Position numbers and translations under genes: made by a program
Part shown: in pieces, positions 1 to 64,000 of the stretch
Numbering within the stretch: position 1 is the first letter of the stretch
Layout: each line of letters opens with the position of its first letter
DNA from: Ignavibacteria bacterium
Lineage (GTDB): Bacteria > Bacteroidota > Ignavibacteria > Ignavibacteriales > SURF-24
Length of the DNA: 64,000 nucleotides
Direction of reading: 5' to 3'
Assembly: GCA_025612375.1 (NCBI GenBank)
Contig: JAAXKN010000014.1
Coordinates: 1-64,000 of the forward strand
Notes under the pieces: model-generated
Told to the model about the DNA's origin: nothing
Seen by the model: only the letters and a program-made list of their open reading frames with translations
The model's database searches: none

Positions 1-55
1 ATTGAATAGCCACGAGCTTCAGCTCGTGGAATATTGCCCATTCCCCAATTGGGCT
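1..55. repeat. REP-like hairpin (ATAGCCAC class), copy 1
   Basis: A perfect 9-bp stem CCACGAGCT / AGCTCGTGG (10-18 and 21-29) with a 2-nt loop is preceded by AATAG. A weaker GCCCA/TGGGC pair follows at 37-55. The same stem with the same flank recurs at 59901-59926, and a sequence-diverged but identically framed hairpin occurs at 18928-18955. This layout is seen in REP elements, which RAYT (Y1 transposase) enzymes mobilise; no such enzyme gene is in the window, so that link is inference. Confidence 0.75.
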
Positions 56-226
56 CCACCCCCCGATAACGCGGCTTATAAAAATGCATACCGCAATCCT
101 TAAAAACGCACCGCCCCTGTTAAAAATATTATAAATTCTTTTACCGGAAAATAGTAAATTGTTTTTCCGATCTCATAAATAGTTTTTTTAAGTCAATTTT
201 GCACTAATACTTTTTCCGGAGAAAAA

Positions 227-2773
227 ATGGCTGTAAAAACCAAACCGGCGGCAAAACCTGCTGCTAAATCACATAAAGAAACTTCACAAAAACAATTACT
301 TGCGGCTAAGACGATCCCTGAGAAATACCAGACCCCGCTCTCACTTGCAATACTTCTGATACTGTTCCTCATCTTCTTCTCTCCCATGTATTTCGGGGGC
401 AAGACGCTGCAGTCGGGTGACATAATAACGAGCAAGAGCCTTCAGACCTATGTTACGACTCACGAGGGGGGCTATACGCTCTGGAACCCTTACATATTCT
501 GCGGTATGCCCGCCTACTCACTGGGTGTGGGATTTAAGTGGTTTAACCTCATTTATGTGGGTTTTACGGCCATGAAGTGGCTTTTTGCAAAACTCTTCTC
601 TGTTGAATACGCTGTCTGGAGCCTTTACCTCATTATACTCTCATTTACGAGCTATTTCCTCATGAAGTATAAGACCAGGAACACTCTGATAAGCCTCTTT
701 ACAGCCATTGCAGCCAGTTTTTCAACGGGGCTAGTCATCTTCCTTTTCATAGGTCACGTAACAAAGCTGACCTCACTTTGCATGTACCCTCTCATATTCC
801 TGATGCTCTTAAAGTTCCAGAAGAAGGTCAGGCTCCTGGACTTTGCAATCCTGACCATTGCACTTCAGCTTTTTGTGCAGGGCTGGCACGTACAGATCAT
901 CTTCTACACGCTTTTTGCAGTCGGGATCTACTTTGTCTATTACTTTATCCGTTCCCTCATAAAGAAAGACCGCGAGCTCCAGCGACAGCTCCTTAAGTCC
1001 TTAGGTGTCTTTGCCGCAGCAGCAATGATTGCCATACTCATTCAGAGCGACAACCTGACACAGATCTACGAGTATTCTCCTTATTCGACGCGTGGGGGCA
1101 AGAGTGTTGTTGAAACAAAAGCAAATGAACCGGATAAGTCTTCATCCGGCTCGGCCTACTACGATTATCATACTTTATGGTCTTTCTCTCCTCAGGAGGT
1201 AATGACCTTTATGGTTCCTTCATTCTATGGATTCGGAAATTCCAAATATAACGGACCTCTTTCTGAGACTCCCGACTTCCAGGTAAATACTTACTTCGGA
1301 CAGATGGAATCGGTAGATGTTGCAATGTATATGGGGGTGCTTGTCTTCTTTTTCGCTCTGTTTGCAATGTTTACATGCTGGAAAGACCCGTTTGTACAGT
1401 TCCTTACAATTCTTTCGGGCATTGCACTGCTGATATCATTCGGAAAAACATTTTCTCCTGTTTTTAATTTTATGTTCTATTACTTCCCTTATTTCGACAA
1501 GTTCCGTGTGCCCTCAATGATGCTTGTATTGCTGCAGCTCTCAATGCCTTTTCTGGCCGGACTGGGAATAAACAAAATAATTTCATTTCGTAAAGAGAAG
1601 GATCAGAGGGTTTTTAATCTGGTTAAATATGCTTCCATATTATTCGTTGCTTTGTTTGTAATTTCTCTTTTGCTCTCAGATCCAATAAAAAATTGGTTTA
1701 CTGCACGGATGTTCGAATCCAACACTGCCAGGCTTGAAGCGGATAAGTTCAGGGCGCTTTCAGAATACATTACCAATATGTTTATTTCAGATACAATAAT
1801 CGCGCTTGCTCTTTGTGCACTTTCATTCAGCCTTGCTTATGCTTACGTCTCTTCAAAAATAAAAGGCAGCGTGCTGCTCCTTGCAGTAATTGCATTTACA
1901 ATATTCGATCTCTGGAGAATTGACAGCAGGGGAGCTTTATATACAGAAGAACAGAATGTCGACAATATTTTTAATGAACCCCGGTATGTAAAGGCAATAA
2001 AAGCTCAAAAGGATTCATCCCCGTTCAGGGTGATCGGGTTAAGGCAGGATGGCTCACACGGCAATGCCGACTACCAAAATGCAAATTTCAACGCGTACTT
2101 CCTTCTGCAGGATATTTACGGATATTCTGGAATTAAATTCAGAGCTTATCAGGATATTGTTGACGTGCTGGGAAATGTCGCAAACCCCACGCTCTGGCGG
2201 ATGCTGAATGTGAAATATGTTGTCTTGAGTAAACCGGTCAGTTTTCCGGGACTTTCAGAGATTGACAGGTCAGAAGAAAGTATTGTATACAGAAACGATT
2301 CAGCTTTGCCAAGGGCCTACTTTGTAAATTCGGTTCAGACAAAGACGGCTCTTGAAATTTTGAACCTGATAAAGAATAATGCCTTTGATCCGAAAGAGAC
2401 TGCATTCCTGGAGGGCGAGAGTATTAAAGTTGACAGGCCGGATACGGCTTCAGCATCTGCCGTGGTAACGAGTTACAAAGATGAGCATATTACAATTCAG
2501 GCAAAATCAACGGGGAGGAATTTCCTTTTCCTGGGTGACACGTATTATCCCAACGGATGGAAAGCATACATTGATGGAAAAGAGACTAAGATCTACAGAA
2601 CCAATCATGCATTCCGCGGAATTGTAGTCCCGGAAGGAACACATAAAGTTGAATTCACTTTTGCCCCATTAAGCTTCAGGGTCAGCCAGATTATTTCCTT
2701 AAGCCTTAGTTCCCTGGTCATACTCGGCATAATTTTAGGCTTAATTCTTAATAAAAGAAGGGTAAAGGAATAA
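227..2773 (+). CDS. YfhO family polytopic membrane protein
   Basis: A protein of 848 residues with a basic Ala/Lys/Pro-rich cytoplasmic N-terminus (about 1-40), then many hydrophobic helices spread over residues 40-600, and a C-terminal extracytoplasmic beta-rich part ending in one last helix and a basic tail. The early segment GDIITSKSLQTYVTTHEGGY and the late GDTYYPNGWKAYIDGKE match the YfhO family (large GT-C-like membrane proteins). In Bacillus YfhO is linked to lipoteichoic acid glycosylation; the substrate in this lineage is unknown. The start is supported by CCGGAG seven bases ahead of the ATG. It stands alone on the plus strand, with about 430 bases of repeat-bearing DNA after it. The family call is firm, the function is not. 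Confidence 0.85.
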   Translation: MAVKTKPAAKPAAKSHKETSQKQLLAAKTIPEKYQTPLSLAILLILFLIFFSPMYFGGKTLQSGDIITSKSLQTYVTTHEGGYTLWNPYIFCGMPAYSLGVGFKWFNLIYVGFTAMKWLFAKLFSVEYAVWSLYLIILSFTSYFLMKYKTRNTLISLFTAIAASFSTGLVIFLFIGHVTKLTSLCMYPLIFLMLLKFQKKVRLLDFAILTIALQLFVQGWHVQIIFYTLFAVGIYFVYYFIRSLIKKDRELQRQLLKSLGVFAAAAMIAILIQSDNLTQIYEYSPYSTRGGKSVVETKANEPDKSSSGSAYYDYHTLWSFSPQEVMTFMVPSFYGFGNSKYNGPLSETPDFQVNTYFGQMESVDVAMYMGVLVFFFALFAMFTCWKDPFVQFLTILSGIALLISFGKTFSPVFNFMFYYFPYFDKFRVPSMMLVLLQLSMPFLAGLGINKIISFRKEKDQRVFNLVKYASILFVALFVISLLLSDPIKNWFTARMFESNTARLEADKFRALSEYITNMFISDTIIALALCALSFSLAYAYVSSKIKGSVLLLAVIAFTIFDLWRIDSRGALYTEEQNVDNIFNEPRYVKAIKAQKDSSPFRVIGLRQDGSHGNADYQNANFNAYFLLQDIYGYSGIKFRAYQDIVDVLGNVANPTLWRMLNVKYVVLSKPVSFPGLSEIDRSEESIVYRNDSALPRAYFVNSVQTKTALEILNLIKNNAFDPKETAFLEGESIKVDRPDTASASAVVTSYKDEHITIQAKSTGRNFLFLGDTYYPNGWKAYIDGKETKIYRTNHAFRGIVVPEGTHKVEFTFAPLSFRVSQIISLSLSSLVILGIILGLILNKRRVKE

Positions 2774-3201
2774 CGCCGAGTTTTAATCGTACTATTGTAG
2801 AATTGAGTTTAATTTTGTAATGTAAATGGTAGAATTATTTGCTGCTGATCTAATAATTAGTATCCTCAGTGAGCGCTTGAATGGCATTCAAGAGGTCAAG
2901 ATAGAACTAATCTTAATTGAAACGCCTGAAAAGGGTGTTAAAATGAAGGAACTATAATTCATTAAACCGCGCCTTAACTCATCTGCGTACTTGAATGGGG
3001 TTCAATTTGTCTAATGACTATTTCACTGAAACTCAGAGTACGGACTTACAGGATTGCTTCCTGACGTGATTTTTTGCGATGGGGCATTTCCTTTCTAAGG
3101 TTTTTTGCCACCCGCCTTTGACAAGCTGGCAGGCAAACCTCTGACTGCAAATATAGAACCCGCTGCTGCGGGTTCGGAATATCGCCTGATTTATTTGGCT
3201 C
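2774..3201. other. Non-coding stretch with hairpins and a decayed repeat
   Basis: No convincing gene. Two short hairpins share the words TTGAAT and TTCAA: TTGAATG-G-CATTCAA at 2877-2891 and TTGAATGGGGTTCAA at 2991-3005. The last 80 bases hold a degraded copy of the repeat family found complete near the right end of the window. Confidence 0.6.
3098..3175. repeat. Degenerate REP-like element (CCCAGGGTTT family)
   Basis: AGGTTT (3098) and AAACCT (3135-3140) flank an imperfect inner hairpin whose order of words (TTTTGCCA, CCGCCTT, GCTGGC, GGCAAACC) follows 63423-63475 closely. A perfect 8-bp hairpin GAACCCGC / GCGGGTTC (3156-3175) comes next, in the place where intact copies carry an AACCAC / GTGGTT hairpin. 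This is read as a decayed half element. Confidence 0.55.
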
Positions 3202-3480
3202 TTATCCTACCTTCTTAAGCTCCTCGCGGATCTTCTCTTCAAGGAAAATTTTGATCAGGGACTGGTAAGGAACATCCTTGCGGTTTGCCAGTATCTTCAA
3301 ATCATTTATCATAAAAGTCGGAATCCTCAGGGAAATCGACTGTGTGGTCGGTTTCAAATTAGGAAATCTTACAAAGGCGGCCTTGGAGCTGTCAAAATTG
3401 TCCAGCACACTGTTGTTGGCCCAGAATTCCCTTTCTTCATCTTCATTCCTGAATTTCGGAATTTCTCTTTGCTTCTTCAT
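3202..3480 (-). CDS. CopG-type antitoxin partner of BrnT
   Basis: 92 residues. The N-terminal part (FRNEDEEREFWANN) and the C-terminal ribbon-helix-helix-like part (SISLRIPTFMINDLKILANR, then PYQSLIKIFLEEKI) match the CopG antitoxins (BrnA-like) that pair with BrnT toxins. It is expected to form a dimer that neutralises the toxin and represses the operon. The gene begins 38 bases inside the end of the toxin gene on the same strand, the usual toxin-first order for this family. AGGAAAGG inside the toxin gene serves as ribosome binding site. Confidence 0.85.
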   Translation of the reverse strand: MKKQREIPKFRNEDEEREFWANNSVLDNFDSSKAAFVRFPNLKPTTQSISLRIPTFMINDLKILANRKDVPYQSLIKIFLEEKIREELKKVG

Positions 3481-3772
3481 AAAATTGCCTTTCCTTTCTA
3501 CTCATGTCCCGAGCTGAAATAGCTCTTATTTTATTTTTCCTAATTGTAAAAATTACCTGGAGCATCCTTCCCGTATGCGTTCGGCCTAAAGCACCGTGCC
3601 TTTTTTCCTCTTCGCTTGAATGCGAAGGATCAGGGAAAAATAATAGCGGAGTATTAATAAATACTTCCTCTATTTCACTGTTTGAAACATTGTGCTTGAT
3701 TAAATTCTTTTCAATGTTCCCTTTATCCCATTCAAATTCAACAGGTTCAGGTAAGTCATAAATCTTTATCAT
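3443..3772 (-). CDS. brnT: BrnT family ribonuclease toxin
   Basis: 109 residues with the BrnT signature: FEWD near residue 13, NLIKHNVS around 23-30, the beta hairpin GRMLQVIFTIRKNKIRAIS, and the closing SARDMSRKERQFYEEA. BrnT is a RelE-fold ribonuclease toxin that blocks translation. The antitoxin gene overlaps its 3' end, so the two are translationally coupled. A 12-base perfect palindrome lies 11-22 bases before the start codon and is a likely autoregulation site. All expected motifs are present, so the toxin is probably intact. Confidence 0.9.
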   Translation of the reverse strand: MIKIYDLPEPVEFEWDKGNIEKNLIKHNVSNSEIEEVFINTPLLFFPDPSHSSEEEKRHGALGRTHTGRMLQVIFTIRKNKIRAISARDMSRKERQFYEEAKRNSEIQE

Positions 3773-3782
3773 AATATCATTG

Positions 3783-3794
3783 ACGTATATACGT
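3783..3794. promoter_or_regulatory. Palindrome ahead of brnT, likely operator
   Basis: ACGTATATACGT is a perfect 12-base palindrome just upstream of brnT, overlapping the expected promoter. Ribbon-helix-helix antitoxins of BrnTA systems repress their own operon at inverted repeats; assignment of this site to the neighbouring antitoxin is inference. Confidence 0.5.
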
Positions 3795-3880
3795 GAAATA
3801 TACAGACTATTTCTATGAAATGAAAGAGATTTTGCTATCCTAAAATAAAACCTCGAACTTTGAACCTCGGCTTTCGTACT

Positions 3881-4591
3881 TTAATTGCCCTTGCCTTTGC
3901 CTAATTCTTTCAGCTTCGCGTAGTTCGAAATGAATATCTTCTTCCCCTGCACGCGTATTATCCCTTCTGTCTCAAGCTTGCGGAATGTGCGCGAGAGGGT
4001 CTCTGTAATTGTCCCAAGATACGCCGCAATGGTCGCTTTCGTTACCTCGAGCCTTATAAAAGGCTCAGGCAGATTTGCCTTCCCGCCGGCCTCAACCTCG
4101 CTTACAAGATAACTGCAAAGCCTGTTGATTACTTCCTTCTCCGAAAGATCCTTTACCTTGTTCGTCATCTCCTTCAGCCTCCGGGCAAAACCCGCCAGCA
4201 TCTTAAGGCTTATTGAAATGTTCTTCTCCAGCAGCCCAATAAACTCCGTCTTCGGAATGAAAAGCAGAACACTGTCCTCAAGCGCCTGCGCGCTAACCGG
4301 ATAATTACCCCCTTCAAAAAGAGGTACGTCGGCAAAAGCGTTGAAAGGCTTTATTATGTGCAGTATGGCCTCTTTTCCCGAAGAGGAGGAACGGTACACT
4401 TTTACCGAGCCCTGCAGCACTACAAAAAATCCCCTGTAACTTTCACCTTCCATGAAAATAATGGCGTTCTTCTTAAAACGGCACTCTTTGCTTATTCCCG
4501 CTACCTGCTCAATCTGGCACTCGTCCAGCTCCGAAAATAAAGGCAGTGCCTTCAGCTTGTCCCTGAAAATGTCCTCTTTAATTGTTTCCAT
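3881..4591 (-). CDS. Crp/Fnr family transcriptional regulator
   Basis: 236 residues: an effector-binding cupin-like domain (about 15-125), a long dimer helix (about 125-160), and a winged HTH (about 165-228). The recognition helix reads ETLSR, giving E197, S200 and R201, the ExxSR pattern by which Fnr reads TTGA half-sites. There is no N-terminal cysteine cluster for an Fnr-type 4Fe-4S centre and no full cAMP-binding phosphate cassette, so it resembles Dnr/HcpR/NnrR-type sensors more than Fnr or Crp. An imperfect 15-bp inverted repeat containing TTGAT words lies 31-68 bases upstream. The matching TTGAC-N4-GTCAA site is ahead of the nitric oxide reductase gene at 27.8 kb, a plausible target. 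Confidence 0.88.
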   Translation of the reverse strand: METIKEDIFRDKLKALPLFSELDECQIEQVAGISKECRFKKNAIIFMEGESYRGFFVVLQGSVKVYRSSSSGKEAILHIIKPFNAFADVPLFEGGNYPVSAQALEDSVLLFIPKTEFIGLLEKNISISLKMLAGFARRLKEMTNKVKDLSEKEVINRLCSYLVSEVEAGGKANLPEPFIRLEVTKATIAAYLGTITETLSRTFRKLETEGIIRVQGKKIFISNYAKLKELGKGKGN

Positions 4592-4621
4592 CTGATTGTA
4601 AAAGTTTTGTCATGCGTTCTG

Positions 4622-4659
4622 TTGATTATAATCGGAATAATAAATCCGAATATAATCAA
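4622..4659. promoter_or_regulatory. Inverted repeat upstream of the Crp/Fnr gene
   Basis: Arms TTGATTATAATCGGA (4622-4636) and TCCGAATATAATCAA (4645-4659) are reverse complements with one mismatch, spaced by 8 bases. Each outer end supplies a TTGAT or ATCAA word, as in Fnr-type half-sites. The position fits autoregulation of the gene starting at 4591. A role as terminator of the gene ending at 4696 is less likely, since no T-run follows. Confidence 0.5.
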
Positions 4660-4695
4660 AACTTACCTTTGTGAAAAGTAAAAAAGAGATAGACT

Positions 4696-5514
4696 TCAGT
4701 CCTTTTTTCCTGACGCCTGCACTTCAAGCAGCGATTTCAGGTGCTCTTCAATCCGCTTGCGCTCGGATATGTCAGTAAAAACGCTTAATAGGCATTCCTT
4801 TCCCTTTAACTTAAGCCGCCGCACGGAGATTAAGCCTGTAACTTCTTCACCCGTTTTCTTCCTGAAACTGAACTCCATATTCTGAATGAAACCGCTTTCC
4901 TTTATTATCTTCTGGAACCTTTCCCGTTCTTCCATACTCCGGAAAATAGCTAATTCGGAAAGCGTCCTGGCTAATACATCGTCGCGGCTGTAGCCTGTGA
5001 TAGTCTCAAATGCCCTGTTTACGTCAACAAAAAGACCTTCTTTGTACGTGGTTATTGCAATAAGAGATGGAATTTCCTGAAAAATAACTGAAAGCATCTG
5101 CTCCGATTCCCGAAGCATATCATTCGCATGTTTTCTTTCAATTGCATATTTAAGCGAGCGCACGAGAAGATTTGTATCGAAATCACCTTTTACCAGATAG
5201 TCCTGCGCCCCTGCCTGTATGGCTTTTGTCGCCGTTTCCTCATCATCCAGATTTGTCATTACCACAACCGGAAGATCGGGAGCGGCATCCTTAACCTTCT
5301 TTACCGTATCCAGCCCCATGCTGTCGGGAAGCGTTAAATCCAAAAGAATAACATCATAATGCCCGCTTCTTAGGAGTTCCAGTCCGTTCGAAAGCCTGAA
5401 GGCATGATCCAGAGTTATCTCCGTACCCCGGGCATCTTCTATCATCTCCAGGATTAACTGCGCAAAGCTGCGGCTGTCTTCAATCATTAAGATTTTGAAG
5501 AAATTTTCTCTCAT
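4696..5514 (-). CDS. Response regulator receiver plus PAS domain protein
   Basis: 272 residues. Residues about 7-125 are a receiver domain with the acidic pair in LMIEDS, the phosphoacceptor Asp in VILLDLTLPDS, Thr in VVMTNLDD and Lys in YLVKGD. A short helix leads into a PAS domain (about 140-255) that ends in the usual FTDISERKRIEEHL. There is no kinase, DNA-binding or cyclase output, so it probably acts by protein contact with another signalling protein. It stands 104 bases ahead of the Crp/Fnr gene on the same strand; the inverted repeat between them suggests separate control. Confidence 0.85.
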   Translation of the reverse strand: MRENFFKILMIEDSRSFAQLILEMIEDARGTEITLDHAFRLSNGLELLRSGHYDVILLDLTLPDSMGLDTVKKVKDAAPDLPVVVMTNLDDEETATKAIQAGAQDYLVKGDFDTNLLVRSLKYAIERKHANDMLRESEQMLSVIFQEIPSLIAITTYKEGLFVDVNRAFETITGYSRDDVLARTLSELAIFRSMEERERFQKIIKESGFIQNMEFSFRKKTGEEVTGLISVRRLKLKGKECLLSVFTDISERKRIEEHLKSLLEVQASGKKD

Positions 5515-5651
5515 GTTGACCCCTGATGTTTAACCATAATATATAAATAAAAGGGAAAAAATCACCAGTTTTTTTATAAAAAGAGTTTTCCGGCCCCTTG
5601 AATCCTTTTTAGTAATTTTTCATCAAACTGTCTAAATAACAGAGATTAAAT

Positions 5652-5852
5652 ATGAATCCAGCAGTATCAATTATTCAAAGAGTTGTTAAAATAGCTTTGG
5701 GACTTGCCATGCTCTCCTGGCTCTTTATTGGGGAAGGGGAGTCGAAATACATGGGAATTATAGGACTTGCTCCCCTTATCTCAGGACTAACAAATTCCTG
5801 CGGCGGCGCCACAGGCTGCCGTACAAACTTCCGCGAAAAAGAAGTTAATTGA
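5652..5852 (+). CDS. DUF2892 (YgaP-like) small membrane protein
   Basis: 66 residues. The pattern IIQRVVKIALGLAMLSWLF, then a second hydrophobic segment MGIIGLAPLISGLTNSCGG, is that of DUF2892 proteins, small inner membrane proteins with two helices. Two cysteines sit in the tail SCGGATGCR. The function is unknown; related segments occur fused to rhodanese domains (YgaP). Its last codons overlap by 8 bases the end of the convergent peptidase remnant. A 25-base piece of its 3' end reappears near 17408, in non-coding DNA. Confidence 0.75.
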   Translation: MNPAVSIIQRVVKIALGLAMLSWLFIGEGESKYMGIIGLAPLISGLTNSCGGATGCRTNFREKEVN

Positions 5853-6748
5853 TTTTATCTAATTCATTAAGCGCGGCATCAATTTCCGGATCCTTTCCTG
5901 AAAAGTAATCCTCAGATTTTACAGGCACTAAGACCTCCGGGAGGATATACATCCTGCCGTCATTCGCCCTTACGGGCTGGTTGTATCCAGATGATATTGT
6001 CCCCCGGAGGCCTGAAAACGGCAGCTTGAAAGGGCGTTCATTTCCATAATGATTTGGCTTGGAACCGGTTTTCTCACCTGCAAAAAAAGCGTGTGTCCAT
6101 TGGTCCATCCTTGCTGCAAAAGTCTGTGCGGCTGAGAATGTCATCCTTCCTACTAATACGGCAATTCTGCCGCCTTCCATGTCGAAGTTCACACACGTCC
6201 TGAACAGTTCATCTGCTTTCAATGCTTCGCCGCCATTGTTGTACCGTAAGTCGAGTATCATCTTTTTATAAGGTCTTAACAGCTTCCTTAGCCCTTTCCT
6301 GAATTCTTCCAGCGTCTTTTCCCGGGAATCATTCATAGAGTTTACGGTAACATGCAGCACGTCAGGCCTGATTTCTTCAAGTCTGAAATTATCCTCCCTG
6401 TGCCTGAGATAGGCCTGGGCAACCCCGCCTTTCGGAGCAATCAGCTTAATTTCAAGCTTTTCAGGATCTATAGCTTCGGCAGTGAATGTATAATTTACAT
6501 TATTCCCTAATTCGGAGAAGATTTCCCTTTTTCATACCAAAGGGATAAAGAATTGTATGCCCATCCCCAAGTGCAAATGGTTCTGCAGAGAATTGCGGAC
6601 CTGCAGTTCCTTTAGGCGTAATAAATGCCGGGAAATTGGGATTTGTTCCTGCCTGTCCCGGCAAATTAAAATGATGAATAAAGAAATACCCGGTCCCTCC
6701 TTTTTTGCAGTGTAAGAGCTTTTCATATTCCTGTTTTTTTTCGTTACC
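5845..6748 (-). pseudogene. Decayed S41 (C-terminal processing) peptidase gene
   Basis: Two reading frames together encode one peptidase-like protein. The 3' part (5845-6531) carries the S41 core: MILDLRYNNGGEALKADELF, then VLVGRMTFSAAQTFAARM with the nucleophile Ser, and EKTGSKPNHYGN. It enters from a TGA stop at 6532. The 5' part, read in the other frame from 6748 to about 6500, encodes KKGGTGYFFIHHFNLPG and ends GDGHTILYPFGMKK. One extra base in the A5 run at 6528-6532 would explain the break. The 5' part has no start codon or signal peptide and is cut by TAA at 6749-6751. It is either a pseudogene or, for the frameshift alone, a sequencing error. Confidence 0.75.
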
Positions 6749-6845
6749 TTATAGTCGGTACTTTTATATATTTAAGGTGATCTGTAAATCTATAGCCATT
6801 ATAGTCTGCTGTGCTGCATAATTGTTTTCAGGAAAAGGGCAAAAT

Positions 6846-9536
6846 ATGAAAAAGTCTCCGGCGCTTTCGGAAAGTAAACAAAAACCTGGCGGTTTTGCCT
6901 CCGGCGGGAGCCTCCGCCCGGAGCTGGGTAGCCAGAACAAGTCCGGATTAGAGGCTGAAGAGCAGTTCCCGGTCGTCGGCATTGGTGCCTCGGCTGGCGG
7001 ACTTGAGGCACTGGAACAGTTTTTTACCAATGTGAATCAAGACAGCGGTATGGCTTTTGTCGTCATACAACACCTGGATCCGAACTACAAGGGCATGATG
7101 CCCGAACTTCTGCAGCGCTTTACCCCAATGCACGTCCTTCAGGCTAAAGACGGCTTAAGGACAAAGCCAAATACAGTATATGTTATCCCTCCCAACAAGA
7201 GCATGTCTGTTCTTAACAGAACACTCCATTTGTTTGCCCCTGTGGAAAAAAGGGGCTTAAGGCTGCCCATAGATTACTTCTTCAGTTCACTTGCCGATGA
7301 CCTCCAGGAAAAAAGTATAGGTATTGTTCTCTCTGGTATGGGATCCGACGGAGCCACAGGGCTGCGCTCAATTAAGGAAAAAGGGGGCATTGTTCTGGTT
7401 CAGGACCCTGCTGCGGCAAAGTACAGCGGTATGCCGCGCAGCGCAATTGAAGCTGTTGTGGCTGATTTTGTGGCCCCGGCAGATGAATTGGCCGGAAAGC
7501 TTCAGGCCTTCTTCAAACACGCTAGAGCCGTTAACTCCATTTCCACACCCGAGGGCATAGGTAAGAATGCCCTGGAAAAAATTATTATACTCCTAAGGGC
7601 ACAGACCGGGCACGACTTTTCACTTTACAAGAAAGCTTCAATTTACCGGCGCATTGAACGCCGCATGACCGTCCATAAAATAGATACGATTTCCCATTAT
7701 ATCCGTTTTCTGCAGGAAAACCAGGAGGAATTAGAGATACTTTTTAAGGAACTGCTCATCGGGGTAACTAATTTCTTCCGCGATCCTGTCGTCTGGGAAT
7801 ACCTTAAAGAAAAGATTTTTCCTCCTCTTTTTGAAAAATTACCCGCGCGCTATGTCCTGCGCGCATGGGTGGCGGCATGCTCAACAGGCGAGGAAGCTTA
7901 TTCACTGGCTATTGTATTTAGAGAAGCACTTGACCTGCTTAAGCAGAATAACAGGAACTTAAAACTCCAGATTTTTGCAACGGATCTCGACGCTGATGCC
8001 GTAAACAAGGCCAGAAAGGGTTTCTTTCCGGCAAACATTTCCTCCGATATTTCCCCCGAACGCCTCAACCGCTTTTTTACTCCCTCTGAAGGCGGCTTCT
8101 GCGTTAAACCTGAAATAAGGGAAATGGTAGTCTTTGCACAGCAGAACGTGACAAAAGACCCACCTTTTACTAAGCTGGACTTGCTTTTATGCCGCAACCT
8201 TTTAATTTACCTTGAGCCGGAACTCCAGAAAAGCCTTATTTCGCTCTTCCACTACAGCCTTAACCCGGGCGGTGTCCTGATCCTGGGAAGTTCTGAATCG
8301 AACAGTGACAACAGAATTTTATTTAAGAGTATTGAGCCTAAACTCAGGATCTACAGGCGACTGGTTTCAACAGTCCCCAGGCAGGTTGAGCTCCCGGCTT
8401 CTGACATAAATATTAAAACCGATCCCGTTAAAAAATACCCAAATATGAAAGCTACTGACAATATGGGAACTCTGGCCGATCAGCTGATGCTGCAGAAATT
8501 TGCCCCGGCAAGTGTACTGGTAAACAGCGATGGCGATATTTTGTATATTACCGGACGTACTGGAAATTACCTGGAACCTTCCTCCGGAAGGGCAAATATG
8601 AACATTTTTGCCATGGCCCGCTCCGGACTTCGCAATGAACTGCCTATGGTTTTCCACAGGGCTCTTAAGAATTATCAGAAAACGGTCCTGAGAAATGTGG
8701 AAATCAGGGATAATGAAAAAACTTATTGCGTGGACCTGACTGTTCAGAAAATTGAAAAGCCTGACGCCCTCAGGGATCTGGTCATGGTGGTGTTCTCCGA
8801 GGTGACGCAAATGAAAGAAAAAGAACCCCTGAAATCCAAAGGCGGGAAATCTTTATTGAAGAATTCTCCGGATAACCTTCACAATGGCCAGCTGCAGCTT
8901 GAACTGCAGAAACTCAAAAAGGAGATGCAAAACTCTTTTGAAGTAATGCAGACTTCCCAGGAGGAGCTTAGATCAGCCAACGAGGAGCTGCAGTCTACAA
9001 ACGAGGAACTCCAGTCTACGAACGAAGAACTTACAACCTCCAAAGAGGAAATGCAGAGCCTTAATGAAGAGCTTCAGACAGTAAATTTTGAACTGCAGAG
9101 CAAAGTAGATGAATTTACAGTCGTTAATAACGATATGAATAACCTCCTCAACAGCATCGACATTGCCACACTGTTCCTCGACAGGGAACTCCACATCCGA
9201 AGGTTTACCAAGCAGACAACTAAAATTTTCAAGCTCATACAAAGTGACATCGGAAGGTCCTTTACCGACCAGGTTTCCGATCTTGAATATCCGGAAATAT
9301 TAAACGATGCGACGGAAGTTCTCAGAACGCTCATCCCCTTGCGAAAGGATGTTGTTACCAACGACGGACGGTGGTTCGAAGCGCGAATTATGCCTTACCG
9401 TACAATGGATGACAGAATAGACGGACTTGTCATCACTTTTACCGACATAACAAAAGCAAAAAATCTGGAAGCTGAGCTGAATAAAACAATTGCTATTCTT
9501 CGTTCACATAATCTGGATAGTTATGAAAAAAAATAA
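6846..9536 (+). CDS. CheB-CheR fusion with coiled coil and PAS domain
   Basis: About 896 residues from the ATG at 6846, which has GGAAAAGG just ahead; an ATG at 6822 lacks this. Domains in order: CheB-type methylesterase (about 38-230; Ser in GIGASAGGLEAL, His in VIQHLDP, Asp in SGMGSDGA); CheR-type methyltransferase (about 240-490; NFFRDP, SAM site ACSTGEEAYSLA, LLLCRNLLIYL); a coiled coil made of repeated EELQSTN words (about 678-755); and a PAS domain (about 758-870) ending FTDITKAKN. Catalytic residues look complete. No CheA, CheW or receptor gene is nearby, and the overlapping downstream gene is a histidine kinase, so it likely serves a kinase system rather than flagellar chemotaxis. Confidence 0.93.
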   Translation: MKKSPALSESKQKPGGFASGGSLRPELGSQNKSGLEAEEQFPVVGIGASAGGLEALEQFFTNVNQDSGMAFVVIQHLDPNYKGMMPELLQRFTPMHVLQAKDGLRTKPNTVYVIPPNKSMSVLNRTLHLFAPVEKRGLRLPIDYFFSSLADDLQEKSIGIVLSGMGSDGATGLRSIKEKGGIVLVQDPAAAKYSGMPRSAIEAVVADFVAPADELAGKLQAFFKHARAVNSISTPEGIGKNALEKIIILLRAQTGHDFSLYKKASIYRRIERRMTVHKIDTISHYIRFLQENQEELEILFKELLIGVTNFFRDPVVWEYLKEKIFPPLFEKLPARYVLRAWVAACSTGEEAYSLAIVFREALDLLKQNNRNLKLQIFATDLDADAVNKARKGFFPANISSDISPERLNRFFTPSEGGFCVKPEIREMVVFAQQNVTKDPPFTKLDLLLCRNLLIYLEPELQKSLISLFHYSLNPGGVLILGSSESNSDNRILFKSIEPKLRIYRRLVSTVPRQVELPASDINIKTDPVKKYPNMKATDNMGTLADQLMLQKFAPASVLVNSDGDILYITGRTGNYLEPSSGRANMNIFAMARSGLRNELPMVFHRALKNYQKTVLRNVEIRDNEKTYCVDLTVQKIEKPDALRDLVMVVFSEVTQMKEKEPLKSKGGKSLLKNSPDNLHNGQLQLELQKLKKEMQNSFEVMQTSQEELRSANEELQSTNEELQSTNEELTTSKEEMQSLNEELQTVNFELQSKVDEFTVVNNDMNNLLNSIDIATLFLDRELHIRRFTKQTTKIFKLIQSDIGRSFTDQVSDLEYPEILNDATEVLRTLIPLRKDVVTNDGRWFEARIMPYRTMDDRIDGLVITFTDITKAKNLEAELNKTIAILRSHNLDSYEKK

Positions 9537-10785
9537 TGGCAATAATCCTAAAGAAGATTCTCTCCGCAGAAAAGCAGAAGAAAAGCTTAAAAAGCAGCAA
9601 AACAAAACGGAATCCTATCCCTCAGAGGCCGACGGGCTGAAACTTCTCCATGAACTCCAGGTTCACCAGATAGAACTCGAAATGATAAACGAGGAGCTCA
9701 GGCTTGCTAGGGACAAAGCCGAAATAAATGCCGGCAAATATCTTGAGCTTTATGATTTTGCCCCCTCCGGATATTTAACTCTTCACCCCGACGGGATTAT
9801 CAGCGAATTGAACTTCAGCTCTGCCAAAATACTGGGCATGGAACGTTCCATGCTCATAGGCAGGAATTTTAAGTTTTTCATCTCTGCGGAATCAAAACCC
9901 GTCTTCGACGATTTTTTCAAAAAAGTATTTCAAAGCAGTACAAAGGCAGCCTGCGAACTAATGCTGCATACAGAAGACAATACTTCAATGTTTGTTTATA
10001 TCGAAGGGAAAATCTCCGAAAATCCCCCCAAATGTAGCCTTACAATGATTGATATTACCGACCGCAGGATAGTAGAGGAAAGCTTAAAACATACACTTGC
10101 GGCACTTGAAAAAAGCAATTCTGATCTGCAGCAGTTTGCTTATGCGGCCAGCCACGACCTCCAGGAGCCGCTGAGAATGATTACAAACTATATTAATTTA
10201 TTAGAGAAAAAGCTGAAAGGCACCCTGGATGCTCAAACCGGCAAATATCTGGAATTTATAATCGACGGCGCAAAGCGCATGCAGGGATTAATACACGGCC
10301 TGCTTTTATTTTCTCGCATTACTGCGCAAAAAAAAGAATTTAAACCAACAGATCTCAATTACATAGTTGAAGACGTGCTTAAAGATCTTGAGCTTATAAT
10401 TACTGAATCCGGGGCTGAAATAAATGTGTCTAAACTTCCAGTATTAAACGCTGAACCGACACAGATGCATCAGCTCTTTCAGAACCTGATTGCCAATGCA
10501 ATTAAATTCAGGGGGGAAAAGAACCCGGTTATTCATATTATAGCTGAACGCAGGGAAAACAGCCTGATCTTCTGCGTAAGAGATAACGGCATCGGTATAA
10601 ACCCGGAATTTTTAGAGCGGGTATTCATGATCTTCCAGCGCCTGCATGAAAGAGAAAAATACGCGGGAAATGGCATTGGACTGGCCTTATGCAAGAAAGT
10701 AGTTGAGAATCATGGCGGCAGGATATGGGTTGAGTCTGAAGAGGGAAAAGGGGCGGCTTTTTATTTCACCATTCCCGACAAATAG
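9523..10785 (+). CDS. PAS domain sensor histidine kinase
   Basis: About 420 residues from the ATG at 9523, which overlaps the end of the CheB-CheR gene by 14 bases, so translation is coupled. An N-terminal coiled coil (HELQVHQIELEMINEELRL) is followed by a PAS domain (about 75-190, ending MIDITDRR), a HisKA dimerisation domain with the H-box ASHDLQEPLR (about 205), and an HATPase with N-box NLIANAIKF, G1 DNGIGI and G2 GNGIGLALC. There is no transmembrane segment, so it is cytoplasmic. With its neighbour it resembles the split or fused CheB/CheR-PAS-kinase proteins found in many soil and aquatic bacteria. The cognate regulator is not evident. Confidence 0.9.
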   Translation: MKKNNGNNPKEDSLRRKAEEKLKKQQNKTESYPSEADGLKLLHELQVHQIELEMINEELRLARDKAEINAGKYLELYDFAPSGYLTLHPDGIISELNFSSAKILGMERSMLIGRNFKFFISAESKPVFDDFFKKVFQSSTKAACELMLHTEDNTSMFVYIEGKISENPPKCSLTMIDITDRRIVEESLKHTLAALEKSNSDLQQFAYAASHDLQEPLRMITNYINLLEKKLKGTLDAQTGKYLEFIIDGAKRMQGLIHGLLLFSRITAQKKEFKPTDLNYIVEDVLKDLELIITESGAEINVSKLPVLNAEPTQMHQLFQNLIANAIKFRGEKNPVIHIIAERRENSLIFCVRDNGIGINPEFLERVFMIFQRLHEREKYAGNGIGLALCKKVVENHGGRIWVESEEGKGAAFYFTIPDK

Positions 10786-10817
10786 TATGTCTGCAGCCCC
10801 TCCCCGTTCATAAGGGC

Positions 10818-12689
10818 TCATTCGGCTGAGACAACCGAAGGATTTGAAAATTGAAACCGGTTGAAGTTATAATATATCGAGCTTTGACGGAACATGCGGA
10901 AGTGCTTGCCGCCCTCCTGAGGTGTATTCGGATAAAAACCGAACATGAACTGGAACGGGGGAAAGATCAGGTGTTCATTTTGTATCCTGAATCCGATGCC
11001 GTAACCCTGGAAAAGCTTGCCTGAAAATAAAGGACTGTTGCTTGAAGAAATCAGGCCGAAATCGGCGAAAGTAATTATTGCAAGCTTAAAACCCAGGAAT
11101 TTTACCGGTACAAAAATGTCGTTTTCATAATTCAATACCAGTTTCTTATTCCCCGTTAAATCGCCCTCTGAAAAACCCCTGAGCCCTCTTTCATAATTGA
11201 TGTTCAGTACATCCCGTGGCCTGAGAGGGTCGTAGCTGTATGAGTAGCGGCTTCCCAGGTAATGCCTCCATTTGTATTTCCCAATTGAATTAAGCTTTGA
11301 AAAATATAGCAGCTCCAGAGTGGATACCCTCTCCACCCATTTCCTTTCGCTGCGGAATGCCCCGGTCTGAAACCCCCCGTAAAGATAACCCAGATAATCC
11401 TTATATAGGCTGTAGCCTGTCTTTATCCCATAATAAGGCCTGCTGGTCTTAGCCCCCTTATCCAGGCCGAAAAGGAGTTCTATCATATTTATTAGCGGAA
11501 TATCCTCTGTCCTGCCGAGGCCGAATATAAAGCGGCTCTGGTAGTAAGTCCTGTAGGAATATCCGATCCGCCCCAGGTAGAACGTATTATCCTGGAACAG
11601 ATTCATTGTATCAAAATTTGGCTTCTGGCTGTATACGGTTCTGGTAATTCTGCCTGCTATGTTGAACCTGTTCTGGTTTACTGCAGTTGGATCATAAGAC
11701 TTTATGTCAAATGCATAACCGAGCCAGTAATCCTGGCTGTTTAGCCGTACGGTCTCTGCCTGCTGAAGTAAGTTCCTTAAATCAATATACCTTATATTCT
11801 GCCAGTCCTGCGCTATGGCACCAGCCCAGCCGATTACAGGTGAGAAGAAGTCTCTGCCAATTACAACCCCGTAGTGCTGATAGTCCCTGCCTGATGAATA
11901 ATAAAACTTTGCCGCAAGAAATGTTCCTTCAATGTTATTATATGTATAACTGCCATCCCAGTCCCAGCCGTGTGTAAGAGCGCGGTCAAATTTAAGTCCG
12001 CCCCTGAATTCATTGCCGTATCCAAGGAAGTTAATATCGTTAAAGGAAACACTTCCCGACTTATTGCCCGTACTATATGCGGCGCTGCCGTTAATGCTCC
12101 ATTTATCCTGTATATAAACCATAATATCAACACTGTCGGGGTTGTTCAGGACCTCCTGCGGAATAATGCGGACGTCATAAATATATGGATTTAACCTTAT
12201 TATCCTTTCGCTTTCCTGAATATCATATGGAATAAAGATCTGTCCTTCAGAAAAGATCAGCATATTTCGAACGATCCACTCCTTTGTCTTTATATGAAGT
12301 GAATTCCCGCGTTTCTGCAGCCAGGTTCTAAGAGAGTCCTCCGGATTATGTACCGAGGCTCCAAATAAGTCAAGAACCTCAATATAAATATTCCTTATGA
12401 CTTTCCCGGTATATTTCCCGACTATTTCCCTGTCGGGGTCCAATGGCTTGCCTGCCGGCTGTAGTTCCTCATCATGGGTGATAATATTTCTCAAAAGTCT
12501 TGAGAAAAAATTATCTTTTTCTGAAAAATCTTTTGCCCTCTGGACAATTGATTTACTGGTGTCAGCCTGCCGGGAATAATTTCCCCGGGCAATAAGAGGC
12601 TCTGTACCGGATAATATCAGTATGCTGTAAATGAAGACGCTGCTTAATAATTCTAACGATCTCTTTTTCAGATACATCGGATTATTCAT
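10818..12689 (-). CDS. Omp85/BamA-like outer membrane protein
   Basis: 623 residues with an N-terminal signal sequence (about 5-35). A POTRA-like segment lies around 95-200 (GKVIRNIYIEVLDLFG, YIYDVRIIPQ, VDIMVYIQDKWSI), then alternating polar and hydrophobic strands rich in Tyr and Phe typical of a 16-strand barrel. The stretch LNINYERGLRGFSEGDLTGN fits the surface-antigen pattern in which an RGF motif occupies the loop inside the barrel. Family members insert or translocate outer membrane proteins; here a single POTRA-like unit suggests a TamA-like or accessory role rather than BamA itself. It may be co-transcribed with the LysE gene ahead. Confidence 0.75.
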   Translation of the reverse strand: MNNPMYLKKRSLELLSSVFIYSILILSGTEPLIARGNYSRQADTSKSIVQRAKDFSEKDNFFSRLLRNIITHDEELQPAGKPLDPDREIVGKYTGKVIRNIYIEVLDLFGASVHNPEDSLRTWLQKRGNSLHIKTKEWIVRNMLIFSEGQIFIPYDIQESERIIRLNPYIYDVRIIPQEVLNNPDSVDIMVYIQDKWSINGSAAYSTGNKSGSVSFNDINFLGYGNEFRGGLKFDRALTHGWDWDGSYTYNNIEGTFLAAKFYYSSGRDYQHYGVVIGRDFFSPVIGWAGAIAQDWQNIRYIDLRNLLQQAETVRLNSQDYWLGYAFDIKSYDPTAVNQNRFNIAGRITRTVYSQKPNFDTMNLFQDNTFYLGRIGYSYRTYYQSRFIFGLGRTEDIPLINMIELLFGLDKGAKTSRPYYGIKTGYSLYKDYLGYLYGGFQTGAFRSERKWVERVSTLELLYFSKLNSIGKYKWRHYLGSRYSYSYDPLRPRDVLNINYERGLRGFSEGDLTGNKKLVLNYENDIFVPVKFLGFKLAIITFADFGLISSSNSPLFSGKLFQGYGIGFRIQNEHLIFPPFQFMFGFYPNTPQEGGKHFRMFRQSSIYYNFNRFQFSNPSVVSAE

Positions 12690-12712
12690 CTCCTGGCGGA
12701 AATGGATATGGT

Positions 12713-13324
12713 TTATAACAAACTCCCAATGGCAATAAATCCTGAAACAACTATCAACACGCCTGCAATTTTATTTACCCAGATAAGCCCTTTTACCTCA
12801 AACTTCTTTCTGAAAAACATAACGCCTGAGCTGAGCATGAAAAACCACAAAGCCGAACCCAGAAAAACACCCGAGACAAGGGCTGAAGCCGAATAATTAC
12901 TGAGATCATATCCCAAACCGAGTGCGGCAAACACGGCAATAAATGCAAAGATGGCCAAAGGATTTGTAAGCGTCAGAAAAACAGTAGTCAGGTACGACCG
13001 AATAATACTGCTGGCGTGAACGTTAAACTTGGGATCGGCGGGCATCTTAAGGAATGTCTTTACCCCCAGAAATAAAAGCAGCGCTCCCCCAACCAGCCTT
13101 ATCCAGATTTTCTCCCTGATAAGCAGGTCTGAAACGAGCGTCAGCCCAAAGGCGGCTATAGAACCGTAGAGCAGATCCGCAGTTGCCGCTCCAAAACCTA
13201 TAACCAGTCCGCGCAGCCGTCCTTCAGTAAGTGTCTTGCGTATGCACATAATCCCTATGGGGCCAAGGGGCACTGCCATAACAAAGCCAATTAAGACCCC
13301 TTTAAGAAAGATAATAAATTCCAT
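12713..13324 (-). CDS. LysE/RhtB family exporter
   Basis: About 203 residues and six predicted membrane helices. The start MEFIIFLKGVLIGFVMAVPLGPIGIMCIRKTLTEGR carries the family pattern PGP-like AVPLGPIG, and FGAATADLLYG supplies the second conserved motif. Members export amino acids or similar small molecules with the proton gradient; the substrate cannot be told from sequence. An ATG with GAGAG ahead is preferred to the upstream TTG. It lies between the radical SAM gene and the outer membrane protein gene, with 23- and 34-base gaps. Confidence 0.88.
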   Translation of the reverse strand: MEFIIFLKGVLIGFVMAVPLGPIGIMCIRKTLTEGRLRGLVIGFGAATADLLYGSIAAFGLTLVSDLLIREKIWIRLVGGALLLFLGVKTFLKMPADPKFNVHASSIIRSYLTTVFLTLTNPLAIFAFIAVFAALGLGYDLSNYSASALVSGVFLGSALWFFMLSSGVMFFRKKFEVKGLIWVNKIAGVLIVVSGFIAIGSLL

Positions 13325-13358
13325 AATTATTTCTCTCAATTGTAGCGTAATTCATATA

Positions 13359-14879
13359 TTATCCGGCTCTTAAATTTTCGGAGTTATTATATATATGACT
13401 AAATCCATTGGATATTTTCCTGAAATGATACCCGTAAATCGTAAACAATATCGCCAGGGAAAAAAGCCTTGGTTTGCGGAACAAGGTCCAGATGAATAGT
13501 TTCCAGTAATAAAACCTTTCCTCACCAATTACTCCTAATTTTACAATGGACCTGAAGAGGGCTGCTATGTAATTGGAATTGAGATGAAATACCTTTTTTG
13601 TCTTTGGCTCAAAATCTTTCAGAAAGTGCATTACCCGTTCGTAAAAATATTTGGGGGAATATATTGTCCTTACAATGTTTTTATAACCGGAGATCAGTAC
13701 ATCATGATCCATGCGCGGGACAAAATTGATGGAAAGGTCGGTGTTATTGCCGTTAAAATCATTTAGCAGCCTTTCTTCCTGAAGCAGCCTTTTTTGAAGC
13801 TTGGTGCCTTTTGGAGCATTTAACAGCCCGACCATTGCCGTTACAATTCCGCTTTCCTGAATGAAGTCTGTAAGCTTATCGAAGATTGAAGGCGGGTCAT
13901 TGTCAAAACCCACAATAAATCCACCCTGAACCTCAAGACCCGAGGCCTGGATCTTCCTTACGCATGAGATCAGATCACGGCTGCTGTTCTGCGTCTTGTT
14001 GCATTCAACCAGACTCTCCTTGTTCGGTGATTCTATCCCTATAAATACAGCATCGAAATCAGCCCTTATCATAAGCTGCATCAGAAGCTCATCATCAGCC
14101 AGGTTGATCGAGGCTTCGGTGCTGAAGTAAAATGGATAATTCCTTCTTTTGTTCCACTCCGCAATTGCAGGCAGAATATCTTTCTTTAATTTCCCTTTAT
14201 TGCCTATAAAATTATCATCGACAAAAAACACGGGTCCCCGCCAGCCTGTTTTATATAAAGCGTCCAGTTCCAGGAGCACCTGCTCCCTGTTTTTTGTGCG
14301 CGGCCTTCTTCCATAGAGCACTGTTATGTCACAAAAATCACAATCATAAGGACATCCCCTTGAATACTGAAGGTTCATTGAGGTATACCTGTTCTGAGCT
14401 ACAAGATCCCATTTAGGCAGAGGAGTATGTGTTATATCGGCCCAATCTTCTGTGGTATAAATATGTTTAGCCTTCCCTCCGCTCAAGTCACTTAAAAACT
14501 CAGGGAGTGTTATCTCGGCTTCATTGAGCACCAGGTGGTCAACACTCTGATAATATTCCGGGCTGCTGGTAAATAATGGTCCGCCTGCTACAATCTTTCT
14601 ATTCAGCACTTTGCACCTTTGTATTACCTCATCGGCGGACCTGCTTTGAATTGACATTGCACTTATAAATACGTAATCGGCCCACAGTATATCTGAATCT
14701 TTCAGGCTGGTTACGTTCATATCAACTAACTTTTTGTCCCACTCTTCAGGCAAGATTGCCGCTACGGTTAATAGTCCCAGAGGCGGGAAACTTGCTCTCT
14801 TCGATACAAATTTCAATGCATGTCTGAATCCCCAGAATGTATCGGCGGGGTAGAGTGGATTAACCAGTAAAATGTTCAT
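13359..14879 (-). CDS. B12-binding-domain radical SAM protein (DUF4070 type)
   Basis: About 506 residues. The N-terminal part (1-150) has a Rossmann-like cobalamin-binding fold (NILLVNPLYP, PPLGLLTVAAILP, IVAGGPLFTS). The radical SAM core has the cluster motif CPYDCDFC (Cys178, 182, 185 counted from the upstream ATG), then VFFVDDNFIGNK and a glycine-rich GGFIVGFDND. A C-terminal helical region matching DUF4070 follows. Relatives carry out methylations or rearrangements on lipids, hopanoids and other molecules. The second ATG, nine bases after GAGG, is preferred to one six bases upstream. The substrate is unknown; the adjacent exporter could be linked. Confidence 0.85.
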   Translation of the reverse strand: MNILLVNPLYPADTFWGFRHALKFVSKRASFPPLGLLTVAAILPEEWDKKLVDMNVTSLKDSDILWADYVFISAMSIQSRSADEVIQRCKVLNRKIVAGGPLFTSSPEYYQSVDHLVLNEAEITLPEFLSDLSGGKAKHIYTTEDWADITHTPLPKWDLVAQNRYTSMNLQYSRGCPYDCDFCDITVLYGRRPRTKNREQVLLELDALYKTGWRGPVFFVDDNFIGNKGKLKKDILPAIAEWNKRRNYPFYFSTEASINLADDELLMQLMIRADFDAVFIGIESPNKESLVECNKTQNSSRDLISCVRKIQASGLEVQGGFIVGFDNDPPSIFDKLTDFIQESGIVTAMVGLLNAPKGTKLQKRLLQEERLLNDFNGNNTDLSINFVPRMDHDVLISGYKNIVRTIYSPKYFYERVMHFLKDFEPKTKKVFHLNSNYIAALFRSIVKLGVIGEERFYYWKLFIWTLFRKPRLFSLAILFTIYGYHFRKISNGFSHIYNNSENLRAG

Positions 14880-14921
14880 TTGCATTGTCCTCTTTATACT
14901 TCAGTCTCGTTTTGCCGAAAA

Positions 14922-15611
14922 TCAATGGTGGATAATGGAGATACCCCCGGAAATTGCATTCGGTGTTCCTTCAGTATTAAAATAGTTCGCTGTCTCAAGC
15001 CGTGTATGCAATGCCAGCTTCTCCATGATATTATGAATATGACTTTTTACTGTATAAGTAGAAATATGGATCCTTTGCCCTATCTCCTTGTTTCTCATCC
15101 CTTCACTAAGCAATTCAATAACCTCACGTTCCCGCTTTGTAATCCTGATTGCATCTTTAAGTCCGGATTTACTTGCCCTGAATGCGTGATCAACAATCTC
15201 TGAAAAAAGCGAATCAACTGAGAGAGCAGGTAAGACAGTTGAGCCTTCAGCTACGGAACGGATGGTTACAAGGAAATCATTAAGTGACGCATCCTTAAGT
15301 ATAAAGCCGCTTGCACCTGCCTTTACATACTGCAGTATATCGGCCTGAACGGGCGCAAGATCCATAAGAATTATCTTTGTCTTGGGAAAATCTTTCTTCA
15401 CAATTTCCACAATAAGTAAACTGTTCTGGCTTCGAAGCCCCAGATCCAGAAGGATTACATTTGGTTTTAACTTTTTTATTTTATCTGGCGTTCCAATCCT
15501 GCTGCCGGATGCGCCTATTATTATAATATCCTTAAATGGCGCAAGAATATCAATTATTCCTTTTCTAAGCGTTCGGTTATCTTCAATTAGCAGCATTCTT
15601 ATCTTTATCAT
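14922..15611 (-). CDS. NarL-type response regulator, paralogue 1
   Basis: 229 residues from the ATG giving MIKIRMLLIEDN. Receiver domain (1-120) with acidic pair E10/D11, phosphoacceptor D56 in VILLDLGLRSQNSL and K106 in GFILKDA. LuxR-type HTH (about 160-220: ITKREREVIELLSEGMRNKE, then IHISTYTVKSHIHNIMEKL). The residue at the end of strand beta4, normally Ser or Thr in the phosphorylation switch, is Asp84 (IILMDLAP). The same is true of the paralogue 160 bases upstream, so this is a fixed feature of the pair. No obvious cognate kinase is adjacent. Confidence 0.88.
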   Translation of the reverse strand: MIKIRMLLIEDNRTLRKGIIDILAPFKDIIIIGASGSRIGTPDKIKKLKPNVILLDLGLRSQNSLLIVEIVKKDFPKTKIILMDLAPVQADILQYVKAGASGFILKDASLNDFLVTIRSVAEGSTVLPALSVDSLFSEIVDHAFRASKSGLKDAIRITKREREVIELLSEGMRNKEIGQRIHISTYTVKSHIHNIMEKLALHTRLETANYFNTEGTPNAISGGISIIHH

Positions 15612-15770
15612 CTCCCTTTCTCCCGGAAACATAAATAAAGGCCCTTGAGGGATGTCATTTTCTACATCTGCATCATATCAAAAAGATACGGCTAAAAGCG
15701 GCTCCTTATCAATCCCTCAAAAGGATGATATGTGGGCTAAATCTTAATGCCGGGTTTACGGCGCGAAATT

Positions 15771-16463
15771 TTAATTTCCTATGAAAGAAATCTCGTCTGT
15801 CGCGGTCTTATATGACTGGGAAATATGGGCATAGTTTGCTATCTGAACGCGCGTATGAAGCGAAAGCTTTTCAAGAATGTTATGCACGTGACTTTTGACG
15901 GTGTAGGTCGAGAGGTGAAGCTTCTGGGCAATCTCTTTGTTGGTAAAACCATCTGCAATCAGCAGTATCACCTGACGTTCGCGTTTTGTCATACGGACCG
16001 ATTCTACGATTAAGGAAGGTTTCGAACCGTTCATGGCATGCTCAACAATTTGAGAAAATAGCGACCCGGTCAAGTTCGGCGGCAATATTCTTTCTCCTTT
16101 GAGAACTGAACGGATGGTTTTAATAAATTCGGTAATGTCGGCATCTTTAAGTATAAAACCCGTGGCACCAGCCTGAACAAATTCAAAGACATCATTTTCA
16201 AGCGGAATAATGTCCATAACTATTATTTTAACTTCCGGCGAATGCTTTTTTATTGTCTTTACGACTTCCAAACTATTCTGGCTTCTTAAACCCAGATCAA
16301 GCAGCACAACCTCGGGTAGGAAACTGTCCATCATTGCCAATATATTTTCGCCATTGCCAACTGCCGCGGCTACACTCATATCAGACTGTTTTTTGAGGAT
16401 TGCGCAAATTCCATCACGCAGCAGCCGGTTGTCTTCGATAACGAAAATTGTGCTTTTTTTCAT
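15771..16463 (-). CDS. NarL-type response regulator, paralogue 2
   Basis: 230 residues with the same architecture as the gene downstream: receiver with E10/D11, D56 in VVLLDLGLRSQNSL, K106 in GFILKDA, and a LuxR HTH (MTKRERQVILLIADGFTNKE, LHLSTYTVKSHVHNILEKL). Again Asp84 (IIVMDIIP) stands where Ser or Thr of the switch is expected. The two proteins align without gaps over most of their length, so they arose by tandem duplication. The HTH halves are alike enough that their DNA targets may overlap. Confidence 0.88.
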   Translation of the reverse strand: MKKSTIFVIEDNRLLRDGICAILKKQSDMSVAAAVGNGENILAMMDSFLPEVVLLDLGLRSQNSLEVVKTIKKHSPEVKIIVMDIIPLENDVFEFVQAGATGFILKDADITEFIKTIRSVLKGERILPPNLTGSLFSQIVEHAMNGSKPSLIVESVRMTKRERQVILLIADGFTNKEIAQKLHLSTYTVKSHVHNILEKLSLHTRVQIANYAHISQSYKTATDEISFIGN

Positions 16464-16786
16464 ATCTTTTGATCTGGTCTCATGTCTAAAGGAATGTTTG
16501 GCCCTGTATTTATAATAAGGATTTGGAAAATATTTTACAAGACATCAGGGCAAAAGTTAAGGATTGAATATCCCATATCTATGCGATTTTTGCTGTTTTC
16601 ATCCGGATGAAGTATTGAACTTCTACAATTAAAACCTTTTCCGCTTTGTTTTCTCACACCGAAAGATGTAGTTCCTTTTTCGATCTTTTGCCCGATTGAT
16701 TCATTTTATAGCCTCATATAAGTTATATTATATCCTGAAGCATAAACTTCATAAAATAATAAACGCAAGTTTAACGGAGATCAAAC
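16464..16786. other. Intergenic region ahead of bacterioferritin gene
   Basis: 323 bases between divergent genes. It is AT-rich, with a clear ribosome binding site ACGGAG before the bacterioferritin ATG. No convincing Fur box, riboswitch, hairpin or small gene was recognised. Confidence 0.4.
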
Positions 16787-17263
16787 ATGAAAGGCAACGA
16801 AAAGATTCTCACAGTGCTTAACGAGCGCCTGGCTGATGAACTTACAGCCATTAATCAGTATATGGTACATGCAGAGATGTGCAGCAATCTGGGTTATGAA
16901 AAGCTCCACAAGGCGATCGAAAAGCAGGCAATGGATGAAATGCACCACGCCGAATGGCTCATTCAGCGCATCATTTTCCTTGATGGCACACCCGCCGTCT
17001 CAACGCTTAATCCAATGAAGATCGGTAAAACGGTTCCTGAGATGGTAACTAACGATCAAGCCGCGGAACTTACAGGATTAAAGGCATACAATGCTGCTGT
17101 TAAAACCGCCCATGAGGTGGCTGACGAAGGCAGTGTCGACCTGCTTACAAAGATACTGAAAATGGAAGAGGGACATGTCGATTGGGCTGAAGCACAGCGC
17201 TCTCAGATCGAACAAATGGGCATCGAGAACTATCTGTCTAAGCAGACTGAAGGCGCCATTTAA
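16787..17263 (+). CDS. bfr: Bacterioferritin
   Basis: 158 residues, the usual length. The ferroxidase ligands are all at the positions found in E. coli Bfr: E18, E51, H54, E94, E127 and H130. Met52, the haem ligand at the dimer interface, is also kept (MDEMHHAEW). The protein should form a 24-subunit shell that oxidises ferrous iron and stores the mineral. It stands alone, with a non-coding tail of about 300 bases. Ferredoxin (bfd) genes are not nearby. Confidence 0.95.
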   Translation: MKGNEKILTVLNERLADELTAINQYMVHAEMCSNLGYEKLHKAIEKQAMDEMHHAEWLIQRIIFLDGTPAVSTLNPMKIGKTVPEMVTNDQAAELTGLKAYNAAVKTAHEVADEGSVDLLTKILKMEEGHVDWAEAQRSQIEQMGIENYLSKQTEGAI

Positions 17264-17566
17264 TTTGATGCACCATTATGGGACAAACAAATGAAAAGAA
17301 ATGTGTTTTTCAGGAAGTTATGTCATTCAGTGATTGAAACGCTGTATATTTGATGTGTTATTTGGCTTCTGGAGACATATCTGTGAAAAGCACACAACTC
17401 CTTCCTGCGGCGGCGCCACGGGCTGCCGCGCAATGTTCCCATTCCGAAATGATGAATTGTATTAAATTAAACCATCGATTGACATACAAAAACAAATTCA
17501 TTAAGTTGAACCCAATTCTATTTTAGTGGCTATCCGTTCATGTGATCTTTCCCCGGGGCATGTATT
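17264..17566. other. Intergenic region with a DUF2892 tail remnant
   Basis: No intact gene. At 17408-17470 the sequence can be read as SCGGATGCRAMFPFRNDELY and a stop, whose first nine residues repeat the tail of the DUF2892 protein at 5.65 kb; at DNA level about 25 bases match with one difference. Upstream in the same frame nothing resembles the membrane helices of that family, so only a fragment is left. Confidence 0.5.
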
Positions 17567-18706
17567 ATGAAAAATATTTTCAGAAAGGGATTAAAGGCTA
17601 TGCTAATAATCTTTGCCGGCATTCTTTCGGTTATCCTGGTCTTACTGGCCCTCGTGCTGATCTATAGTCCCGGAAAACCTGACCAGTACCTGGATCAAAG
17701 CGGAAGGCCGGTCCCTAAAAGCCTCTCTGAGAAAACATTTGTTGAAATCGGAGGCTTAAGGCAGGGGATGTTCATAAAGAGTAAGAACATAAGTAATCCC
17801 GTGCTTCTTTTTCTGCATGGTGGCCCTGCATTCCCGAATTATTTCCTTATAGATAAGTTCAGGCCGGGGCTTGAGGACTGTTTTACAGTCTGCTATTGGG
17901 AGCAACGCGGTGGGGGACTTTCATACAGTTCAGATATTCCGCTAAAGAGCATGACTCTGGAGCAGCTGACTTCCGATGCAATTGAAGTTACAAATTACCT
18001 CCGCAGGCGCTTTAAGAAGGATAAAATATTCATTATGGCCCATTCGGGCGGCACCCCTATTGCCTTGATGGCCGCGGTAAAAGCTCCGGAACTCTATTCT
18101 GCCTATATCGCAATGGCGCAGATTACCCGCCAGAAAGAATCTGAAAAACTGGCATATAAATTCATGGTGGAACAATATTCACGCTCCGGGAATAAGAAAA
18201 CTCTTGAAGAGCTGAAAAAATATCCCGTTCTGGAATCGGATAATTATATCGCACCGTTTTATAAATCCTTGCTTCGTGACGAGACTATGCATGAACTTGG
18301 AATTGGAACCATGCATAACATGAAATCCGTGTTCTTTGACATATTTATTCCTGTATGGACGTGCAGGGCATATACTTTAAGAGAGAAATTCAATATCTGG
18401 ATCTCAAAATTTTCATTCCTGAAAAAGACCGGGTTAATTGATCAGATCCTGGCAACTGATTTTGCGGCAAAAATTCCTAAGCTTGAAATCCCGGTTTACT
18501 TTTTCAGCGGCAGATACGATTTAACAGTAAACATAGATTTAGCCAAAGCATATTTTAAGAAGCTTGAAGCCCCGGCAAAAGCCTTTTACACATTTGAAAG
18601 GTCCGCCCACAGTCCCTTATACGAAGAGCCCGAAAGAGTAAAGGAAATATTGATGAAAGATGTATTGAATCTGAGGACAAATCTTTCAGATAACAGTAAA
18701 TTATGA
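17567..18706 (+). CDS. Alpha/beta hydrolase, membrane anchored
   Basis: 379 residues. An N-terminal hydrophobic helix (about 10-33) anchors or exports the protein. The fold shows the oxyanion motif LFLHGGPAFP, CYWEQRGGGLSY, a nucleophile elbow MAHSGGTP (Ser near residue 160, first Gly of GxSxG replaced by Ala), acid SGRYDLTV and His in ERSAHSPLYEEP. HGGP and WEQRGGG point to the proline iminopeptidase (S33) branch of the family. The substrate is not known. The lid region (about 190-300) is long and helical. It is a single gene, with no operon partners. Confidence 0.82.
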   Translation: MKNIFRKGLKAMLIIFAGILSVILVLLALVLIYSPGKPDQYLDQSGRPVPKSLSEKTFVEIGGLRQGMFIKSKNISNPVLLFLHGGPAFPNYFLIDKFRPGLEDCFTVCYWEQRGGGLSYSSDIPLKSMTLEQLTSDAIEVTNYLRRRFKKDKIFIMAHSGGTPIALMAAVKAPELYSAYIAMAQITRQKESEKLAYKFMVEQYSRSGNKKTLEELKKYPVLESDNYIAPFYKSLLRDETMHELGIGTMHNMKSVFFDIFIPVWTCRAYTLREKFNIWISKFSFLKKTGLIDQILATDFAAKIPKLEIPVYFFSGRYDLTVNIDLAKAYFKKLEAPAKAFYTFERSAHSPLYEEPERVKEILMKDVLNLRTNLSDNSKL

Positions 18707-18901
18707 TCTGACTTTATTTTGTATTCTTAAACTCCTTTTTCTATCTTTTATTCCATAATTTAATTTTCACTTTTGACCGGAACAGGGAAAATGAAATTTA
18801 TAAAAATACTTGTTGGCGGCATGCCCATCGAAGGCGGCGGCTGGGTTGCGGAAATCCCCTGCCAGTAAACACAAAGCAATTAAGCGGTATATAAGAAAAT
18901 G

Positions 18902-18955
18902 GATGCCGCGGTCAGCGGCATCATGTTGATAGCCACCGGGCGCAGCCCGGTGGGA
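18902..18955. repeat. REP-like hairpin pair (ATAGCCAC class), copy 2
   Basis: Two perfect hairpins in a row: GATGCCGC / GCGGCATC (18902-18922, 5-nt loop) and CCACCGGGC / GCCCGGTGG (18933-18953, 3-nt loop). The second is framed by ATAG before and GA after, as in the copies at 1-29 and 59901-59927, although the stem sequence differs by compensating changes. It lies between the convergent ends of the hydrolase and pyrophosphatase genes. Confidence 0.65.
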
Positions 18956-18990
18956 CGCCGGAATATCGGAAAATGGATTCATCGAAATCC

Positions 18991-21162
18991 CTAAATAAAT
19001 AACGGTGCCAATACCAGCGTAAGCGTGCTTAAAAGTTTTATCAGCACGTGCAGCGACGGGCCTGCCGTATCCTTGAACGGATCTCCAACGGTGTCGCCTA
19101 CAACCGAAGCCTTGTGAGGCTCTGTGTGCCTTCCGCCGTAAGCTCCGGTCTCAATAAACTTCTTCGCATTGTCCCACGCGCCGCCGCCATTGTTTAAGAA
19201 TAACGCAAACAAAATACCCGTAATTGTTGCCACCATCAGATATCCGCCAATTACTTCGGCTCCGCTTGCGCCATTTGGATTCGCTGCTCCGCCGCCCAGA
19301 TAATAAACATACTTGAATATAAGCCCCACTCCTACCGTCATGCCTACAACCAATAACCCCGGCACAACCATCTTCTGCAGCGCTGCCTTGGTTGCAATGT
19401 CAACGCACTGACCGTAATCCGGCTTTGAAGTCCCGAGCATAATTCCCGGATTATTCCTGAACTGGTCTCTGACATTCCGTATAATTGAATACGCGGCTTT
19501 CCCCACGGCTTTAATTGCAAGAGAAGAGAAAATGTAAACCAGCATGGCGCCAAGTATTGCTCCAACAAACACTTCAGGCTTGTTCAGATTAATTACAGGC
19601 TGGAAGCCCGGTACGTAATTTCTTACTTCATCAATATATGCTCCGAAAAGAAGGAATGCCGCCAGCGCTGCCGAACCCACTGCGTAACCCTTCGTAAGCG
19701 CTTTGGTTGTGTTGCCTACCGAATCCAGACGGTCGGTCTTCCTTCTTATAGATTCTTCCTGCTGGCTCATCTCAACAATTCCGCCGGCGTTGTCTGTAAT
19801 GGGACCGAAGGTGTCCATAGCCAGAATGTAGGCCGCCGTTCCAAGCATACCCATCGTTGCTACAGCCGTCCCGAAAAGCCCCGCGTCCTTAAGCCCCGAG
19901 TTCTGCCCCAAAAAATAAGTGCTTACAATGCCCGTTCCTATTACCAGTACAGGGAATCCCGTGGATTCCATGCCGACTGCTAGTCCCGCAATAATATTTG
20001 TTGCCGCGCCGGTTTGTGAGGCTTCTGCAATATACTTGACAGGGCGGTAGCGGTATTCAGTGTAATACTGGGTCAGGTAAACGAAAGCCAGTGAAATTAA
20101 AACGCCTATTGCGCCGCAGAAAAAGAAGTTCAGAAAGTATGTCCCTAAAAGCCACTTTGAGGCGATAAAAAATCCCACCATGGCAAGCCCCGCCGTAACA
20201 TAAAATCCGCGGTTTAAGGCCTTCATCGGGTCTTCTTCTTCATTTGTCTTTACAACAAGAACTCCTACTATTGAAGCCACAATTCCAAATGCTCTTGCAA
20301 CAAGAGGGAAGAGGAGTACTGAAAGAAGCGTCAGCCCCTGCGCTTCAAACACCCCGGCGTTTGCGCGGTAAAGCCCCGCGGCCAGTATCATTGCACCGAT
20401 GTTTTCAGCCGCAGTGGATTCAAACAGATCGGCGCCGCGCCCTGCGCAGTCGCCCACGTTGTCTCCTACAAGGTCGGCTACAACTGCCGGGTTCCTCGGA
20501 TCATCTTCCGGAATTCCTGCTTCAACCTTGCCCACCAGGTCGGCTCCCACATCGGCCGCTTTTGTATAAATGCCTCCTCCAAGCTGTGCAAAAAGCGCTA
20601 CAAAGCTTGCCCCGAATCCGTAGCCCACGATAAGAAGCGGTATCTTCGACGGGTCATCCGTAACTCCAAGAAGCCTTACAACTGAAAAGAGTCCCGCAAC
20701 ACCCAACAGGCTCATTGCAACAACAAAGAAACCTGAAACTGCGCCGCCTCTTAAGGCAATCCTGAGCGCACCGTTCATTCCCTTGATGGCTGCTGCTGCC
20801 GTCCTGATATTTGTACGGATTGCAACCCACATTCCCATGTATCCCGCTGCAACCGAGCAGGCGGCTCCCAGCACAAATGATATCGTAGTCCATAATGCAA
20901 GCTGCGAGGGACTGGCCGGATCGTGAGGGTTTTGGGTTCTGACAAAGGCGTAAATTATATATATAAAGGCTGCAAGTGCAATGGCAAGGTAAATGATCGT
21001 CCTGTTCTGCCTTCTCAGAAAAGCTTCTGCACCTACCTTGATGGCATTCGATATCTCCTGCATCCTTGCGGTTCCTGTTTCCTGCTTTAGAACGTAGCGT
21101 GTTAGATATGCGGCAAATAAAAGTCCCAGAATGCTGATTGCCAAAATCAGATTGGCTTCCAT
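18991..21162 (-). CDS. hppA: Membrane-bound proton-translocating pyrophosphatase
   Basis: 723 residues with about 16 membrane helices. Diphosphate and Mg binding motifs are present: DVGADLVGKVEAGIPEDDPR, DNVGDCAGRGADLFES, DNAGGIVEMS, and DTVGDPFKDTAGPSLH. The diagnostic site reads GNTTKALTKG: Lys487 and Thr490 take the places of Ala and Gly/Ala in potassium-dependent enzymes, so this should be the potassium-independent, proton-pumping type. It couples pyrophosphate hydrolysis to proton export, saving energy during biosynthesis or low energy supply. It is a single gene with a strong start (SD AGGAGATAAAAG) and no partners needed. Confidence 0.96.
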   Translation of the reverse strand: MEANLILAISILGLLFAAYLTRYVLKQETGTARMQEISNAIKVGAEAFLRRQNRTIIYLAIALAAFIYIIYAFVRTQNPHDPASPSQLALWTTISFVLGAACSVAAGYMGMWVAIRTNIRTAAAAIKGMNGALRIALRGGAVSGFFVVAMSLLGVAGLFSVVRLLGVTDDPSKIPLLIVGYGFGASFVALFAQLGGGIYTKAADVGADLVGKVEAGIPEDDPRNPAVVADLVGDNVGDCAGRGADLFESTAAENIGAMILAAGLYRANAGVFEAQGLTLLSVLLFPLVARAFGIVASIVGVLVVKTNEEEDPMKALNRGFYVTAGLAMVGFFIASKWLLGTYFLNFFFCGAIGVLISLAFVYLTQYYTEYRYRPVKYIAEASQTGAATNIIAGLAVGMESTGFPVLVIGTGIVSTYFLGQNSGLKDAGLFGTAVATMGMLGTAAYILAMDTFGPITDNAGGIVEMSQQEESIRRKTDRLDSVGNTTKALTKGYAVGSAALAAFLLFGAYIDEVRNYVPGFQPVINLNKPEVFVGAILGAMLVYIFSSLAIKAVGKAAYSIIRNVRDQFRNNPGIMLGTSKPDYGQCVDIATKAALQKMVVPGLLVVGMTVGVGLIFKYVYYLGGGAANPNGASGAEVIGGYLMVATITGILFALFLNNGGGAWDNAKKFIETGAYGGRHTEPHKASVVGDTVGDPFKDTAGPSLHVLIKLLSTLTLVLAPLFI

Positions 21163-21563
21163 CTTTTATCTCCTGTTTTATTATATATTAGATAATTATA
21201 CCAGGCAAAAGAACTGCTTTTCTGGATTCGGGATTAAATGGGAGGGATATGCACGTCTTAAGAAAAAAAAAGATTGCAGGAATGAATGGATTACCGCAAT
21301 CATTATTTATGCATTTCATACACCCATGCAGTCCTGTACTTCTTAATAAACAATAGTTGGACAGAACAGAAAGTTATCTCTTTCGTAGAAAATAAGATTT
21401 TTTCTCCAGAAATAACACCCTGATAACAAAATATTATAAATATTTAGCTCATTTTCCAGAGTTTAATATTTTATAACGCCGGACGTTGCAAATTAAAGCT
21501 GAATGTGCGATTTTCGTAAAATACTACAATATTTCTTTTTTTAGTAATCTAAGCAGGTGAAAA
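21163..21563. other. Intergenic region between divergent hppA and permease genes
   Basis: About 400 bases serving both promoters. Nothing beyond an AT-rich composition and a weak GATTGC / GCAATC pair (about 21272-21300) was recognised. The AGGTGAAAA before 21564 is the permease ribosome binding site. Confidence 0.4.
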
Positions 21564-23081
21564 ATGAAGCAATTATTTGCAAAAAAACCTTTGTCTCTGC
21601 TCCTCGAAGAGATGAAAGGCGAAAACCGCCTGCGCAGAATACTGGGACCCGTAGCCCTCACGTCCCTTGGCGTGGGCGCAATTATAGGGACCGGTATATT
21701 TGTGCTTACAGGCGTCGCTGCTCACGATAAGGCCGGCCCGGCAATCATCCTCTCATTTGTCATTTCAGGACTTGCATGCGTCTTCGCTGCCCTGTGCTAT
21801 GCCGAGTTTGCTTCCATGGTTCCCGTGGCAGGCTCTGCTTATACTTATGCCTATGCCACTTTGGGCGAAATGTTCGCATGGATTATAGGCTGGGACCTCA
21901 TTCTCGAATACGCCGTAGCTTCGGCTACCGTGGCTCACGGATGGAGCCATTACTTCCAGGACTTTATAGGCATATTCGGCCTCAGGATTCCATATTGGGC
22001 TACACGCGCGCCATTCGACTTTAATCCCGATACGGGCCTACTTGCCGGAACAGGCACTGCAATAGACCTTCCCGCAATTATTATTGCAGCTATCATTACT
22101 ATTATACTCGTAAAGGGAATAAGGGAAAGCGCGTCTTTTAACGCCACAATGGTAATTATAAAACTCATCATTGTGTTCTTTGTAATTATAGTCGGCGCAT
22201 TCTATATAAATACACAGAACTGGACGAACAACTTCGCCCCCTTCGGATGGTCGGGCATCAGCTTCTTCGGTAAAACCGTCTTCGGACAAACAGGCCTCGG
22301 AGGCGCCCCGGTCGGTATGATTGCAGCTGCTGCTACTATATTCTTTGCATATATCGGCTTCGACTCAATTTCAACTCATGCCGAGGAGGCCAAAAACCCG
22401 AGGCGCGACGTTCCGATCGGAATTATTGCTTCGCTCCTTCTTTGTACCGTGCTCTATATTGCTGTTTCAGCAATTATTACTGGCATGGTGCCTTACGATA
22501 AAATCGATATAGATGCCCCCGTCTCAAACGCTTTTAAGCAGGTGGGACTCCCGTGGGCACAGCTCATTATCTCATTCGGCGCCCTTGCAGGCATAACGTC
22601 AGTCCTTCTTGTTATGATGCTAAGCCAGCCCAGAATTTTCCTCGCTATGGCGCGCGACGGGCTGCTTCCTAAAGATGTGTTCGGATCTGTTCACGAAAAA
22701 TACCGCACACCATGGAAGTCAACAATCCTTACGGGAATATTTGTCGCCATACTGGCAGGACTTCTGCCCCTTAGAATCCTTGCCGAACTGGTAAATATCG
22801 GAACCCTCTTTGCCTTCGTTATCGTCTGCGCCGCTGTTCTTATTATGCGCAGAACTCACCCCGAGGCCGAAAGACCCTTTAAGGCTCCGTGGGTTCCTTT
22901 TGTTCCCGTTGCAGGCATCCTTACGTGCCTTATGCTCATGTTCTCGCTTCCTGAGGAAAACTGGCTCAGGCTTTTCGTATGGCTTGCAATAGGCTTCGTA
23001 ATCTATTTCGGCTACGGCCGCAAGCACAGCGTAATGCACGAATACATGACGTCACACGAACAGGAAAAAGTTCATAAATAA
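21564..23081 (+). CDS. APC family amino acid permease
   Basis: 505 residues and about 12 membrane helices. The helix-1 motif GVGAIIGTGIFVLTG, AGPAIILSFVISGLACVFAA, the consensus FFAYIGFDSISTHAEEAKNP and MLSQPRIFLAMARDGLLP match the cationic amino acid transporter (CAT/YfnA-like) branch of the amino acid-polyamine-cation superfamily. It imports or exchanges amino acids across the inner membrane; the exact substrate is not evident. A strong terminator follows, so the gene is transcribed alone. Confidence 0.92.
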   Translation: MKQLFAKKPLSLLLEEMKGENRLRRILGPVALTSLGVGAIIGTGIFVLTGVAAHDKAGPAIILSFVISGLACVFAALCYAEFASMVPVAGSAYTYAYATLGEMFAWIIGWDLILEYAVASATVAHGWSHYFQDFIGIFGLRIPYWATRAPFDFNPDTGLLAGTGTAIDLPAIIIAAIITIILVKGIRESASFNATMVIIKLIIVFFVIIVGAFYINTQNWTNNFAPFGWSGISFFGKTVFGQTGLGGAPVGMIAAAATIFFAYIGFDSISTHAEEAKNPRRDVPIGIIASLLLCTVLYIAVSAIITGMVPYDKIDIDAPVSNAFKQVGLPWAQLIISFGALAGITSVLLVMMLSQPRIFLAMARDGLLPKDVFGSVHEKYRTPWKSTILTGIFVAILAGLLPLRILAELVNIGTLFAFVIVCAAVLIMRRTHPEAERPFKAPWVPFVPVAGILTCLMLMFSLPEENWLRLFVWLAIGFVIYFGYGRKHSVMHEYMTSHEQEKVHK

Positions 23082-23087
23082 ACATAT

Positions 23088-23123
23088 AAAGGGCAGGCAC
23101 ATTAAACCTGCCCTTTAATTTTT
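23088..23123 (+). terminator. Rho-independent terminator of the permease gene
   Basis: A perfect 10-bp stem AAAGGGCAGG / CCTGCCCTTT (23088-23097 and 23107-23116) is followed by AATTTTTAT, seven bases after the permease stop codon. Confidence 0.85.
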
Positions 23124-23198
23124 ATATTCTCCATTCCTGCTTTGCCTTTATTAAGGCATCTTCTTAAATTACACATCATCTTTCACCGGAGGACTTTA

Positions 23199-24578
23199 AT
23201 GTTTAAGAAACTTATCATACCTGTAACTTTATTATTTTTATCCGTACAATCCATTTACGCCCAGGAGGCGGAACCTAAATCCCTTTCCGTCACGGTCTAT
23301 AACCAGAACCTAGGCGTAATTAAAGACGTAAGACCTTTACACATAAATTCAGGACGCTCTGAAATTTCTATAAGGAACGTCGCACAGCTCATCGACCCCA
23401 CCAGCGTCCATATTAAACTCCAGGGCGAAGTGCTCGAACAAAACTACCAGTACGACCTGGTTAGCATGGAAAAAATTCTGCAGAAATATCTCGACCAGAA
23501 CGTTCAGCTCCTGGGCGAAAAAGATGAGCTCCTTGAAGGCCGGCTCCTTTCGGCTCAGGGCCCGCAGATTGTCCTCCAGAAAAAAGACGGCGGACTTATC
23601 ATGCTCCCTAATACCGAAAAATACCGCATCAGCGTGGGCTCGCTTCCAGAAGGCCTTATTACAAAACCTACGCTCGTCTGGACCGTCCAGAGCCCTTCAT
23701 CAAAGGACCAGGATGTGGAAATATCCTACCAGACAGCAGGCATGAACTGGCACGCTGAGTACGTCGCGGTCCTAAACGAAAACGATACAAAGCTTTCTCT
23801 TAACTCATGGGTCAGCATCGAAAACCAGTCGGGTACAACGTATAAAAATGCCGGACTTAAACTTGTTGCAGGCAACGTAAACCTCGTCTCACAGAGGCAG
23901 CCCGCACCCATGTTCAGAAAGGACGTTAACATCCTTGCTGAATCTTCAGGGCAGCAGTTCCAGGAAAGGGAATTCTTCGAATACCATATCTATGACCTGG
24001 AACGTCCTGCAACGCTTAACAACAATGAAACAAAACAGATCTCGCTTTTCCAGGCGGATAACATAAACGTAACTAAAAAATACCTCTACAGAAGCGGATT
24101 CCCTGTCTATACTTACGGCCAGCAGAACCAGAAGCCTAAGGTTGCCGTTGCAGTGGAATTTGAAAACACACAGAAGAATAACCTCGGTCTTCCGATGCCG
24201 GCTGGCAAGGTAAGGGTTTATAAATCCGACGGCAAAACAGTTGAGTTCGTTGGCGAGGATATGACAGACCATACGCCTAAGGACGAGAAAATAAAACTTA
24301 GGATTGGCGACGCGTTCGACATAGTTGCCGAGGAAAACCAGACCGATAACGTGCGCATATCCGACAAGGTTTATGAACAGGCTTTTGAAATCAAGCTCAG
24401 AAACAGGAAAAAAGAAGATATAACGGTAGATGTGGAAAGGATGATGGGACTTAACTGGGAAATTCTTTCTTCGTCAATAAATTATGAGAAAAAAGATGCC
24501 CAGACCGTGACTTTCAAAGTCCCCGTCAAGAAGAACGAGGAAACCGTGCTGAAATTCAGGGTCAGATACGCCTATTAG
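23199..24578 (+). CDS. DUF4139 domain-containing secreted protein
   Basis: 459 residues from the ATG at 23199, with GGAGGA five bases ahead. A signal peptide (MFKKLIIPVTLLFLSVQSIYA) precedes the domain. SVTVYNQNLGVIKDVRPL at the start and SYQTAGMNWHAEYVAVL in the middle are typical of DUF4139, a beta-sandwich family of unknown function found in secreted or envelope proteins. The stretch about 70-140 could be the coiled N-terminal part (DUF4140-like). It is the first gene of a run of four same-strand genes with gaps of 30-45 bases, so it is probably co-transcribed with the three paralogues that follow. Confidence 0.85.
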   Translation: MFKKLIIPVTLLFLSVQSIYAQEAEPKSLSVTVYNQNLGVIKDVRPLHINSGRSEISIRNVAQLIDPTSVHIKLQGEVLEQNYQYDLVSMEKILQKYLDQNVQLLGEKDELLEGRLLSAQGPQIVLQKKDGGLIMLPNTEKYRISVGSLPEGLITKPTLVWTVQSPSSKDQDVEISYQTAGMNWHAEYVAVLNENDTKLSLNSWVSIENQSGTTYKNAGLKLVAGNVNLVSQRQPAPMFRKDVNILAESSGQQFQEREFFEYHIYDLERPATLNNNETKQISLFQADNINVTKKYLYRSGFPVYTYGQQNQKPKVAVAVEFENTQKNNLGLPMPAGKVRVYKSDGKTVEFVGEDMTDHTPKDEKIKLRIGDAFDIVAEENQTDNVRISDKVYEQAFEIKLRNRKKEDITVDVERMMGLNWEILSSSINYEKKDAQTVTFKVPVKKNEETVLKFRVRYAY

Positions 24579-24609
24579 TCCAAAATTTCTGTAACAATAC
24601 GGGAGCCTG

Positions 24610-25680
24610 ATGTTAAAAGTTTTATCTCTGTTCCTCCTGGTGCTCATTTTGTGTACTTACAGCCAGGCACAGACGGCAAAGATTAAAAAGATAATAGATT
24701 CCAATTTGTTTGAAACTGACGACGGAAGAGTAATTAAGCTCGCGGGCCTGGATGTTCCTAATCTTAATCATCCCGACCGCTACTTAAGAAGTGTCGCAGA
24801 TAAAGCCTATGTTTATGCCAGGTCGGTTTTCTTGAACAGGACTTTCAATATTAGTTCCCTGGCTCCACGCGACTCGGCAAGAGATTACGAGCTCGTGATA
24901 ATGCAGAAAAAATACCCCCTGGGACTTCTGGATTATAATAAGGAGTTCCTTTCGCAGGGCTTCGGCCGGTTTACCGGGAGTGTCTCAAAAGCATTTTATA
25001 ATGAATACAGGGATGCCGAACAGGAGGCCCTGGCACATGAAAGGGGGATCTGGAAGGTGGTTACGGGCGGCAGCACCGAGGTGCTCGACAGGCCTTTCAG
25101 CTCTGAGGAGATTAACCATTATACTCAGAAGGATTCCCTTATTTTTATGCGAAAGCCTGTCAGGAAATCCGGGTTATCTGCCGGAGTGATAATAAGTGAG
25201 GTGATTTTAGGCCCCGTGGCAGGCTTTGTAACTGCATTGCCCGGCGCATACCTGGTTGCCGGTCTTAGTGCACTGGATAGAAAAAACCAGGGCTGGGGTG
25301 TCCTGGGCTGGGCAGCTTTGGGAGCCGGATTCGGCTATATTACAGGAAATGCCCTCGGCGTTTATGCAGTAGCACATGGTGAAAACCCCAATGTATCCTT
25401 CCTCGGTACACTTACAGCCTCCTTTGTTGGAACTGCGGGGGGCGTCGGGCTTGCAACCCTCGTGTACAGAAAAGATTCATCTGTACCGTATGTAATTGGT
25501 TTTGCCGGACCCCTTGTCGGAGCAATGGTCTATGCTAATTTGATGTCACCGCGCTCCGAAGGGAAGGATTATTATTCCGTCTATCAGGCATTCACGCCTC
25601 CGGTACAATCATTTTCCCACAAGGACCTATATAACAGCACGGTTGTTTATAATCTTAACCTTTTCAGCATAACATTCTAA
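24610..25680 (+). CDS. Envelope protein: TNase-like domain plus glycine-rich module, paralogue 1
   Basis: 356 residues with a signal peptide (about 1-20). Residues 22-155 resemble a thermonuclease-type OB-fold (IKKIIDSNLFETDDGRVIKL, AGLDVPN, closing ALAHERGIWK). The residues that make staphylococcal nuclease active do not align: the Arg of RLxGID is Lys, and the Glu of DAPE is Asn. Residues about 190-310 are glycine-rich hydrophobic segments (GWAALGAGFGYITGNALGVY). The last residues SHKDLYNSTVVYNLNLFSITF alternate hydrophobic and polar and end in Phe, like an outer membrane beta-signal. Two close paralogues follow. The nuclease-like call is tentative and activity is doubtful. Confidence 0.6.
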   Translation: MLKVLSLFLLVLILCTYSQAQTAKIKKIIDSNLFETDDGRVIKLAGLDVPNLNHPDRYLRSVADKAYVYARSVFLNRTFNISSLAPRDSARDYELVIMQKKYPLGLLDYNKEFLSQGFGRFTGSVSKAFYNEYRDAEQEALAHERGIWKVVTGGSTEVLDRPFSSEEINHYTQKDSLIFMRKPVRKSGLSAGVIISEVILGPVAGFVTALPGAYLVAGLSALDRKNQGWGVLGWAALGAGFGYITGNALGVYAVAHGENPNVSFLGTLTASFVGTAGGVGLATLVYRKDSSVPYVIGFAGPLVGAMVYANLMSPRSEGKDYYSVYQAFTPPVQSFSHKDLYNSTVVYNLNLFSITF

Positions 25681-25710
25681 TAAAATATAACACCAACAAT
25701 CCGGAATTTT

Positions 25711-26772
25711 ATGAAAATGCGGCTTTTCATTTATTTATTTGCATTAACCCTCTGCGCTCCCGTTTCAGCGCAGACCGTAAGGATTAAAACAATCCTCGAT
25801 TCCAACCTGTTTGAAACATTTGACGGTAAAATTATTAAGCTTGCAGGCGTGGATGCACCCTCAAAGAACCACCCGGCTCCTTACATGAGGGATGTAGCCG
25901 AGAGGGCATACATTTACGCCAGGTCGGTCTTCCTGAACAGGCATTTTTCCATAGCCCCGCTGCTTCCAAAGGATACAACTAAGAATTATGAACTCGTCTT
26001 CATGCAGAAGGACTACCCTCTGGGGCCTGTAGATTATAACAAAGAGTACCTTCTTGAGGGCTTCGGCCGCTTTACCGGCCTTGTGCCGGATGAATTTTAC
26101 GCCGGATATAAAGAAGCAGAACATGAGGCAATGGAAAAGAAAAACGGGATCTGGAATTATCTTCCTGGCGACAGCACGCTGACCTTCGAAAGGCATTTCA
26201 GCCCTGAAGAGTCTGCTCAGCTCAGGCAGCAGGATTCCCTACTCTTTATAAAAGATGCTTTTAAGAGAAAAAGCGACCCGACCGGAAGAATTGCAAGTGA
26301 ACTTATCATGGCCCCATTATCCGGTTTTGCTGTGGCATACGTTTCATTGTTCGCTTCGGCAGGCGTTGGCGCCCTTGGCGGGTCGGAAGGACTCGGCCTT
26401 TTTCCTTACGCTATAGTGGGGGCAGGGGTGGGATACACTGCAGGATCGGCCCTTTTTGTTTATCTTGTGGAGCACAACGAAAACCCTAATGTCACCTTCT
26501 GGGGTACACTGGGCTATTCATTCCTTGGCGCTGGAGCCGGAATCGGTTTGGCCTGCCTGTTTCCTTACGGGACCTCCCAGTACGTCGCATTTTTTGCTGC
26601 TCCCGTCGTATCTGCAATAATTTACGCTAACTATGTGGTGCCGGAACCGCAATTCAGCGACTTCTATCCCACGGCTGGAAAATATAGCTTTAAGCAGAGG
26701 GGTTACTCACACAAAGATCTTTATAATAGCACAGTTTTATATAATGTAAACCTTATTAATATAGCATTTTAA
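25711..26772 (+). CDS. Envelope protein: TNase-like domain plus glycine-rich module, paralogue 2
   Basis: 353 residues and the same architecture as the gene before: signal peptide (MKMRLFIYLFALTLCAPVSA), TNase-like domain (IKTILDSNLFETFDGKIIKL, AGVDAPSKN, closing AMEKKNGIWNYL), glycine-rich hydrophobic module (AIVGAGVGYTAGSALFVYL), and a C-terminal strand after SHKDLYNST ending in Phe. Here too the catalytic Arg and Glu of the nuclease are replaced (Lys, Ser). The separation from the previous gene is 30 bases, and GGAATTTT ahead of the ATG is a weak ribosome binding site. Confidence 0.6.
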   Translation: MKMRLFIYLFALTLCAPVSAQTVRIKTILDSNLFETFDGKIIKLAGVDAPSKNHPAPYMRDVAERAYIYARSVFLNRHFSIAPLLPKDTTKNYELVFMQKDYPLGPVDYNKEYLLEGFGRFTGLVPDEFYAGYKEAEHEAMEKKNGIWNYLPGDSTLTFERHFSPEESAQLRQQDSLLFIKDAFKRKSDPTGRIASELIMAPLSGFAVAYVSLFASAGVGALGGSEGLGLFPYAIVGAGVGYTAGSALFVYLVEHNENPNVTFWGTLGYSFLGAGAGIGLACLFPYGTSQYVAFFAAPVVSAIIYANYVVPEPQFSDFYPTAGKYSFKQRGYSHKDLYNSTVLYNVNLINIAF

Positions 26773-26816
26773 GGCACCTGAATATTTAATCATTTTACAG
26801 TAGTTGTGGTAAATTT

Positions 26817-27431
26817 ATGAAAAAGCTATTCTCCCCGTTCCTTATTGCACTCATGCTCTGTGCTTCCATCTCAGCGCAGACAGATTCCCTTGCTTCATTA
26901 AACAAGCCTTTGGAATCGTACTCACCTTCGGCAGGCACTATAATAGGCGAGGTGTTCTTAGGCCCTGTTTCAGGTGCAATTTGTGCTATCCCTATGGCAC
27001 TGCTGTTCTCAGGTGCAAGCGACCAGAACTCAAAAAACGACAAATGGGATAATGTCGCCTGGGGAGCCATTGGAGTCGGTGCCGGATACATCATTGGAAC
27101 CGGCTTGGGAGTTTACCTGTTCGCGCACCATGATAATCCGGAGGTAACGTTTGGTGGTACTGTTTTAGGCTCTGTCCTGGGTACTGGTGTTGGTATTGGA
27201 CTTGCGGCTTTAATAAATAAAGGAGATTCAGCCATACCATACGTTGTAGGCCTTTCATGCCCGCTTATAGGCTCAATGGTCTACGCCAACTTTGTAGCCC
27301 CGCACCCCAAATCCTCCGGCTATTCCGCCAATATTGATAACTACAGGAGCATTGCCTTATCCTATTCGCATAAAGACCTCTACAACAGCACTCTCCAATA
27401 CAGAATGAACCTCTTTACAGTTGCATTTTAA
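26817..27431 (+). CDS. Envelope protein: glycine-rich module only, paralogue 3
   Basis: 204 residues. A signal peptide (MKKLFSPFLIALMLCASISA) leads directly into the module that forms the C-terminal half of the two preceding proteins: GEVFLGPVSGAICAIPMAL, AWGAIGVGAGYIIGTGLGVYL, DNPEVTFGGTVLGSVLGTGV. The ending is YSHKDLYNSTLQYRMNLFTVAF. The TNase-like domain is absent, with only a short linker between signal peptide and module, so this is either the ancestral single-module form or a product of domain loss. It is the last gene of the probable operon; repeat DNA follows. Confidence 0.6.
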   Translation: MKKLFSPFLIALMLCASISAQTDSLASLNKPLESYSPSAGTIIGEVFLGPVSGAICAIPMALLFSGASDQNSKNDKWDNVAWGAIGVGAGYIIGTGLGVYLFAHHDNPEVTFGGTVLGSVLGTGVGIGLAALINKGDSAIPYVVGLSCPLIGSMVYANFVAPHPKSSGYSANIDNYRSIALSYSHKDLYNSTLQYRMNLFTVAF

Positions 27432-27487
27432 GCCCCCCGGAGAATGATGAATTTCCCGGCAGGGTAATTTAAAATTATAAATATTAT

Positions 27488-27660
27488 AAACCACGGAGTG
27501 GTTTTCTATCTGTAGCCCAGGGTTTGCCCGCTCGCCTTCAGGCGAGCCAAAACCCTGGGAAAAATATCAAAAAAAAACCCCACAAAACCGCGTCAGCGGT
27601 TTTACATCTGTTACCGCAATCCCGCAATATTAAACGCGCATTTAACAAACATGAAACCAC
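27488..27660. repeat. REP-like element (CCCAGGGTTT family), half copy
   Basis: In order: hairpin AAACCAC-gga-GTGGTTT (27488-27504); CTGTAG; a long stem CCCAGGGTTT / AAACCCTGGG (27516-27525 and 27550-27559) with an inner hairpin GCTCGCC / GGCGAGC; then hairpin AAAACCGC-gtca-GCGGTTTT (27584-27603); then a conserved core TTACCGCAATCCCGCAATAT at 27611 onward. This is one arm plus core of the element that is symmetric and complete at 63218-63508. It lies between the paralogue operon and the nitric oxide reductase promoter. Confidence 0.75.
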
Positions 27661-27702
27661 CGCTTCTAATTCCGACTAAAAAATCCGAAAATCATTTCAA
27701 AA

Positions 27703-27746
27703 TTGACTTAAGTCAAGGAATGCCCGCCCACCCGTGAATAATTTAG
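27703..27746 (+). promoter_or_regulatory. Fnr-type site and -10 element ahead of nitric oxide reductase
   Basis: TTGACTTAAGTCAA (27703-27716) is a perfect 14-base palindrome of the Crp/Fnr superfamily form TTGAC-N4-GTCAA. TAATTTAG (27739-27746) fits the Bacteroidota -10 consensus TAnnTTTG with one mismatch. A transcription start near 27751 would put the palindrome centre at about -41.5, the standard position for direct activation. The reading frame starts about 50 bases later. Confidence 0.7.
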
Positions 27747-27800
27747 TACTGTAGGAAATTAAAAATACATTCTAACAACACTAAAACCGGAGAAATAGCA

Positions 27801-30047
27801 ATGAAAAAGTATTGGCTGGGCTTTACTCTCGTCATACTCGTGTCTTTTTCCGTACTCGGATGGGTCGGAGCAAAGATCTACCAGCAGGCGCCTCCAATTG
27901 CCGAAAGGGTCGTAACCGCCACAGGGCAGGTGGTATTCGAATCTGGCGCAATCGAAAAAGGGCAGAACGTCTGGCAGGCAATGGGGGGAATGGAAGTCGG
28001 CTCCATTTGGGGCCACGGAAGCTATACGGCACCCGACTGGACAGCCGACTGGCTTCACCGCGAAGCAATGTTTATTCTTAATGAATGGTCGAAAACCGAC
28101 TATAATACCACATATTCACAACTCGACGTCGAAAAACAGTCGCTCCTTCAGGCACGCCTTTCTAAAATGATGAGGAATAATACCTACGACCCCACAACAA
28201 ACCAGATCAGAATCGAAGAGGTCAGGGCCAGGGCAATTGAAGATAACGTAAAATACTACAGTACGCTTTTTTCAGAGGGCAGCGGCAGCTACGCTATTCA
28301 GAAAGGCTCCGTTACAGATCCCGTAAAGCTCCGTGAACTCTCGGCTTTCTTCTTCTGGAGCTCATGGGCCGCTTCTACCAACCGCCCGGGCGACAACATT
28401 ACATACACAAGCAACTGGCCGCATGAAAAACTTGTTGATAATCAGCCTACAGGGGATTCTGTTGTATGGACCGGCGTAAGCATTATCATGCTCCTTGCCG
28501 GCATCGGCGGCATGGCTTGGTTCTATGCTTCACGTGAAAAGAAACACCCCGGAATTATCTATCCTTCCCGCGATCCTCTCTTAGGCTCAAAGGCAACTCC
28601 TTCACAATTGGCTGTTGTTAAGTATTTCTGGACTGTCGCGGGACTATTCCTCCTTCAGATCCTTATGGGCGTAATTTCGGCTCACTACGGTGTTGAAGGA
28701 AACAAATTTTACGGATTTGACATAGCTAAGATTCTTCCTTACAGCGTGGTAAGAACGTGGCACACTCAGCTCGGCATCTTCTGGATTGCAACTGCATGGC
28801 TTGCCGCGGGCCTTTATATAAGTCCTGCCGTAAGCGGTGTTGAACCTAAAGGGCAGAGACTTGGCGTAAACCTTCTCTTTGGCGCGCTCGTTGTTGTTGT
28901 GCTCGGCTCAATGGCAGGCGAGTGGATGAGCATTATGGGCCTCATGCCCGACAAGTTCTGGTTCTTCTTCGGTCACAGCGGCTATGAATATATAGATCTC
29001 GGAAGATTCTTCCAGATCGCACTCTTCATCGGACTTGTCTTATGGCTATTCTTAATGGTCCGCGCGCTCAGGCCCGCTCTTAAGAACAAGGACGAGCAGA
29101 AGCCAATTCTTACACTTTTCTTAATCTCGTCGGTTGCAATTGCTCTTTTCTACGCTTCGGCTCTTATGTACGGCAAGCACACAAACCTTGCCGTTGCCGA
29201 GTTCTGGAGATGGTGGGTAGTTCACCTCTGGGTTGAAGGCTTCTTCGAAGTGTTTGCAACCGTGGTAATTGCCTTCCTGTTTGCAAGGCTTGGCCTTTTG
29301 AACATCAAAACCGCAGGGCAGGCTGCCGTGCTTTCGTCAACCATATTCCTGTCTGGCGGCATCATCGGAACGCTGCATCACCTGTACTTTTCAGGCACAC
29401 CAACCTTTGTGCTCGCGTTAGGATCAGTGTTCAGCGCGCTTGAAGTTGTGCCGCTGCTTTTCGTAGGCTACGAAGCCTGGGAAAACTACAAGCTCTCAAA
29501 GGCAAAGGAATGGGTTATTAACTATAAGTGGCCGATCTACTTTTTTATTGCAGTGGCATTCTGGAATATGCTGGGTGCCGGATTATTCGGCTTCATGATC
29601 AATCCTCCTGTAGCGCTTTACTACATGCAGGGCTTAAACACAACTCCCGTCCACGGACACGCGGCTCTATTCGGTGTTTACGGCATGCTGGGTCTGGGAC
29701 TCATGCTCTTTACATTAAGAGCCTTAAAGCCCGGGTATGAATGGGACAGCAAGCTTTTAAGCTTCGGATTCTGGGCAATAAACATCGGACTCTTCTCAAT
29801 GGTGGTATTCAGCCTTCTGCCCGTTGGACTAATGCAGACGTGGGCCAGTGTAGAGCACGGCTACTGGTATGCAAGAAGTTCAGAGTTCCTGCAGACAGGC
29901 GTAATGCAGACCTTAAGGTGGATGAGGGTATTTGGCGACACCATCTTTGCCGCAGGCGTTATATCGCTTATATTATTTGTAGGCAAGCTCACCGTAACCC
30001 GTTCCTACGAACCAACAGGCAAAGAAGCAGTCTCAGAAGCAAAATAA
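27801..30047 (+). CDS. norZ: Quinol-dependent nitric oxide reductase (qNOR)
   Basis: 748 residues. The fused N-terminal domain typical of qNOR is present (GQVVFESGAIEKGQNVWQ, then WGHGSYTAPDWTADWLHREA), lacking c-type haem motifs, followed by 12-14 membrane helices of the haem-copper oxidase fold. Metal-site regions visible: VRTWHTQLGIFW, RWWVVHLWVEGFFEVFA with the non-haem iron His and Glu, GTLHHLYFSGTP with the paired His, and PVHGHAALFGVYG. It reduces two NO to N2O with electrons from the quinol pool, either for NO detoxification or as a partial denitrification step. No other denitrification gene is in the window. The ATG follows GGAGAAATAGCA. Confidence 0.96.
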   Translation: MKKYWLGFTLVILVSFSVLGWVGAKIYQQAPPIAERVVTATGQVVFESGAIEKGQNVWQAMGGMEVGSIWGHGSYTAPDWTADWLHREAMFILNEWSKTDYNTTYSQLDVEKQSLLQARLSKMMRNNTYDPTTNQIRIEEVRARAIEDNVKYYSTLFSEGSGSYAIQKGSVTDPVKLRELSAFFFWSSWAASTNRPGDNITYTSNWPHEKLVDNQPTGDSVVWTGVSIIMLLAGIGGMAWFYASREKKHPGIIYPSRDPLLGSKATPSQLAVVKYFWTVAGLFLLQILMGVISAHYGVEGNKFYGFDIAKILPYSVVRTWHTQLGIFWIATAWLAAGLYISPAVSGVEPKGQRLGVNLLFGALVVVVLGSMAGEWMSIMGLMPDKFWFFFGHSGYEYIDLGRFFQIALFIGLVLWLFLMVRALRPALKNKDEQKPILTLFLISSVAIALFYASALMYGKHTNLAVAEFWRWWVVHLWVEGFFEVFATVVIAFLFARLGLLNIKTAGQAAVLSSTIFLSGGIIGTLHHLYFSGTPTFVLALGSVFSALEVVPLLFVGYEAWENYKLSKAKEWVINYKWPIYFFIAVAFWNMLGAGLFGFMINPPVALYYMQGLNTTPVHGHAALFGVYGMLGLGLMLFTLRALKPGYEWDSKLLSFGFWAINIGLFSMVVFSLLPVGLMQTWASVEHGYWYARSSEFLQTGVMQTLRWMRVFGDTIFAAGVISLILFVGKLTVTRSYEPTGKEAVSEAK

Positions 30048-30098
30048 TTTTTTCGAACGCAGACTAAATCTCCCGGTTTATTGAATGCTAAGCTGACA

Positions 30099-30129
30099 GG
30101 AGGCGGAGCAATCCGCCTCCGATTCTTTT
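30099..30129 (+). terminator. Rho-independent terminator after nitric oxide reductase
   Basis: A perfect 9-bp stem GGAGGCGGA / TCCGCCTCC (30099-30107, 30112-30120) with a GCAA loop is followed by GATTCTTTTA. It sits between convergent genes. Confidence 0.75.
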
Positions 30130-30149
30130 AAATATTCTCCCAGGCTTCC

Positions 30150-30971
30150 TTAAAATTCTTCCTTAATTAAGTTTTCAATCTGCTTCCGCAGAAGAATATT
30201 TTTCTTATCCGACTGAATCCTTTTAAGCAGCTCTAATCTTTCAGATTTAGAATTTAGAGTTTTAAATTTATCAGGAATAAAGTAGAATATTTCCCTGTAT
30301 CCCGGACATTTTTCAATCATCTCGTCTGCAATCTCTAATCCTTTCTCTTCATTATCCAATGAGATTTTCCATGTTATTCTTAATAACGTCAGGACAGGCG
30401 CCAGATAAATGCTGTTCGGATAAGAATCTGCAAGATGCCTTAATGTCTCTACACGCTTTTCAGGAGATTGATTTTCAATTGCATCAACATACCCGTTATG
30501 AACAATTAACTCATCACCCGAAGGCTCAATGACCTGAAATGGAATAGATATACTGTCTGTTATTACACCCTGTGGTTTTAAGTATATCTTCAGATTATAT
30601 GCACCTGCCGGAATAAACTGCATTGCAGAATACGGATGATGTTTCCCAAAATTACCCGTTAATGAAATTATGTGATAATTCTCCTCTCCCGGCTTGAGCT
30701 CCTCTGTAGTAGGAGAAAAGAAATCAAAATTCCAACCGGTGTAAGGCAGCGCTTTGCCCTTGCTGTCTAAAACCTTAACCAGTACAGTGTGGTAACTAAG
30801 TCCCTTATAGGTTATTTTATCTTTATTACTAACAGTAAGACCAAATTCCACAGGTTCATCAACCAAATAGGTCATTTTAGGAAAGAGGACATCCATTTTA
30901 AGCGAATTCTGCGCATTCAGCTGGTGGCAGAAAATTACGAATATTATTAGAGTGCGAATGAGATACTTCAT
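30150..30971 (-). CDS. Secreted protein of unknown function
   Basis: 273 residues not recognised as a named family. A signal peptide (MKYLIRTLIIFVIFCHQLNA) precedes a beta-rich, Ig-like segment (about 25-150: FPKMTYLVDEPVEFGLTVSN, KLSxGEENYHIISL-like strands, PAGAYNLKIYLKP). The rest (about 160-273) is helical and resembles TPR-type repeats (SPEKRVETLRHLADSYPNS, EEKGLEIADEMIEKCPGYRE). The layout suggests an envelope or periplasmic protein that binds other proteins or glycans; no catalytic motif is seen. It is a single gene facing the nitric oxide reductase gene, with a 400-base repeat-bearing region upstream. Confidence 0.6.
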   Translation of the reverse strand: MKYLIRTLIIFVIFCHQLNAQNSLKMDVLFPKMTYLVDEPVEFGLTVSNKDKITYKGLSYHTVLVKVLDSKGKALPYTGWNFDFFSPTTEELKPGEENYHIISLTGNFGKHHPYSAMQFIPAGAYNLKIYLKPQGVITDSISIPFQVIEPSGDELIVHNGYVDAIENQSPEKRVETLRHLADSYPNSIYLAPVLTLLRITWKISLDNEEKGLEIADEMIEKCPGYREIFYFIPDKFKTLNSKSERLELLKRIQSDKKNILLRKQIENLIKEEF

Positions 30972-31110
30972 TTTAACTCCCTTTCGTTTTATAAATGATC
31001 TAAATATTTTGCAAGAGTTTCGGCAATTTATATAAAATGTGGTTCCGTTTACTCTCCGCCATTCGAATCCTTGAGTGTAAACTTGATTCAGGAATCACAA
31101 ATAGGATTAA

Positions 31111-31300
31111 AGAGCCTCGGAGAGGCGACTTGTCTGTAGAAAAAGAGACACCACCCAACCCTCCCCAGAGCTCCGGAGGAGCGACTTGTAAAAGCGGAAA
31201 ATAAACGTTTATATCCTTTAAACAAGTCGCTCCTCCGGAGCTCTATTGGATGTTTGGGGTCTTCGCTTTTTCTACAGACAATTCATTCCTCCGGAATTCT
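31111..31300. repeat. Large nested inverted repeat (AGAGCCTCGG family), copy 1
   Basis: The inner arms at 31167-31189 and 31222-31244 are perfect 23-bp inverted repeats around a 32-base core. Outside them, TTGTCTGTAGAAAAAG (31130-31145) pairs perfectly with CTTTTTCTACAGACAA (31266-31281). At the ends lie short hairpin-forming words GAGCCTCGGAGAGGC (31112-31126) and ATTCCTCCGGAAT. A second copy is at 36708-36889. It lies in the 403-base gap between two minus-strand genes, and nothing else was seen there. Confidence 0.8.
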
Positions 31301-31374
31301 ATGAAAACGAACCGCAATTTACCTTCATTTTATTTGCTTCATCCCATGAAAAAAATCTAAGTATTCACATCAGG

Positions 31375-32214
31375 TCACACATTAACCGCACGCTTTTTCC
31401 ATATCTGCACCGTGCTCCTGTATGTAAGCGAGGCAATGACTATTATGCCCCCTATTATTGCCCAGAAACCCGGCGTTTCACCTAAGAATATAAGGACCCA
31501 TATGGGATTTAATACGGGCTCAATTACAGGAATTAGTATCCCTTCAATTGCGCTTACGTGCCTTATTGCATATGCATAAAGAACATACGAAATGCCTAAC
31601 TGCACTACGCCTAAAAGCAATAGCCCGATCCAGCTTTTTGAATCTATACCCTGACTGAAATAAAAAGGAATGCATATGATTGCGGTAATTAGATTCCCCC
31701 ATACAACTGAATCCAGAGGCGACTCATTTTTCTGCTTTCTCATTAGTAATACAAGCCATGCAAACGCCACACCGCTAAGTATTGCAACTATGTTACCCAG
31801 CATGTCGCCTGCTGAAAGCTTGTCCAGAAAAAACAGCACCATGCCGCAGAATACCATTAAAATTGAGATCCAGTCCGTCTTTGTTATTTTTTCTTTTAAG
31901 AACCAGTGGCCCAGTAAGGCTACATATATGGGTGCGGTATACTGAAGCAGTATTGCATTGGCGGCGGTCGTAAGCTTGTTTGCCGAGACAAACAGTATTA
32001 CAACTGCGGCATATGCAAAACCGCCTAGTATCTTTACGGGCGAGATCTTAAGCTTCGGGCGGAAGGCAATCATTATGAAAGCAAAGGCAATGAGGCTCCT
32101 TAAGCCCGCAATGGCCAGCGCGCTTAACGAAACCCACTTTATCAGCACACCGCCAAGTGACCATAAAAGAGCCGTTAAAACCAGATAAATGACCGACTTC
32201 CTGTGCTCAACCAT
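31375..32214 (-). CDS. EamA/DMT family transporter
   Basis: About 279 residues from the ATG that follows GGAGCAATATTA; an upstream in-frame ATG at 32283 has no such signal. It has ten predicted membrane helices arranged as two EamA halves (about 5-135 and 145-275). LLWSLGGVLIKWV and LLQYTAPIYVALLGHWFLKE in the first half and LIPVIEPVLNPIWVLIFLGE in the second are the family signature. The family exports or imports amino acids, nucleobases or other metabolites; the substrate is unknown. Confidence 0.88.
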   Translation of the reverse strand: MVEHRKSVIYLVLTALLWSLGGVLIKWVSLSALAIAGLRSLIAFAFIMIAFRPKLKISPVKILGGFAYAAVVILFVSANKLTTAANAILLQYTAPIYVALLGHWFLKEKITKTDWISILMVFCGMVLFFLDKLSAGDMLGNIVAILSGVAFAWLVLLMRKQKNESPLDSVVWGNLITAIICIPFYFSQGIDSKSWIGLLLLGVVQLGISYVLYAYAIRHVSAIEGILIPVIEPVLNPIWVLIFLGETPGFWAIIGGIIVIASLTYRSTVQIWKKRAVNV

Positions 32215-32340
32215 TAATATTGCTCCACGTTGAAGTTTAATAATGACAAGAGCAAATTTTCGCAATAAATCTGAATTAAGCAAACACTCATTGTTCTTTT
32301 AAGGCTAATTAAACATATTAAAATAAAAGGGGGAATAAGT

Positions 32341-32688
32341 ATGGAATACTACTGGTCGCTTCTGCAGGGAGTGTTTTATTTCATTACGGGCCTCTGGCCC
32401 ATAATCTCAATAAAAACATTCGAGAAGGTTACAGGTCCCAAAATAGATAAGTGGCTCGTTAAAACCGTGGGAGTGCTTATTGCGGTTGTGGGCCTTGCTC
32501 TTATAATCGCGTTCATAAGAAAAGAAATATCTTTTGAAATGGTGATAGTAGCTGCCGGCTGCGCACTGGGACTCATGCTTATAGACATTATTTACTCCCT
32601 TACGGGCGTAATTTCAAAGATATATTTGCTGGATGCCGCGGCAGAGTTTGTACTGATTATCGGATGGGTATTTTTTAATTTCATTTGA
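32341..32688 (+). CDS. Small four-helix membrane protein
   Basis: 115 residues with four predicted helices (about 5-22, 42-62, 68-88, 95-114). The stretch LLQGVFYFITGLWPIISIKTFEKVTGPKIDKWLVKTVG contains the pattern GLWP...F...TGPK.D.WLVKTVG, which recurs in conserved uncharacterised membrane proteins of many bacteria, so the gene is probably real and conserved. No charged residues suggest transport or catalysis. AGGGGGAATAAGT gives the ribosome binding site. A strong hairpin follows the stop codon. Confidence 0.65.
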   Translation: MEYYWSLLQGVFYFITGLWPIISIKTFEKVTGPKIDKWLVKTVGVLIAVVGLALIIAFIRKEISFEMVIVAAGCALGLMLIDIIYSLTGVISKIYLLDAAAEFVLIIGWVFFNFI

Positions 32689-32699
32689 CGCAAGTTTCC

Positions 32700-32731
32700 A
32701 ATGATGTCAGGAACCATTTCCTGACATCATT
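32700..32731. terminator. Perfect hairpin between convergent genes
   Basis: A 14-bp perfect stem AATGATGTCAGGAA / TTCCTGACATCATT with a 4-base loop (CCAT). No T-run follows on either strand, so simple intrinsic termination is uncertain; an 3'-end protecting or bidirectional role is possible. A second small hairpin CCGCC-tta-GGCGG (32735-32747) comes right after. Confidence 0.5.
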
Positions 32732-32786
32732 TGGCCGCCTTAGGCGGACAGTGCCGCGAAGTAGTCCCCGGCACCAACTGCAATGC

Positions 32787-33335
32787 CTACAATGTGCTTA
32801 TAATTTCACCCGTGCTCTGCACTTTGGCAAACATGCCGTTTAATGCCGCAAGAAACGACCAGTGCACCTCTTCTGCCGCGACGGTCTTCTCGCCAATGGT
32901 TAACGCCTTCGTCGCGCAGGCGTCGTGCGCTATGGTGCAGTCAAAAGCGTAATCAAATGCCGCCCTCGTTGTTGAATCCACACACATGTGCGTCATCATC
33001 CCGCATATGTAAAGCTGCCTTAACTGCCGCTCCGATAAATATTCCAAAAGCCCCGTATTCCTGAAACTGTTGGGGTAATTCTTCTGGAAAACAATCTCAC
33101 CCGGCTTAGGTGTAATGGATTCGTGTATCGCCGCTCCCAGCGTCTCCGGAAGCAGGTACGTCGCCCCCGGCTTTAACGACAAATGCTGAATGAAAATTAC
33201 ATGTGAACCCCTGTTGCGGAAGGAATCTATTAACTTCCTGGCGTTCTCTGCCGCTTCCATGCTCCCTTTAAGCTCGCAGTGGCCGCCCGGAAAGTAATCA
33301 TTTTGTATGTCTATTACTAATAATGCTTTGTCCAT
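32787..33335 (-). CDS. Isochorismatase-family cysteine hydrolase
   Basis: 182 residues. The catalytic triad of the family is visible: D9 in LLVIDIQND, K85 in IVFQKNYPNSF and C118 in GMMTHMCVDSTTRAA. The remaining motifs (DYFPGG near the start, IAHDACAT toward the end) match the nicotinamidase/isochorismatase-like group. Such enzymes hydrolyse amides such as nicotinamide, ureidoacrylate or N-carbamoyl compounds. The zinc-binding set of nicotinamidase (DxH) is not clear, so a plain nicotinamidase role is not supported. It is a single gene. Confidence 0.88.
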   Translation of the reverse strand: MDKALLVIDIQNDYFPGGHCELKGSMEAAENARKLIDSFRNRGSHVIFIQHLSLKPGATYLLPETLGAAIHESITPKPGEIVFQKNYPNSFRNTGLLEYLSERQLRQLYICGMMTHMCVDSTTRAAFDYAFDCTIAHDACATKALTIGEKTVAAEEVHWSFLAALNGMFAKVQSTGEIISTL

Positions 33336-33430
33336 ATTTTTCTCTTTGTCTGAAATCTTTTGTTATAAGATCAAAAAAAAGCGCTTCATAATCAATTTTC
33401 TTTTATGAGGATTTTTTTTATCTTAACTTC

Positions 33431-34015
33431 ATGTGCGGAAGATTTGAAAATAATGTACAGGTAGAGGACCTTTTCAGCGCCCTTGAGGCTAAAGGCACCT
33501 CTCTTAAGGCAGAACTGCCGAAAGAGAATATTGCGCCTACACAGAAAATTATGACTGTAATTGAAAAGGATAACGAGCTCAAACTTATTCCCATGAACTG
33601 GGGAATTAAATTCTCAGACGACTCACCCCTCATCTTTAACTCAAGGATTGAAACCATTAAGGAAAAACCTTACTGGCAGAGGCTTTTTTCTGAGAATAAA
33701 TGCCTTGTGCCCATGACGGCCTTCTATGAATGGAAAAAAGAGGGAACAAGGAAAGTCCCTTACAGGATATTCCTCCCCAATGAAAGATTTTTCTTTGTGC
33801 CCGCGCTCTATCTGGAAAAGGACAGGCAGCTCTACGCATCTCTTATAACTACAACTTCAAACAAGTTCATAGAAAAGCTGCACCACAGAATGCCTGTAAT
33901 ACTTAAAATGAATGAGGCGCTGGACTACCTGAAATGCGATAGCGAGGTAAACCTTAAACGCTGCATCCCCTTAAGCTCAACCGAAAAAATGGATATGGAG
34001 CAGGTTACGCTTTAA
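33431..34015 (+). CDS. yedK: SRAP/HMCES-type abasic-site processing protein (YedK-like)
   Basis: 194 residues. Begins MCGRF; removal of Met exposes Cys2, which forms a thiazolidine crosslink with abasic sites in single-stranded DNA. The other conserved active-site residues are visible: N70 and R72 in IFNSRIET, E100 in TAFYEW and H152 in HHRMPVIL. The protein shields abasic sites at replication forks from nucleases and error-prone repair. It is a single gene on the plus strand with poor ribosome binding signal; the start is fixed by the need for Cys2. Confidence 0.93.
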   Translation: MCGRFENNVQVEDLFSALEAKGTSLKAELPKENIAPTQKIMTVIEKDNELKLIPMNWGIKFSDDSPLIFNSRIETIKEKPYWQRLFSENKCLVPMTAFYEWKKEGTRKVPYRIFLPNERFFFVPALYLEKDRQLYASLITTTSNKFIEKLHHRMPVILKMNEALDYLKCDSEVNLKRCIPLSSTEKMDMEQVTL

Positions 34016-34055
34016 GAGAAACCTGCCCCTGAAATTCCTTTTAGCCTTAAAACTC

Positions 34056-34568
34056 CTACAGCGCTATAAATTTCCTTACATTCTCCAGCTGCTGAAGATG
34101 CCGGTCGCCGTGGTAAATAATAAAATATATCCATTCGGCTCTTGTCAGTTCCCCGAACTTCGGATGTATAAAGTCCAGACAGCTTTCCGTCATGTCGTGC
34201 ACTTTTATTGTATTAACGAGAGTGGTCCTGTTGTTAACAAGTTTTTGCGCAATCTCATCACGGTTCTTGGGCACTTCTGTGGGGTAGATTTCTTTTCCTG
34301 CCGTAAACTTCTTTTCAAAATCCTTGAATGTGGTCCCAAGAAGCGGCGCTTTCTGCAGCGGGTCGCGCTCCGATGCCCTCACGGCGCCCGTCATAATTTT
34401 ACTTATAAAACTCTCTACAATATAAAGGTGCTCTGCAATGTCGCCCGCCGACCACGTTCCTATAGAGGCGCTTTTATTAAACTCATTTACTGGAAAATCC
34501 CCTATGGCCTCGGCAAGCCTCCCGGTTGCGCTTTCCAGGTCAAATATTAGCGTGTTTTTGTCTATCAT
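34056..34568 (-). CDS. DinB superfamily protein
   Basis: 170 residues forming a four-helix bundle. Putative metal ligands are H47 (DIAEHLYIVE), H153 and H157 (YHGDRHLQQLE), the usual triad of DinB/YfiT-like proteins. Members include thiol transferases that use bacillithiol or mycothiol and many with no known reaction. AAGAGGAATTTC precedes the ATG. It is the last of three minus-strand genes with gaps of 10 and 29 bases, so it is likely co-transcribed with the DUF6064 and DUF3147 membrane protein genes. Confidence 0.85.
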   Translation of the reverse strand: MIDKNTLIFDLESATGRLAEAIGDFPVNEFNKSASIGTWSAGDIAEHLYIVESFISKIMTGAVRASERDPLQKAPLLGTTFKDFEKKFTAGKEIYPTEVPKNRDEIAQKLVNNRTTLVNTIKVHDMTESCLDFIHPKFGELTRAEWIYFIIYHGDRHLQQLENVRKFIAL

Positions 34569-34597
34569 GAAATTCCTCTTGTTATATCAAAAAAGCC

Positions 34598-35254
34598 TCA
34601 GCCCTTAACTGCAGCGTGAAGGCCTTTTTTATTGTAATAAATTATAAGCAGAAGTCCAATTACCCCCGCAAAAGAAAGCCCGAAGTCTTCTGTAACCGAT
34701 AGCTGCACCGCCGCGCTGAAACCTAAAATGCTCCACAGAACAGGAATAATAAGCAGATAATACGGAAAGCGGTTCTTAACAAAAAGAAACATACCGAACG
34801 TAAAAATTGTGGTGGGGCAGGGAAGTCCGAACGTCGGCGCCTTGGGATAGCTGTGCCCTGACAACATACCCAGAATGGGATAAATTATAAGAGCATACGC
34901 AATAAATGCCCAGCCGAAGTATGCCTCCATGCTCCTTTCCGTGGAATAATTAAGTTCTTTTCTTATCGCTCCTGCATAAATAAAAAGAAGTCCCTGCAGA
35001 ATAAAGAGTGCCCCGAAAAAATATGCCGCTTTGTTAATGGCGCTGAAAAACAAAATGTGGTAAATCACTCCTATCCATATCCAGTAGAATGCAAGAGATA
35101 GGCTGATTAAAAGATTTGAGTACTTATAATTCCTGTAGGCAAGGTAAATTAAAACAAATGCCAGCAGAATAAACACAATCTGAAGGGGAAATACACTAGT
35201 GTTGTACTCTGCAAACACATTCAGAAACGCTTCCTTTGTAAATGGCCGCTGCAT
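34598..35254 (-). CDS. DUF6064 family membrane protein
   Basis: 218 residues with about seven hydrophobic helices. The sequence from MQRPFTKEAFLNVFAEYNTS, followed by WIWIGVIYHILFFSAINKAAY and GLPCPTTIFTFGMFL, matches DUF6064, a family of uncharacterised integral membrane proteins. The conserved PCPTT and the charged pairs inside the membrane hint at ligand handling, but no function is known. A perfect AAGGAGG stands before the ATG. Middle gene of the probable three-gene operon. Confidence 0.8.
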   Translation of the reverse strand: MQRPFTKEAFLNVFAEYNTSVFPLQIVFILLAFVLIYLAYRNYKYSNLLISLSLAFYWIWIGVIYHILFFSAINKAAYFFGALFILQGLLFIYAGAIRKELNYSTERSMEAYFGWAFIAYALIIYPILGMLSGHSYPKAPTFGLPCPTTIFTFGMFLFVKNRFPYYLLIIPVLWSILGFSAAVQLSVTEDFGLSFAGVIGLLLIIYYNKKGLHAAVKG

Positions 35255-35264
35255 TTTAGCCTCC

Positions 35265-35612
35265 TTATATTTTAATCCCTATTTTATCCAGTAAAAAGAT
35301 CATTACAAAATAAAACAGAACCATAAGTACAATTGAAACCGCAAGAGCCGCGTAGAACCCCATTTTTTTCATTAGTACAGGAAGCAGCAGAAACATCGAT
35401 AAGGAAGGTATTACGAGCCAGAAAATTCCCCTCGATAGTTCCGCAACCTTCAGCTTATCCTTTGTATCAACGTAAAGCCATATGAAAGCCAGTATGGAAA
35501 CAAGGGGCACCGAGGCAAATACGCTCCCCAGGAAAGTGCTCCTTTTGGATACCTCGGAAACAAGCACAATCAGGACTGAGGATATGATCACTTTAAGAGC
35601 ATAGTAGAGCAT
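35265..35612 (-). CDS. DUF3147 family membrane protein
   Basis: 115 residues with four hydrophobic helices. MLYYALKVIISSVLIVLVSEVSKRS, then GSVFASVPLVSILAFIWLYVDT and FWLVIPSLSMFLLLPVLM, are the family pattern of DUF3147 (small inner membrane proteins of unknown function). First gene of the probable operon with the DUF6064 and DinB genes, ending 10 bases before the DUF6064 gene. Confidence 0.8.
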   Translation of the reverse strand: MLYYALKVIISSVLIVLVSEVSKRSTFLGSVFASVPLVSILAFIWLYVDTKDKLKVAELSRGIFWLVIPSLSMFLLLPVLMKKMGFYAALAVSIVLMVLFYFVMIFLLDKIGIKI

Positions 35613-35759
35613 AAATTACCGTTATTGTCTGCTGTAAAATATTAAAATTTTAACAAAAATAAAGCACGATATTAACCTTGCCTCCTCCGAATTACATTGG
35701 ACATCCCGGCCGTTTTCCTTAACATGAATTAATACACAGACCAGAGAATTGAAGATCTT

Positions 35760-36635
35760 ATGAAAAAAATATATTTATTTATAACTATTATAGTTTTTTC
35801 AATCCAGGGATTTCCGCAGGAGATAGGTCAGAAAGACTCGCTCCAGATTCCCCTCCAGCAGGAGGAGCAGAACCAGACAGCGCTCCACATTTCACCTTTC
35901 GATAATATCGGGAATAATTTCCTGAACGCTTTTTCGGGCTATAAGGGACTCCTGCAGCTTGCGGGCATTGCATCCACCTATGCTCTCATCCATACAGATG
36001 TTGATTATCACGTAACTACCTATTTTATGGACCATTCCTCATATGCAAATTATGCGCTTCCCGCCGTGGTGCTCGGCTCCACGCTCCCCATAACTACAGG
36101 AGGCGTGCTTTACTTTTTGGGCAAGCACAATAACGACAACAGGATGATCGGGGCATCGTTTGCAGTCCTGCAGTCAGGACTTTTAACTGTGGCCTACATA
36201 TCCGTCCTTAAAGGCATTACAGGAAGAGCGCATCCCGATGCAAGTTCACCGGCCGACAGAAAGGCCGTAAGCAGCCGGTTTAATTTCGGCCTTGTACGAA
36301 GCGGCATATACAGGGGATGGCCTTCGGGACACGTGGGCGGGGCGATGGCTGTTGCATCTGCGCTTTCAAATTATTACCCCGAGAAAACGTGGCTTAAATA
36401 CTTAACTTACGGCTGGGTGGCATACACCATGGCAAGCGTAAGCGCGTTTCACAAAGGAACAATGCACTGGTTTTCAGATGCCGTTGCGGCAAGCATGATG
36501 ACATATACAATAGGCGCAAGCGTAGGCACATACTACAGGAATGTAATGGAACACAATAATGAAGACGTTAAATTCCGCTTCCTCCCCATCGCAGGCGGCG
36601 ATTACTCGGGGATTATTCTTTCATATTCATTTTAG
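35760..36635 (+). CDS. PAP2 superfamily phosphatase
   Basis: 291 residues with a signal peptide (MKKIYLFITIIVFSIQGFPQ) and about five membrane helices. The three PAP2 motifs are recognisable: KGITGRAHPDASS (form KxxxxRxHP in place of KxxxxxxRP), WPSGHVGGAMAVASAL, and SAFHKGTMHWFSDAVAAS with the general-base histidine. It probably removes phosphate from lipid phosphates or undecaprenyl pyrophosphate at the periplasmic face. The C-terminal piece after the last helix ends GDYSGIILSYSF, beta-like. It is convergent with the next gene across a repeat element. Confidence 0.87.
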   Translation: MKKIYLFITIIVFSIQGFPQEIGQKDSLQIPLQQEEQNQTALHISPFDNIGNNFLNAFSGYKGLLQLAGIASTYALIHTDVDYHVTTYFMDHSSYANYALPAVVLGSTLPITTGGVLYFLGKHNNDNRMIGASFAVLQSGLLTVAYISVLKGITGRAHPDASSPADRKAVSSRFNFGLVRSGIYRGWPSGHVGGAMAVASALSNYYPEKTWLKYLTYGWVAYTMASVSAFHKGTMHWFSDAVAASMMTYTIGASVGTYYRNVMEHNNEDVKFRFLPIAGGDYSGIILSYSF

Positions 36636-36707
36636 TTTTTCAGGCCTGAGGTTCCCATAATGGCATAAAGGTTAAGGAAAGCTGAGCATCTGGAAAAGAC
36701 AAATTAC

Positions 36708-36889
36708 AGAGCCTCGGAGAGGCGAATTGTCTGTAGCAAAGAACAACCTAAAAACACCCAGAGCCCTGGAAGGGCGACATGTAACTTGAAGATTAACGTG
36801 GATACCTCATATACAAGTCGCTCCTCCGAAGCTCTGAATTATTTTTTATTGATATACTTTCTACAAACAATTCGCCTCTCCGAGGCTCT
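36708..36889. repeat. Large nested inverted repeat (AGAGCCTCGG family), copy 2
   Basis: The outer arms match exactly over 16 bases or more: AGAGCCTCGGAGAGGCGA (36708-36725) and its complement ending at 36889, each followed inward by TTGTcTGTAG / CTACAaACAA. The inner arms (GAGCCCTGGAAGGGCGACaTGT-like at about 36760 and its partner ACAAGTCGCTCCTCC at 36815) are decayed compared with the copy at 31111-31300. It lies between convergent genes. Confidence 0.75.
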
Positions 36890-36909
36890 TTTTCTGATCA
36901 ATGTAGAAA

Positions 36910-38703
36910 CTATATCCCAAACCCCAAAAGCTTTGCTTCAAACTTCTCTATCTCTTCGCGCATCTTTTGTCTTACCTTTTCTGTCTCTTCTGTTATATCC
37001 GGGATCATCCCCTTATAATACTTTATCCCTTCCAGAAGATTCGTCCTGAACGTCTTGAGAAATGTTTCCGTCTGCTGCGGATAAGGCTTCAGGCTTTCTG
37101 AGGCTTTCTTAAAGAAATAATCCACGTAAAGCGACAGCTCCTTAACAAACATGTTCGGCCTTGAGGGATGCGTTATAAGGTTGATCCTTCCGTAAATGTG
37201 ATCCACCATCTCCTTCAGACCCGTGACCTTCGAAAAATATGCAAGATTTGGCCCCGGGCATACTGCCACGGCCTGACTCTGCTTCGGAGTCTCAATTCCG
37301 TTTACAATTAATGCCGATGCCCCAAGCCCTTCGCAAAGACACGTCTTTTCGGCTGCCTTGTCAAATTCCTTTTTGTACTCTTCCTCACTTAGCCCCATCT
37401 CCTTAAGGCTCTTCATCTTCTTGTTCATGAATGTTATTGAGGCGGTGCATAAAGGCCTGTCTGAAAACTCTTTGCTCGACTGCAGGAATTTCTTCGGGCA
37501 TGCGCTCCCGGCTTTTCCGCTTTTAACCCTTTCCATCCTCTCTAACTCTTTCCCATTGTTTCTCACACTGTTAAACGGCACACCAAGTGGCGAAATGCCG
37601 CTTAAGTAAAGATCTTCTTCACCGGCCTGACTTAATTTCTGAAGCGTATTCTCGTCAACATTCATTACCTCAGGCACAAGCAGAAACGGGCTTCCCCAGC
37701 CGACAGACTTAACCTCGAAATACCTCAAAAGAAAATTCTGCTCCTCCGACTTCCCGACGCCGCCCTGCACGGTAACGTCTATTTCAAGCGCCGAGGGGTC
37801 AAGCGTAATGTTCTTCTTCTTTAACGCCTCAAGATAGATCTCACGCACGGAACGGAAAAGCTCATCCCTTTTGTCTTTGAACTCACCGAGTATGGGACCC
37901 ATGAGCTGCCCGTCGGAGGCAAATGCGTGACCGCCGCAGTTAAGTCCCGATTCAATCCTGTATTCCGAAATCCACAGCCCCTTTTTGGCCAGGAACTTCC
38001 CCTGAATTAAAGCCGAACGGAAATCGCTTACCTTAATTATAATTTTTTTCTTCATGCGCCCGTCACCTGCGGGGTAGAAATCTTCAAAATTCTCCAGATA
38101 ACTGTAAAGCTTTGGATTCATACCGGCAGAGAAAATGATTGCACTCTCAAGCTCGCTTTGCGCAAATCCCCTTAATGCCGCGTGCGCATCATTAAATTCC
38201 ATCGGAAGCGCCTGCCCCTCTGCAGTGTATCTGCCGTTATCCAGCTTGCTCATAATGTTTACGTCAATTGAGCCGGGACATATATTTTCCCTCAGCCATG
38301 CCTGCAGCTTCTTTATCACACATTCGTCCCTGGAGGACAGCATCTCATTGTACTTCATCTTGAGTGAGGAGAAGTCGGGCAGCATTTCAAAGTATTTGCT
38401 TATTTCGCTTCCTTTGGAAAATGCAGAATTCCTTAAAGCCTCAAACTGCTCCTTTACTATCCTGTTCATCATATTCAGGTATGCCGTTATCCTCGAAGCC
38501 CTGGAATCGTAATCCTTTGAGGAAATCGGCTCGTACGGCTTGTTCATCTTCTCGGAATAATGCCTGCGCAGCTTTTCCATCAGCGTGTCATCTACCAGCG
38601 AAATAACCGATGAAATGCCGTATTTTGACACCTTTACAGGTGTATCCACTGAAAAACCCACACCCAGAACGGGTATATGAAACTTATGCTCGGAATTAAT
38701 CAT
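36910..38703 (-). CDS. Conserved protein of unknown function, possible TIM barrel
   Basis: 597 residues, no signal peptide or membrane helix. The start HIPVLGVGFSVDTPVKVSKYGISSVISLVDD and the middle SGLNCGGHAFASDG, VTVQGGVGKSEEQNFLLRYF and SPLGVPFNSVRNN resemble the beta-alpha strand ends of nitronate monooxygenase or dihydropyrimidine dehydrogenase-like TIM barrels, but no FMN motif is clear. In the C-terminal third six cysteines stand in conserved-looking contexts (ACPKKF, PLCTAS, TCLCEG, VCPGPN), which could hold an iron-sulfur cluster. Related large uncharacterised proteins occur in Bacteroidota. The function is unknown; it is a single gene. Confidence 0.6.
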   Translation of the reverse strand: MINSEHKFHIPVLGVGFSVDTPVKVSKYGISSVISLVDDTLMEKLRRHYSEKMNKPYEPISSKDYDSRASRITAYLNMMNRIVKEQFEALRNSAFSKGSEISKYFEMLPDFSSLKMKYNEMLSSRDECVIKKLQAWLRENICPGSIDVNIMSKLDNGRYTAEGQALPMEFNDAHAALRGFAQSELESAIIFSAGMNPKLYSYLENFEDFYPAGDGRMKKKIIIKVSDFRSALIQGKFLAKKGLWISEYRIESGLNCGGHAFASDGQLMGPILGEFKDKRDELFRSVREIYLEALKKKNITLDPSALEIDVTVQGGVGKSEEQNFLLRYFEVKSVGWGSPFLLVPEVMNVDENTLQKLSQAGEEDLYLSGISPLGVPFNSVRNNGKELERMERVKSGKAGSACPKKFLQSSKEFSDRPLCTASITFMNKKMKSLKEMGLSEEEYKKEFDKAAEKTCLCEGLGASALIVNGIETPKQSQAVAVCPGPNLAYFSKVTGLKEMVDHIYGRINLITHPSRPNMFVKELSLYVDYFFKKASESLKPYPQQTETFLKTFRTNLLEGIKYYKGMIPDITEETEKVRQKMREEIEKFEAKLLGFGI

Positions 38704-38924
38704 ATGTATTATACTTTGCGAATGAATGTGACGTGTAAATTCATAGCCAGGAATGTCTTAACTTAAAGGAGAATAGAAGAAATACCGTACGAAGAATAAG
38801 TAGAGATCAAAAACCTGCCAAAGAAATTAATTACGAAGTAAAGATACTAAAAAATTCCCCATAATGGGGATTATTTATATGAATTAATATTCGTTCCTGT
38901 TCATTTTTATCACAAAAACGAACT

Positions 38925-38951
38925 AAAAGTTTCCGTTTGCAATTGTTTCCC
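38925..38951 (+). repeat. Duplicated upstream segment, copy 1
   Basis: 27 bases beginning AAAAGTTTCCGTTTGCAATT are identical to 41065-41091. Both copies lie 45-70 bases ahead of the two tandem T9SS cargo genes and are followed by a similar CTTAGTTTT stretch, so a shared promoter or leader was duplicated together with the genes. Confidence 0.7.
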
Positions 38952-38993
38952 GGCGTACTTAGTTTTACAAAAACAAAAATCAGCAGGAGTATT

Positions 38994-40928
38994 ATGACCC
39001 CGTTCCCTCTGTGCAGATACCGGTATTCTTCTTTGTCCGTTTTGCTCATCTTACTTTTAATCTTTAATTTTAACAGCCTTTCGGCGCAGGAATGCGGCGA
39101 CTGCTCTAACCCAAGAGTTGCTCTTTACGACTTTGCCATAAAAATTCCAAGGCCGACTGAGACAAAGGCTATACAGAATTGGCTGAAACTCTTTTTTGTG
39201 GGCCCTTTTGCACGCGGCCATGTAAGAGAACCTTACCCCTACGGAAGCTGCATTACCTGGCTCGACGGGGCGATGATAAATGCAACGGAATATCAGGGGG
39301 ATACCCTCCGCTTCGGCCCTGAAACTACAAACCTCCCCCCCGCGGGTACTTTTGAAAGCGCCGACTATATCTTAACCGGTGAGGTTAACGGCTCAATGGG
39401 AAATTATACGGCAACCATTTCCTTTGAAGCTGCATGGAGCAGAGAAGTTGTGGCTTCGGCTACTGTGGCCTTTACCGATGTCAGCTCCGACGGCCAGGAC
39501 CCGATTGATAAGGCTGCAGTTAAACTCGCTGAAGGAATTTCGCCCCTCCTTAAGACAATACGCGACTTTGAACTGAGAAAAAGAAATACCGATACTAAAG
39601 TGGCTATAAGGGATAAGTGGACAAAAACGTCCATCCCTGAAATGGAAATAAAACCTTCTAAAAAAGAGGTCGATATAAATGAAACCATCGACGTCGAAAT
39701 CAAAATGATCGACTGCGACGGCGTGCCCCTTAAGAACAGGGAAATTAAATTTACAGGCACCGACTATGAAGGCAATCCCCTTGAGGCCTCAACGGGCGGA
39801 GAGTTCGAAACCACCTCGGCTACAACCGACGAAAATGGAATAGCTAAAGCAAAGTTTAAGGCCGGAGGCGAAAAAGGCACCGGCGTGCTTTATGCATACT
39901 ACGTCCATGAAAAACCTACCGGCAAACCTGCCATGTTTATGGGCTCGGCCGTAATTAATATTAAACAGCCCCCGGTTGAATTCTGGAAAATCAGCGTGAG
40001 CTTTACGGAAACAAGGACTTATGAAAGGGATTCCACGTGGGACTTCTACGGCATATCGGGCAAAAGCAGCGACAGGAGCTCGGCAGAGGCAAGCGGACAC
40101 GTGACGGCTATTTTGGATAATATGTCAGATGCGGCGGGACATTTCAGCTTTTACCATGAGGTCCATTCTCCCATCGCACTCAGCGGAGGCGGAAACTTCT
40201 CTGAAATCTATAATTCAAAATCCTTTGAGTACGCTCTGGGAACCCTTGACGTTGCCGACGTCAGAAGCGATAATGTAAGCGCTGATGCAATAATTGATAA
40301 AGATATCAGCCTTACAATGGATTTTAATGACACCACTGAATACTTCGGGCTCACGGTTGGATTTTCCGGCAAGGGGTTCACAACCGCCAGACACTACGGA
40401 AGTCCTCCCGTTGGAGGCAGCGTTAGATGGTGGGATTACGGCGGACCCTTCGAAAGAGGGGACGTGGCAGCCTTAGGTTTTGACAGCGCCCCGGGAGTCT
40501 ATGTCAGCCGTTCCGACAGCGGTTACTCTGTAAGCTGGTCTAAGACTGAAACCACCGATGACAGCGATGGCGCACACAGGTCGGTAAAGCAGAATCTTAC
40601 CGCGACAATTACGCCTTACGACAAAACAACAGGAGTTGAAGAGAAACTGAGGTATGGTATACCGGATAACTATTCCCTTGAACAGAATTATCCTAATCCA
40701 TTTAACCCTTCAACAAAGATACGCTACAGCCTTCCCGAAAGGGCATTCGTGACGCTTAAGGTTTATGACGTCCTTGGAAGTGAAATAGCCTCTCTTGTCA
40801 GCCAGGAAAAAGGGGCTGGAAATTATGAGGTGGAATTTGACGCCTCAAAGCTTACTAGCGGAATCTACATCTATAGGATACAGGCAGGAAAGTTTACTTC
40901 AGCCAGGAAGCTTCTTCTCGTGAAGTAA
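38994..40928 (+). CDS. T9SS-secreted CsgG-like/Ig-domain protein, paralogue 1
   Basis: 644 residues from the ATG that follows AGGAG. Signal peptide (about 10-33, ending LSAQ). Residues about 35-210 begin ECGDCSNPRVALYDFAIKIP and include ADYILTGEVNGS, resembling CsgG/TolB-type nucleotide-free beta-alpha domains. A Big_1-like Ig domain (about 225-340: SKKEVDINETIDVEIKMIDC, DENGIAKAKFKAG) is next, then a serine-rich region, and a type A T9SS sorting domain (about 560-644: NYPNPFNPSTKIRYSLPERA, then KLLLVK). It should be exported across both membranes and attached to or released from the surface. A second copy follows. Confidence 0.75.
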   Translation: MTPFPLCRYRYSSLSVLLILLLIFNFNSLSAQECGDCSNPRVALYDFAIKIPRPTETKAIQNWLKLFFVGPFARGHVREPYPYGSCITWLDGAMINATEYQGDTLRFGPETTNLPPAGTFESADYILTGEVNGSMGNYTATISFEAAWSREVVASATVAFTDVSSDGQDPIDKAAVKLAEGISPLLKTIRDFELRKRNTDTKVAIRDKWTKTSIPEMEIKPSKKEVDINETIDVEIKMIDCDGVPLKNREIKFTGTDYEGNPLEASTGGEFETTSATTDENGIAKAKFKAGGEKGTGVLYAYYVHEKPTGKPAMFMGSAVINIKQPPVEFWKISVSFTETRTYERDSTWDFYGISGKSSDRSSAEASGHVTAILDNMSDAAGHFSFYHEVHSPIALSGGGNFSEIYNSKSFEYALGTLDVADVRSDNVSADAIIDKDISLTMDFNDTTEYFGLTVGFSGKGFTTARHYGSPPVGGSVRWWDYGGPFERGDVAALGFDSAPGVYVSRSDSGYSVSWSKTETTDDSDGAHRSVKQNLTATITPYDKTTGVEEKLRYGIPDNYSLEQNYPNPFNPSTKIRYSLPERAFVTLKVYDVLGSEIASLVSQEKGAGNYEVEFDASKLTSGIYIYRIQAGKFTSARKLLLVK

Positions 40929-40943
40929 AAAACATAATAATAT

Positions 40944-40977
40944 AAGAATGGGCGGACTTCACAATCTGCCCATTCTT
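40944..40977 (+). terminator. Terminator of T9SS paralogue 1
   Basis: A 10-bp perfect stem AAGAATGGGC / GCCCATTCTT (40944-40953 and 40968-40977). The copy after the second paralogue is almost identical. Confidence 0.75.
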
Positions 40978-41064
40978 AAAAATTCTGCATGGTGTGTACT
41001 TATCTTAATTAATATTTTCTCCTGATCCTCCTCCCTTAATGCATTTATCATCCCCAAAACACGC

Positions 41065-41091
41065 AAAAGTTTCCGTTTGCAATTGTTTCCC
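41065..41091 (+). repeat. Duplicated upstream segment, copy 2
   Basis: Identical over 27 bases to 38925-38951; stands ahead of the second T9SS cargo gene. Confidence 0.7.
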
Positions 41092-41144
41092 GTGTGCCTT
41101 AGTTTTCAGAATACAAAAATCCGACACTTACCCGCAGGAGTCTT

Positions 41145-43076
41145 ATGAAATCCTTCTCTTTCAGAACACATTACTCTTTCTCCTTGTCCTTTTTGTTCAT
41201 TTTTATTTTTAATCTTAACAGCTCCATGGCACAGGAGTGCGGCGAGTGCTCGCGCCCCAGGGTCGCTCTTTACGATTTTGCCATAAATGTCCCCAGGCCT
41301 TCGGAAGCTGATGCAATTATGCAGTACCTCAAACTCTTTTTTGTGGGCCCCTACGCCCGCGGCTCTGTAAAAGATCAATACCCCTACGGAAGCTGCATTT
41401 CTTTCCTCGATGGTGCAATGGTAAATGCATCCGATCTCCAGGGCGATACACTCCGATTCGGTCCCGAATACTCTAATCTTCCCCCGGCGGGAGCTGTGGA
41501 AAGCGCCGACTATATTCTGACGGGTGAGGTCACAGGCTCAAATGGCAGCTATACGGCAATGATATCTTTGGAGGCTGCATGGAGCAGGGAAGTTGTAGCC
41601 TCAGGAAGACTTCCCTTTACTTTATCTGCCGAATCTGCTCCAATTCAAAGTGTGGGCATAGGCCTGGCTGAAAAAATATCCCCCCTCCTTTCAATTATAA
41701 GGAATTTTGAATTGGAGAAAAGAAATTCAGATACTAAAGTGGCTATCCGGGATATATCGGCATCCGGCTCGAAGCCTGAAATAGAAATAAAACCTTCAAA
41801 AAAAGACCCTGATGTAAATGAAACTATCGACGTTGAAATTAAAATGATCGACTGCGATGGCGTGCCCCTTAAGAACAGGGAGATCCTATTTGAAGGAAAC
41901 GACTACGAGGGAAACCCCCTGGACGCCTCTACGGGCGGAAAATTTGAAGTGAAATCGGTTGTTACAGATGAAAGCGGAACTGCCAAGGTAAAGTTTACCA
42001 CCGGCAGCCAGCAGACTACCGGCATCCTTCACGCTTATTATGTCCATGAAAAACCCTCCGGAAGGCCCGCTATGTTCATAGGGACTGAACTCATCAATGT
42101 AAAACAGCCTCCCGTAAAATACTGGAAATTCAATGCTCAGTTCTCAGAGTCCAGAACCTATCAGTGTGATACATCCTGGAGCAACGAGTACTTTGCAGGC
42201 AGAAGCAGCGAACAGTCTTCTTCATTTGCCGGCGGCCATGTTTCCGCTATACTTGAAAATATTTCCGATTCATCGGCATTCTTTAATTATGACAATGCTG
42301 TCAGGCACCCTTTGTCTGTAAACGGAAGCGGAAACTATTCGGAATTTTCAACCTCAAAATCATTTGAATATATCACGGGAAAGCTCAATACGGCTGATGT
42401 AAGAAACGACAGGGTTTCCGGAAACGCATCAATAACAAAGGAAATCAGCCTGTTCCTCGATTTCAACGACTCTACGGAATCCTTTACTCTTGATATTGGA
42501 TATCCCGGCAAGGCAAGCTACAACGGAAAACTTTTTGGCATCCCTCCTGAAGGAGGTGACCTTGGCTGGCGGCCTTACGCGGGAGATGGCGAGGGGGGTG
42601 GCGCCGTCGACTTTTCCTTCTCTTCCACACCTGGAACTCATGTAAGCCGTTCCGACAGCGGTTACGCCATAAAATATTCGGAAACCGAAAATTCAACCGA
42701 ATATACCTCCGGAGGAAAAGCATACGTAACCGTCCGCAAAAACCTTAGCGCTTTTCTTGCCCCTTACGATAAAACAACAGGAGTTGAAGAGAAACTGAGG
42801 CATGGTATACCGGATAACTATTCCCTTGAACAGAATTATCCTAATCCATTTAACCCTTCAACAAAGATACGCTACAGCCTTCCCGAAAGGGCATTCGTGA
42901 CGCTTAAGGTTTATGACGTCCTTGGAAGTGAAATAGCTTCTCTTGTCAGCCAGGAAAAGGGGGCTGGAAATTACGAGGTGGAATTTGACGCCTCAAAGCT
43001 TACAAGCGGAATCTACATCTATAGGATACAGGCAGGAAAGTTTACTTCAGCCAGGAAACTTCTTCTCGTGAAGTAA
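41145..43076 (+). CDS. T9SS-secreted CsgG-like/Ig-domain protein, paralogue 2
   Basis: 643 residues with the same plan as paralogue 1: signal peptide, ECGECSRPRVALYDFAINVP with a CsgG-like fold, Ig-like domain (SKKDPDVNETIDVEIKMIDC), variable serine-rich part, and type A T9SS sorting domain. The N-terminal two thirds differ at many positions, and the variable part (about 360-555) is poorly alike. The last roughly 300 bases are almost base-for-base identical to those of paralogue 1, synonymous sites included. This points to gene conversion or a very recent exchange of the sorting domain. The ribosome binding site is GCAGGAG. Confidence 0.75.
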   Translation: MKSFSFRTHYSFSLSFLFIFIFNLNSSMAQECGECSRPRVALYDFAINVPRPSEADAIMQYLKLFFVGPYARGSVKDQYPYGSCISFLDGAMVNASDLQGDTLRFGPEYSNLPPAGAVESADYILTGEVTGSNGSYTAMISLEAAWSREVVASGRLPFTLSAESAPIQSVGIGLAEKISPLLSIIRNFELEKRNSDTKVAIRDISASGSKPEIEIKPSKKDPDVNETIDVEIKMIDCDGVPLKNREILFEGNDYEGNPLDASTGGKFEVKSVVTDESGTAKVKFTTGSQQTTGILHAYYVHEKPSGRPAMFIGTELINVKQPPVKYWKFNAQFSESRTYQCDTSWSNEYFAGRSSEQSSSFAGGHVSAILENISDSSAFFNYDNAVRHPLSVNGSGNYSEFSTSKSFEYITGKLNTADVRNDRVSGNASITKEISLFLDFNDSTESFTLDIGYPGKASYNGKLFGIPPEGGDLGWRPYAGDGEGGGAVDFSFSSTPGTHVSRSDSGYAIKYSETENSTEYTSGGKAYVTVRKNLSAFLAPYDKTTGVEEKLRHGIPDNYSLEQNYPNPFNPSTKIRYSLPERAFVTLKVYDVLGSEIASLVSQEKGAGNYEVEFDASKLTSGIYIYRIQAGKFTSARKLLLVK

Positions 43077-43090
43077 TAAATCATAATAAT

Positions 43091-43128
43091 ATAAGAATGG
43101 GCGGATTTCACAATCTGCCCATTCTTAT
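43091..43128. terminator. Terminator shared by convergent genes
   Basis: Stem ATAAGAATGGGC / GCCCATTCTTAT, a near copy of the hairpin at 40944-40977, in the 60-base gap between the T9SS gene and the YidB-like gene on the other strand; it can serve both. Confidence 0.75.
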
Positions 43129-43136
43129 ATCATCTC

Positions 43137-43544
43137 TTACAGTTTTTCTTTTATGAAGTTAATTCCCTGCTGGAGCGTACTTTGCTGTGGCACATTGCCG
43201 TCGGGTGTCAGTTTGTCAACAACGTTCGGCAGTACTTCCTGCAGTTTTGATGCAACCGTGTCGGGCGACTGTCCCGTCTTTGTAGCCAGGTTCTGTATCC
43301 TTTCCTCTCCCATACCCTCTCTGATCTGTTCTTTGGATACAGGCTGGTTTTCACCTTTGCCTATCCACGATTGTATAGCACCTCCAAGTCCCTTCTGCTG
43401 GAACGACTGAATCATTCCCTGGATTCCGCCATGTTCATTATGCGTAAACATCTGCAGAAGAGCATTTGTTATGCCTGAATTCTGTCCGCCCAGGTTTCCC
43501 AGCATTCCGCCTGCCGCGCCTTTGATATCATCCATCAATCCCAT
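43137..43544 (-). CDS. YidB family (DUF937-type) protein
   Basis: About 135 residues. The start MGLMDDIKGAAGGMLGN, followed by GLGGAIQSWIGKGENQPVSK and the C-terminal PDTVASKLQEVLPNVVDKLTPDGNVP, matches the YidB family, small glycine-rich cytoplasmic proteins of unknown function. Of several close ATG codons the one after GGAGGAGATGAAT is chosen, as the spacing fits best; two upstream in-frame ATGs are possible. Single gene, convergent with the T9SS paralogue. Confidence 0.85.
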   Translation of the reverse strand: MGLMDDIKGAAGGMLGNLGGQNSGITNALLQMFTHNEHGGIQGMIQSFQQKGLGGAIQSWIGKGENQPVSKEQIREGMGEERIQNLATKTGQSPDTVASKLQEVLPNVVDKLTPDGNVPQQSTLQQGINFIKEKL

Positions 43545-43673
43545 ATTCATCTCCTCCATTTATTATTATAAAATCCTGCCCAAGGCAGAGTTATATTTAA
43601 ATACTCCATATTTTCAAGAAATTCAAGGTCAAACGCCTTCGGCGTCTCCGACGTCGTACATCAGACCCTCTTC

Positions 43674-43720
43674 CCGTCGGACCTTCTTCCCGTCGGACGT
43701 CGGACGTCGGACGTCGGACC
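43674..43720. repeat. Heptanucleotide tandem array (CGTCGGA), copy 1
   Basis: Four exact copies of the 7-mer CGTCGGA end in CC at 43691-43720, with two partial CCCGTCGGACC units just before. A 30-base block of this array is identical to 47931-47960. It lies in the gap between the YidB and DASS genes. Confidence 0.85.
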
Positions 43721-43817
43721 TCCCTTCACGTCGAACTTGTTTTTTACTTAAAGATTCCTATTTTTCGGTATTAAATCCGTTCCGTTACAGTTCATACCAC
43801 AATTCCGGAGCTGCCGT

Positions 43818-45383
43818 ATGGGGGAATCTCTTGAACTTAAAAGCCGTAAGATCGGCTTTGCACTTGGACTTGTACTGTTCGTGATAATAATGATTCTGCC
43901 CGTGCCCGGAGTATTTATACAGATGGCGGCAGACTCCCTTAAAATGAACGCCTCCTCTCCTCAGGTTATGGAAGCCGCCTTCGGCACCAAAACCGTCCTT
44001 GCCACACTCGCTATAATGATCTGCTGGTGGATAACCGAGGCACTCCCGATCCCCGTTACTGCACTTTTGCCGGGAGTAATATTCCCGCTTTTTCACGTAA
44101 CCGGGGTCTTCGGCGGAAAGATATATAATTTTGACGCTAAGAATACATTCATAAACTACGCCAACCCCGTTATATTCCTTTTCCTCGGGGGATTCCTTAT
44201 CGCCGCGGCGCTCCATAAGTGGAACCTCGACCGCCGCCTGACTTTATATATCCTCACGCGCGGCAACCTGGCAAATAAACCCAGACTCGTTGTCCTGGGC
44301 ATTATGTCTGTCTCTGCCTTTATTTCAATGTGGATATCAAATACTGCAACTGCCGCAATGTTCCTGCCTCTGGGACTCGGTATACTGGGACTCGTAGGAC
44401 TTGAAGCCGGAAGCTCAAATATGGGAAAAGCCCTCATGCTGGGCATTGCATATTCGGCATCAATCGGCGGAATCGGAACCGTTATCGGTACGCCCCCAAA
44501 CGGGATCTGCCTTTCTGTACTCTCGGCCTCCGGATATGCTAAGATTAGCTTTGTGGACTGGATGAAGTTCGGCGTCCCCTGCGTAATGATCATGACGCCT
44601 CTTGCATGGCTCATACTGATGAAAATATTTCCTCCCGAAATCAAAACAATTAAAGGAGGTAAAGAACTCCTGCTTAAGTTTAAGGCGGAACTGGGACCCG
44701 TTTCAAAAGAAGAAAAAATAATTGCAGGAGTCTTCCTCCTTGCAGTATTCCTCTGGATCTCAAGCCCCTTCTGGCCATATATACTTCCTTCCTGGCTTTC
44801 GGACAGGCTTTCATGGTTTGACGAATACGTAATAGCTCTCTTTGCGGCATTCCTCCTTTTTATTATTCCGTCCGACGTGAAAAAACACACTTTCATTCTC
44901 GACTGGAAGGATTCGCAGAGCGTGGAATGGGGAGTATTGCTTTTATTCGGAGGCGGCATTGCGCTTTCCGACGGCATGTTCAGAACGGGACTTGCCGGAT
45001 ACCTTGCGTCTTCATTTATATCCTTTGCCGGAATGCCTTCAACGCTTTTGATGCTGATATTTATGGTTGTAATGATAGATTTTCTTTCTGAAGTAACTTC
45101 AAACACCGCAGTTGCCTCAATGATGCTCCCCGTGGTAATCTCAATAGCCAGGAATATGGGTAACGACGTCGTGGCACTTGCAGTCGGCGCCGCACTTGCG
45201 GCATCCTTAGGCTTCATGCTTCCCGTTGCCACACCGCCCAATGCAATTGTGTACGGATCGGGCTACTTAAAAGTGCGTGACATGATAAAGGCGGGCTTCA
45301 TGCTCGACATCGCCGGCTGGCTTGCCGTCCTGGTAACTCTCTACGTCTTCGCCTACCAGATCTTCGGCGTAATAAGACTTTAA
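43818..45383 (+). CDS. DASS (SLC13) family sodium/anion symporter
   Basis: 521 residues and about 11-12 membrane helices in two inverted halves. Each half has an SNT motif: MWISNTATAAMFLPLG and EVTSNTAVASMMLPVV, typical of the divalent anion:sodium symporters. MICWWITEALPIPVTALLPG and ATPPNAIVYGSGYLKVRDM are further family markers. Substrates are dicarboxylates, citrate, phosphate or sulfate; sequence alone cannot tell which. GGAG eight bases before the ATG fixes the start. A hairpin follows the stop codon. Confidence 0.92.
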   Translation: MGESLELKSRKIGFALGLVLFVIIMILPVPGVFIQMAADSLKMNASSPQVMEAAFGTKTVLATLAIMICWWITEALPIPVTALLPGVIFPLFHVTGVFGGKIYNFDAKNTFINYANPVIFLFLGGFLIAAALHKWNLDRRLTLYILTRGNLANKPRLVVLGIMSVSAFISMWISNTATAAMFLPLGLGILGLVGLEAGSSNMGKALMLGIAYSASIGGIGTVIGTPPNGICLSVLSASGYAKISFVDWMKFGVPCVMIMTPLAWLILMKIFPPEIKTIKGGKELLLKFKAELGPVSKEEKIIAGVFLLAVFLWISSPFWPYILPSWLSDRLSWFDEYVIALFAAFLLFIIPSDVKKHTFILDWKDSQSVEWGVLLLFGGGIALSDGMFRTGLAGYLASSFISFAGMPSTLLMLIFMVVMIDFLSEVTSNTAVASMMLPVVISIARNMGNDVVALAVGAALAASLGFMLPVATPPNAIVYGSGYLKVRDMIKAGFMLDIAGWLAVLVTLYVFAYQIFGVIRL

Positions 45384-45401
45384 TATTCTAAATTTTTGTG
45401 G

Positions 45402-45421
45402 GGGCGAGCGGCGGCTCGCCC
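45402..45421 (+). terminator. Hairpin after the DASS gene
   Basis: A perfect 8-bp stem GGGCGAGC / GCTCGCCC with a GGCG loop, 18 bases past the stop codon. Only ATTATTTG follows, so it is a weak intrinsic terminator or a small REP-type hairpin. Confidence 0.55.
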
Positions 45422-45516
45422 ATTATTTGATTATCGGCGTTATTCCCTGATGAACGGTACTCCCATTCCTCCCTCCCATGCGTCAAAATGACAGATAAAA
45501 ACCTTGGGGAATAATT

Positions 45517-47814
45517 ATGAAAAAAATTCAATATGCCGCCGTGGCACTGCTGTCTTTCTCCATGATCGCCCTCGAGCTTTCATGGACGCGCATTTTCTCG
45601 GCCGAATTCTTCTATACCTTCGCTTTCCTTATTCTTTCACTCGCAATAATGGGACTTGGACTAGGGGGACTTACACTCCGCCTCTTCCCTAAATTAAATG
45701 AAAAGGATAACCTGGGAATGCTCCTCTCCCTCTCAGCCTTAATGGCTCTTGCAGGACCTCCGCTGGTATTCCTTCTTAACCTCGACTTTACGCGGCTTTT
45801 CTCAAGCCCCCTGATGCTCCTGAAACTGCTTGCAACAGTTCTTCTTTTAAGCTCGTCATTTTTAATAGGCGGCATCGCGCTTTCCAAACTCTTCAGGAAT
45901 AACTATTCCGATATGCCCAGGCTTTATATGACTGACCTTATAGGCGCGGCCATGGGAGTGGTGCTTTCAATTACCCTTATGAACTGGTACGGCACTCCCG
46001 TAACAACGTTCCTTATTCCGCTTCCCCTTATTATTGCCTCTTTCCTTTATAGCCGCAGATGGATGAAACTCCTCCCGGCTTTCCTTGCTCTGGCAATGAT
46101 TATACTCTCTGTAAATTCCGAAAAGATGCTGGACGCCAAAGGAACGGACAAATATAAGGGCGCTATTATCTATAAGCACTGGGATGCCATGTCGAAGATA
46201 AAAGCTTTTCAGTACGATAAAGACCTGATCGGAATGAATATTGATAACGCCGCGTACACATTCACAACAAGATTTGACGGCAACTGGAACCGCCCCGACT
46301 CCATGAAGTTCCAGTTTGCGCTTGACGTAAGCTACCTCATAAACAGATTTGACCACTGCCGCTTTGTTTCACTGGGTTCAGGCGGGGGAGTGGACGTCCT
46401 TCAGGCGCTTCAGGCCGGGGCCACAGAAATCCACGCCGTTGAGGTCAACCCCGAGATCAATTACCTCATGAAAGACGGCGGGCTTGCAAAATTCTCGGGC
46501 TACATTTACAGGGACCCCAGAGTAAAAGTTGTTACCGAGGACGCCAGGACGTACATCAGGCGCTTCCATAACAAATTCGACCTCATTTATTCTTTCAGCT
46601 CAAACACTTTTGCGGCGCTTACTTCGGGCGCATTCGCTCTAGCTGAAAATTACCTTTTTACAACCGATGCATTTAAGGACTACTGGAACGCCATGTCTGA
46701 AGACGGCTTTATGATGATGGACCACCAGTTCTACATCCCTCGACTTACGGGTGAACTCATGGAAGCCTTAAAAGAAATGAAAGTTGAAAATCCTGAGCGC
46801 CACTTCGCGGTCTACGACGTTCCTAAAATGAAGCGCATGATGATGCTGATTTCAAAGCAGCCCCTTACGCCTGAAATAATTGACCTTGCATTCGGCCGCA
46901 CAAAACCCGAAATGGAAAACTTCAGGGTCGTAATGCACCCGGCTGCGGATTCCTTAAAAGGAAACCTGATAGACGTAATTGTAAACAAGGGGTGGAAAGA
47001 GGCTTCACAGAAAGCGGGGATTGACATATCCCCATGCACCGATAACCGTCCCTTTACAGCCCAGTTGGGCCTCTGGCGCAATTTCTCACTGTCCAAACTG
47101 GATAAGATTACGCCCTACGACTTCAAAGGTTTCCCATTGTCAAAACTGATGATCGTAATAATAATTGCCGTAATATTATTAATTATTATTCCACTTAACT
47201 GCGTTCCGTATTTTACAAAAGGACCCAGGCTGAGGCCCTATCCGTGGCTGTACTTCTTCTCAATCGGCATGGCGTTTATGATACTGGAAGTAATACTGAT
47301 GCAGCAGTACACAATGTATATAGGCCCGTCTTCCTACAGCGTAGTAACGATATTACTAACCCTGCTGTTGATGTCTGGAATAGGAAGCCGATTTGCAGAA
47401 AAAATTCAGGCAAAAACCGCGTTTACCGGAATTATTGTGTGGATCGTGCTTGACATAATTTTATTCAGCAGGATGTTTTATCTGATGGGTGACTTTTCAA
47501 TGTTTGCAAGGATAGTTATTTCATCAGTAATGATTGCCCCATTGGGATTTTTCATGGGCATCCCGTTCCCGAAGGGAACCCTAAGGGTAAAAGAGCTCAT
47601 AGACTGGGGTTTTGCCATAAACGGTGCCGCATCCGTATTAGGTTCAGCTCTCATAATACTAATAGCCATATCCTGCGGCTTCACCGTTTCACTCATCATA
47701 GCAGGACTTTTATATCTCGCAGCCTACTATCTCATCTCCACCCCCAAAGCCTGGGCGCAGGAAGAACAAAAAGATGAGCTAAAGGCAGTTCTAAAAGCAG
47801 AAGAAATATATTGA
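45517..47814 (+). CDS. Membrane-embedded spermidine synthase-like protein
   Basis: 765 residues. An N-terminal membrane half (about 1-210, six or seven helices) leads into a Rossmann methyltransferase/aminopropyltransferase-like domain (about 275-480) with FVSLGSGGGVDVLQAL, HAVEVNPEINYLM and VVTEDARTYIRRFHNKFDLI, then a second membrane block (about 545-745). Spermidine synthase relatives fused to membrane helices are widespread in bacteria, and their substrate is unproven. The PEXXT-type acid of true spermidine synthases is not evident (FSSNTFAAL replaces it), so polyamine production is uncertain. It is a single gene, ended by a strong hairpin. Confidence 0.82.
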   Translation: MKKIQYAAVALLSFSMIALELSWTRIFSAEFFYTFAFLILSLAIMGLGLGGLTLRLFPKLNEKDNLGMLLSLSALMALAGPPLVFLLNLDFTRLFSSPLMLLKLLATVLLLSSSFLIGGIALSKLFRNNYSDMPRLYMTDLIGAAMGVVLSITLMNWYGTPVTTFLIPLPLIIASFLYSRRWMKLLPAFLALAMIILSVNSEKMLDAKGTDKYKGAIIYKHWDAMSKIKAFQYDKDLIGMNIDNAAYTFTTRFDGNWNRPDSMKFQFALDVSYLINRFDHCRFVSLGSGGGVDVLQALQAGATEIHAVEVNPEINYLMKDGGLAKFSGYIYRDPRVKVVTEDARTYIRRFHNKFDLIYSFSSNTFAALTSGAFALAENYLFTTDAFKDYWNAMSEDGFMMMDHQFYIPRLTGELMEALKEMKVENPERHFAVYDVPKMKRMMMLISKQPLTPEIIDLAFGRTKPEMENFRVVMHPAADSLKGNLIDVIVNKGWKEASQKAGIDISPCTDNRPFTAQLGLWRNFSLSKLDKITPYDFKGFPLSKLMIVIIIAVILLIIIPLNCVPYFTKGPRLRPYPWLYFFSIGMAFMILEVILMQQYTMYIGPSSYSVVTILLTLLLMSGIGSRFAEKIQAKTAFTGIIVWIVLDIILFSRMFYLMGDFSMFARIVISSVMIAPLGFFMGIPFPKGTLRVKELIDWGFAINGAASVLGSALIILIAISCGFTVSLIIAGLLYLAAYYLISTPKAWAQEEQKDELKAVLKAEEIY

Positions 47815-47827
47815 ACTCGAACACCGC

Positions 47828-47849
47828 GGGCAGGGACCGCTCCCTGCCC
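47828..47849 (+). terminator. Hairpin after the spermidine-synthase-like gene
   Basis: A perfect 9-bp stem GGGCAGGGA / TCCCTGCCC with a CCGC loop, 14 bases after the stop codon; no T-run, so moderate confidence as terminator. Confidence 0.55.
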
Positions 47850-47930
47850 CAAAGCAGAATATTAACAGAGCATTTAGCATAACGCAATTGCAGAATCCCG
47901 GATGGATGACTTGTCTTTAATGGCTCTTTC

Positions 47931-48006
47931 CGTCGGACGTCGGACGTCGGACGTCGGACCTTTTCCTCATGTCGGACCTTTTCCTCATGTCGGACCTTTT
48001 CCTCAT
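47931..48006. repeat. Tandem arrays: CGTCGGA 7-mer and an 18-mer, copy 2
   Basis: Four CGTCGGA units (47931-47960, identical to the block at 43691) pass into exact tandem copies of an 18-mer, TTTTCCTCATGTCGGACC (47961-47978, 47979-47996), and a partial third copy. The third unit runs into the stop codon (TGA, 48003-48005) of the DUF6544 gene on the minus strand. Confidence 0.9.
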
Positions 48007-49118
48007 TTATTGAATCCCATCTCCGTCACTTCCACATTCAGCCACTTGTAATCGCCGTCTTTCAGCTTCCACGTTACACTGCTTTTGGCCGGAATCCTCA
48101 TTCCGCCGAATTCTTTGTATCCGTCCTTGTCTATCTCTATATACCACTTCTCAAGCGTGGAGCCTTCCTTGCGGAAGTAATAACGCATAGCTTCAAAACT
48201 TACCAGGTCACCATCTGAGTTAAACCTGTATACACCCGAGGCTTCAATACCCCCATAGGTCATCGTTGCCCTTGCACTTAATGAATCCACCTCTTCCCAC
48301 CTTAAATAACTGCTTAATGCAAACGCCGGGAACCAGGTGCCCTCTGCTAAAAACCTCAGCATCGCTCCCTGATCTATGTCCTTGCCCTTTACATCCACTA
48401 CCGGCACAAGCGACATCACTTTTATCATCATCTGCCCCCGGCCGTTATGATACATGTCGCGCCCCGTCATGTAAAGAAACGGATTTGCTTTTACGTCCAC
48501 TTTCCACAGGAAGGCCGGCCTGTCTACGGTAAAATACTGCTCGGCCTTAAATGCCCACCAGCTTCCTTCGGGACTTGTACGCATCTGCCCGGTCTGCTTT
48601 AAGCGCACGGTCTTAACCATGTCTTTACCTATCACGTTTGAACGCCTCAGCCACTTCTGCACTGCGGGAGGAAGCCCTGAAATGTCACTGTCTTTTATAA
48701 CTTCAGATTTAACGGGGCTCTGGGAGACAAATGACGGCAGTTCACTATTAACCATCCTGCTGAAGCTCCAGTCGCCGTAGCCTATTACGCACATTACAAG
48801 AATGATTACGTTTGCTATGGTGCCGAACTTTGCATCGTGCCAGTAGGTGATAATAAGTGCCTGTGAAACGATAAGCGCAACTGATGCGGGAATCCACCAC
48901 CAGCCCTGCTTCATAAGGTAAGAAATTGCAGCTGCGGCAAATAAAATGCATGTTAATAACCAGAGCAGCCCTGCTGCTTTAGCCATTGCTGCCGTCATGG
49001 GGAAAAGGGTTTTCCCCGTCAGCTCTTTGACCTCGGAAATCTTCCACTCTTTTAAGAAACCTAAAAGATGTATAAACCCATGTATAAATACTATAAAAGA
49101 AAAAATAAACTTCAGCAT
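48003..49118 (-). CDS. DUF6544 family membrane protein
   Basis: 371 residues. Four N-terminal membrane helices (about 3-20, 42-65, 72-92, 98-115) are followed by a long soluble domain (about 140-371) starting DISGLPPAVQKWLRRSNVIG, then TVRLKQTGQMRTSPEGSWWAF and YMTGRDMYHNGRGQMMIKVM; these are the marks of DUF6544 proteins, of unknown function. The soluble part resembles lipid-binding beta folds like LolA, which is inference only. The stop codon is inside the 18-mer repeat array, so the last residues could vary with repeat number in related strains. Confidence 0.82.
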   Translation of the reverse strand: MLKFIFSFIVFIHGFIHLLGFLKEWKISEVKELTGKTLFPMTAAMAKAAGLLWLLTCILFAAAAISYLMKQGWWWIPASVALIVSQALIITYWHDAKFGTIANVIILVMCVIGYGDWSFSRMVNSELPSFVSQSPVKSEVIKDSDISGLPPAVQKWLRRSNVIGKDMVKTVRLKQTGQMRTSPEGSWWAFKAEQYFTVDRPAFLWKVDVKANPFLYMTGRDMYHNGRGQMMIKVMSLVPVVDVKGKDIDQGAMLRFLAEGTWFPAFALSSYLRWEEVDSLSARATMTYGGIEASGVYRFNSDGDLVSFEAMRYYFRKEGSTLEKWYIEIDKDGYKEFGGMRIPAKSSVTWKLKDGDYKWLNVEVTEMGFNK

Positions 49119-49186
49119 TATATCCCCTCAAAAAAATTTTTTCAGGGATAAAACTCCGTATTTTTCCTCCTATAATCAAGCGTTCA

Positions 49187-52100
49187 TTACTTTATAAGAA
49201 GCATCTTTTTTGCCTCCCGGAACCGGACATTCCCGTCAGATCCCTTCGCCTCCATCGAATAGTAATAGACTCCTGAGGCAAAGGTGCTTCCGTCAAAACT
49301 CACCTCGTGATACCCCGCCTCGCTGAAGCTGTTTACTACATCTTTTACCAGGCGGCCTAACATGTCGTATACCTTTATATTCACAAACGCATCCTGCGGC
49401 AGCGAGTACTTTATAAGCGTCGCGGGATTAAAAGGATTCGGATAGTTCTGGAAAAGCGCGTACTCCTGCGGCATAAGCTTGCGGCTTTCTTCCTTAATAT
49501 AAGCGCTGCTGCCGATTAAAAGATCCATATCCATAAGCTTTGCGTATGAAGGCAGCGTCAAATCCGTTTCCTTCCTGAGGTCGTAAGCCTTGCTGAGCCT
49601 TTTATCTATAAGGCAGACCTCATACCCCTTGAAATTATCCGTTCCTTCCCACTTAAGCTTAAGCACCCGTTCCGTGTTATTCTTAACCCTCAGAGTAAAC
49701 TTCTGTCCTTCACCTACTTCACTCCTGAACTCTGTGAAAAGCTGCTTCCATCCGGTGGAAATATTGTTGTCTATAATGCGCATCCCCAGCTCCTCAAAGT
49801 CCCCCGGAGGCGCCATGGCATCCAGCGTGTCGTAGTCATCGGCAGAGTTTTTGTCGATCCCGGCTACCACGTGCGACTTTACCTCATCCTGGTCCATAAG
49901 GCTGAAGGAAATTGAGCTGTTATCATTAGAACCCTTCTCAGTAGAACCCTTCTTTGAAAGCAGCGCCATTGAAGCTGTGCCGCTTAAAACAGGCTTGTAT
50001 GCCAGCTTCAGCTCCTTAAGGTTCCGGCTGTTATAAAAGTAATACCCCTCATAAGGCGCCATAACCTGTGCGTCGCTGAAACCGCTCCCGCTCCAGCCCG
50101 ATATTTTCTCTGTTACGGAGTTTAACCCCTGGACATTTGACCAGAGTATCGGTATCTCAAAGGGATTGGTAATTATATTCCACCCCGCGTGATCCAGCTT
50201 TATGGAATATGTTCCTCCAGAAGAAAGCGCTACAGTCTTAACCTCTCCCGAAAGCTTAACCGGGTTTCTGCTCACAATCCAGAACCCTCTTCCCGGGGCG
50301 AAAGTAAAGACTGACGAGCCGTCGTACTCAACAAAATAGTCCGCGTCCTTGCCGTTGTCGTAATACATCGTCCAGTCCTTCTTTGCCTCTCCCTGCGCAT
50401 ACTGCGAAAGCTTTAGCGATGATGACTCGCCCGGAATGCCTATCATCCTGTAGCTCGATTTCTGTATGGGCGAGCTGAAGGCAAATACCACATCCGTCAG
50501 CGAAATTGCCTGCGCATACGTCCTGATCTTAAAGGCCTTATTAACAGTGTCTGTAGTAAGTGAGCTGTTATCCCTTATTCTCAGCATGCAGGAAGAAGAG
50601 CTGATATCGTTGGGCACATTCCATACGTAGCTGCCCTGTGAGGCCTGAATGTCCGAGGCAATCGTCTGCCAGTTCTGCCCGTTATCGGTCGAATACTCAA
50701 TGCTGATCCTGGAAACGTTGCTGCTCGTCCATGTAATGACATACTGGACGGACCCCACAATTTCTTCACCTCCCGTGGGACTCACCAGTTTCAGCTCGGG
50801 CTTCAGAGCTGTAAATGCCGCATCGCTGCCGTAGGCAATTCCGGCCAGGCTTATTGCTCTTACCCTGTAGTGATAGGTTGTGCCCGCAGTAAGCCCCGAC
50901 ACCTGTGCGCTCACCTCGGCATCTCCCGCGCCGTATAAAGGGCTTTCCTGTGCCTTGATAACCGTGCCGTAGCTTGTAGTTGTCCCGAACTCAAAGGAAA
51001 CCTGCGTGGGCAGGCTGCCCGCATTTACGGTGCCTCTTAAGTATGCAGAGCTGAGCGTAATGTCGGTTGCGCCTTTAGTTACAGCAGAGGGAGTGGAATA
51101 GACTAAAAAGCTGTTTGAAACCGCATTTAATGACGCGTTTGTTACATCGGTAATTCTTACCCTGTATTTTGAGGACACCTGCGAAGGAACCGTCCATTGG
51201 TAGCTCCTCTGTGAAGTGGCAACGGACGGGACTATCGTAATCCAGCTGCTGCCGTTATCGGTGGAGTACTCTATCTTTATGTTTGCTACGTTCTTGCTCC
51301 GCCAGGAAATGTTCTGCACTGTGCCCGTTAGCCACTGTTCGCTTCCTGTCGGCGAAGTAAGCGTAAGTGTAATGCCGTCTGTGGTAAATGTCTTGTCGTC
51401 GCCGTAAAAATTCCCAAGGCTGCTGTTGGCTCTGACCCTGAAGTGATAAATGTTCCCCTGCGAAAGCCCGTTTATCGAAGCGCTTACGTCTGTGGCCGAT
51501 GTTCCGCTTATGGTGTCCGGAGTTGCCGGTATGGTCAGTCCGTAGGCTGTTGAAGTCCCGTATTCAAAGATAACGGTTGAAATCACATTGCCGGGATTTA
51601 CAGAAGCATATAAGACAGCCGAGTTGAGCGTAATGTTTGAGGCGTCGCTTGTAATAACAGCGGGAAGCGCGTAGACAGAAAAAGCTTTTGACGTATAGCT
51701 TATGAGCGAATCCTGCGCATTGCTGATCCTTATTCTGTAAAGTGAGGAGAGTGTGTTCGGTACTATCCAGGGATACCTTCCTGTAATTGATGGTGTGCCG
51801 GGTGTAATGGTAATCCAGCTTTTCCCGTCGTCTGTCGAGTAATCAATTTTAAGGTCTTCCAGGTTTTTTACCGACCATGTAATGTACTGCAGCGACCCGG
51901 CTTTCCAGCTTTCTCCTCCTACGGGGGCTGAAATAGCAAGTTTTATGCTGTCGGTCGTAAATGTAATATCTTTCCCGTATGATGTACCCGCGGGGTTCTG
52001 CGCCGATACCCTGTAATGATAAGTCGTTGCAGGCAAAAGCCCCGTCAGTTCGGCCGATACATACACAAAGGATGTTCCTGAAACCGGGTTCTGCTGGGCA

Positions 52101-54394
52101 ACTATTCTTGAACCGTAAGCATCCGTGGTGCCGTATTCAAAGGCTGCTGTTGCCGGCGAATTCCCCGCCATTACAGAGCCCCTTATTACCGCAGAACTTA
52201 TTGTAATATTTGAAGGGGCATTGCTTACGGCTGTGGGTTCAGTAAAAACTGAAAACGGGCCGGAAGATGAACTTAAAAATAAATTCCCGGCGTCAATTAG
52301 CTTTATTTTGTAAGATGATGAAACCGAGTCGGGCACCTTCCACTGATAGCTCCCCTCAGAGGCCGGAGCGGCCTCGGCCAGCGTGATCCAGCTTTTCCCG
52401 CCGTCTAAAGAATAAAGTATCATAACAAAATTAACATTCCTGCTCGTCCAGGTTATTTTCTGCTCCGAGCCTGCGGGCCACTCTTCACCCCCTGTGGGGT
52501 AAGAAAGCGCAAGATTAATGCTGTCGGCAATAAACGTTACGTCGTCCCCTAAGACCGTCCCTGCTTCATTTGCAGCCCTGATCCTGAAGTGATATGTTGT
52601 TGCCGGTTTAAGCCCGCTTAAAACTGCAGTGACCTCAGTCTGACCTGTGCCGCTTACAGGGCTTTCAAGTGCGCTTATGGAATTGCCGTAGGCCGAGGTC
52701 GTTCCGTAATCAAAACTGACTGTGGTCATGGAATTCCCCGCGCTCAAAGAGCCGTTCAGCTTAACCGAGTTTACAGAAATGTCAGAAGCATTATTCGTTT
52801 TGGCCGCGGGCAGCGAATATACGGAAAAAGTGCCCGAGACGGAGTTTAAGGCCGGATTTGACTGCTCCGATGCCCTTATCACGTATTCAGAGGAGAGAAC
52901 GTCCGGCACCCGCCACGGGTAGGAGTTTCCCGAAGTAACCGGGTTCCCGTTATTTATTGAATTCCAGTTTAACCCGTTGTCTGTCGAATATTCTAAAATA
53001 ACCCCGCTGAGGTTCCTGCCCGACCATGCAATTGTGCGGGTTACACCCGAGCGCCACCTTTCACCTCCGGAAGGGGAGGTAAGTGAAAGTGTTATGGCGT
53101 CAGTTGTAAACGTCCTGTCGGAGCCGTAAACAACCCCTGCGCTGCTTTCTGCCTTAAGCCTGTAGTGATATGTTGTACCAGTTAAAAGCCCTTCCAGCCT
53201 GGCGCTTACGTCTGTCTGCATAGTCCCGTCTACCGGGCCCGGCGATGCATTTACTGTAGATCCGTAGGAGACGGTTGTGCCGTATTCAAATGTCACAGAT
53301 GTAGCTCCATTGCCCGCGCTTACCGTTCCCTTAAGTGTGGCTGAATTAACCGTTACATCGCTTGCGGCATTTGTCTGTGCCGAGGGAAGTGAATAAACAG
53401 TAAATGAATTTGAAACGGAAAAAAGCGTAGAGTTGGAAGCATCACTTATCCTCACCCTGTAGCCCGAGGATAAGTTGTCAGGCACCTTCCACGAATAGCT
53501 CCCCGAAGAGGCCTGCAGGCTTGAGGCAATTATGCTCCAGCTCTGACCGTTGTCTGCGGAGTAGCTGATCCTTACGTTTTTTATATTACGGCTGCTCCAG
53601 GTGATATCATGAGCCGAACCCGAGAGCCAGAGCTCTCCTCCCACGGGGGAAAGAAGTGTAAGCGACGGCTTTTCTGTGGTGAATGTAATGTCGTTCCCAT
53701 ATACTGTTCCCGCGGCGCTTTGGGCCCGTACTCTTACGTGGTATGTTGTACCTTCCAGAAGGCCTGCAGCCTGTGCGCTTACAGTTACGTCTGTTGCTCC
53801 ATTTACGGGGTTTTGTGCTGCGTTTACGCTTAAGCCGTAAGTAGTGTCCGTGCCGTATTCAAATGCCGCAGTTACATCCGAGTTGTTGGCATTAACAAGC
53901 CCGTTAAATGTTGCTGAACTGCCCGTTACATCGCTTGCCGGACTTGTGGAAACCGCGGGAAGCGTATAAACTGAAAAAGTATTGGACACAACATTTACAG
54001 AATCGTTAGCCGCGTCTGCAACTTTTATCCTGTATTGCGTGGATGCATATTTTGGCACGGCCCATAGAAAACTCCCGTGGAAAGCAGGCGTGCTTGCCGA
54101 GGCCACCTCCCATGTCTTCCCGTTGTCTGAAGAATAGCTGATAGTAACATTATCTATATTCTGGCTCTGCCAGGTGACATTCTGGTAAGTATCTCCGGGC
54201 CACGATTCACCCCCCGCGGGTGAGGTAAGAATAATTGTGTCTGCAGGTGCGGGATTTGTATCAAGCGCCGCGGAAAATATATATGCTATGCCTTTTGCTT
54301 CGCCCGGTTTCCCGGCATTCAATACCCCGGAGCGGGAAGCAGCGGCATTCAGGCAGACAGGAAGAAACATTAAAACAAACAGTAGCTTTTTCAT
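49187..54394 (-). CDS. Large repeat-containing T9SS surface protein
   Basis: 1735 residues from the ATG preceded by GAGGGCAA; signal peptide MKKLLFVLMFLPVCLNAAA. From about residue 55 to 1290 two modules alternate. Module A (about 95 residues) starts SPxGGExW, has ITWxSxN and YSxDNGxSW, and occurs seven times. Module B (about 90 residues, fibronectin III-like) runs from xSDxTxxSAxLxGxVxAG to TTYHYRVRAxSxAGxxYGxDxTFTT and occurs six times. A unique region (about 1300-1640) and a type A T9SS sorting domain (NYPNPFNPATLIKYSLPQDA, ending KKMLLIK) complete it. Likely an adhesin or surface-layer filament. Last gene of a three-gene minus-strand run. Confidence 0.88.
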   Translation of the reverse strand: MKKLLFVLMFLPVCLNAAASRSGVLNAGKPGEAKGIAYIFSAALDTNPAPADTIILTSPAGGESWPGDTYQNVTWQSQNIDNVTISYSSDNGKTWEVASASTPAFHGSFLWAVPKYASTQYRIKVADAANDSVNVVSNTFSVYTLPAVSTSPASDVTGSSATFNGLVNANNSDVTAAFEYGTDTTYGLSVNAAQNPVNGATDVTVSAQAAGLLEGTTYHVRVRAQSAAGTVYGNDITFTTEKPSLTLLSPVGGELWLSGSAHDITWSSRNIKNVRISYSADNGQSWSIIASSLQASSGSYSWKVPDNLSSGYRVRISDASNSTLFSVSNSFTVYSLPSAQTNAASDVTVNSATLKGTVSAGNGATSVTFEYGTTVSYGSTVNASPGPVDGTMQTDVSARLEGLLTGTTYHYRLKAESSAGVVYGSDRTFTTDAITLSLTSPSGGERWRSGVTRTIAWSGRNLSGVILEYSTDNGLNWNSINNGNPVTSGNSYPWRVPDVLSSEYVIRASEQSNPALNSVSGTFSVYSLPAAKTNNASDISVNSVKLNGSLSAGNSMTTVSFDYGTTSAYGNSISALESPVSGTGQTEVTAVLSGLKPATTYHFRIRAANEAGTVLGDDVTFIADSINLALSYPTGGEEWPAGSEQKITWTSRNVNFVMILYSLDGGKSWITLAEAAPASEGSYQWKVPDSVSSSYKIKLIDAGNLFLSSSSGPFSVFTEPTAVSNAPSNITISSAVIRGSVMAGNSPATAAFEYGTTDAYGSRIVAQQNPVSGTSFVYVSAELTGLLPATTYHYRVSAQNPAGTSYGKDITFTTDSIKLAISAPVGGESWKAGSLQYITWSVKNLEDLKIDYSTDDGKSWITITPGTPSITGRYPWIVPNTLSSLYRIRISNAQDSLISYTSKAFSVYALPAVITSDASNITLNSAVLYASVNPGNVISTVIFEYGTSTAYGLTIPATPDTISGTSATDVSASINGLSQGNIYHFRVRANSSLGNFYGDDKTFTTDGITLTLTSPTGSEQWLTGTVQNISWRSKNVANIKIEYSTDNGSSWITIVPSVATSQRSYQWTVPSQVSSKYRVRITDVTNASLNAVSNSFLVYSTPSAVTKGATDITLSSAYLRGTVNAGSLPTQVSFEFGTTTSYGTVIKAQESPLYGAGDAEVSAQVSGLTAGTTYHYRVRAISLAGIAYGSDAAFTALKPELKLVSPTGGEEIVGSVQYVITWTSSNVSRISIEYSTDNGQNWQTIASDIQASQGSYVWNVPNDISSSSCMLRIRDNSSLTTDTVNKAFKIRTYAQAISLTDVVFAFSSPIQKSSYRMIGIPGESSSLKLSQYAQGEAKKDWTMYYDNGKDADYFVEYDGSSVFTFAPGRGFWIVSRNPVKLSGEVKTVALSSGGTYSIKLDHAGWNIITNPFEIPILWSNVQGLNSVTEKISGWSGSGFSDAQVMAPYEGYYFYNSRNLKELKLAYKPVLSGTASMALLSKKGSTEKGSNDNSSISFSLMDQDEVKSHVVAGIDKNSADDYDTLDAMAPPGDFEELGMRIIDNNISTGWKQLFTEFRSEVGEGQKFTLRVKNNTERVLKLKWEGTDNFKGYEVCLIDKRLSKAYDLRKETDLTLPSYAKLMDMDLLIGSSAYIKEESRKLMPQEYALFQNYPNPFNPATLIKYSLPQDAFVNIKVYDMLGRLVKDVVNSFSEAGYHEVSFDGSTFASGVYYYSMEAKGSDGNVRFREAKKMLLIK

Positions 54395-54470
54395 TTGCCC
54401 TCTTTCATATCCCTTTGCATAAAATCTCATTCTAAAAAACTTTTCCCATGCACCAATTGCACGTAAATCC

Positions 54471-54872
54471 TTACCTGCGCGTTACAAATAGTGTCTCTGT
54501 TGCCGTATTGCCCCTGCTGTCCGTGGCGCTTATTACAAGAGCGTTATCCCCGGTCTTAAGCCCTACATCGGCGCTGAAGCTCCCGTCTTCCAGCAGTATC
54601 GCCCTCTGGCGGTTTACCGTAACAAGCCTTACACCGTTTAATGAAAGCGCCGTGCCTTTTACTGAAACAACGGCCTGGCTGCTTATAACTTTCGTCCCTT
54701 TGCCCGGAAGGGGAGAGCTTATTGAAATTACCGGCGGCGTAAGCTTTGCGCCTGAGTAGGCTCCCGCCTGGGTTTTTGGTACAATCCGCATTGGCGCCGA
54801 GGTGCCTTTAACCTGCGCCCGGGCACTGATGGCTGTAATCATAATGGCAATTATTATGAAGAATAGTTTCAT
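54471..54872 (-). CDS. Secreted Ig-like domain protein
   Basis: 133 residues with a signal peptide (MKLFFIIIAIMITAISARA). The rest forms one beta-sandwich: PPVISISSPLPGKGTKVISS, VSVKGTALSLNGVRLVTVNR, DGSFSADVGLKTGDNALVIS, ATDSRGNTATETLFVTRR. This is the bacterial Ig-like/glucodextranase-B type domain that often accompanies caspase-like or signalling proteins in Bacteroidota. No catalytic residues. Middle gene of the minus-strand run (gap of about 75 bases to the large repeat protein), so it may be secreted along with it. Confidence 0.72.
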   Translation of the reverse strand: MKLFFIIIAIMITAISARAQVKGTSAPMRIVPKTQAGAYSGAKLTPPVISISSPLPGKGTKVISSQAVVSVKGTALSLNGVRLVTVNRQRAILLEDGSFSADVGLKTGDNALVISATDSRGNTATETLFVTRR

Positions 54873-54971
54873 GTTGTCGTCTCTGCTAAAGAATTATTTC
54901 ATTGCACCGATGCTGAATCCCACTGCATCCTTCTTCCTGCATACTACTTCCTTCTTACTGCATACTTCCTT

Positions 54972-55460
54972 CTACGGCCTGCCCGGGGGAGTGGGAAGTC
55001 CTTGTGTGCCCGTCTGCCCCCCGGAATCACCCTGCGCGTTCCATGTAATTATTGCCGCCGCGGCGCCTCCTGCCACAAGTGCCGCCCCTACATAGTAGTA
55101 CCAGGCGGTTCCTTCTCCGGCAGCGTTTGCAGTAACCTCAAAGTAAAAGTCCTCACCGTCAGCGAACATCTTTTTTTCACTGGCAGAAAGTATCCAGATG
55201 ATCTTCCTTTTACCCGAGGCAAATTTGCCTCCGTTTACGTCTCCTTCAAGGTCTTCAGGCGTGTAGCTGAAGCTCGGCTGCGAAGTGCGTTTTAACTTCA
55301 CCCCTACTTCATATTCCTTGGATGGGTTGCCCTGGAGCTCATAGTAGATAAAAACCTTTCCCTCAGAGGCTTCGGAAGTTACTTTGATCTTTTCCTGCTG
55401 CGCCCTTAAAGGCCAGCATAGGCAGAGTATTATAAATACTGACAGCAGCGTTTTATTCAT
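54972..55460 (-). CDS. Envelope protein with beta domain and one C-terminal helix
   Basis: About 162 residues from MNKTLLSVFIILCLCWPLRA (signal peptide); an upstream ATG lacks support. Residues 25-120 form a beta domain: KVFIYYELQGNPSKEYEVGV, then GKFASGKRKIIWILSASEKK and DFYFEVTA. This pattern is common in Bacteroidota proteins next to, or fused with, formylglycine-enzyme-fold domains. A single hydrophobic helix (AWYYYVGAALVAGGAAAAII) and a Gly/Pro-rich tail end the protein. First gene of the minus-strand run, back to back with the FHA gene. Confidence 0.65.
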   Translation of the reverse strand: MNKTLLSVFIILCLCWPLRAQQEKIKVTSEASEGKVFIYYELQGNPSKEYEVGVKLKRTSQPSFSYTPEDLEGDVNGGKFASGKRKIIWILSASEKKMFADGEDFYFEVTANAAGEGTAWYYYVGAALVAGGAAAAIITWNAQGDSGGQTGTQGLPTPPGRP

Positions 55461-55971
55461 ATCACATGCTTTGCTTTTGTTGAAAATAAATTCGTTGCCT
55501 TTCAAACCGGTATCTGCGTCATTTCTTAATGACGCCTGTAATCAAACCTTCACGCTTTCTGTCCACCCCTTTTTATCCTTTCAGGTAAATACTCAAATAG
55601 AAGAGAAATATAAGATGACGGATCATTTTTCCTTTGGAAGGTGGATGGCTCTATAAAAAAGTATAAGATTTTAGGTGATTAAAAACAACATCACCCTGTC
55701 CCCGGTGATTTAAATCACCATTTCCGGGCCTGAATATACAAGATATACCCTTTTATGTTTATTATTTAAAGAATAGCGGCTCTTTTCACATGCCCTAAAG
55801 ATCAGGGCAAAGGCATAAGATTGAAAAATAGGGGTTTTCTTTTATATTTATTCAATAGGGGTGAATGTGCCGGAAGAAAAGAGACCCGTGAAAAAATGGA
55901 ATTCCGGGCATGGGAAACTATGCCTTTTGTGTATGCTTAAAATATAAAGTAATGAATGTGAGGATGAGAGT
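55461..55971. other. Divergent intergenic region of the 49-61 kb island
   Basis: About 510 bases. It contains the palindrome GGTGATTTAAATCACC at 55704 and AT-rich DNA with several TAT/TTTG words; a ribosome binding site (GAGGATGAGAGT) stands before the FHA gene. No gene or repeat family member was seen. Confidence 0.5.
55704..55719. promoter_or_regulatory. 16-base palindrome of Crp-like form
   Basis: GGTGATTTAAATCACC is a perfect palindrome with GTGA-N6-TCAC, the form read by Crp-type (RExxxR) helices. It lies about 250 bases from either start codon in the divergent region. A second loose GTGAT...ATCAC pair (55674-55694) stands just upstream. The Crp/Fnr protein in this window has an Fnr-type helix and may not be the one that binds here. 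Confidence 0.5.
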
Positions 55972-57075
55972 ATGAGAAAATATATTGTGCCGGCTTCAGC
56001 TTTACTGGTCTTATTCTGGTCCGCTATAATTTTTTCCCAGCCGAAGAAAATTGCAATTGAGGAGATTACTAAAAATTCCCGGTCCTTCAGCTCCCAGGCC
56101 GTGGAAGTTGAGGGGATTGTAACACAATACGTGCCGTCTACCTCATCTACAACAAGCTATTATATGATAAGCGGCCAGTTCGGCGGCTCCATAAAGGTTA
56201 ATACCTCCTCCACTGCACCCGAACTCTTTAAGCGCTACAGGGTTACAGGCACGGTATATATCGACCCTTCGAACAGTGAGGCTTTTATCAGTGAACGCTC
56301 AAGAAGCTCACTTGAACCTGCTTCAACTTCCGCCGCCTCTGAAGGAACAGACCCTCTGGTTATACTCCTTGTTGTGCTCTTTGTTCTCCTTGCCGCCATA
56401 TTTATCTATACACAGATCTCAAGGCGCAGGGAAAGAAATTATGAGGAGGTAATCTATGCGCTCCCTCTAACACCCCAAAGCGAAACAATGCATATTCCGG
56501 ATACCCGTGGGCCAGAGAAGCCGGTGGCTGAAAAGTATGAGCCTCCCCAGGCAAAACCGCGCATGGAGCCGGTAATTGAAAAACCTTCGCCCGGAATGGA
56601 AATGCCTCCAAGAGCGGAAATGCCTCCGCGCAGGGAAGTGCTTAAGACAGAGAAAAAAATACAGGCACCGTTCTTTGATTCTGATTTCAGGACTATAAAA
56701 ATAGTTCCTGCCGCTCCGCAGACAATCACCTTTATTCCCGGAGTCCTCGAAATCATCTCGGGCGACGACACCGGAAAATCTTTCAGAATTGCCGGATTCC
56801 CTACATCCGAGGGAAGCATTGTCTCAATCGGCAGGGAAGTGGTTACCGGCGAAAGGGCTTACGCCCACATCCAGCTTAATGAAAAGTTCAGAACCGTCTC
56901 GCGCAGGCAGGCTGAACTGATCTATAAGGACCATAAGCTCTTCGTCAGAAACTTAAGCGAGACAAACCTTACACAGGTCGACGGCGTGGAGCTTAAACCG
57001 GGCGAATGCGCGGAACTAAAACCTGATGCTAAAATCAGAACAGGAGAACTGGAATTTCAGTATAAAATAAATTAA
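55972..57075 (+). CDS. Membrane-anchored FHA domain protein
   Basis: 367 residues. Signal peptide (about 1-23), then an OB-fold-like exported domain (about 28-105: RSFSSQAVEVEGIVTQYVPS, FKRYRVTGTVYID), a single membrane helix (about 126-146: DPLVILLVVLFVLLAAIFIY), a charged and proline-rich linker with three EMPPR-like words, and a cytoplasmic FHA domain (about 255-365: SIGREVVTGERAY, HIQLNEKFRTVSRRQAEL, NLSETNLTQVDGVEL) that should bind phosphothreonine peptides. It looks like a one-pass sensor that couples an outside ligand to the kinase/phosphatase pair downstream. First of four tandem genes (gap 18 bases). Confidence 0.85.
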   Translation: MRKYIVPASALLVLFWSAIIFSQPKKIAIEEITKNSRSFSSQAVEVEGIVTQYVPSTSSTTSYYMISGQFGGSIKVNTSSTAPELFKRYRVTGTVYIDPSNSEAFISERSRSSLEPASTSAASEGTDPLVILLVVLFVLLAAIFIYTQISRRRERNYEEVIYALPLTPQSETMHIPDTRGPEKPVAEKYEPPQAKPRMEPVIEKPSPGMEMPPRAEMPPRREVLKTEKKIQAPFFDSDFRTIKIVPAAPQTITFIPGVLEIISGDDTGKSFRIAGFPTSEGSIVSIGREVVTGERAYAHIQLNEKFRTVSRRQAELIYKDHKLFVRNLSETNLTQVDGVELKPGECAELKPDAKIRTGELEFQYKIN

Positions 57076-57093
57076 TAATTCCCGGCTAAATAA

Positions 57094-58155
57094 ATGCCTG
57101 AACTTGAACTTTATTCGGTTTCATATACCGGCAGGAGAAGTAATAATGAGGATTCCTGCACCACACTGTCCTTTAACGGGAATGCGTATTTCCTCGCCGT
57201 GGCCGACGGTATGGGAGGCGCCGCAGGTGGAGAGGTCGCAAGCAGAATCGTAATCGAAACGGCTAAGAACTACCTGAACGATAATTTCACTACGCGCGTC
57301 TACCCCGAGGACCTGAAGGAAATGCTCCGGAGAATATTCGACCTGGCTCAGGAGGCGGTGGCTAAGGAACAAAAGGAAAAACCGGAACTGGAAGGCATGG
57401 GCTCTACTCTTGCATGCGCCCTTGTTGCAGGGGATAAATATGTAGTCGGCAACCTGGGCGACAGCAGGCTCTACCTCCTCAAACGCGGAAACCTCCAGCT
57501 TATGACGGAAGATCATACCTACGTCCGGCAGCTCCAGAAGGAGCTTGGCTCAAAGGCGGACCCCGCGAAACTCCAGCGCTTCAGCCACCTCCTTGTGCGC
57601 GCAATTAACGGTGGACAGGATAAGCCCGACATATTCCCCGAAGAGGAAATGTACTATACGCTCCATGAAGGCGAAGCGCTCCTCCTCTGCTCCGACGGGC
57701 TTCTGACGGATAAGATTTCTACTGAATATAAAACCCTGGAAGACTATATTGTCGGGACCCGGTCACTCAAGAGCGCGGCTGAACAGCTGGTTGCATACGC
57801 ATACGACTCCGGATCGGCGGACAATATTACCGTCGTGCTCGCTTGCTATGGGCACCTGGAACGCTCGGAGAGAAATGTGCTGAAAAGAAAATACCCCCCG
57901 GGGGATAGCCGCGCCCCGGGCGGTACAGAAAGGACACAGCTCAGGATATTTCTTAATATCTTCCTCGTCCTTTTTATAATTGCGGCTTCAGGAATATTGA
58001 TATACAGGAACTATTCGGCTGTTGAACATCATCCTCCCCAAAAAGCTCTTATAACGCCCGGAGGAAAGGATGCCGCGGTAAATAAAGTTGTCAAAGGTAT
58101 TAACCTGAAATCTTCAGATACAATAAAACTCACAAATACGAAAGCAGCACCATGA
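57094..58155 (+). CDS. PP2C-family Ser/Thr phosphatase with membrane helix
   Basis: 353 residues. Metal-binding and catalytic motifs of PP2C (PPM) are present: SNNEDSC near residue 15, ADGMGGAAGGEVAS, GDSRLYLLKRG, CSDGLLTDKI and SADNITVVLA. After the catalytic domain (1-250) comes a basic linker and one membrane helix (about 285-305: IFLNIFLVLFIIAASGILIY), as in mycobacterial PstP, so the phosphatase is held at the membrane. It should reverse phosphorylation by the kinase encoded 85 bases downstream. Tight spacing with the FHA gene indicates an operon. Confidence 0.92.
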   Translation: MPELELYSVSYTGRRSNNEDSCTTLSFNGNAYFLAVADGMGGAAGGEVASRIVIETAKNYLNDNFTTRVYPEDLKEMLRRIFDLAQEAVAKEQKEKPELEGMGSTLACALVAGDKYVVGNLGDSRLYLLKRGNLQLMTEDHTYVRQLQKELGSKADPAKLQRFSHLLVRAINGGQDKPDIFPEEEMYYTLHEGEALLLCSDGLLTDKISTEYKTLEDYIVGTRSLKSAAEQLVAYAYDSGSADNITVVLACYGHLERSERNVLKRKYPPGDSRAPGGTERTQLRIFLNIFLVLFIIAASGILIYRNYSAVEHHPPQKALITPGGKDAAVNKVVKGINLKSSDTIKLTNTKAAP

Positions 58156-58240
58156 CTAGTTCCATACTATTAAATTTTTCCTTTTCCTGTTTTATAATTC
58201 TTAATTCAAAACTTAAAATTCAAAATTCATAATTGTTCTC

Positions 58241-59869
58241 ATGCTTCCTGAAGAAGAAACAAAACTCTGCCCGTTCTGCAGGGAAATAATAAGGGCTTCG
58301 GCAATTAAATGCCGCTTCTGCGGCGAATGGCTCGAAGAGTCCTCAACTTCAGCTGACCCGATATCAGCTGTCAGAAGGGCTCTTGCGTCCAAATATAAAA
58401 TTGTCTACCAGCTGGGACACGGGGGGATGTCTGTTCTCTACAGGGCAAGCGAGATAAATACTGAACGCGACGTCGCCCTCAAGGTGCTGCCCCTTCACTT
58501 GTCTGAAGAAAGGGAATACGTGGGACGCTTCCACCGCGAGGCCGCGGCCCTCTCAAAACTAAATCATCCCAATATAATTAAGATCTTCGAGGAAGGCATT
58601 GAAAACGGCGTGCACTTTATGGCAATGGAATTCCTTGAAGGACGCGACCTGCATAAGCTACTTATGGCACGCGGACCCATATCAGTGGATGAAACGGCAA
58701 GGATAATTGCCCCCGTTGCAAAAGCCCTCGACTATGCGCATAAAAATACACTCGTTCACAGGGACGTTAAAAGCAGCAATATATTTATTACCAAGGAAGG
58801 GCGCCCCGTCCTTACGGATTTCGGAATAGCCCACATTACAACAAACGAAAACCAGCTTACCGTAACGGGCACCGTTATAGGTACGCCTGAATTTATGAGC
58901 CCCGAGCAGGCTGAAGGAAAACCGATCAACGGAAGAACTGACCTCTACAGCCTGGGCGTCGTGATGTATAACGCTATTACGGGCAGGTTCCCTTACCACG
59001 GCGACAGCCCACTAACTACTATCTATAAAATTATTAACGAAAACCATACGCCTGTAAATGAAGTAAAGGAACTGCCCGAATGGATGACTTTTGCAATTGA
59101 ATCCTGCCTGGAGAAAGATCCCGACAGGAGAATCAAAAGCGGCAATGAACTGGCCGACATCTTGACCAGAAGAAAAATTCCCGAAGGGGAGCTTACCAAA
59201 AACCTTAAGCTTGAGACCATAAGGCTCCGCAAAGAGGATATGAATGAAGTATTAAATGAAAATCCCGAAGCTCAGGCGGAAGAAGAAACACCTGAGGCTC
59301 CACAGGGAAGTAACGGCAAGGGCGGCATCTTCATGGACCTTGAAGAAGAGGAGCCGAAAAAGAAAAAGGCCGTTGTGCCGGCGCTTTTAATTGCTGCATT
59401 CCTCGTGCTTGTTGCGGCAATAGGATATACGGTCTATAACAGGTATTCTGAAAATCTCCCGGGCATTGAGCCTGAGAAAAATACAACCGCTGTAACAACA
59501 GAGCCTGAGAATAAAACGCTAACCGAACCTGAGGCTCCATTGAAAACAGAAAATAAAAGCAACCTGACAAATAAAGCAGAAGACAATACGGGCGCTCCCA
59601 CAGTAGAAAAAAGAAATACTCCGGTGCGGAACAATGTTGTTAAGACAACTCCGCCCGCAGTGCAGAGGGCAGCAGTAACAGTCCCCAATCTTGAAGGTAT
59701 GACAACGCAGGAGGCAGCAAGAGTTCTGCGCCGCCTGGGCCTAAGAAGCGGCGCCGTAACGCGCATTACATCAACCGCATCAAACTATAACCTTGTACTG
59801 CGCCAGATTCCCAAACCCGGCCGCCGCCTAAACGAAGGCTCCGCCGTTAATCTCATTGTAGGGGAATAG
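58241..59869 (+). CDS. Ser/Thr protein kinase with zinc ribbon and PASTA domain
   Basis: 542 residues. N-terminal zinc ribbon (Cys10, 13, 24, 27: CPFC...CRFC). Hanks-type kinase domain (about 52-310): LGHGGMS glycine loop, K81 in VALKVL, catalytic HRDVKSSN (173-180), DFG (193-195), and TPEFMSPEQ. A linker, one membrane helix (about 373-395) and a Thr/Asn/Pro-rich extracytoplasmic stretch lead to one PASTA domain (about 480-541: VPNLEGMTTQEAARVLRRLG). PASTA domains usually sense muropeptides or envelope state. The topology (kinase inside, PASTA outside) equals that of PknB, with the zinc ribbon an unusual extra. Confidence 0.93.
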   Translation: MLPEEETKLCPFCREIIRASAIKCRFCGEWLEESSTSADPISAVRRALASKYKIVYQLGHGGMSVLYRASEINTERDVALKVLPLHLSEEREYVGRFHREAAALSKLNHPNIIKIFEEGIENGVHFMAMEFLEGRDLHKLLMARGPISVDETARIIAPVAKALDYAHKNTLVHRDVKSSNIFITKEGRPVLTDFGIAHITTNENQLTVTGTVIGTPEFMSPEQAEGKPINGRTDLYSLGVVMYNAITGRFPYHGDSPLTTIYKIINENHTPVNEVKELPEWMTFAIESCLEKDPDRRIKSGNELADILTRRKIPEGELTKNLKLETIRLRKEDMNEVLNENPEAQAEEETPEAPQGSNGKGGIFMDLEEEEPKKKKAVVPALLIAAFLVLVAAIGYTVYNRYSENLPGIEPEKNTTAVTTEPENKTLTEPEAPLKTENKSNLTNKAEDNTGAPTVEKRNTPVRNNVVKTTPPAVQRAAVTVPNLEGMTTQEAARVLRRLGLRSGAVTRITSTASNYNLVLRQIPKPGRRLNEGSAVNLIVGE

Positions 59870-59900
59870 AATTTACGGATATGATGACTAGCCCCGACCT

Positions 59901-59958
59901 GAATAGCCACGAGCTTTAGCTCGTGGGAAACGGGCAAAAAAAATTCGGGCTTTAGCCC
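59901..59958. repeat. REP-like hairpin (ATAGCCAC class), copy 3
   Basis: CCACGAGCT-tt-AGCTCGTGG (59907-59926) flanked by GAATAG and GAA, the same as the copy at 1-29. A second small hairpin GGGCT-tt-AGCCC (59947-59958) follows. It lies between the kinase and FGE-like genes on the plus strand. Confidence 0.75.
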
Positions 59959-59989
59959 CAGATTATCCCATAAAAATATTTGACGAAAT

Positions 59990-61183
59990 ATGCGTATTAT
60001 CAAAACAATAATATTCTTCCTCCTCTTCCTCTCAGGCACAATAATGCCCCAGCAGATAGAGGCCGTCTATGAGGACCTTAAAACCGATCCCTTCGCTGGT
60101 CAGGAAGCCCCCATTCCCATCGGAATCCTTAAATTTAACGGCCCCGGCACTCTCGAAAGCCGGTTCTACGATATGCTGAAATCCCAGACCGGAATCCATA
60201 ATAAATTCCTCATTTTCCCTTACGACGCACTCCTGGAACAGGAGAAGACATTAGGCTTAAAAAACCTCGACGCCAAAGACAGGCGCACGCTTGCTTCACT
60301 GAACAGCAACCTCGACATCCGTTTCCTCGTAACCGGCGATGCTTCCAATGACGGCAGCTTTACACTCCGCCTCATACGCGCCTCCGACGGCCGCGAGGTC
60401 TATTCGGCAAAATATTCCCTGAGCATTAACTCCACCCCGGTAAAAGACGCCGTCAGACTCTTCAGCGATAAAAAAACTGCTCTCTATAAGGAAGCTGCAA
60501 TTATTCCACAGATGGTAAAGGTGGAAGGAGGCTGGTTCGATATGGGAAGCCCGGAGGGGGATAACGACGAAAAGCCCGTCCACAGGGTTAAAGTCGACAG
60601 CTTTGCTATAGCTAAATATGAAGTCACTTTCGACGAATACGACCGCTTCTGCGAAATGACAGGCCGCCCTAAACCCGGTGACAACGGATGGGGAAGGGGA
60701 AAAAAACCAGTTATAAATGTAAGCTGGACGGACGCCAGTGAATACTGCCGCTGGCTTAGCAGCCTGACCGGCGTGAGCTTCAGGCTCCCTACCGAGGCCG
60801 AATGGGAATTTGCGGCAAAAGGAGGCAACAGGAATAAAGGTTTCCGCTTCAGCGGCAGCGATAACCTTGACGATGTCGCCTGGAACAGCACTAACTCCGG
60901 AGGCACCACGCACGAGGTGGGTCAGAAAAAGCCGAATGAGCTGGAACTCTATGATATGAACGGAAACGTTTGGGAGTGGTGCAGCGACTGGTATAACGAA
61001 ACCTACTACGCTTCAGGCTCCCAAAGCAATCCCAAAGGACCCCTTTCAGGCATGTACCATTCGCTCCGGGGCGGAAGCTGGTACAGCTTTAACAGCCGCG
61101 TCTGCCGCACAACTGCGCGCGTTCGCGAGGCTTCGGACTATATGGATAACACCACGGGCTTCAGGGTTGTAAGGGACCTGTAA
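59990..61183 (+). CDS. Secreted FGE-sulfatase-fold (SUMF1-like) protein
   Basis: 397 residues. Signal peptide (MRIIKTIIFFLLFLSGTIMP); a CsgG/TolB-like N-terminal domain (about 40-150: IPIGILKFNGPGTLESRFYD, DIRFLVTGDASND); then a formylglycine-generating-enzyme fold (about 170-397: GGWFDMGSPEGDNDEKPVHR, INVSWTDASEYCRWLSS, RLPTEAEWEFAAKGG, MNGNVWEWCSDWY, LRGGSWYSFNSRVCRTTARV). Only one Cys is in the RGGSW region, where active copper FGE enzymes have a pair, so it is probably non-catalytic and acts as a binding module. Fourth gene of the operon, though a REP hairpin separates it from the kinase gene. Confidence 0.88.
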   Translation: MRIIKTIIFFLLFLSGTIMPQQIEAVYEDLKTDPFAGQEAPIPIGILKFNGPGTLESRFYDMLKSQTGIHNKFLIFPYDALLEQEKTLGLKNLDAKDRRTLASLNSNLDIRFLVTGDASNDGSFTLRLIRASDGREVYSAKYSLSINSTPVKDAVRLFSDKKTALYKEAAIIPQMVKVEGGWFDMGSPEGDNDEKPVHRVKVDSFAIAKYEVTFDEYDRFCEMTGRPKPGDNGWGRGKKPVINVSWTDASEYCRWLSSLTGVSFRLPTEAEWEFAAKGGNRNKGFRFSGSDNLDDVAWNSTNSGGTTHEVGQKKPNELELYDMNGNVWEWCSDWYNETYYASGSQSNPKGPLSGMYHSLRGGSWYSFNSRVCRTTARVREASDYMDNTTGFRVVRDL

Positions 61184-61195
61184 AATATATGATTT

Positions 61196-61387
61196 TTATT
61201 TCTCCTCATCTTTTTTATCAGGAGAATTATCCCGCCCGTTTTCTTTTATGACAAAGTATTTGGGAATGAGCTCATTAAAAACATCCCTGTAGTGTGCCTT
61301 TGCAAGAACGTGATCATGCCCCCGGTACTCAATTTTAATAAACTCATCCAGGAATTTTTCTATGTATTCTTTTGTGTTGTTATCCAT
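61196..61387 (-). CDS. Small hypothetical protein after the Mo oxidoreductase
   Basis: 63 residues, not recognised. Acidic and helical (KEYIEKFLDEFIKIEYRGHD, then AKAHYRDVFNELIPKYFVIK), with a Lys/Asp-rich tail. The start codon stands 30 bases after the end of the oxidoreductase gene on the same strand, with AGGGC ahead, so the two are probably co-transcribed. It could be an assembly factor or subunit of that enzyme; this is inference from position alone. Confidence 0.5.
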   Translation of the reverse strand: MDNNTKEYIEKFLDEFIKIEYRGHDHVLAKAHYRDVFNELIPKYFVIKENGRDNSPDKKDEEK

Positions 61388-61417
61388 CTTAAGCCCTGTT
61401 CTTCAGCTTAAAAATTC

Positions 61418-63028
61418 TTAAATGTTAGCCTGCTCGCCGAAATACTCATAGTCCTCGTCGTACCCGCCTTCACCTTTGTTTACTTTGGACAAGTCCTCAA
61501 CAAACCTGATCGACTGTATCCATTTCACCATCTTAAATCCCAGCTGGTTTTCAACCCTGAGCCTAAGAGGCGCCCCGTGCAGATGATTAAGCGGCTTATA
61601 ATTCATCTCGTATGCAAGTAGCGTCTGCAGGTAAAGCGCATTCTCTATCGTCAGGCTTTCATAATACTGCCCCCCTTCGCCTCCTTCACCATATGAGTAG
61701 AATACCACAGCCGTGGCATTTTTCTTTGGCTTTACGAAGTTAATCAGTTCACGCACCGGAAGCCCGCCCCACTCGGCAATGCCCGACCAGCCCTGTATGC
61801 AGTGATGAAGCGTGATCTGCTGATGCTTCCCCAAAGCTTCAAGATCCTCCAGAGACAAATCCACTTTGTTTTCCACCAGTCCGTCAACCCTGAGGCGGTA
61901 ATGCTTGAAATTATCCGCCGCCAGACGCTTCCAGTCATCACTTGTGGGGATTTTCCCGTTAGCCCAGAAGAAGGGAGAAATGTCCTCGGGACTGAACTGC
62001 ACAATGGGAGCCGAACGGGCAAGAAGCGAAGTCATTACGGGCGTTACAAGATGGCTTGCCGCATGCTGAACCTGCCTCGGATGCTTCCATGCGGCATGAT
62101 GCGCCCAGAAGTTTGCCAGTATTACCACTATAATTCCCACAAAACCCAGATACATTCCTATGGGATTCAGGTCATCGGTTCCCATAACAATATGATTCAT
62201 ATTGCGCGCAAAGCCAGTGGCTGCAACCATTGTAACGTGTATTACAATAAAAAGAATGAAACCCGCCATTACAAGAAAGTGCAGTGAACGCCCCGTCTGG
62301 CGGTTGCCCGGCAGCTTCGGGTACCACTTATAGCGCGATGTAAGTGCCGGCGACATCGAGGGACCTGTAAAAGCAGAAAGGGGCGACAAAATAAAAACTA
62401 CCGCAAAATATGATATCTGCTGAAGCGCGTTAAAATTATAGAACCCGTTAGGCTCATAAGGCATGTGGAATGTAGCGTAATGCACAAAAACCGCCCATGC
62501 ATCCGGAACGACGCTCCACGATGTCGGCACCAGGCGCCTCCAGTGCGGAGTATAAAAAAGAAAGAATAAGTACACAACCCCGTTTACAAACCAGAATAAA
62601 ATGCTGAGGAAATGCCAGTGCCTAGCCATTCCCACAGTGTGCTTTTTGCCCGGAAGGCCCACCCACGGTGTAAGATAGCGTGAGTCTTCCTTGGATGTCC
62701 ACGCCCGCTCGGGTGTAAGCTCAACAGGAGTAAACCTTATCCACTCTGTGCCCGGAGTGGAGTGTATATTCCAGTAAAGTCTCGGGTGGTCAAAAAGAAT
62801 CTGCAGACCGCTTCGTATAAGGAGTATAAGAAGGAATAAATTTATATAATGTGTCCAGCGCATCCAGAAAGGAAATCCGAAAGGCTCCTCTGCAGGCGTG
62901 GGAGCTGTTGGTTCAGCAATGTGCTGTATTGAGGGGAGCCCCGAGATGCCCCACTGCATATAAGCCGCTGCAAAAAGGAGTATTACAGGTGTAAGCAGGG
63001 CAATGAGGGTTTTCATTTTAATGTGCAT
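61418..63028 (-). CDS. Molybdopterin oxidoreductase fused to a cytochrome b domain
   Basis: About 536 residues. The N-terminal half has about six membrane helices with histidines in suitable places (RWTHYINLFLLILLIRSG, GMARHWHFLSILFWFVNG, RSLHFLVMAGFILFIVIHVT), typical of di-haem cytochrome b561/Ni-Fe hydrogenase b subunits. The C-terminal half (about 365-520) is a sulfite oxidase/YedY-type molybdopterin domain: LRVDGLVENKVDLSLEDLEAL, the Mo-ligand Cys in LHHCIQGWSGIAEWGG, and LRLRVENQLGFKMVKWI. It likely passes electrons between a periplasmic substrate and quinone. The ATG at 63028 follows AAGGTG; a TTG six bases upstream is possible. Confidence 0.88.
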   Translation of the reverse strand: MHIKMKTLIALLTPVILLFAAAYMQWGISGLPSIQHIAEPTAPTPAEEPFGFPFWMRWTHYINLFLLILLIRSGLQILFDHPRLYWNIHSTPGTEWIRFTPVELTPERAWTSKEDSRYLTPWVGLPGKKHTVGMARHWHFLSILFWFVNGVVYLFFLFYTPHWRRLVPTSWSVVPDAWAVFVHYATFHMPYEPNGFYNFNALQQISYFAVVFILSPLSAFTGPSMSPALTSRYKWYPKLPGNRQTGRSLHFLVMAGFILFIVIHVTMVAATGFARNMNHIVMGTDDLNPIGMYLGFVGIIVVILANFWAHHAAWKHPRQVQHAASHLVTPVMTSLLARSAPIVQFSPEDISPFFWANGKIPTSDDWKRLAADNFKHYRLRVDGLVENKVDLSLEDLEALGKHQQITLHHCIQGWSGIAEWGGLPVRELINFVKPKKNATAVVFYSYGEGGEGGQYYESLTIENALYLQTLLAYEMNYKPLNHLHGAPLRLRVENQLGFKMVKWIQSIRFVEDLSKVNKGEGGYDEDYEYFGEQANI

Positions 63029-63217
63029 AACCAAATCACCTTCATACGTTACTTCAAAAAATCATCTTTGCACAATCGTCATTAATAAAATGATACATCT
63101 AAATCCCTGAAACTTCAATCACCAAACCCCTGGCATGGAATTCTGCCTACCGATGTATTCAAATAAAAAAATAGAATGGTGCTGATGAAATTTGAGCATT
63201 TAGATAACGCACATACA
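63029..63217. other. Upstream region of the Mo oxidoreductase gene
   Basis: About 190 bases, part of a 627-base gap without a gene. AT-rich; no recognised regulator site. The rest of the gap is the large repeat element and the terminator. Confidence 0.35.
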
Positions 63218-63508
63218 AAAACCGCGAGAGCGGTTTTCCGTCTGTAGCCCAGGGTATCAAATCCCCGAAGGGGATGCAGACACCCTGGGTTAGATAACAA
63301 AAAAAACGCCCCCAAAACCACGTCAGTGGTTTTATATATGTTACCGGAATCCCGCAATATTAAACGCGCATGTAACAGACATAAAACCACTACGTGGTTT
63401 TGTGGGGTGGGGGATTTTTGATATTTACCCAGGGTTTTGGCCATCCGCCTTCGGCGGCTGGCGGGCAAACCCTGGGCTACAGATAGGGAACCACTATCGT
63501 GGTTTTTG
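63218..63508. repeat. Complete symmetric REP-like element (CCCAGGGTTT family)
   Basis: About 290 bases with mirror order. Left: hairpin AAAACCGC-gaga-GCGGTTTT, CTGTAG, CCCAGGGT stem with inner hairpin, hairpin AAAACCAC-gtca-GTGGTTTT (63314-63333). Core: TTACCGGAATCCCGCAATAT on to ACGCGCATGTAAC (63341-63375). Right: hairpin AAAACCAC-tac-GTGGTTTT (63383-63401), CCCAGGGTTTT ... AAACCCTGGG stem, CTACAG, hairpin AACCAC-tatc-GTGGTT (63491-63506). Half copies occur at 27488-27660 and, decayed, at 3098-3175. A 168-codon open frame on the minus strand here is a by-product of the repeats. Confidence 0.85.
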
Positions 63509-63604
63509 TTTGTGCATAATTCCAATTGCTCTACTTGCATTGGCTTTTGGAATAGCGTTAAGCTGATGCTTAAAAGCCGCGTCGAGGATGGCTCTGCAAT
63601 AAAA

Positions 63605-63628
63605 TAAAAAACCCCCGTCACCGGGGGC
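63605..63628 (-). terminator. Rho-independent terminator of the last T9SS gene
   Basis: On the minus strand a stem CCCCCG-GTGA-CGGGGG is followed by TTTTTTATTTTATT, about 30 bases after the stop codon of the gene ending at 63656. Confidence 0.9.
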
Positions 63629-63655
63629 TACAAAAAAAATATTATGTGTAAAACG

Positions 63656-64000
63656 TTACTTCATATAAATCATCTTCATCGTCCGCGTAAAGGCCTCACG
63701 CCCATCCCGGGGCACCGCTCTTAACATGTAAAAATATATGCCGCTTGAAAGATTTCCTGCCTGCACGTTGAACCTGAAATTGTATTCTCCTGCAGACTGC
63801 ATTCCCTTGTAAAGCGTCGCAACTTCCGTCCCCAGTACATCGTATACCTTCAGCGTAACATCACACACACCGGGCAGACTGTAGTTAATTACAGTCGAGG
63901 GGTTAAAAGGATTAGGGTAATTCTGCCTCAGGGCAAAATCCGACGGAATATTTTTTGAAACATTCTCAACTCCGTTTACATCCGTCAGGAAATTGAACCT
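63656..64000 (-). CDS. T9SS cargo protein, 3' end only
   Basis: Open to the window edge; 114 codons visible. The sequence ends with a type A sorting domain: DFALRQNYPNPFNPSTVINY, VTLKVYDVLGTEVATLYKG, AGEYNFRFNVQAGNLSSGIY and a closing TMKMIYMK. The passenger part lies beyond the right end. The sorting domain directs the protein through the type IX system, with cleavage or surface attachment after export. It is the fourth such cargo gene in this window; its tail is only moderately like the two near-identical tails at 40.9 and 43.0 kb. Confidence 0.9.
   Translation of the reverse strand, partial: RFNFLTDVNGVENVSKNIPSDFALRQNYPNPFNPSTVINYSLPGVCDVTLKVYDVLGTEVATLYKGMQSAGEYNFRFNVQAGNLSSGIYFYMLRAVPRDGREAFTRTMKMIYMK

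Follow-up and report, generated by a model that had tools for sequence, protein, structure and literature searches.

The window, which is the whole stretch of 64,000 nucleotides analysed from the genome of an Ignavibacteria bacterium, contains an island of seven genes that would seem to form one envelope-signalling system of two modules, namely a membrane phosphorylation circuit and an export and surface unit consisting of a membrane protein, m3, and a giant surface protein, with the circuit acting on the m3/giant pair. A probability of roughly 0.4 is given to this reading. The genes for an FHA protein, a PP2C phosphatase, a Ser/Thr kinase and an FGE-fold protein are on the plus strand, divergent from those for m3, m2 and the giant on the minus strand (Table 1). 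The strongest result of the analysis is that proteins with a PPxRP tail, such as m3, and giants with a common core make up a near-obligate pair. Key parts of the circuit are found with this pair in independent lineages. To our knowledge few outputs of Ser/Thr kinase circuits have been described in bacteria bearing a T9SS. Repeated genetic linkage with a surface giant and its defined membrane partner gives such a circuit a concrete, testable output, and the island looks like a real, if putative, route by which internal signalling could be coupled to the cell surface.

Table 1. Coordinates of the features of the island, numbered from the first letter of the window.
Feature	Position	Strand	Details
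Giant surface protein	49187..54430	-	1747 aa, start probably residue 13; Fn3-like and Kre9/KNH-like repeats, core, T9SS sorting tail
Por_Secre_tail of giant, residues 1663-1730	49241..49444	-	33.2 bits against a cut-off of 27
Core of giant, residues 1311-1645	49496..50500	-	Also found in the protein next to almost every PPxRP-tail protein
m2, secreted Glucodextran_B Ig-like protein	54471..54872	-	Pfam
m3, PPxRP-tail protein	54972..55505	-	ATG start 55460, 162 aa; signal peptide, beta ectodomain, TM helix, short tail
C-terminal PPGRP of m3	54975..54989	-	Family alignment
Divergent intergenic region	55461..55971	none	Conserved blocks shared with sister species
FHA protein	55972..57075	+	Signal peptide, periplasmic OB-like domain, TM 129-147, cytoplasmic FHA
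OB-like ectodomain of FHA protein, residues 27-116	56050..56319	+	Weak profile matches, model
FHA domain	56821..57039	+	Pfam; phosphothreonine site keeps Arg, Ser and Asn, His replaced by Gln
PP2C phosphatase	57094..58155	+	Pfam; C-terminal TM helix 285-303
Ser/Thr kinase	58241..59869	+	Zinc ribbon, Hanks kinase domain, TM 377-395, one PASTA
PASTA domain of kinase, residues 479-541	59675..59863	+	Pfam
Secreted FGE-fold protein	59990..61183	+	Pfam FGE; signal peptide predicted

The gene list of the earlier note, which had been drawn up from the letters of the window, is largely borne out. All seven open reading frames are found at the positions and on the strands that it gave. The FHA, PP2C, kinase and PASTA domains score above their Pfam cut-offs, with one TM helix predicted in each of the three proteins, as do the fn3/Kre9-type repeats and Por_Secre_tail of what it had called a T9SS repeat protein and the Glucodextran_B domain of its Ig-like protein, m2. 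Signal peptides are predicted on the giant, m2 and the FGE-fold protein. Two assignments hold in part. The zinc ribbon of the kinase can be read from its CPFC...CRFC motif, with a weak Pfam call in the G282 orthologue, and the protein described as CsgG/FGE has an FGE domain above the Pfam cut-off behind its signal peptide, while the proposed N-terminal CsgG domain gave no Pfam match. The ectodomain of the FHA protein, put forward as an exported OB fold, is probably one. The profile matches to OB proteins are non-significant, and an AlphaFold model (pLDDT 45) gave a Foldseek list made up mostly of OB domains, all with E > 1e-3. The models of this protein and of m3 (pLDDT 57, with scattered Foldseek matches) are poor because the alignments held two sequences only. 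In a sister species of the same genus (MAG Ignavibacteria bin-C14, L009/L010) all seven genes are present in the same order and on the same strands, with 61-80% identity.

The near-obligate pairing is seen from both sides. The core of the giant, which is about 320 residues long and precedes the T9SS tail, has no supported Pfam family and occurs in 49 of the 164 genomes of the order, mostly as a single copy. The genome from which the window comes has two core giants, both of which adjoin m3 genes. A core giant lies within three genes and on the same strand for 41 of 54 tail proteins; the other 13 are mostly at contig or fetch edges or beside weak cores, L066 being the only apparent true negative. 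A tail protein is likewise present for 41 of the 56 cores, and several of the remainder are at contig edges. The giant resembles other T9SS surface proteins of Bacteroidota in its Por_Secre_tail and its repeat-rich, secreted build, but differs from them in its non-Pfam core and its dedicated membrane partner.

m3 founds an undescribed family whose members have a signal peptide, a beta ectodomain and a single TM helix, after which a short tail ends in a near-invariant PPxRP. Tyr40, Gly73, Trp89, Asp104, Phe107 and the terminal Pro159, Arg161 and Pro162 are invariant in an alignment of 23 members. No Pfam family matched m3 or more than one member of the family, and a match for the family in the PDB was not found. 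Among the 54 tail proteins, taken from this and other classes, the PPxRP motif lies at most four residues from the C-terminus in 40, and the tail, with a median length of 20 residues, follows a Gly/Ala-rich TM helix. The same helix and tail are also fused to PEGA ectodomains (L012, L033 and L049) and to ectodomains that read as TPR- or Ig-like in proteins of 239-285 residues, each beside a core giant (L067, L074, L088 and L098-L100); on this comparison of predicted architectures the TM helix and PPxRP tail are a module attached to unrelated ectodomains. The signal peptide suggests that the tail of m3 is cytoplasmic, the charge balance around the TM helix being no proof. Since its C-terminus is near-invariant, its partner near-obligate and no relative is present in Pfam or the PDB, the family offers a good entry to how signals from inside the cell reach T9SS surface proteins.

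Conserved Ser/Thr residues are absent from the m3 tails. The tail in G282 has no Ser/Thr at all, and tails linked to kinases are no richer in these residues than other tails, so that the FHA domain is unlikely, as a general rule, to recognise a phosphothreonine in the m3 tail.

The pair is found more commonly beside CHASE2 and caspase genes than beside kinases, which counts against a single system. At about 20 loci it is part of a whole or partial run of CHASE2, FecR-like protein, papain-like C1 peptidase, m3, Glucodextran_B+caspase protein and giant, and an intact second copy, with CHASE2, FecR-like protein, papain-like peptidase, m3, caspase and core giant, is present in the window genome itself (G000:C2:306800-315100; L051:5806-14029). 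A CHASE2-cyclase is near the pair instead at L049 and L063. The literature search found no paper on CHASE2 with FecR and caspase, nor on CHASE2 with T9SS. These operons are like the window in the order of m3, Glucodextran_B protein and core giant, the giant core being of common ancestry, and m2 is therefore best viewed as the caspase-less remnant of their Glucodextran_B+caspase protein. It has 133 residues in the window and 246 in the sister species (L009:8303-9043), with the caspase missing from both. The window trio is derived from the caspase type, but no CHASE2, FecR, C1 peptidase or caspase gene was found beside it; all four have been lost, and the trio adjoins a kinase set. In a tree of 59 giant cores the window giant nests with the caspase-type giant of L039 at 98 SH-aLRT and, lying within the caspase-type clade, its pairing with a kinase set is therefore one of several separate joinings. 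The kinase label needs at least six changes on this tree, with the starred branches forcing six.

It is conceivable that the m3-giant-caspase operons serve in cell death or kin recognition, the window island being a self/non-self or conflict device in which a kinase has taken the place of the caspase. The caspase, papain-like peptidase and CHASE2 of the commoner operons would fit such a role, as would the FGE-fold protein, whose nearest relative in the PDB is the Treponema variable protein TvpA. The window island, however, has neither a nuclease, a pore former nor an immunity gene, and with its caspase lost this explanation is very improbable.

FHA-PP2C-kinase sets are accompanied by the tail/giant pair in several other lineages. 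In G282, from another family of the order, genes for FHA, PP2C, PASTA kinase and FGE proteins are followed on one strand by a PEGA ectodomain fused to the m3 TM helix and tail and by a WD40 protein with giant-type repeats, in which the contig ends. In the genus g12 (G132, G276 and G287; L067, L098 and L099) a co-directional run encodes an FHA-TM-SLT transglycosylase, PP2C, a kinase with PEGA, a PPxRP-tail protein and a core giant; in G287 (L099) 19-75 bp separate the genes. G271 has the same gene set. In G407, a genome of a distant class, a core giant is accompanied by a PEGA-kinase, OB-FHA protein, PP2C, VWA protein and PEGA+m3 protein, and in G295 m3 and two core giants lie about 11 kb beyond the FHA-PP2C-kinase set. 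Smaller combinations are a kinase, tail protein and giant in G476 and an LRR-kinase near a giant and tail protein in G219. Sets without the pair are found in G265 and G502 and in G445, G392 and G376 (L011, L035, L030-L032); those of G265 and G502 consist of FHA, PP2C and kinase only, next to a large NHL/TPR protein. In other classes, three genomes combine PP2C with a TPR-like protein, OB-FHA and a WD40-bearing zinc-ribbon kinase.

The earlier note had proposed that the quartet and trio are one unit and had suggested comparing gene neighbourhoods across relatives. The outcome is mixed and on balance favourable. The exact pairing of trio and quartet is confined to the genus, where it is kept in the sister species, the trio is found away from kinases at about 20 other loci and some kinase sets have no trio; FHA, PP2C and kinase with a tail protein and giant nevertheless recur elsewhere, so that the unit is supported in the form of repeated linkage. 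Outside the window genus, a tail protein lies within about 15 kb of the set in three of eight FHA/PP2C/kinase lineages (G282, G295 and G407). Assuming that about a third of genomes carry one tail/giant pair and that a genome measures 4 Mb, chance would place a pair within 15 kb of about 0.3% of FHA sets, which gives a rough P of ~1e-6. In the opposite direction, about 45 loci fetched for the tail or core rather than the kinase contain the full FHA-PP2C-kinase set in two lineages (g12 and G271) against about 0.3 expected, a weak test taken alone.

These figures bear directly on the possibility that the island is two unrelated modules, a self-standing PASTA-type kinase/PP2C/FHA circuit for cell-wall growth and a degraded CHASE2/caspase surface operon, brought together by chance or shared inheritance. 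Such an origin would account for the trio being without kinases at most loci and the quartet occurring without the trio, and for the decay of m2, which has lost its caspase and differs so much in length between sister species. The modules are also on opposite strands in the window and so are not one transcript, which counts against the single-system reading. The estimated rarity of chance proximity argues the other way, as do the co-directional runs in g12 and G271, reached through the tail and giant and not through FHA, and the intact and conserved state of m3 and the giant. Independence of the modules is thus considered somewhat unlikely, though it deserves serious weight.

The kinase is of the bitopic Hanks type, with the PASTA domain outside and, as read from its sequence, HRD and DFG motifs and a GTPEFMSPE loop. 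It is one of four kinases in the window genome, whereas the FHA domain of the island is the sole one. The gap between the PP2C and kinase genes is 85 bp and their adjacency is kept in G247, G282, G265 and G502. The clustering of a PASTA kinase, PP2C and FHA reader, with a bitopic kinase whose PASTA domain is outside, resembles the actinobacterial fhaA-fhaB-pstP-rodA-pbpA-pknA-pknB locus and the prpC-prkC pair of Firmicutes. The window set differs from these in having a single PASTA domain, an N-terminal zinc ribbon, an FGE-fold partner and a membrane-bound FHA protein with a periplasmic OB domain (SLT in relatives), and in lacking rodA and pbpA. Its proteins fall below the NCBIfam equivalog cut-offs, scoring 351 bits against 450 for Stk1/PknB, 177 against 230 for Stp1 and 19 against 125 for FhaB. 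No paper was found in the literature that joins an OB fold, FHA and a PASTA kinase.

In mycobacteria PstP, FhaA/FhaB and PknB share one cell-wall locus (PMC6554272), and by analogy the circuit of the island could govern peptidoglycan or division only, the surface pair being passive cargo whose expression tracks the state of the envelope. The PASTA domain, together with the SLT domains of the FHA partners in g12 and G271, is in keeping with this. Neither rodA/pbpA nor division genes, however, are found beside the window set or among the annotated genes of L012 and L067, and a role restricted to the cell wall appears improbable. The combination of FHA, PP2C and kinase is also reminiscent of the FHA/PppA/PpkA set of the T6SS. 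The window FHA protein, however, falls far short of the T6SS TagH model in score, and a search of the window genome for VipB gave no match while the E. coli control was positive, which rules out a T6SS link and agrees with the statement of the earlier note that T6SS genes are absent.

If the island is a single two-module system, as preferred here, the PASTA kinase and membrane PP2C would control the phosphorylation state of Thr sites, and the bitopic OB-FHA protein would bind the phosphorylated form and tie phosphorylation to the periplasm. The periplasmic PASTA, OB and FGE-fold parts may sense peptidoglycan or the state of the periplasm; peptidoglycan is suggested because of the PASTA domain on the window kinase and the SLT domain on the FHA partners of g12 and G271. 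The circuit would then alter the assembly, export or anchoring of the m3/giant pair, probably through m3, with the ectodomain of m3 meeting the giant and its tail reaching the cytoplasm. Control by the phospho-circuit of how the adhesin is displayed on the surface, as the earlier note had proposed, would be a presumed consequence.

A broader proposal is that the PPxRP-tail protein and core giant are a general, undescribed signal-to-surface coupler of the FCB group. On this view the conserved cytoplasmic C-terminus would be the docking point for interchangeable inner-membrane modules, whether CHASE2 with its caspase and peptidase, a CHASE2-cyclase or the FHA/PP2C/Ser-Thr kinase set, and the phospho-version would license the T9SS giant by opening peptidoglycan through SLT or by sensing it through PASTA and OB. 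The proposal is speculative and rather unlikely.

In the FGE-fold protein the aligned bacterial FGE segment RGGSYLCHDSYC is replaced by RGGSWYSFNSRV. The catalytic cysteine pair is absent, which rules out an active formylglycine enzyme. A natural fusion of an m3 ectodomain and an FGE domain is present in G271 (L106:9255-10418; G271:C24), which suggests that the FGE-fold protein and the m3 ectodomain may act together.

Strong matches to the FHA profile are found in seven of the 164 genomes of the order; a match in G250, with seven stops, was taken as noise, no FHA, PP2C or kinase relative being present in its open reading frames. At the phosphothreonine site G265 retains His where the window genus, G282 and G295 have Gln. 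The FHA proteins at L067:12843-14333, L098:5826-7307 and L103:12906-14378, upstream of PP2C and PEGA-kinase, each combine a single TM helix with an SLT lytic transglycosylase domain in the periplasm and may cut peptidoglycan in a phospho-dependent manner. A conserved secreted NHL/TPR protein of about 1130 residues is divergent from FHA-PP2C-kinase sets that have no tail/giant pair (L011:6237-9635 and L035:5843-9232), and in another class (L030-L032) OB-FHA, PP2C and a WD40-fused zinc-ribbon kinase are accompanied by a conserved protein of about 500 residues.
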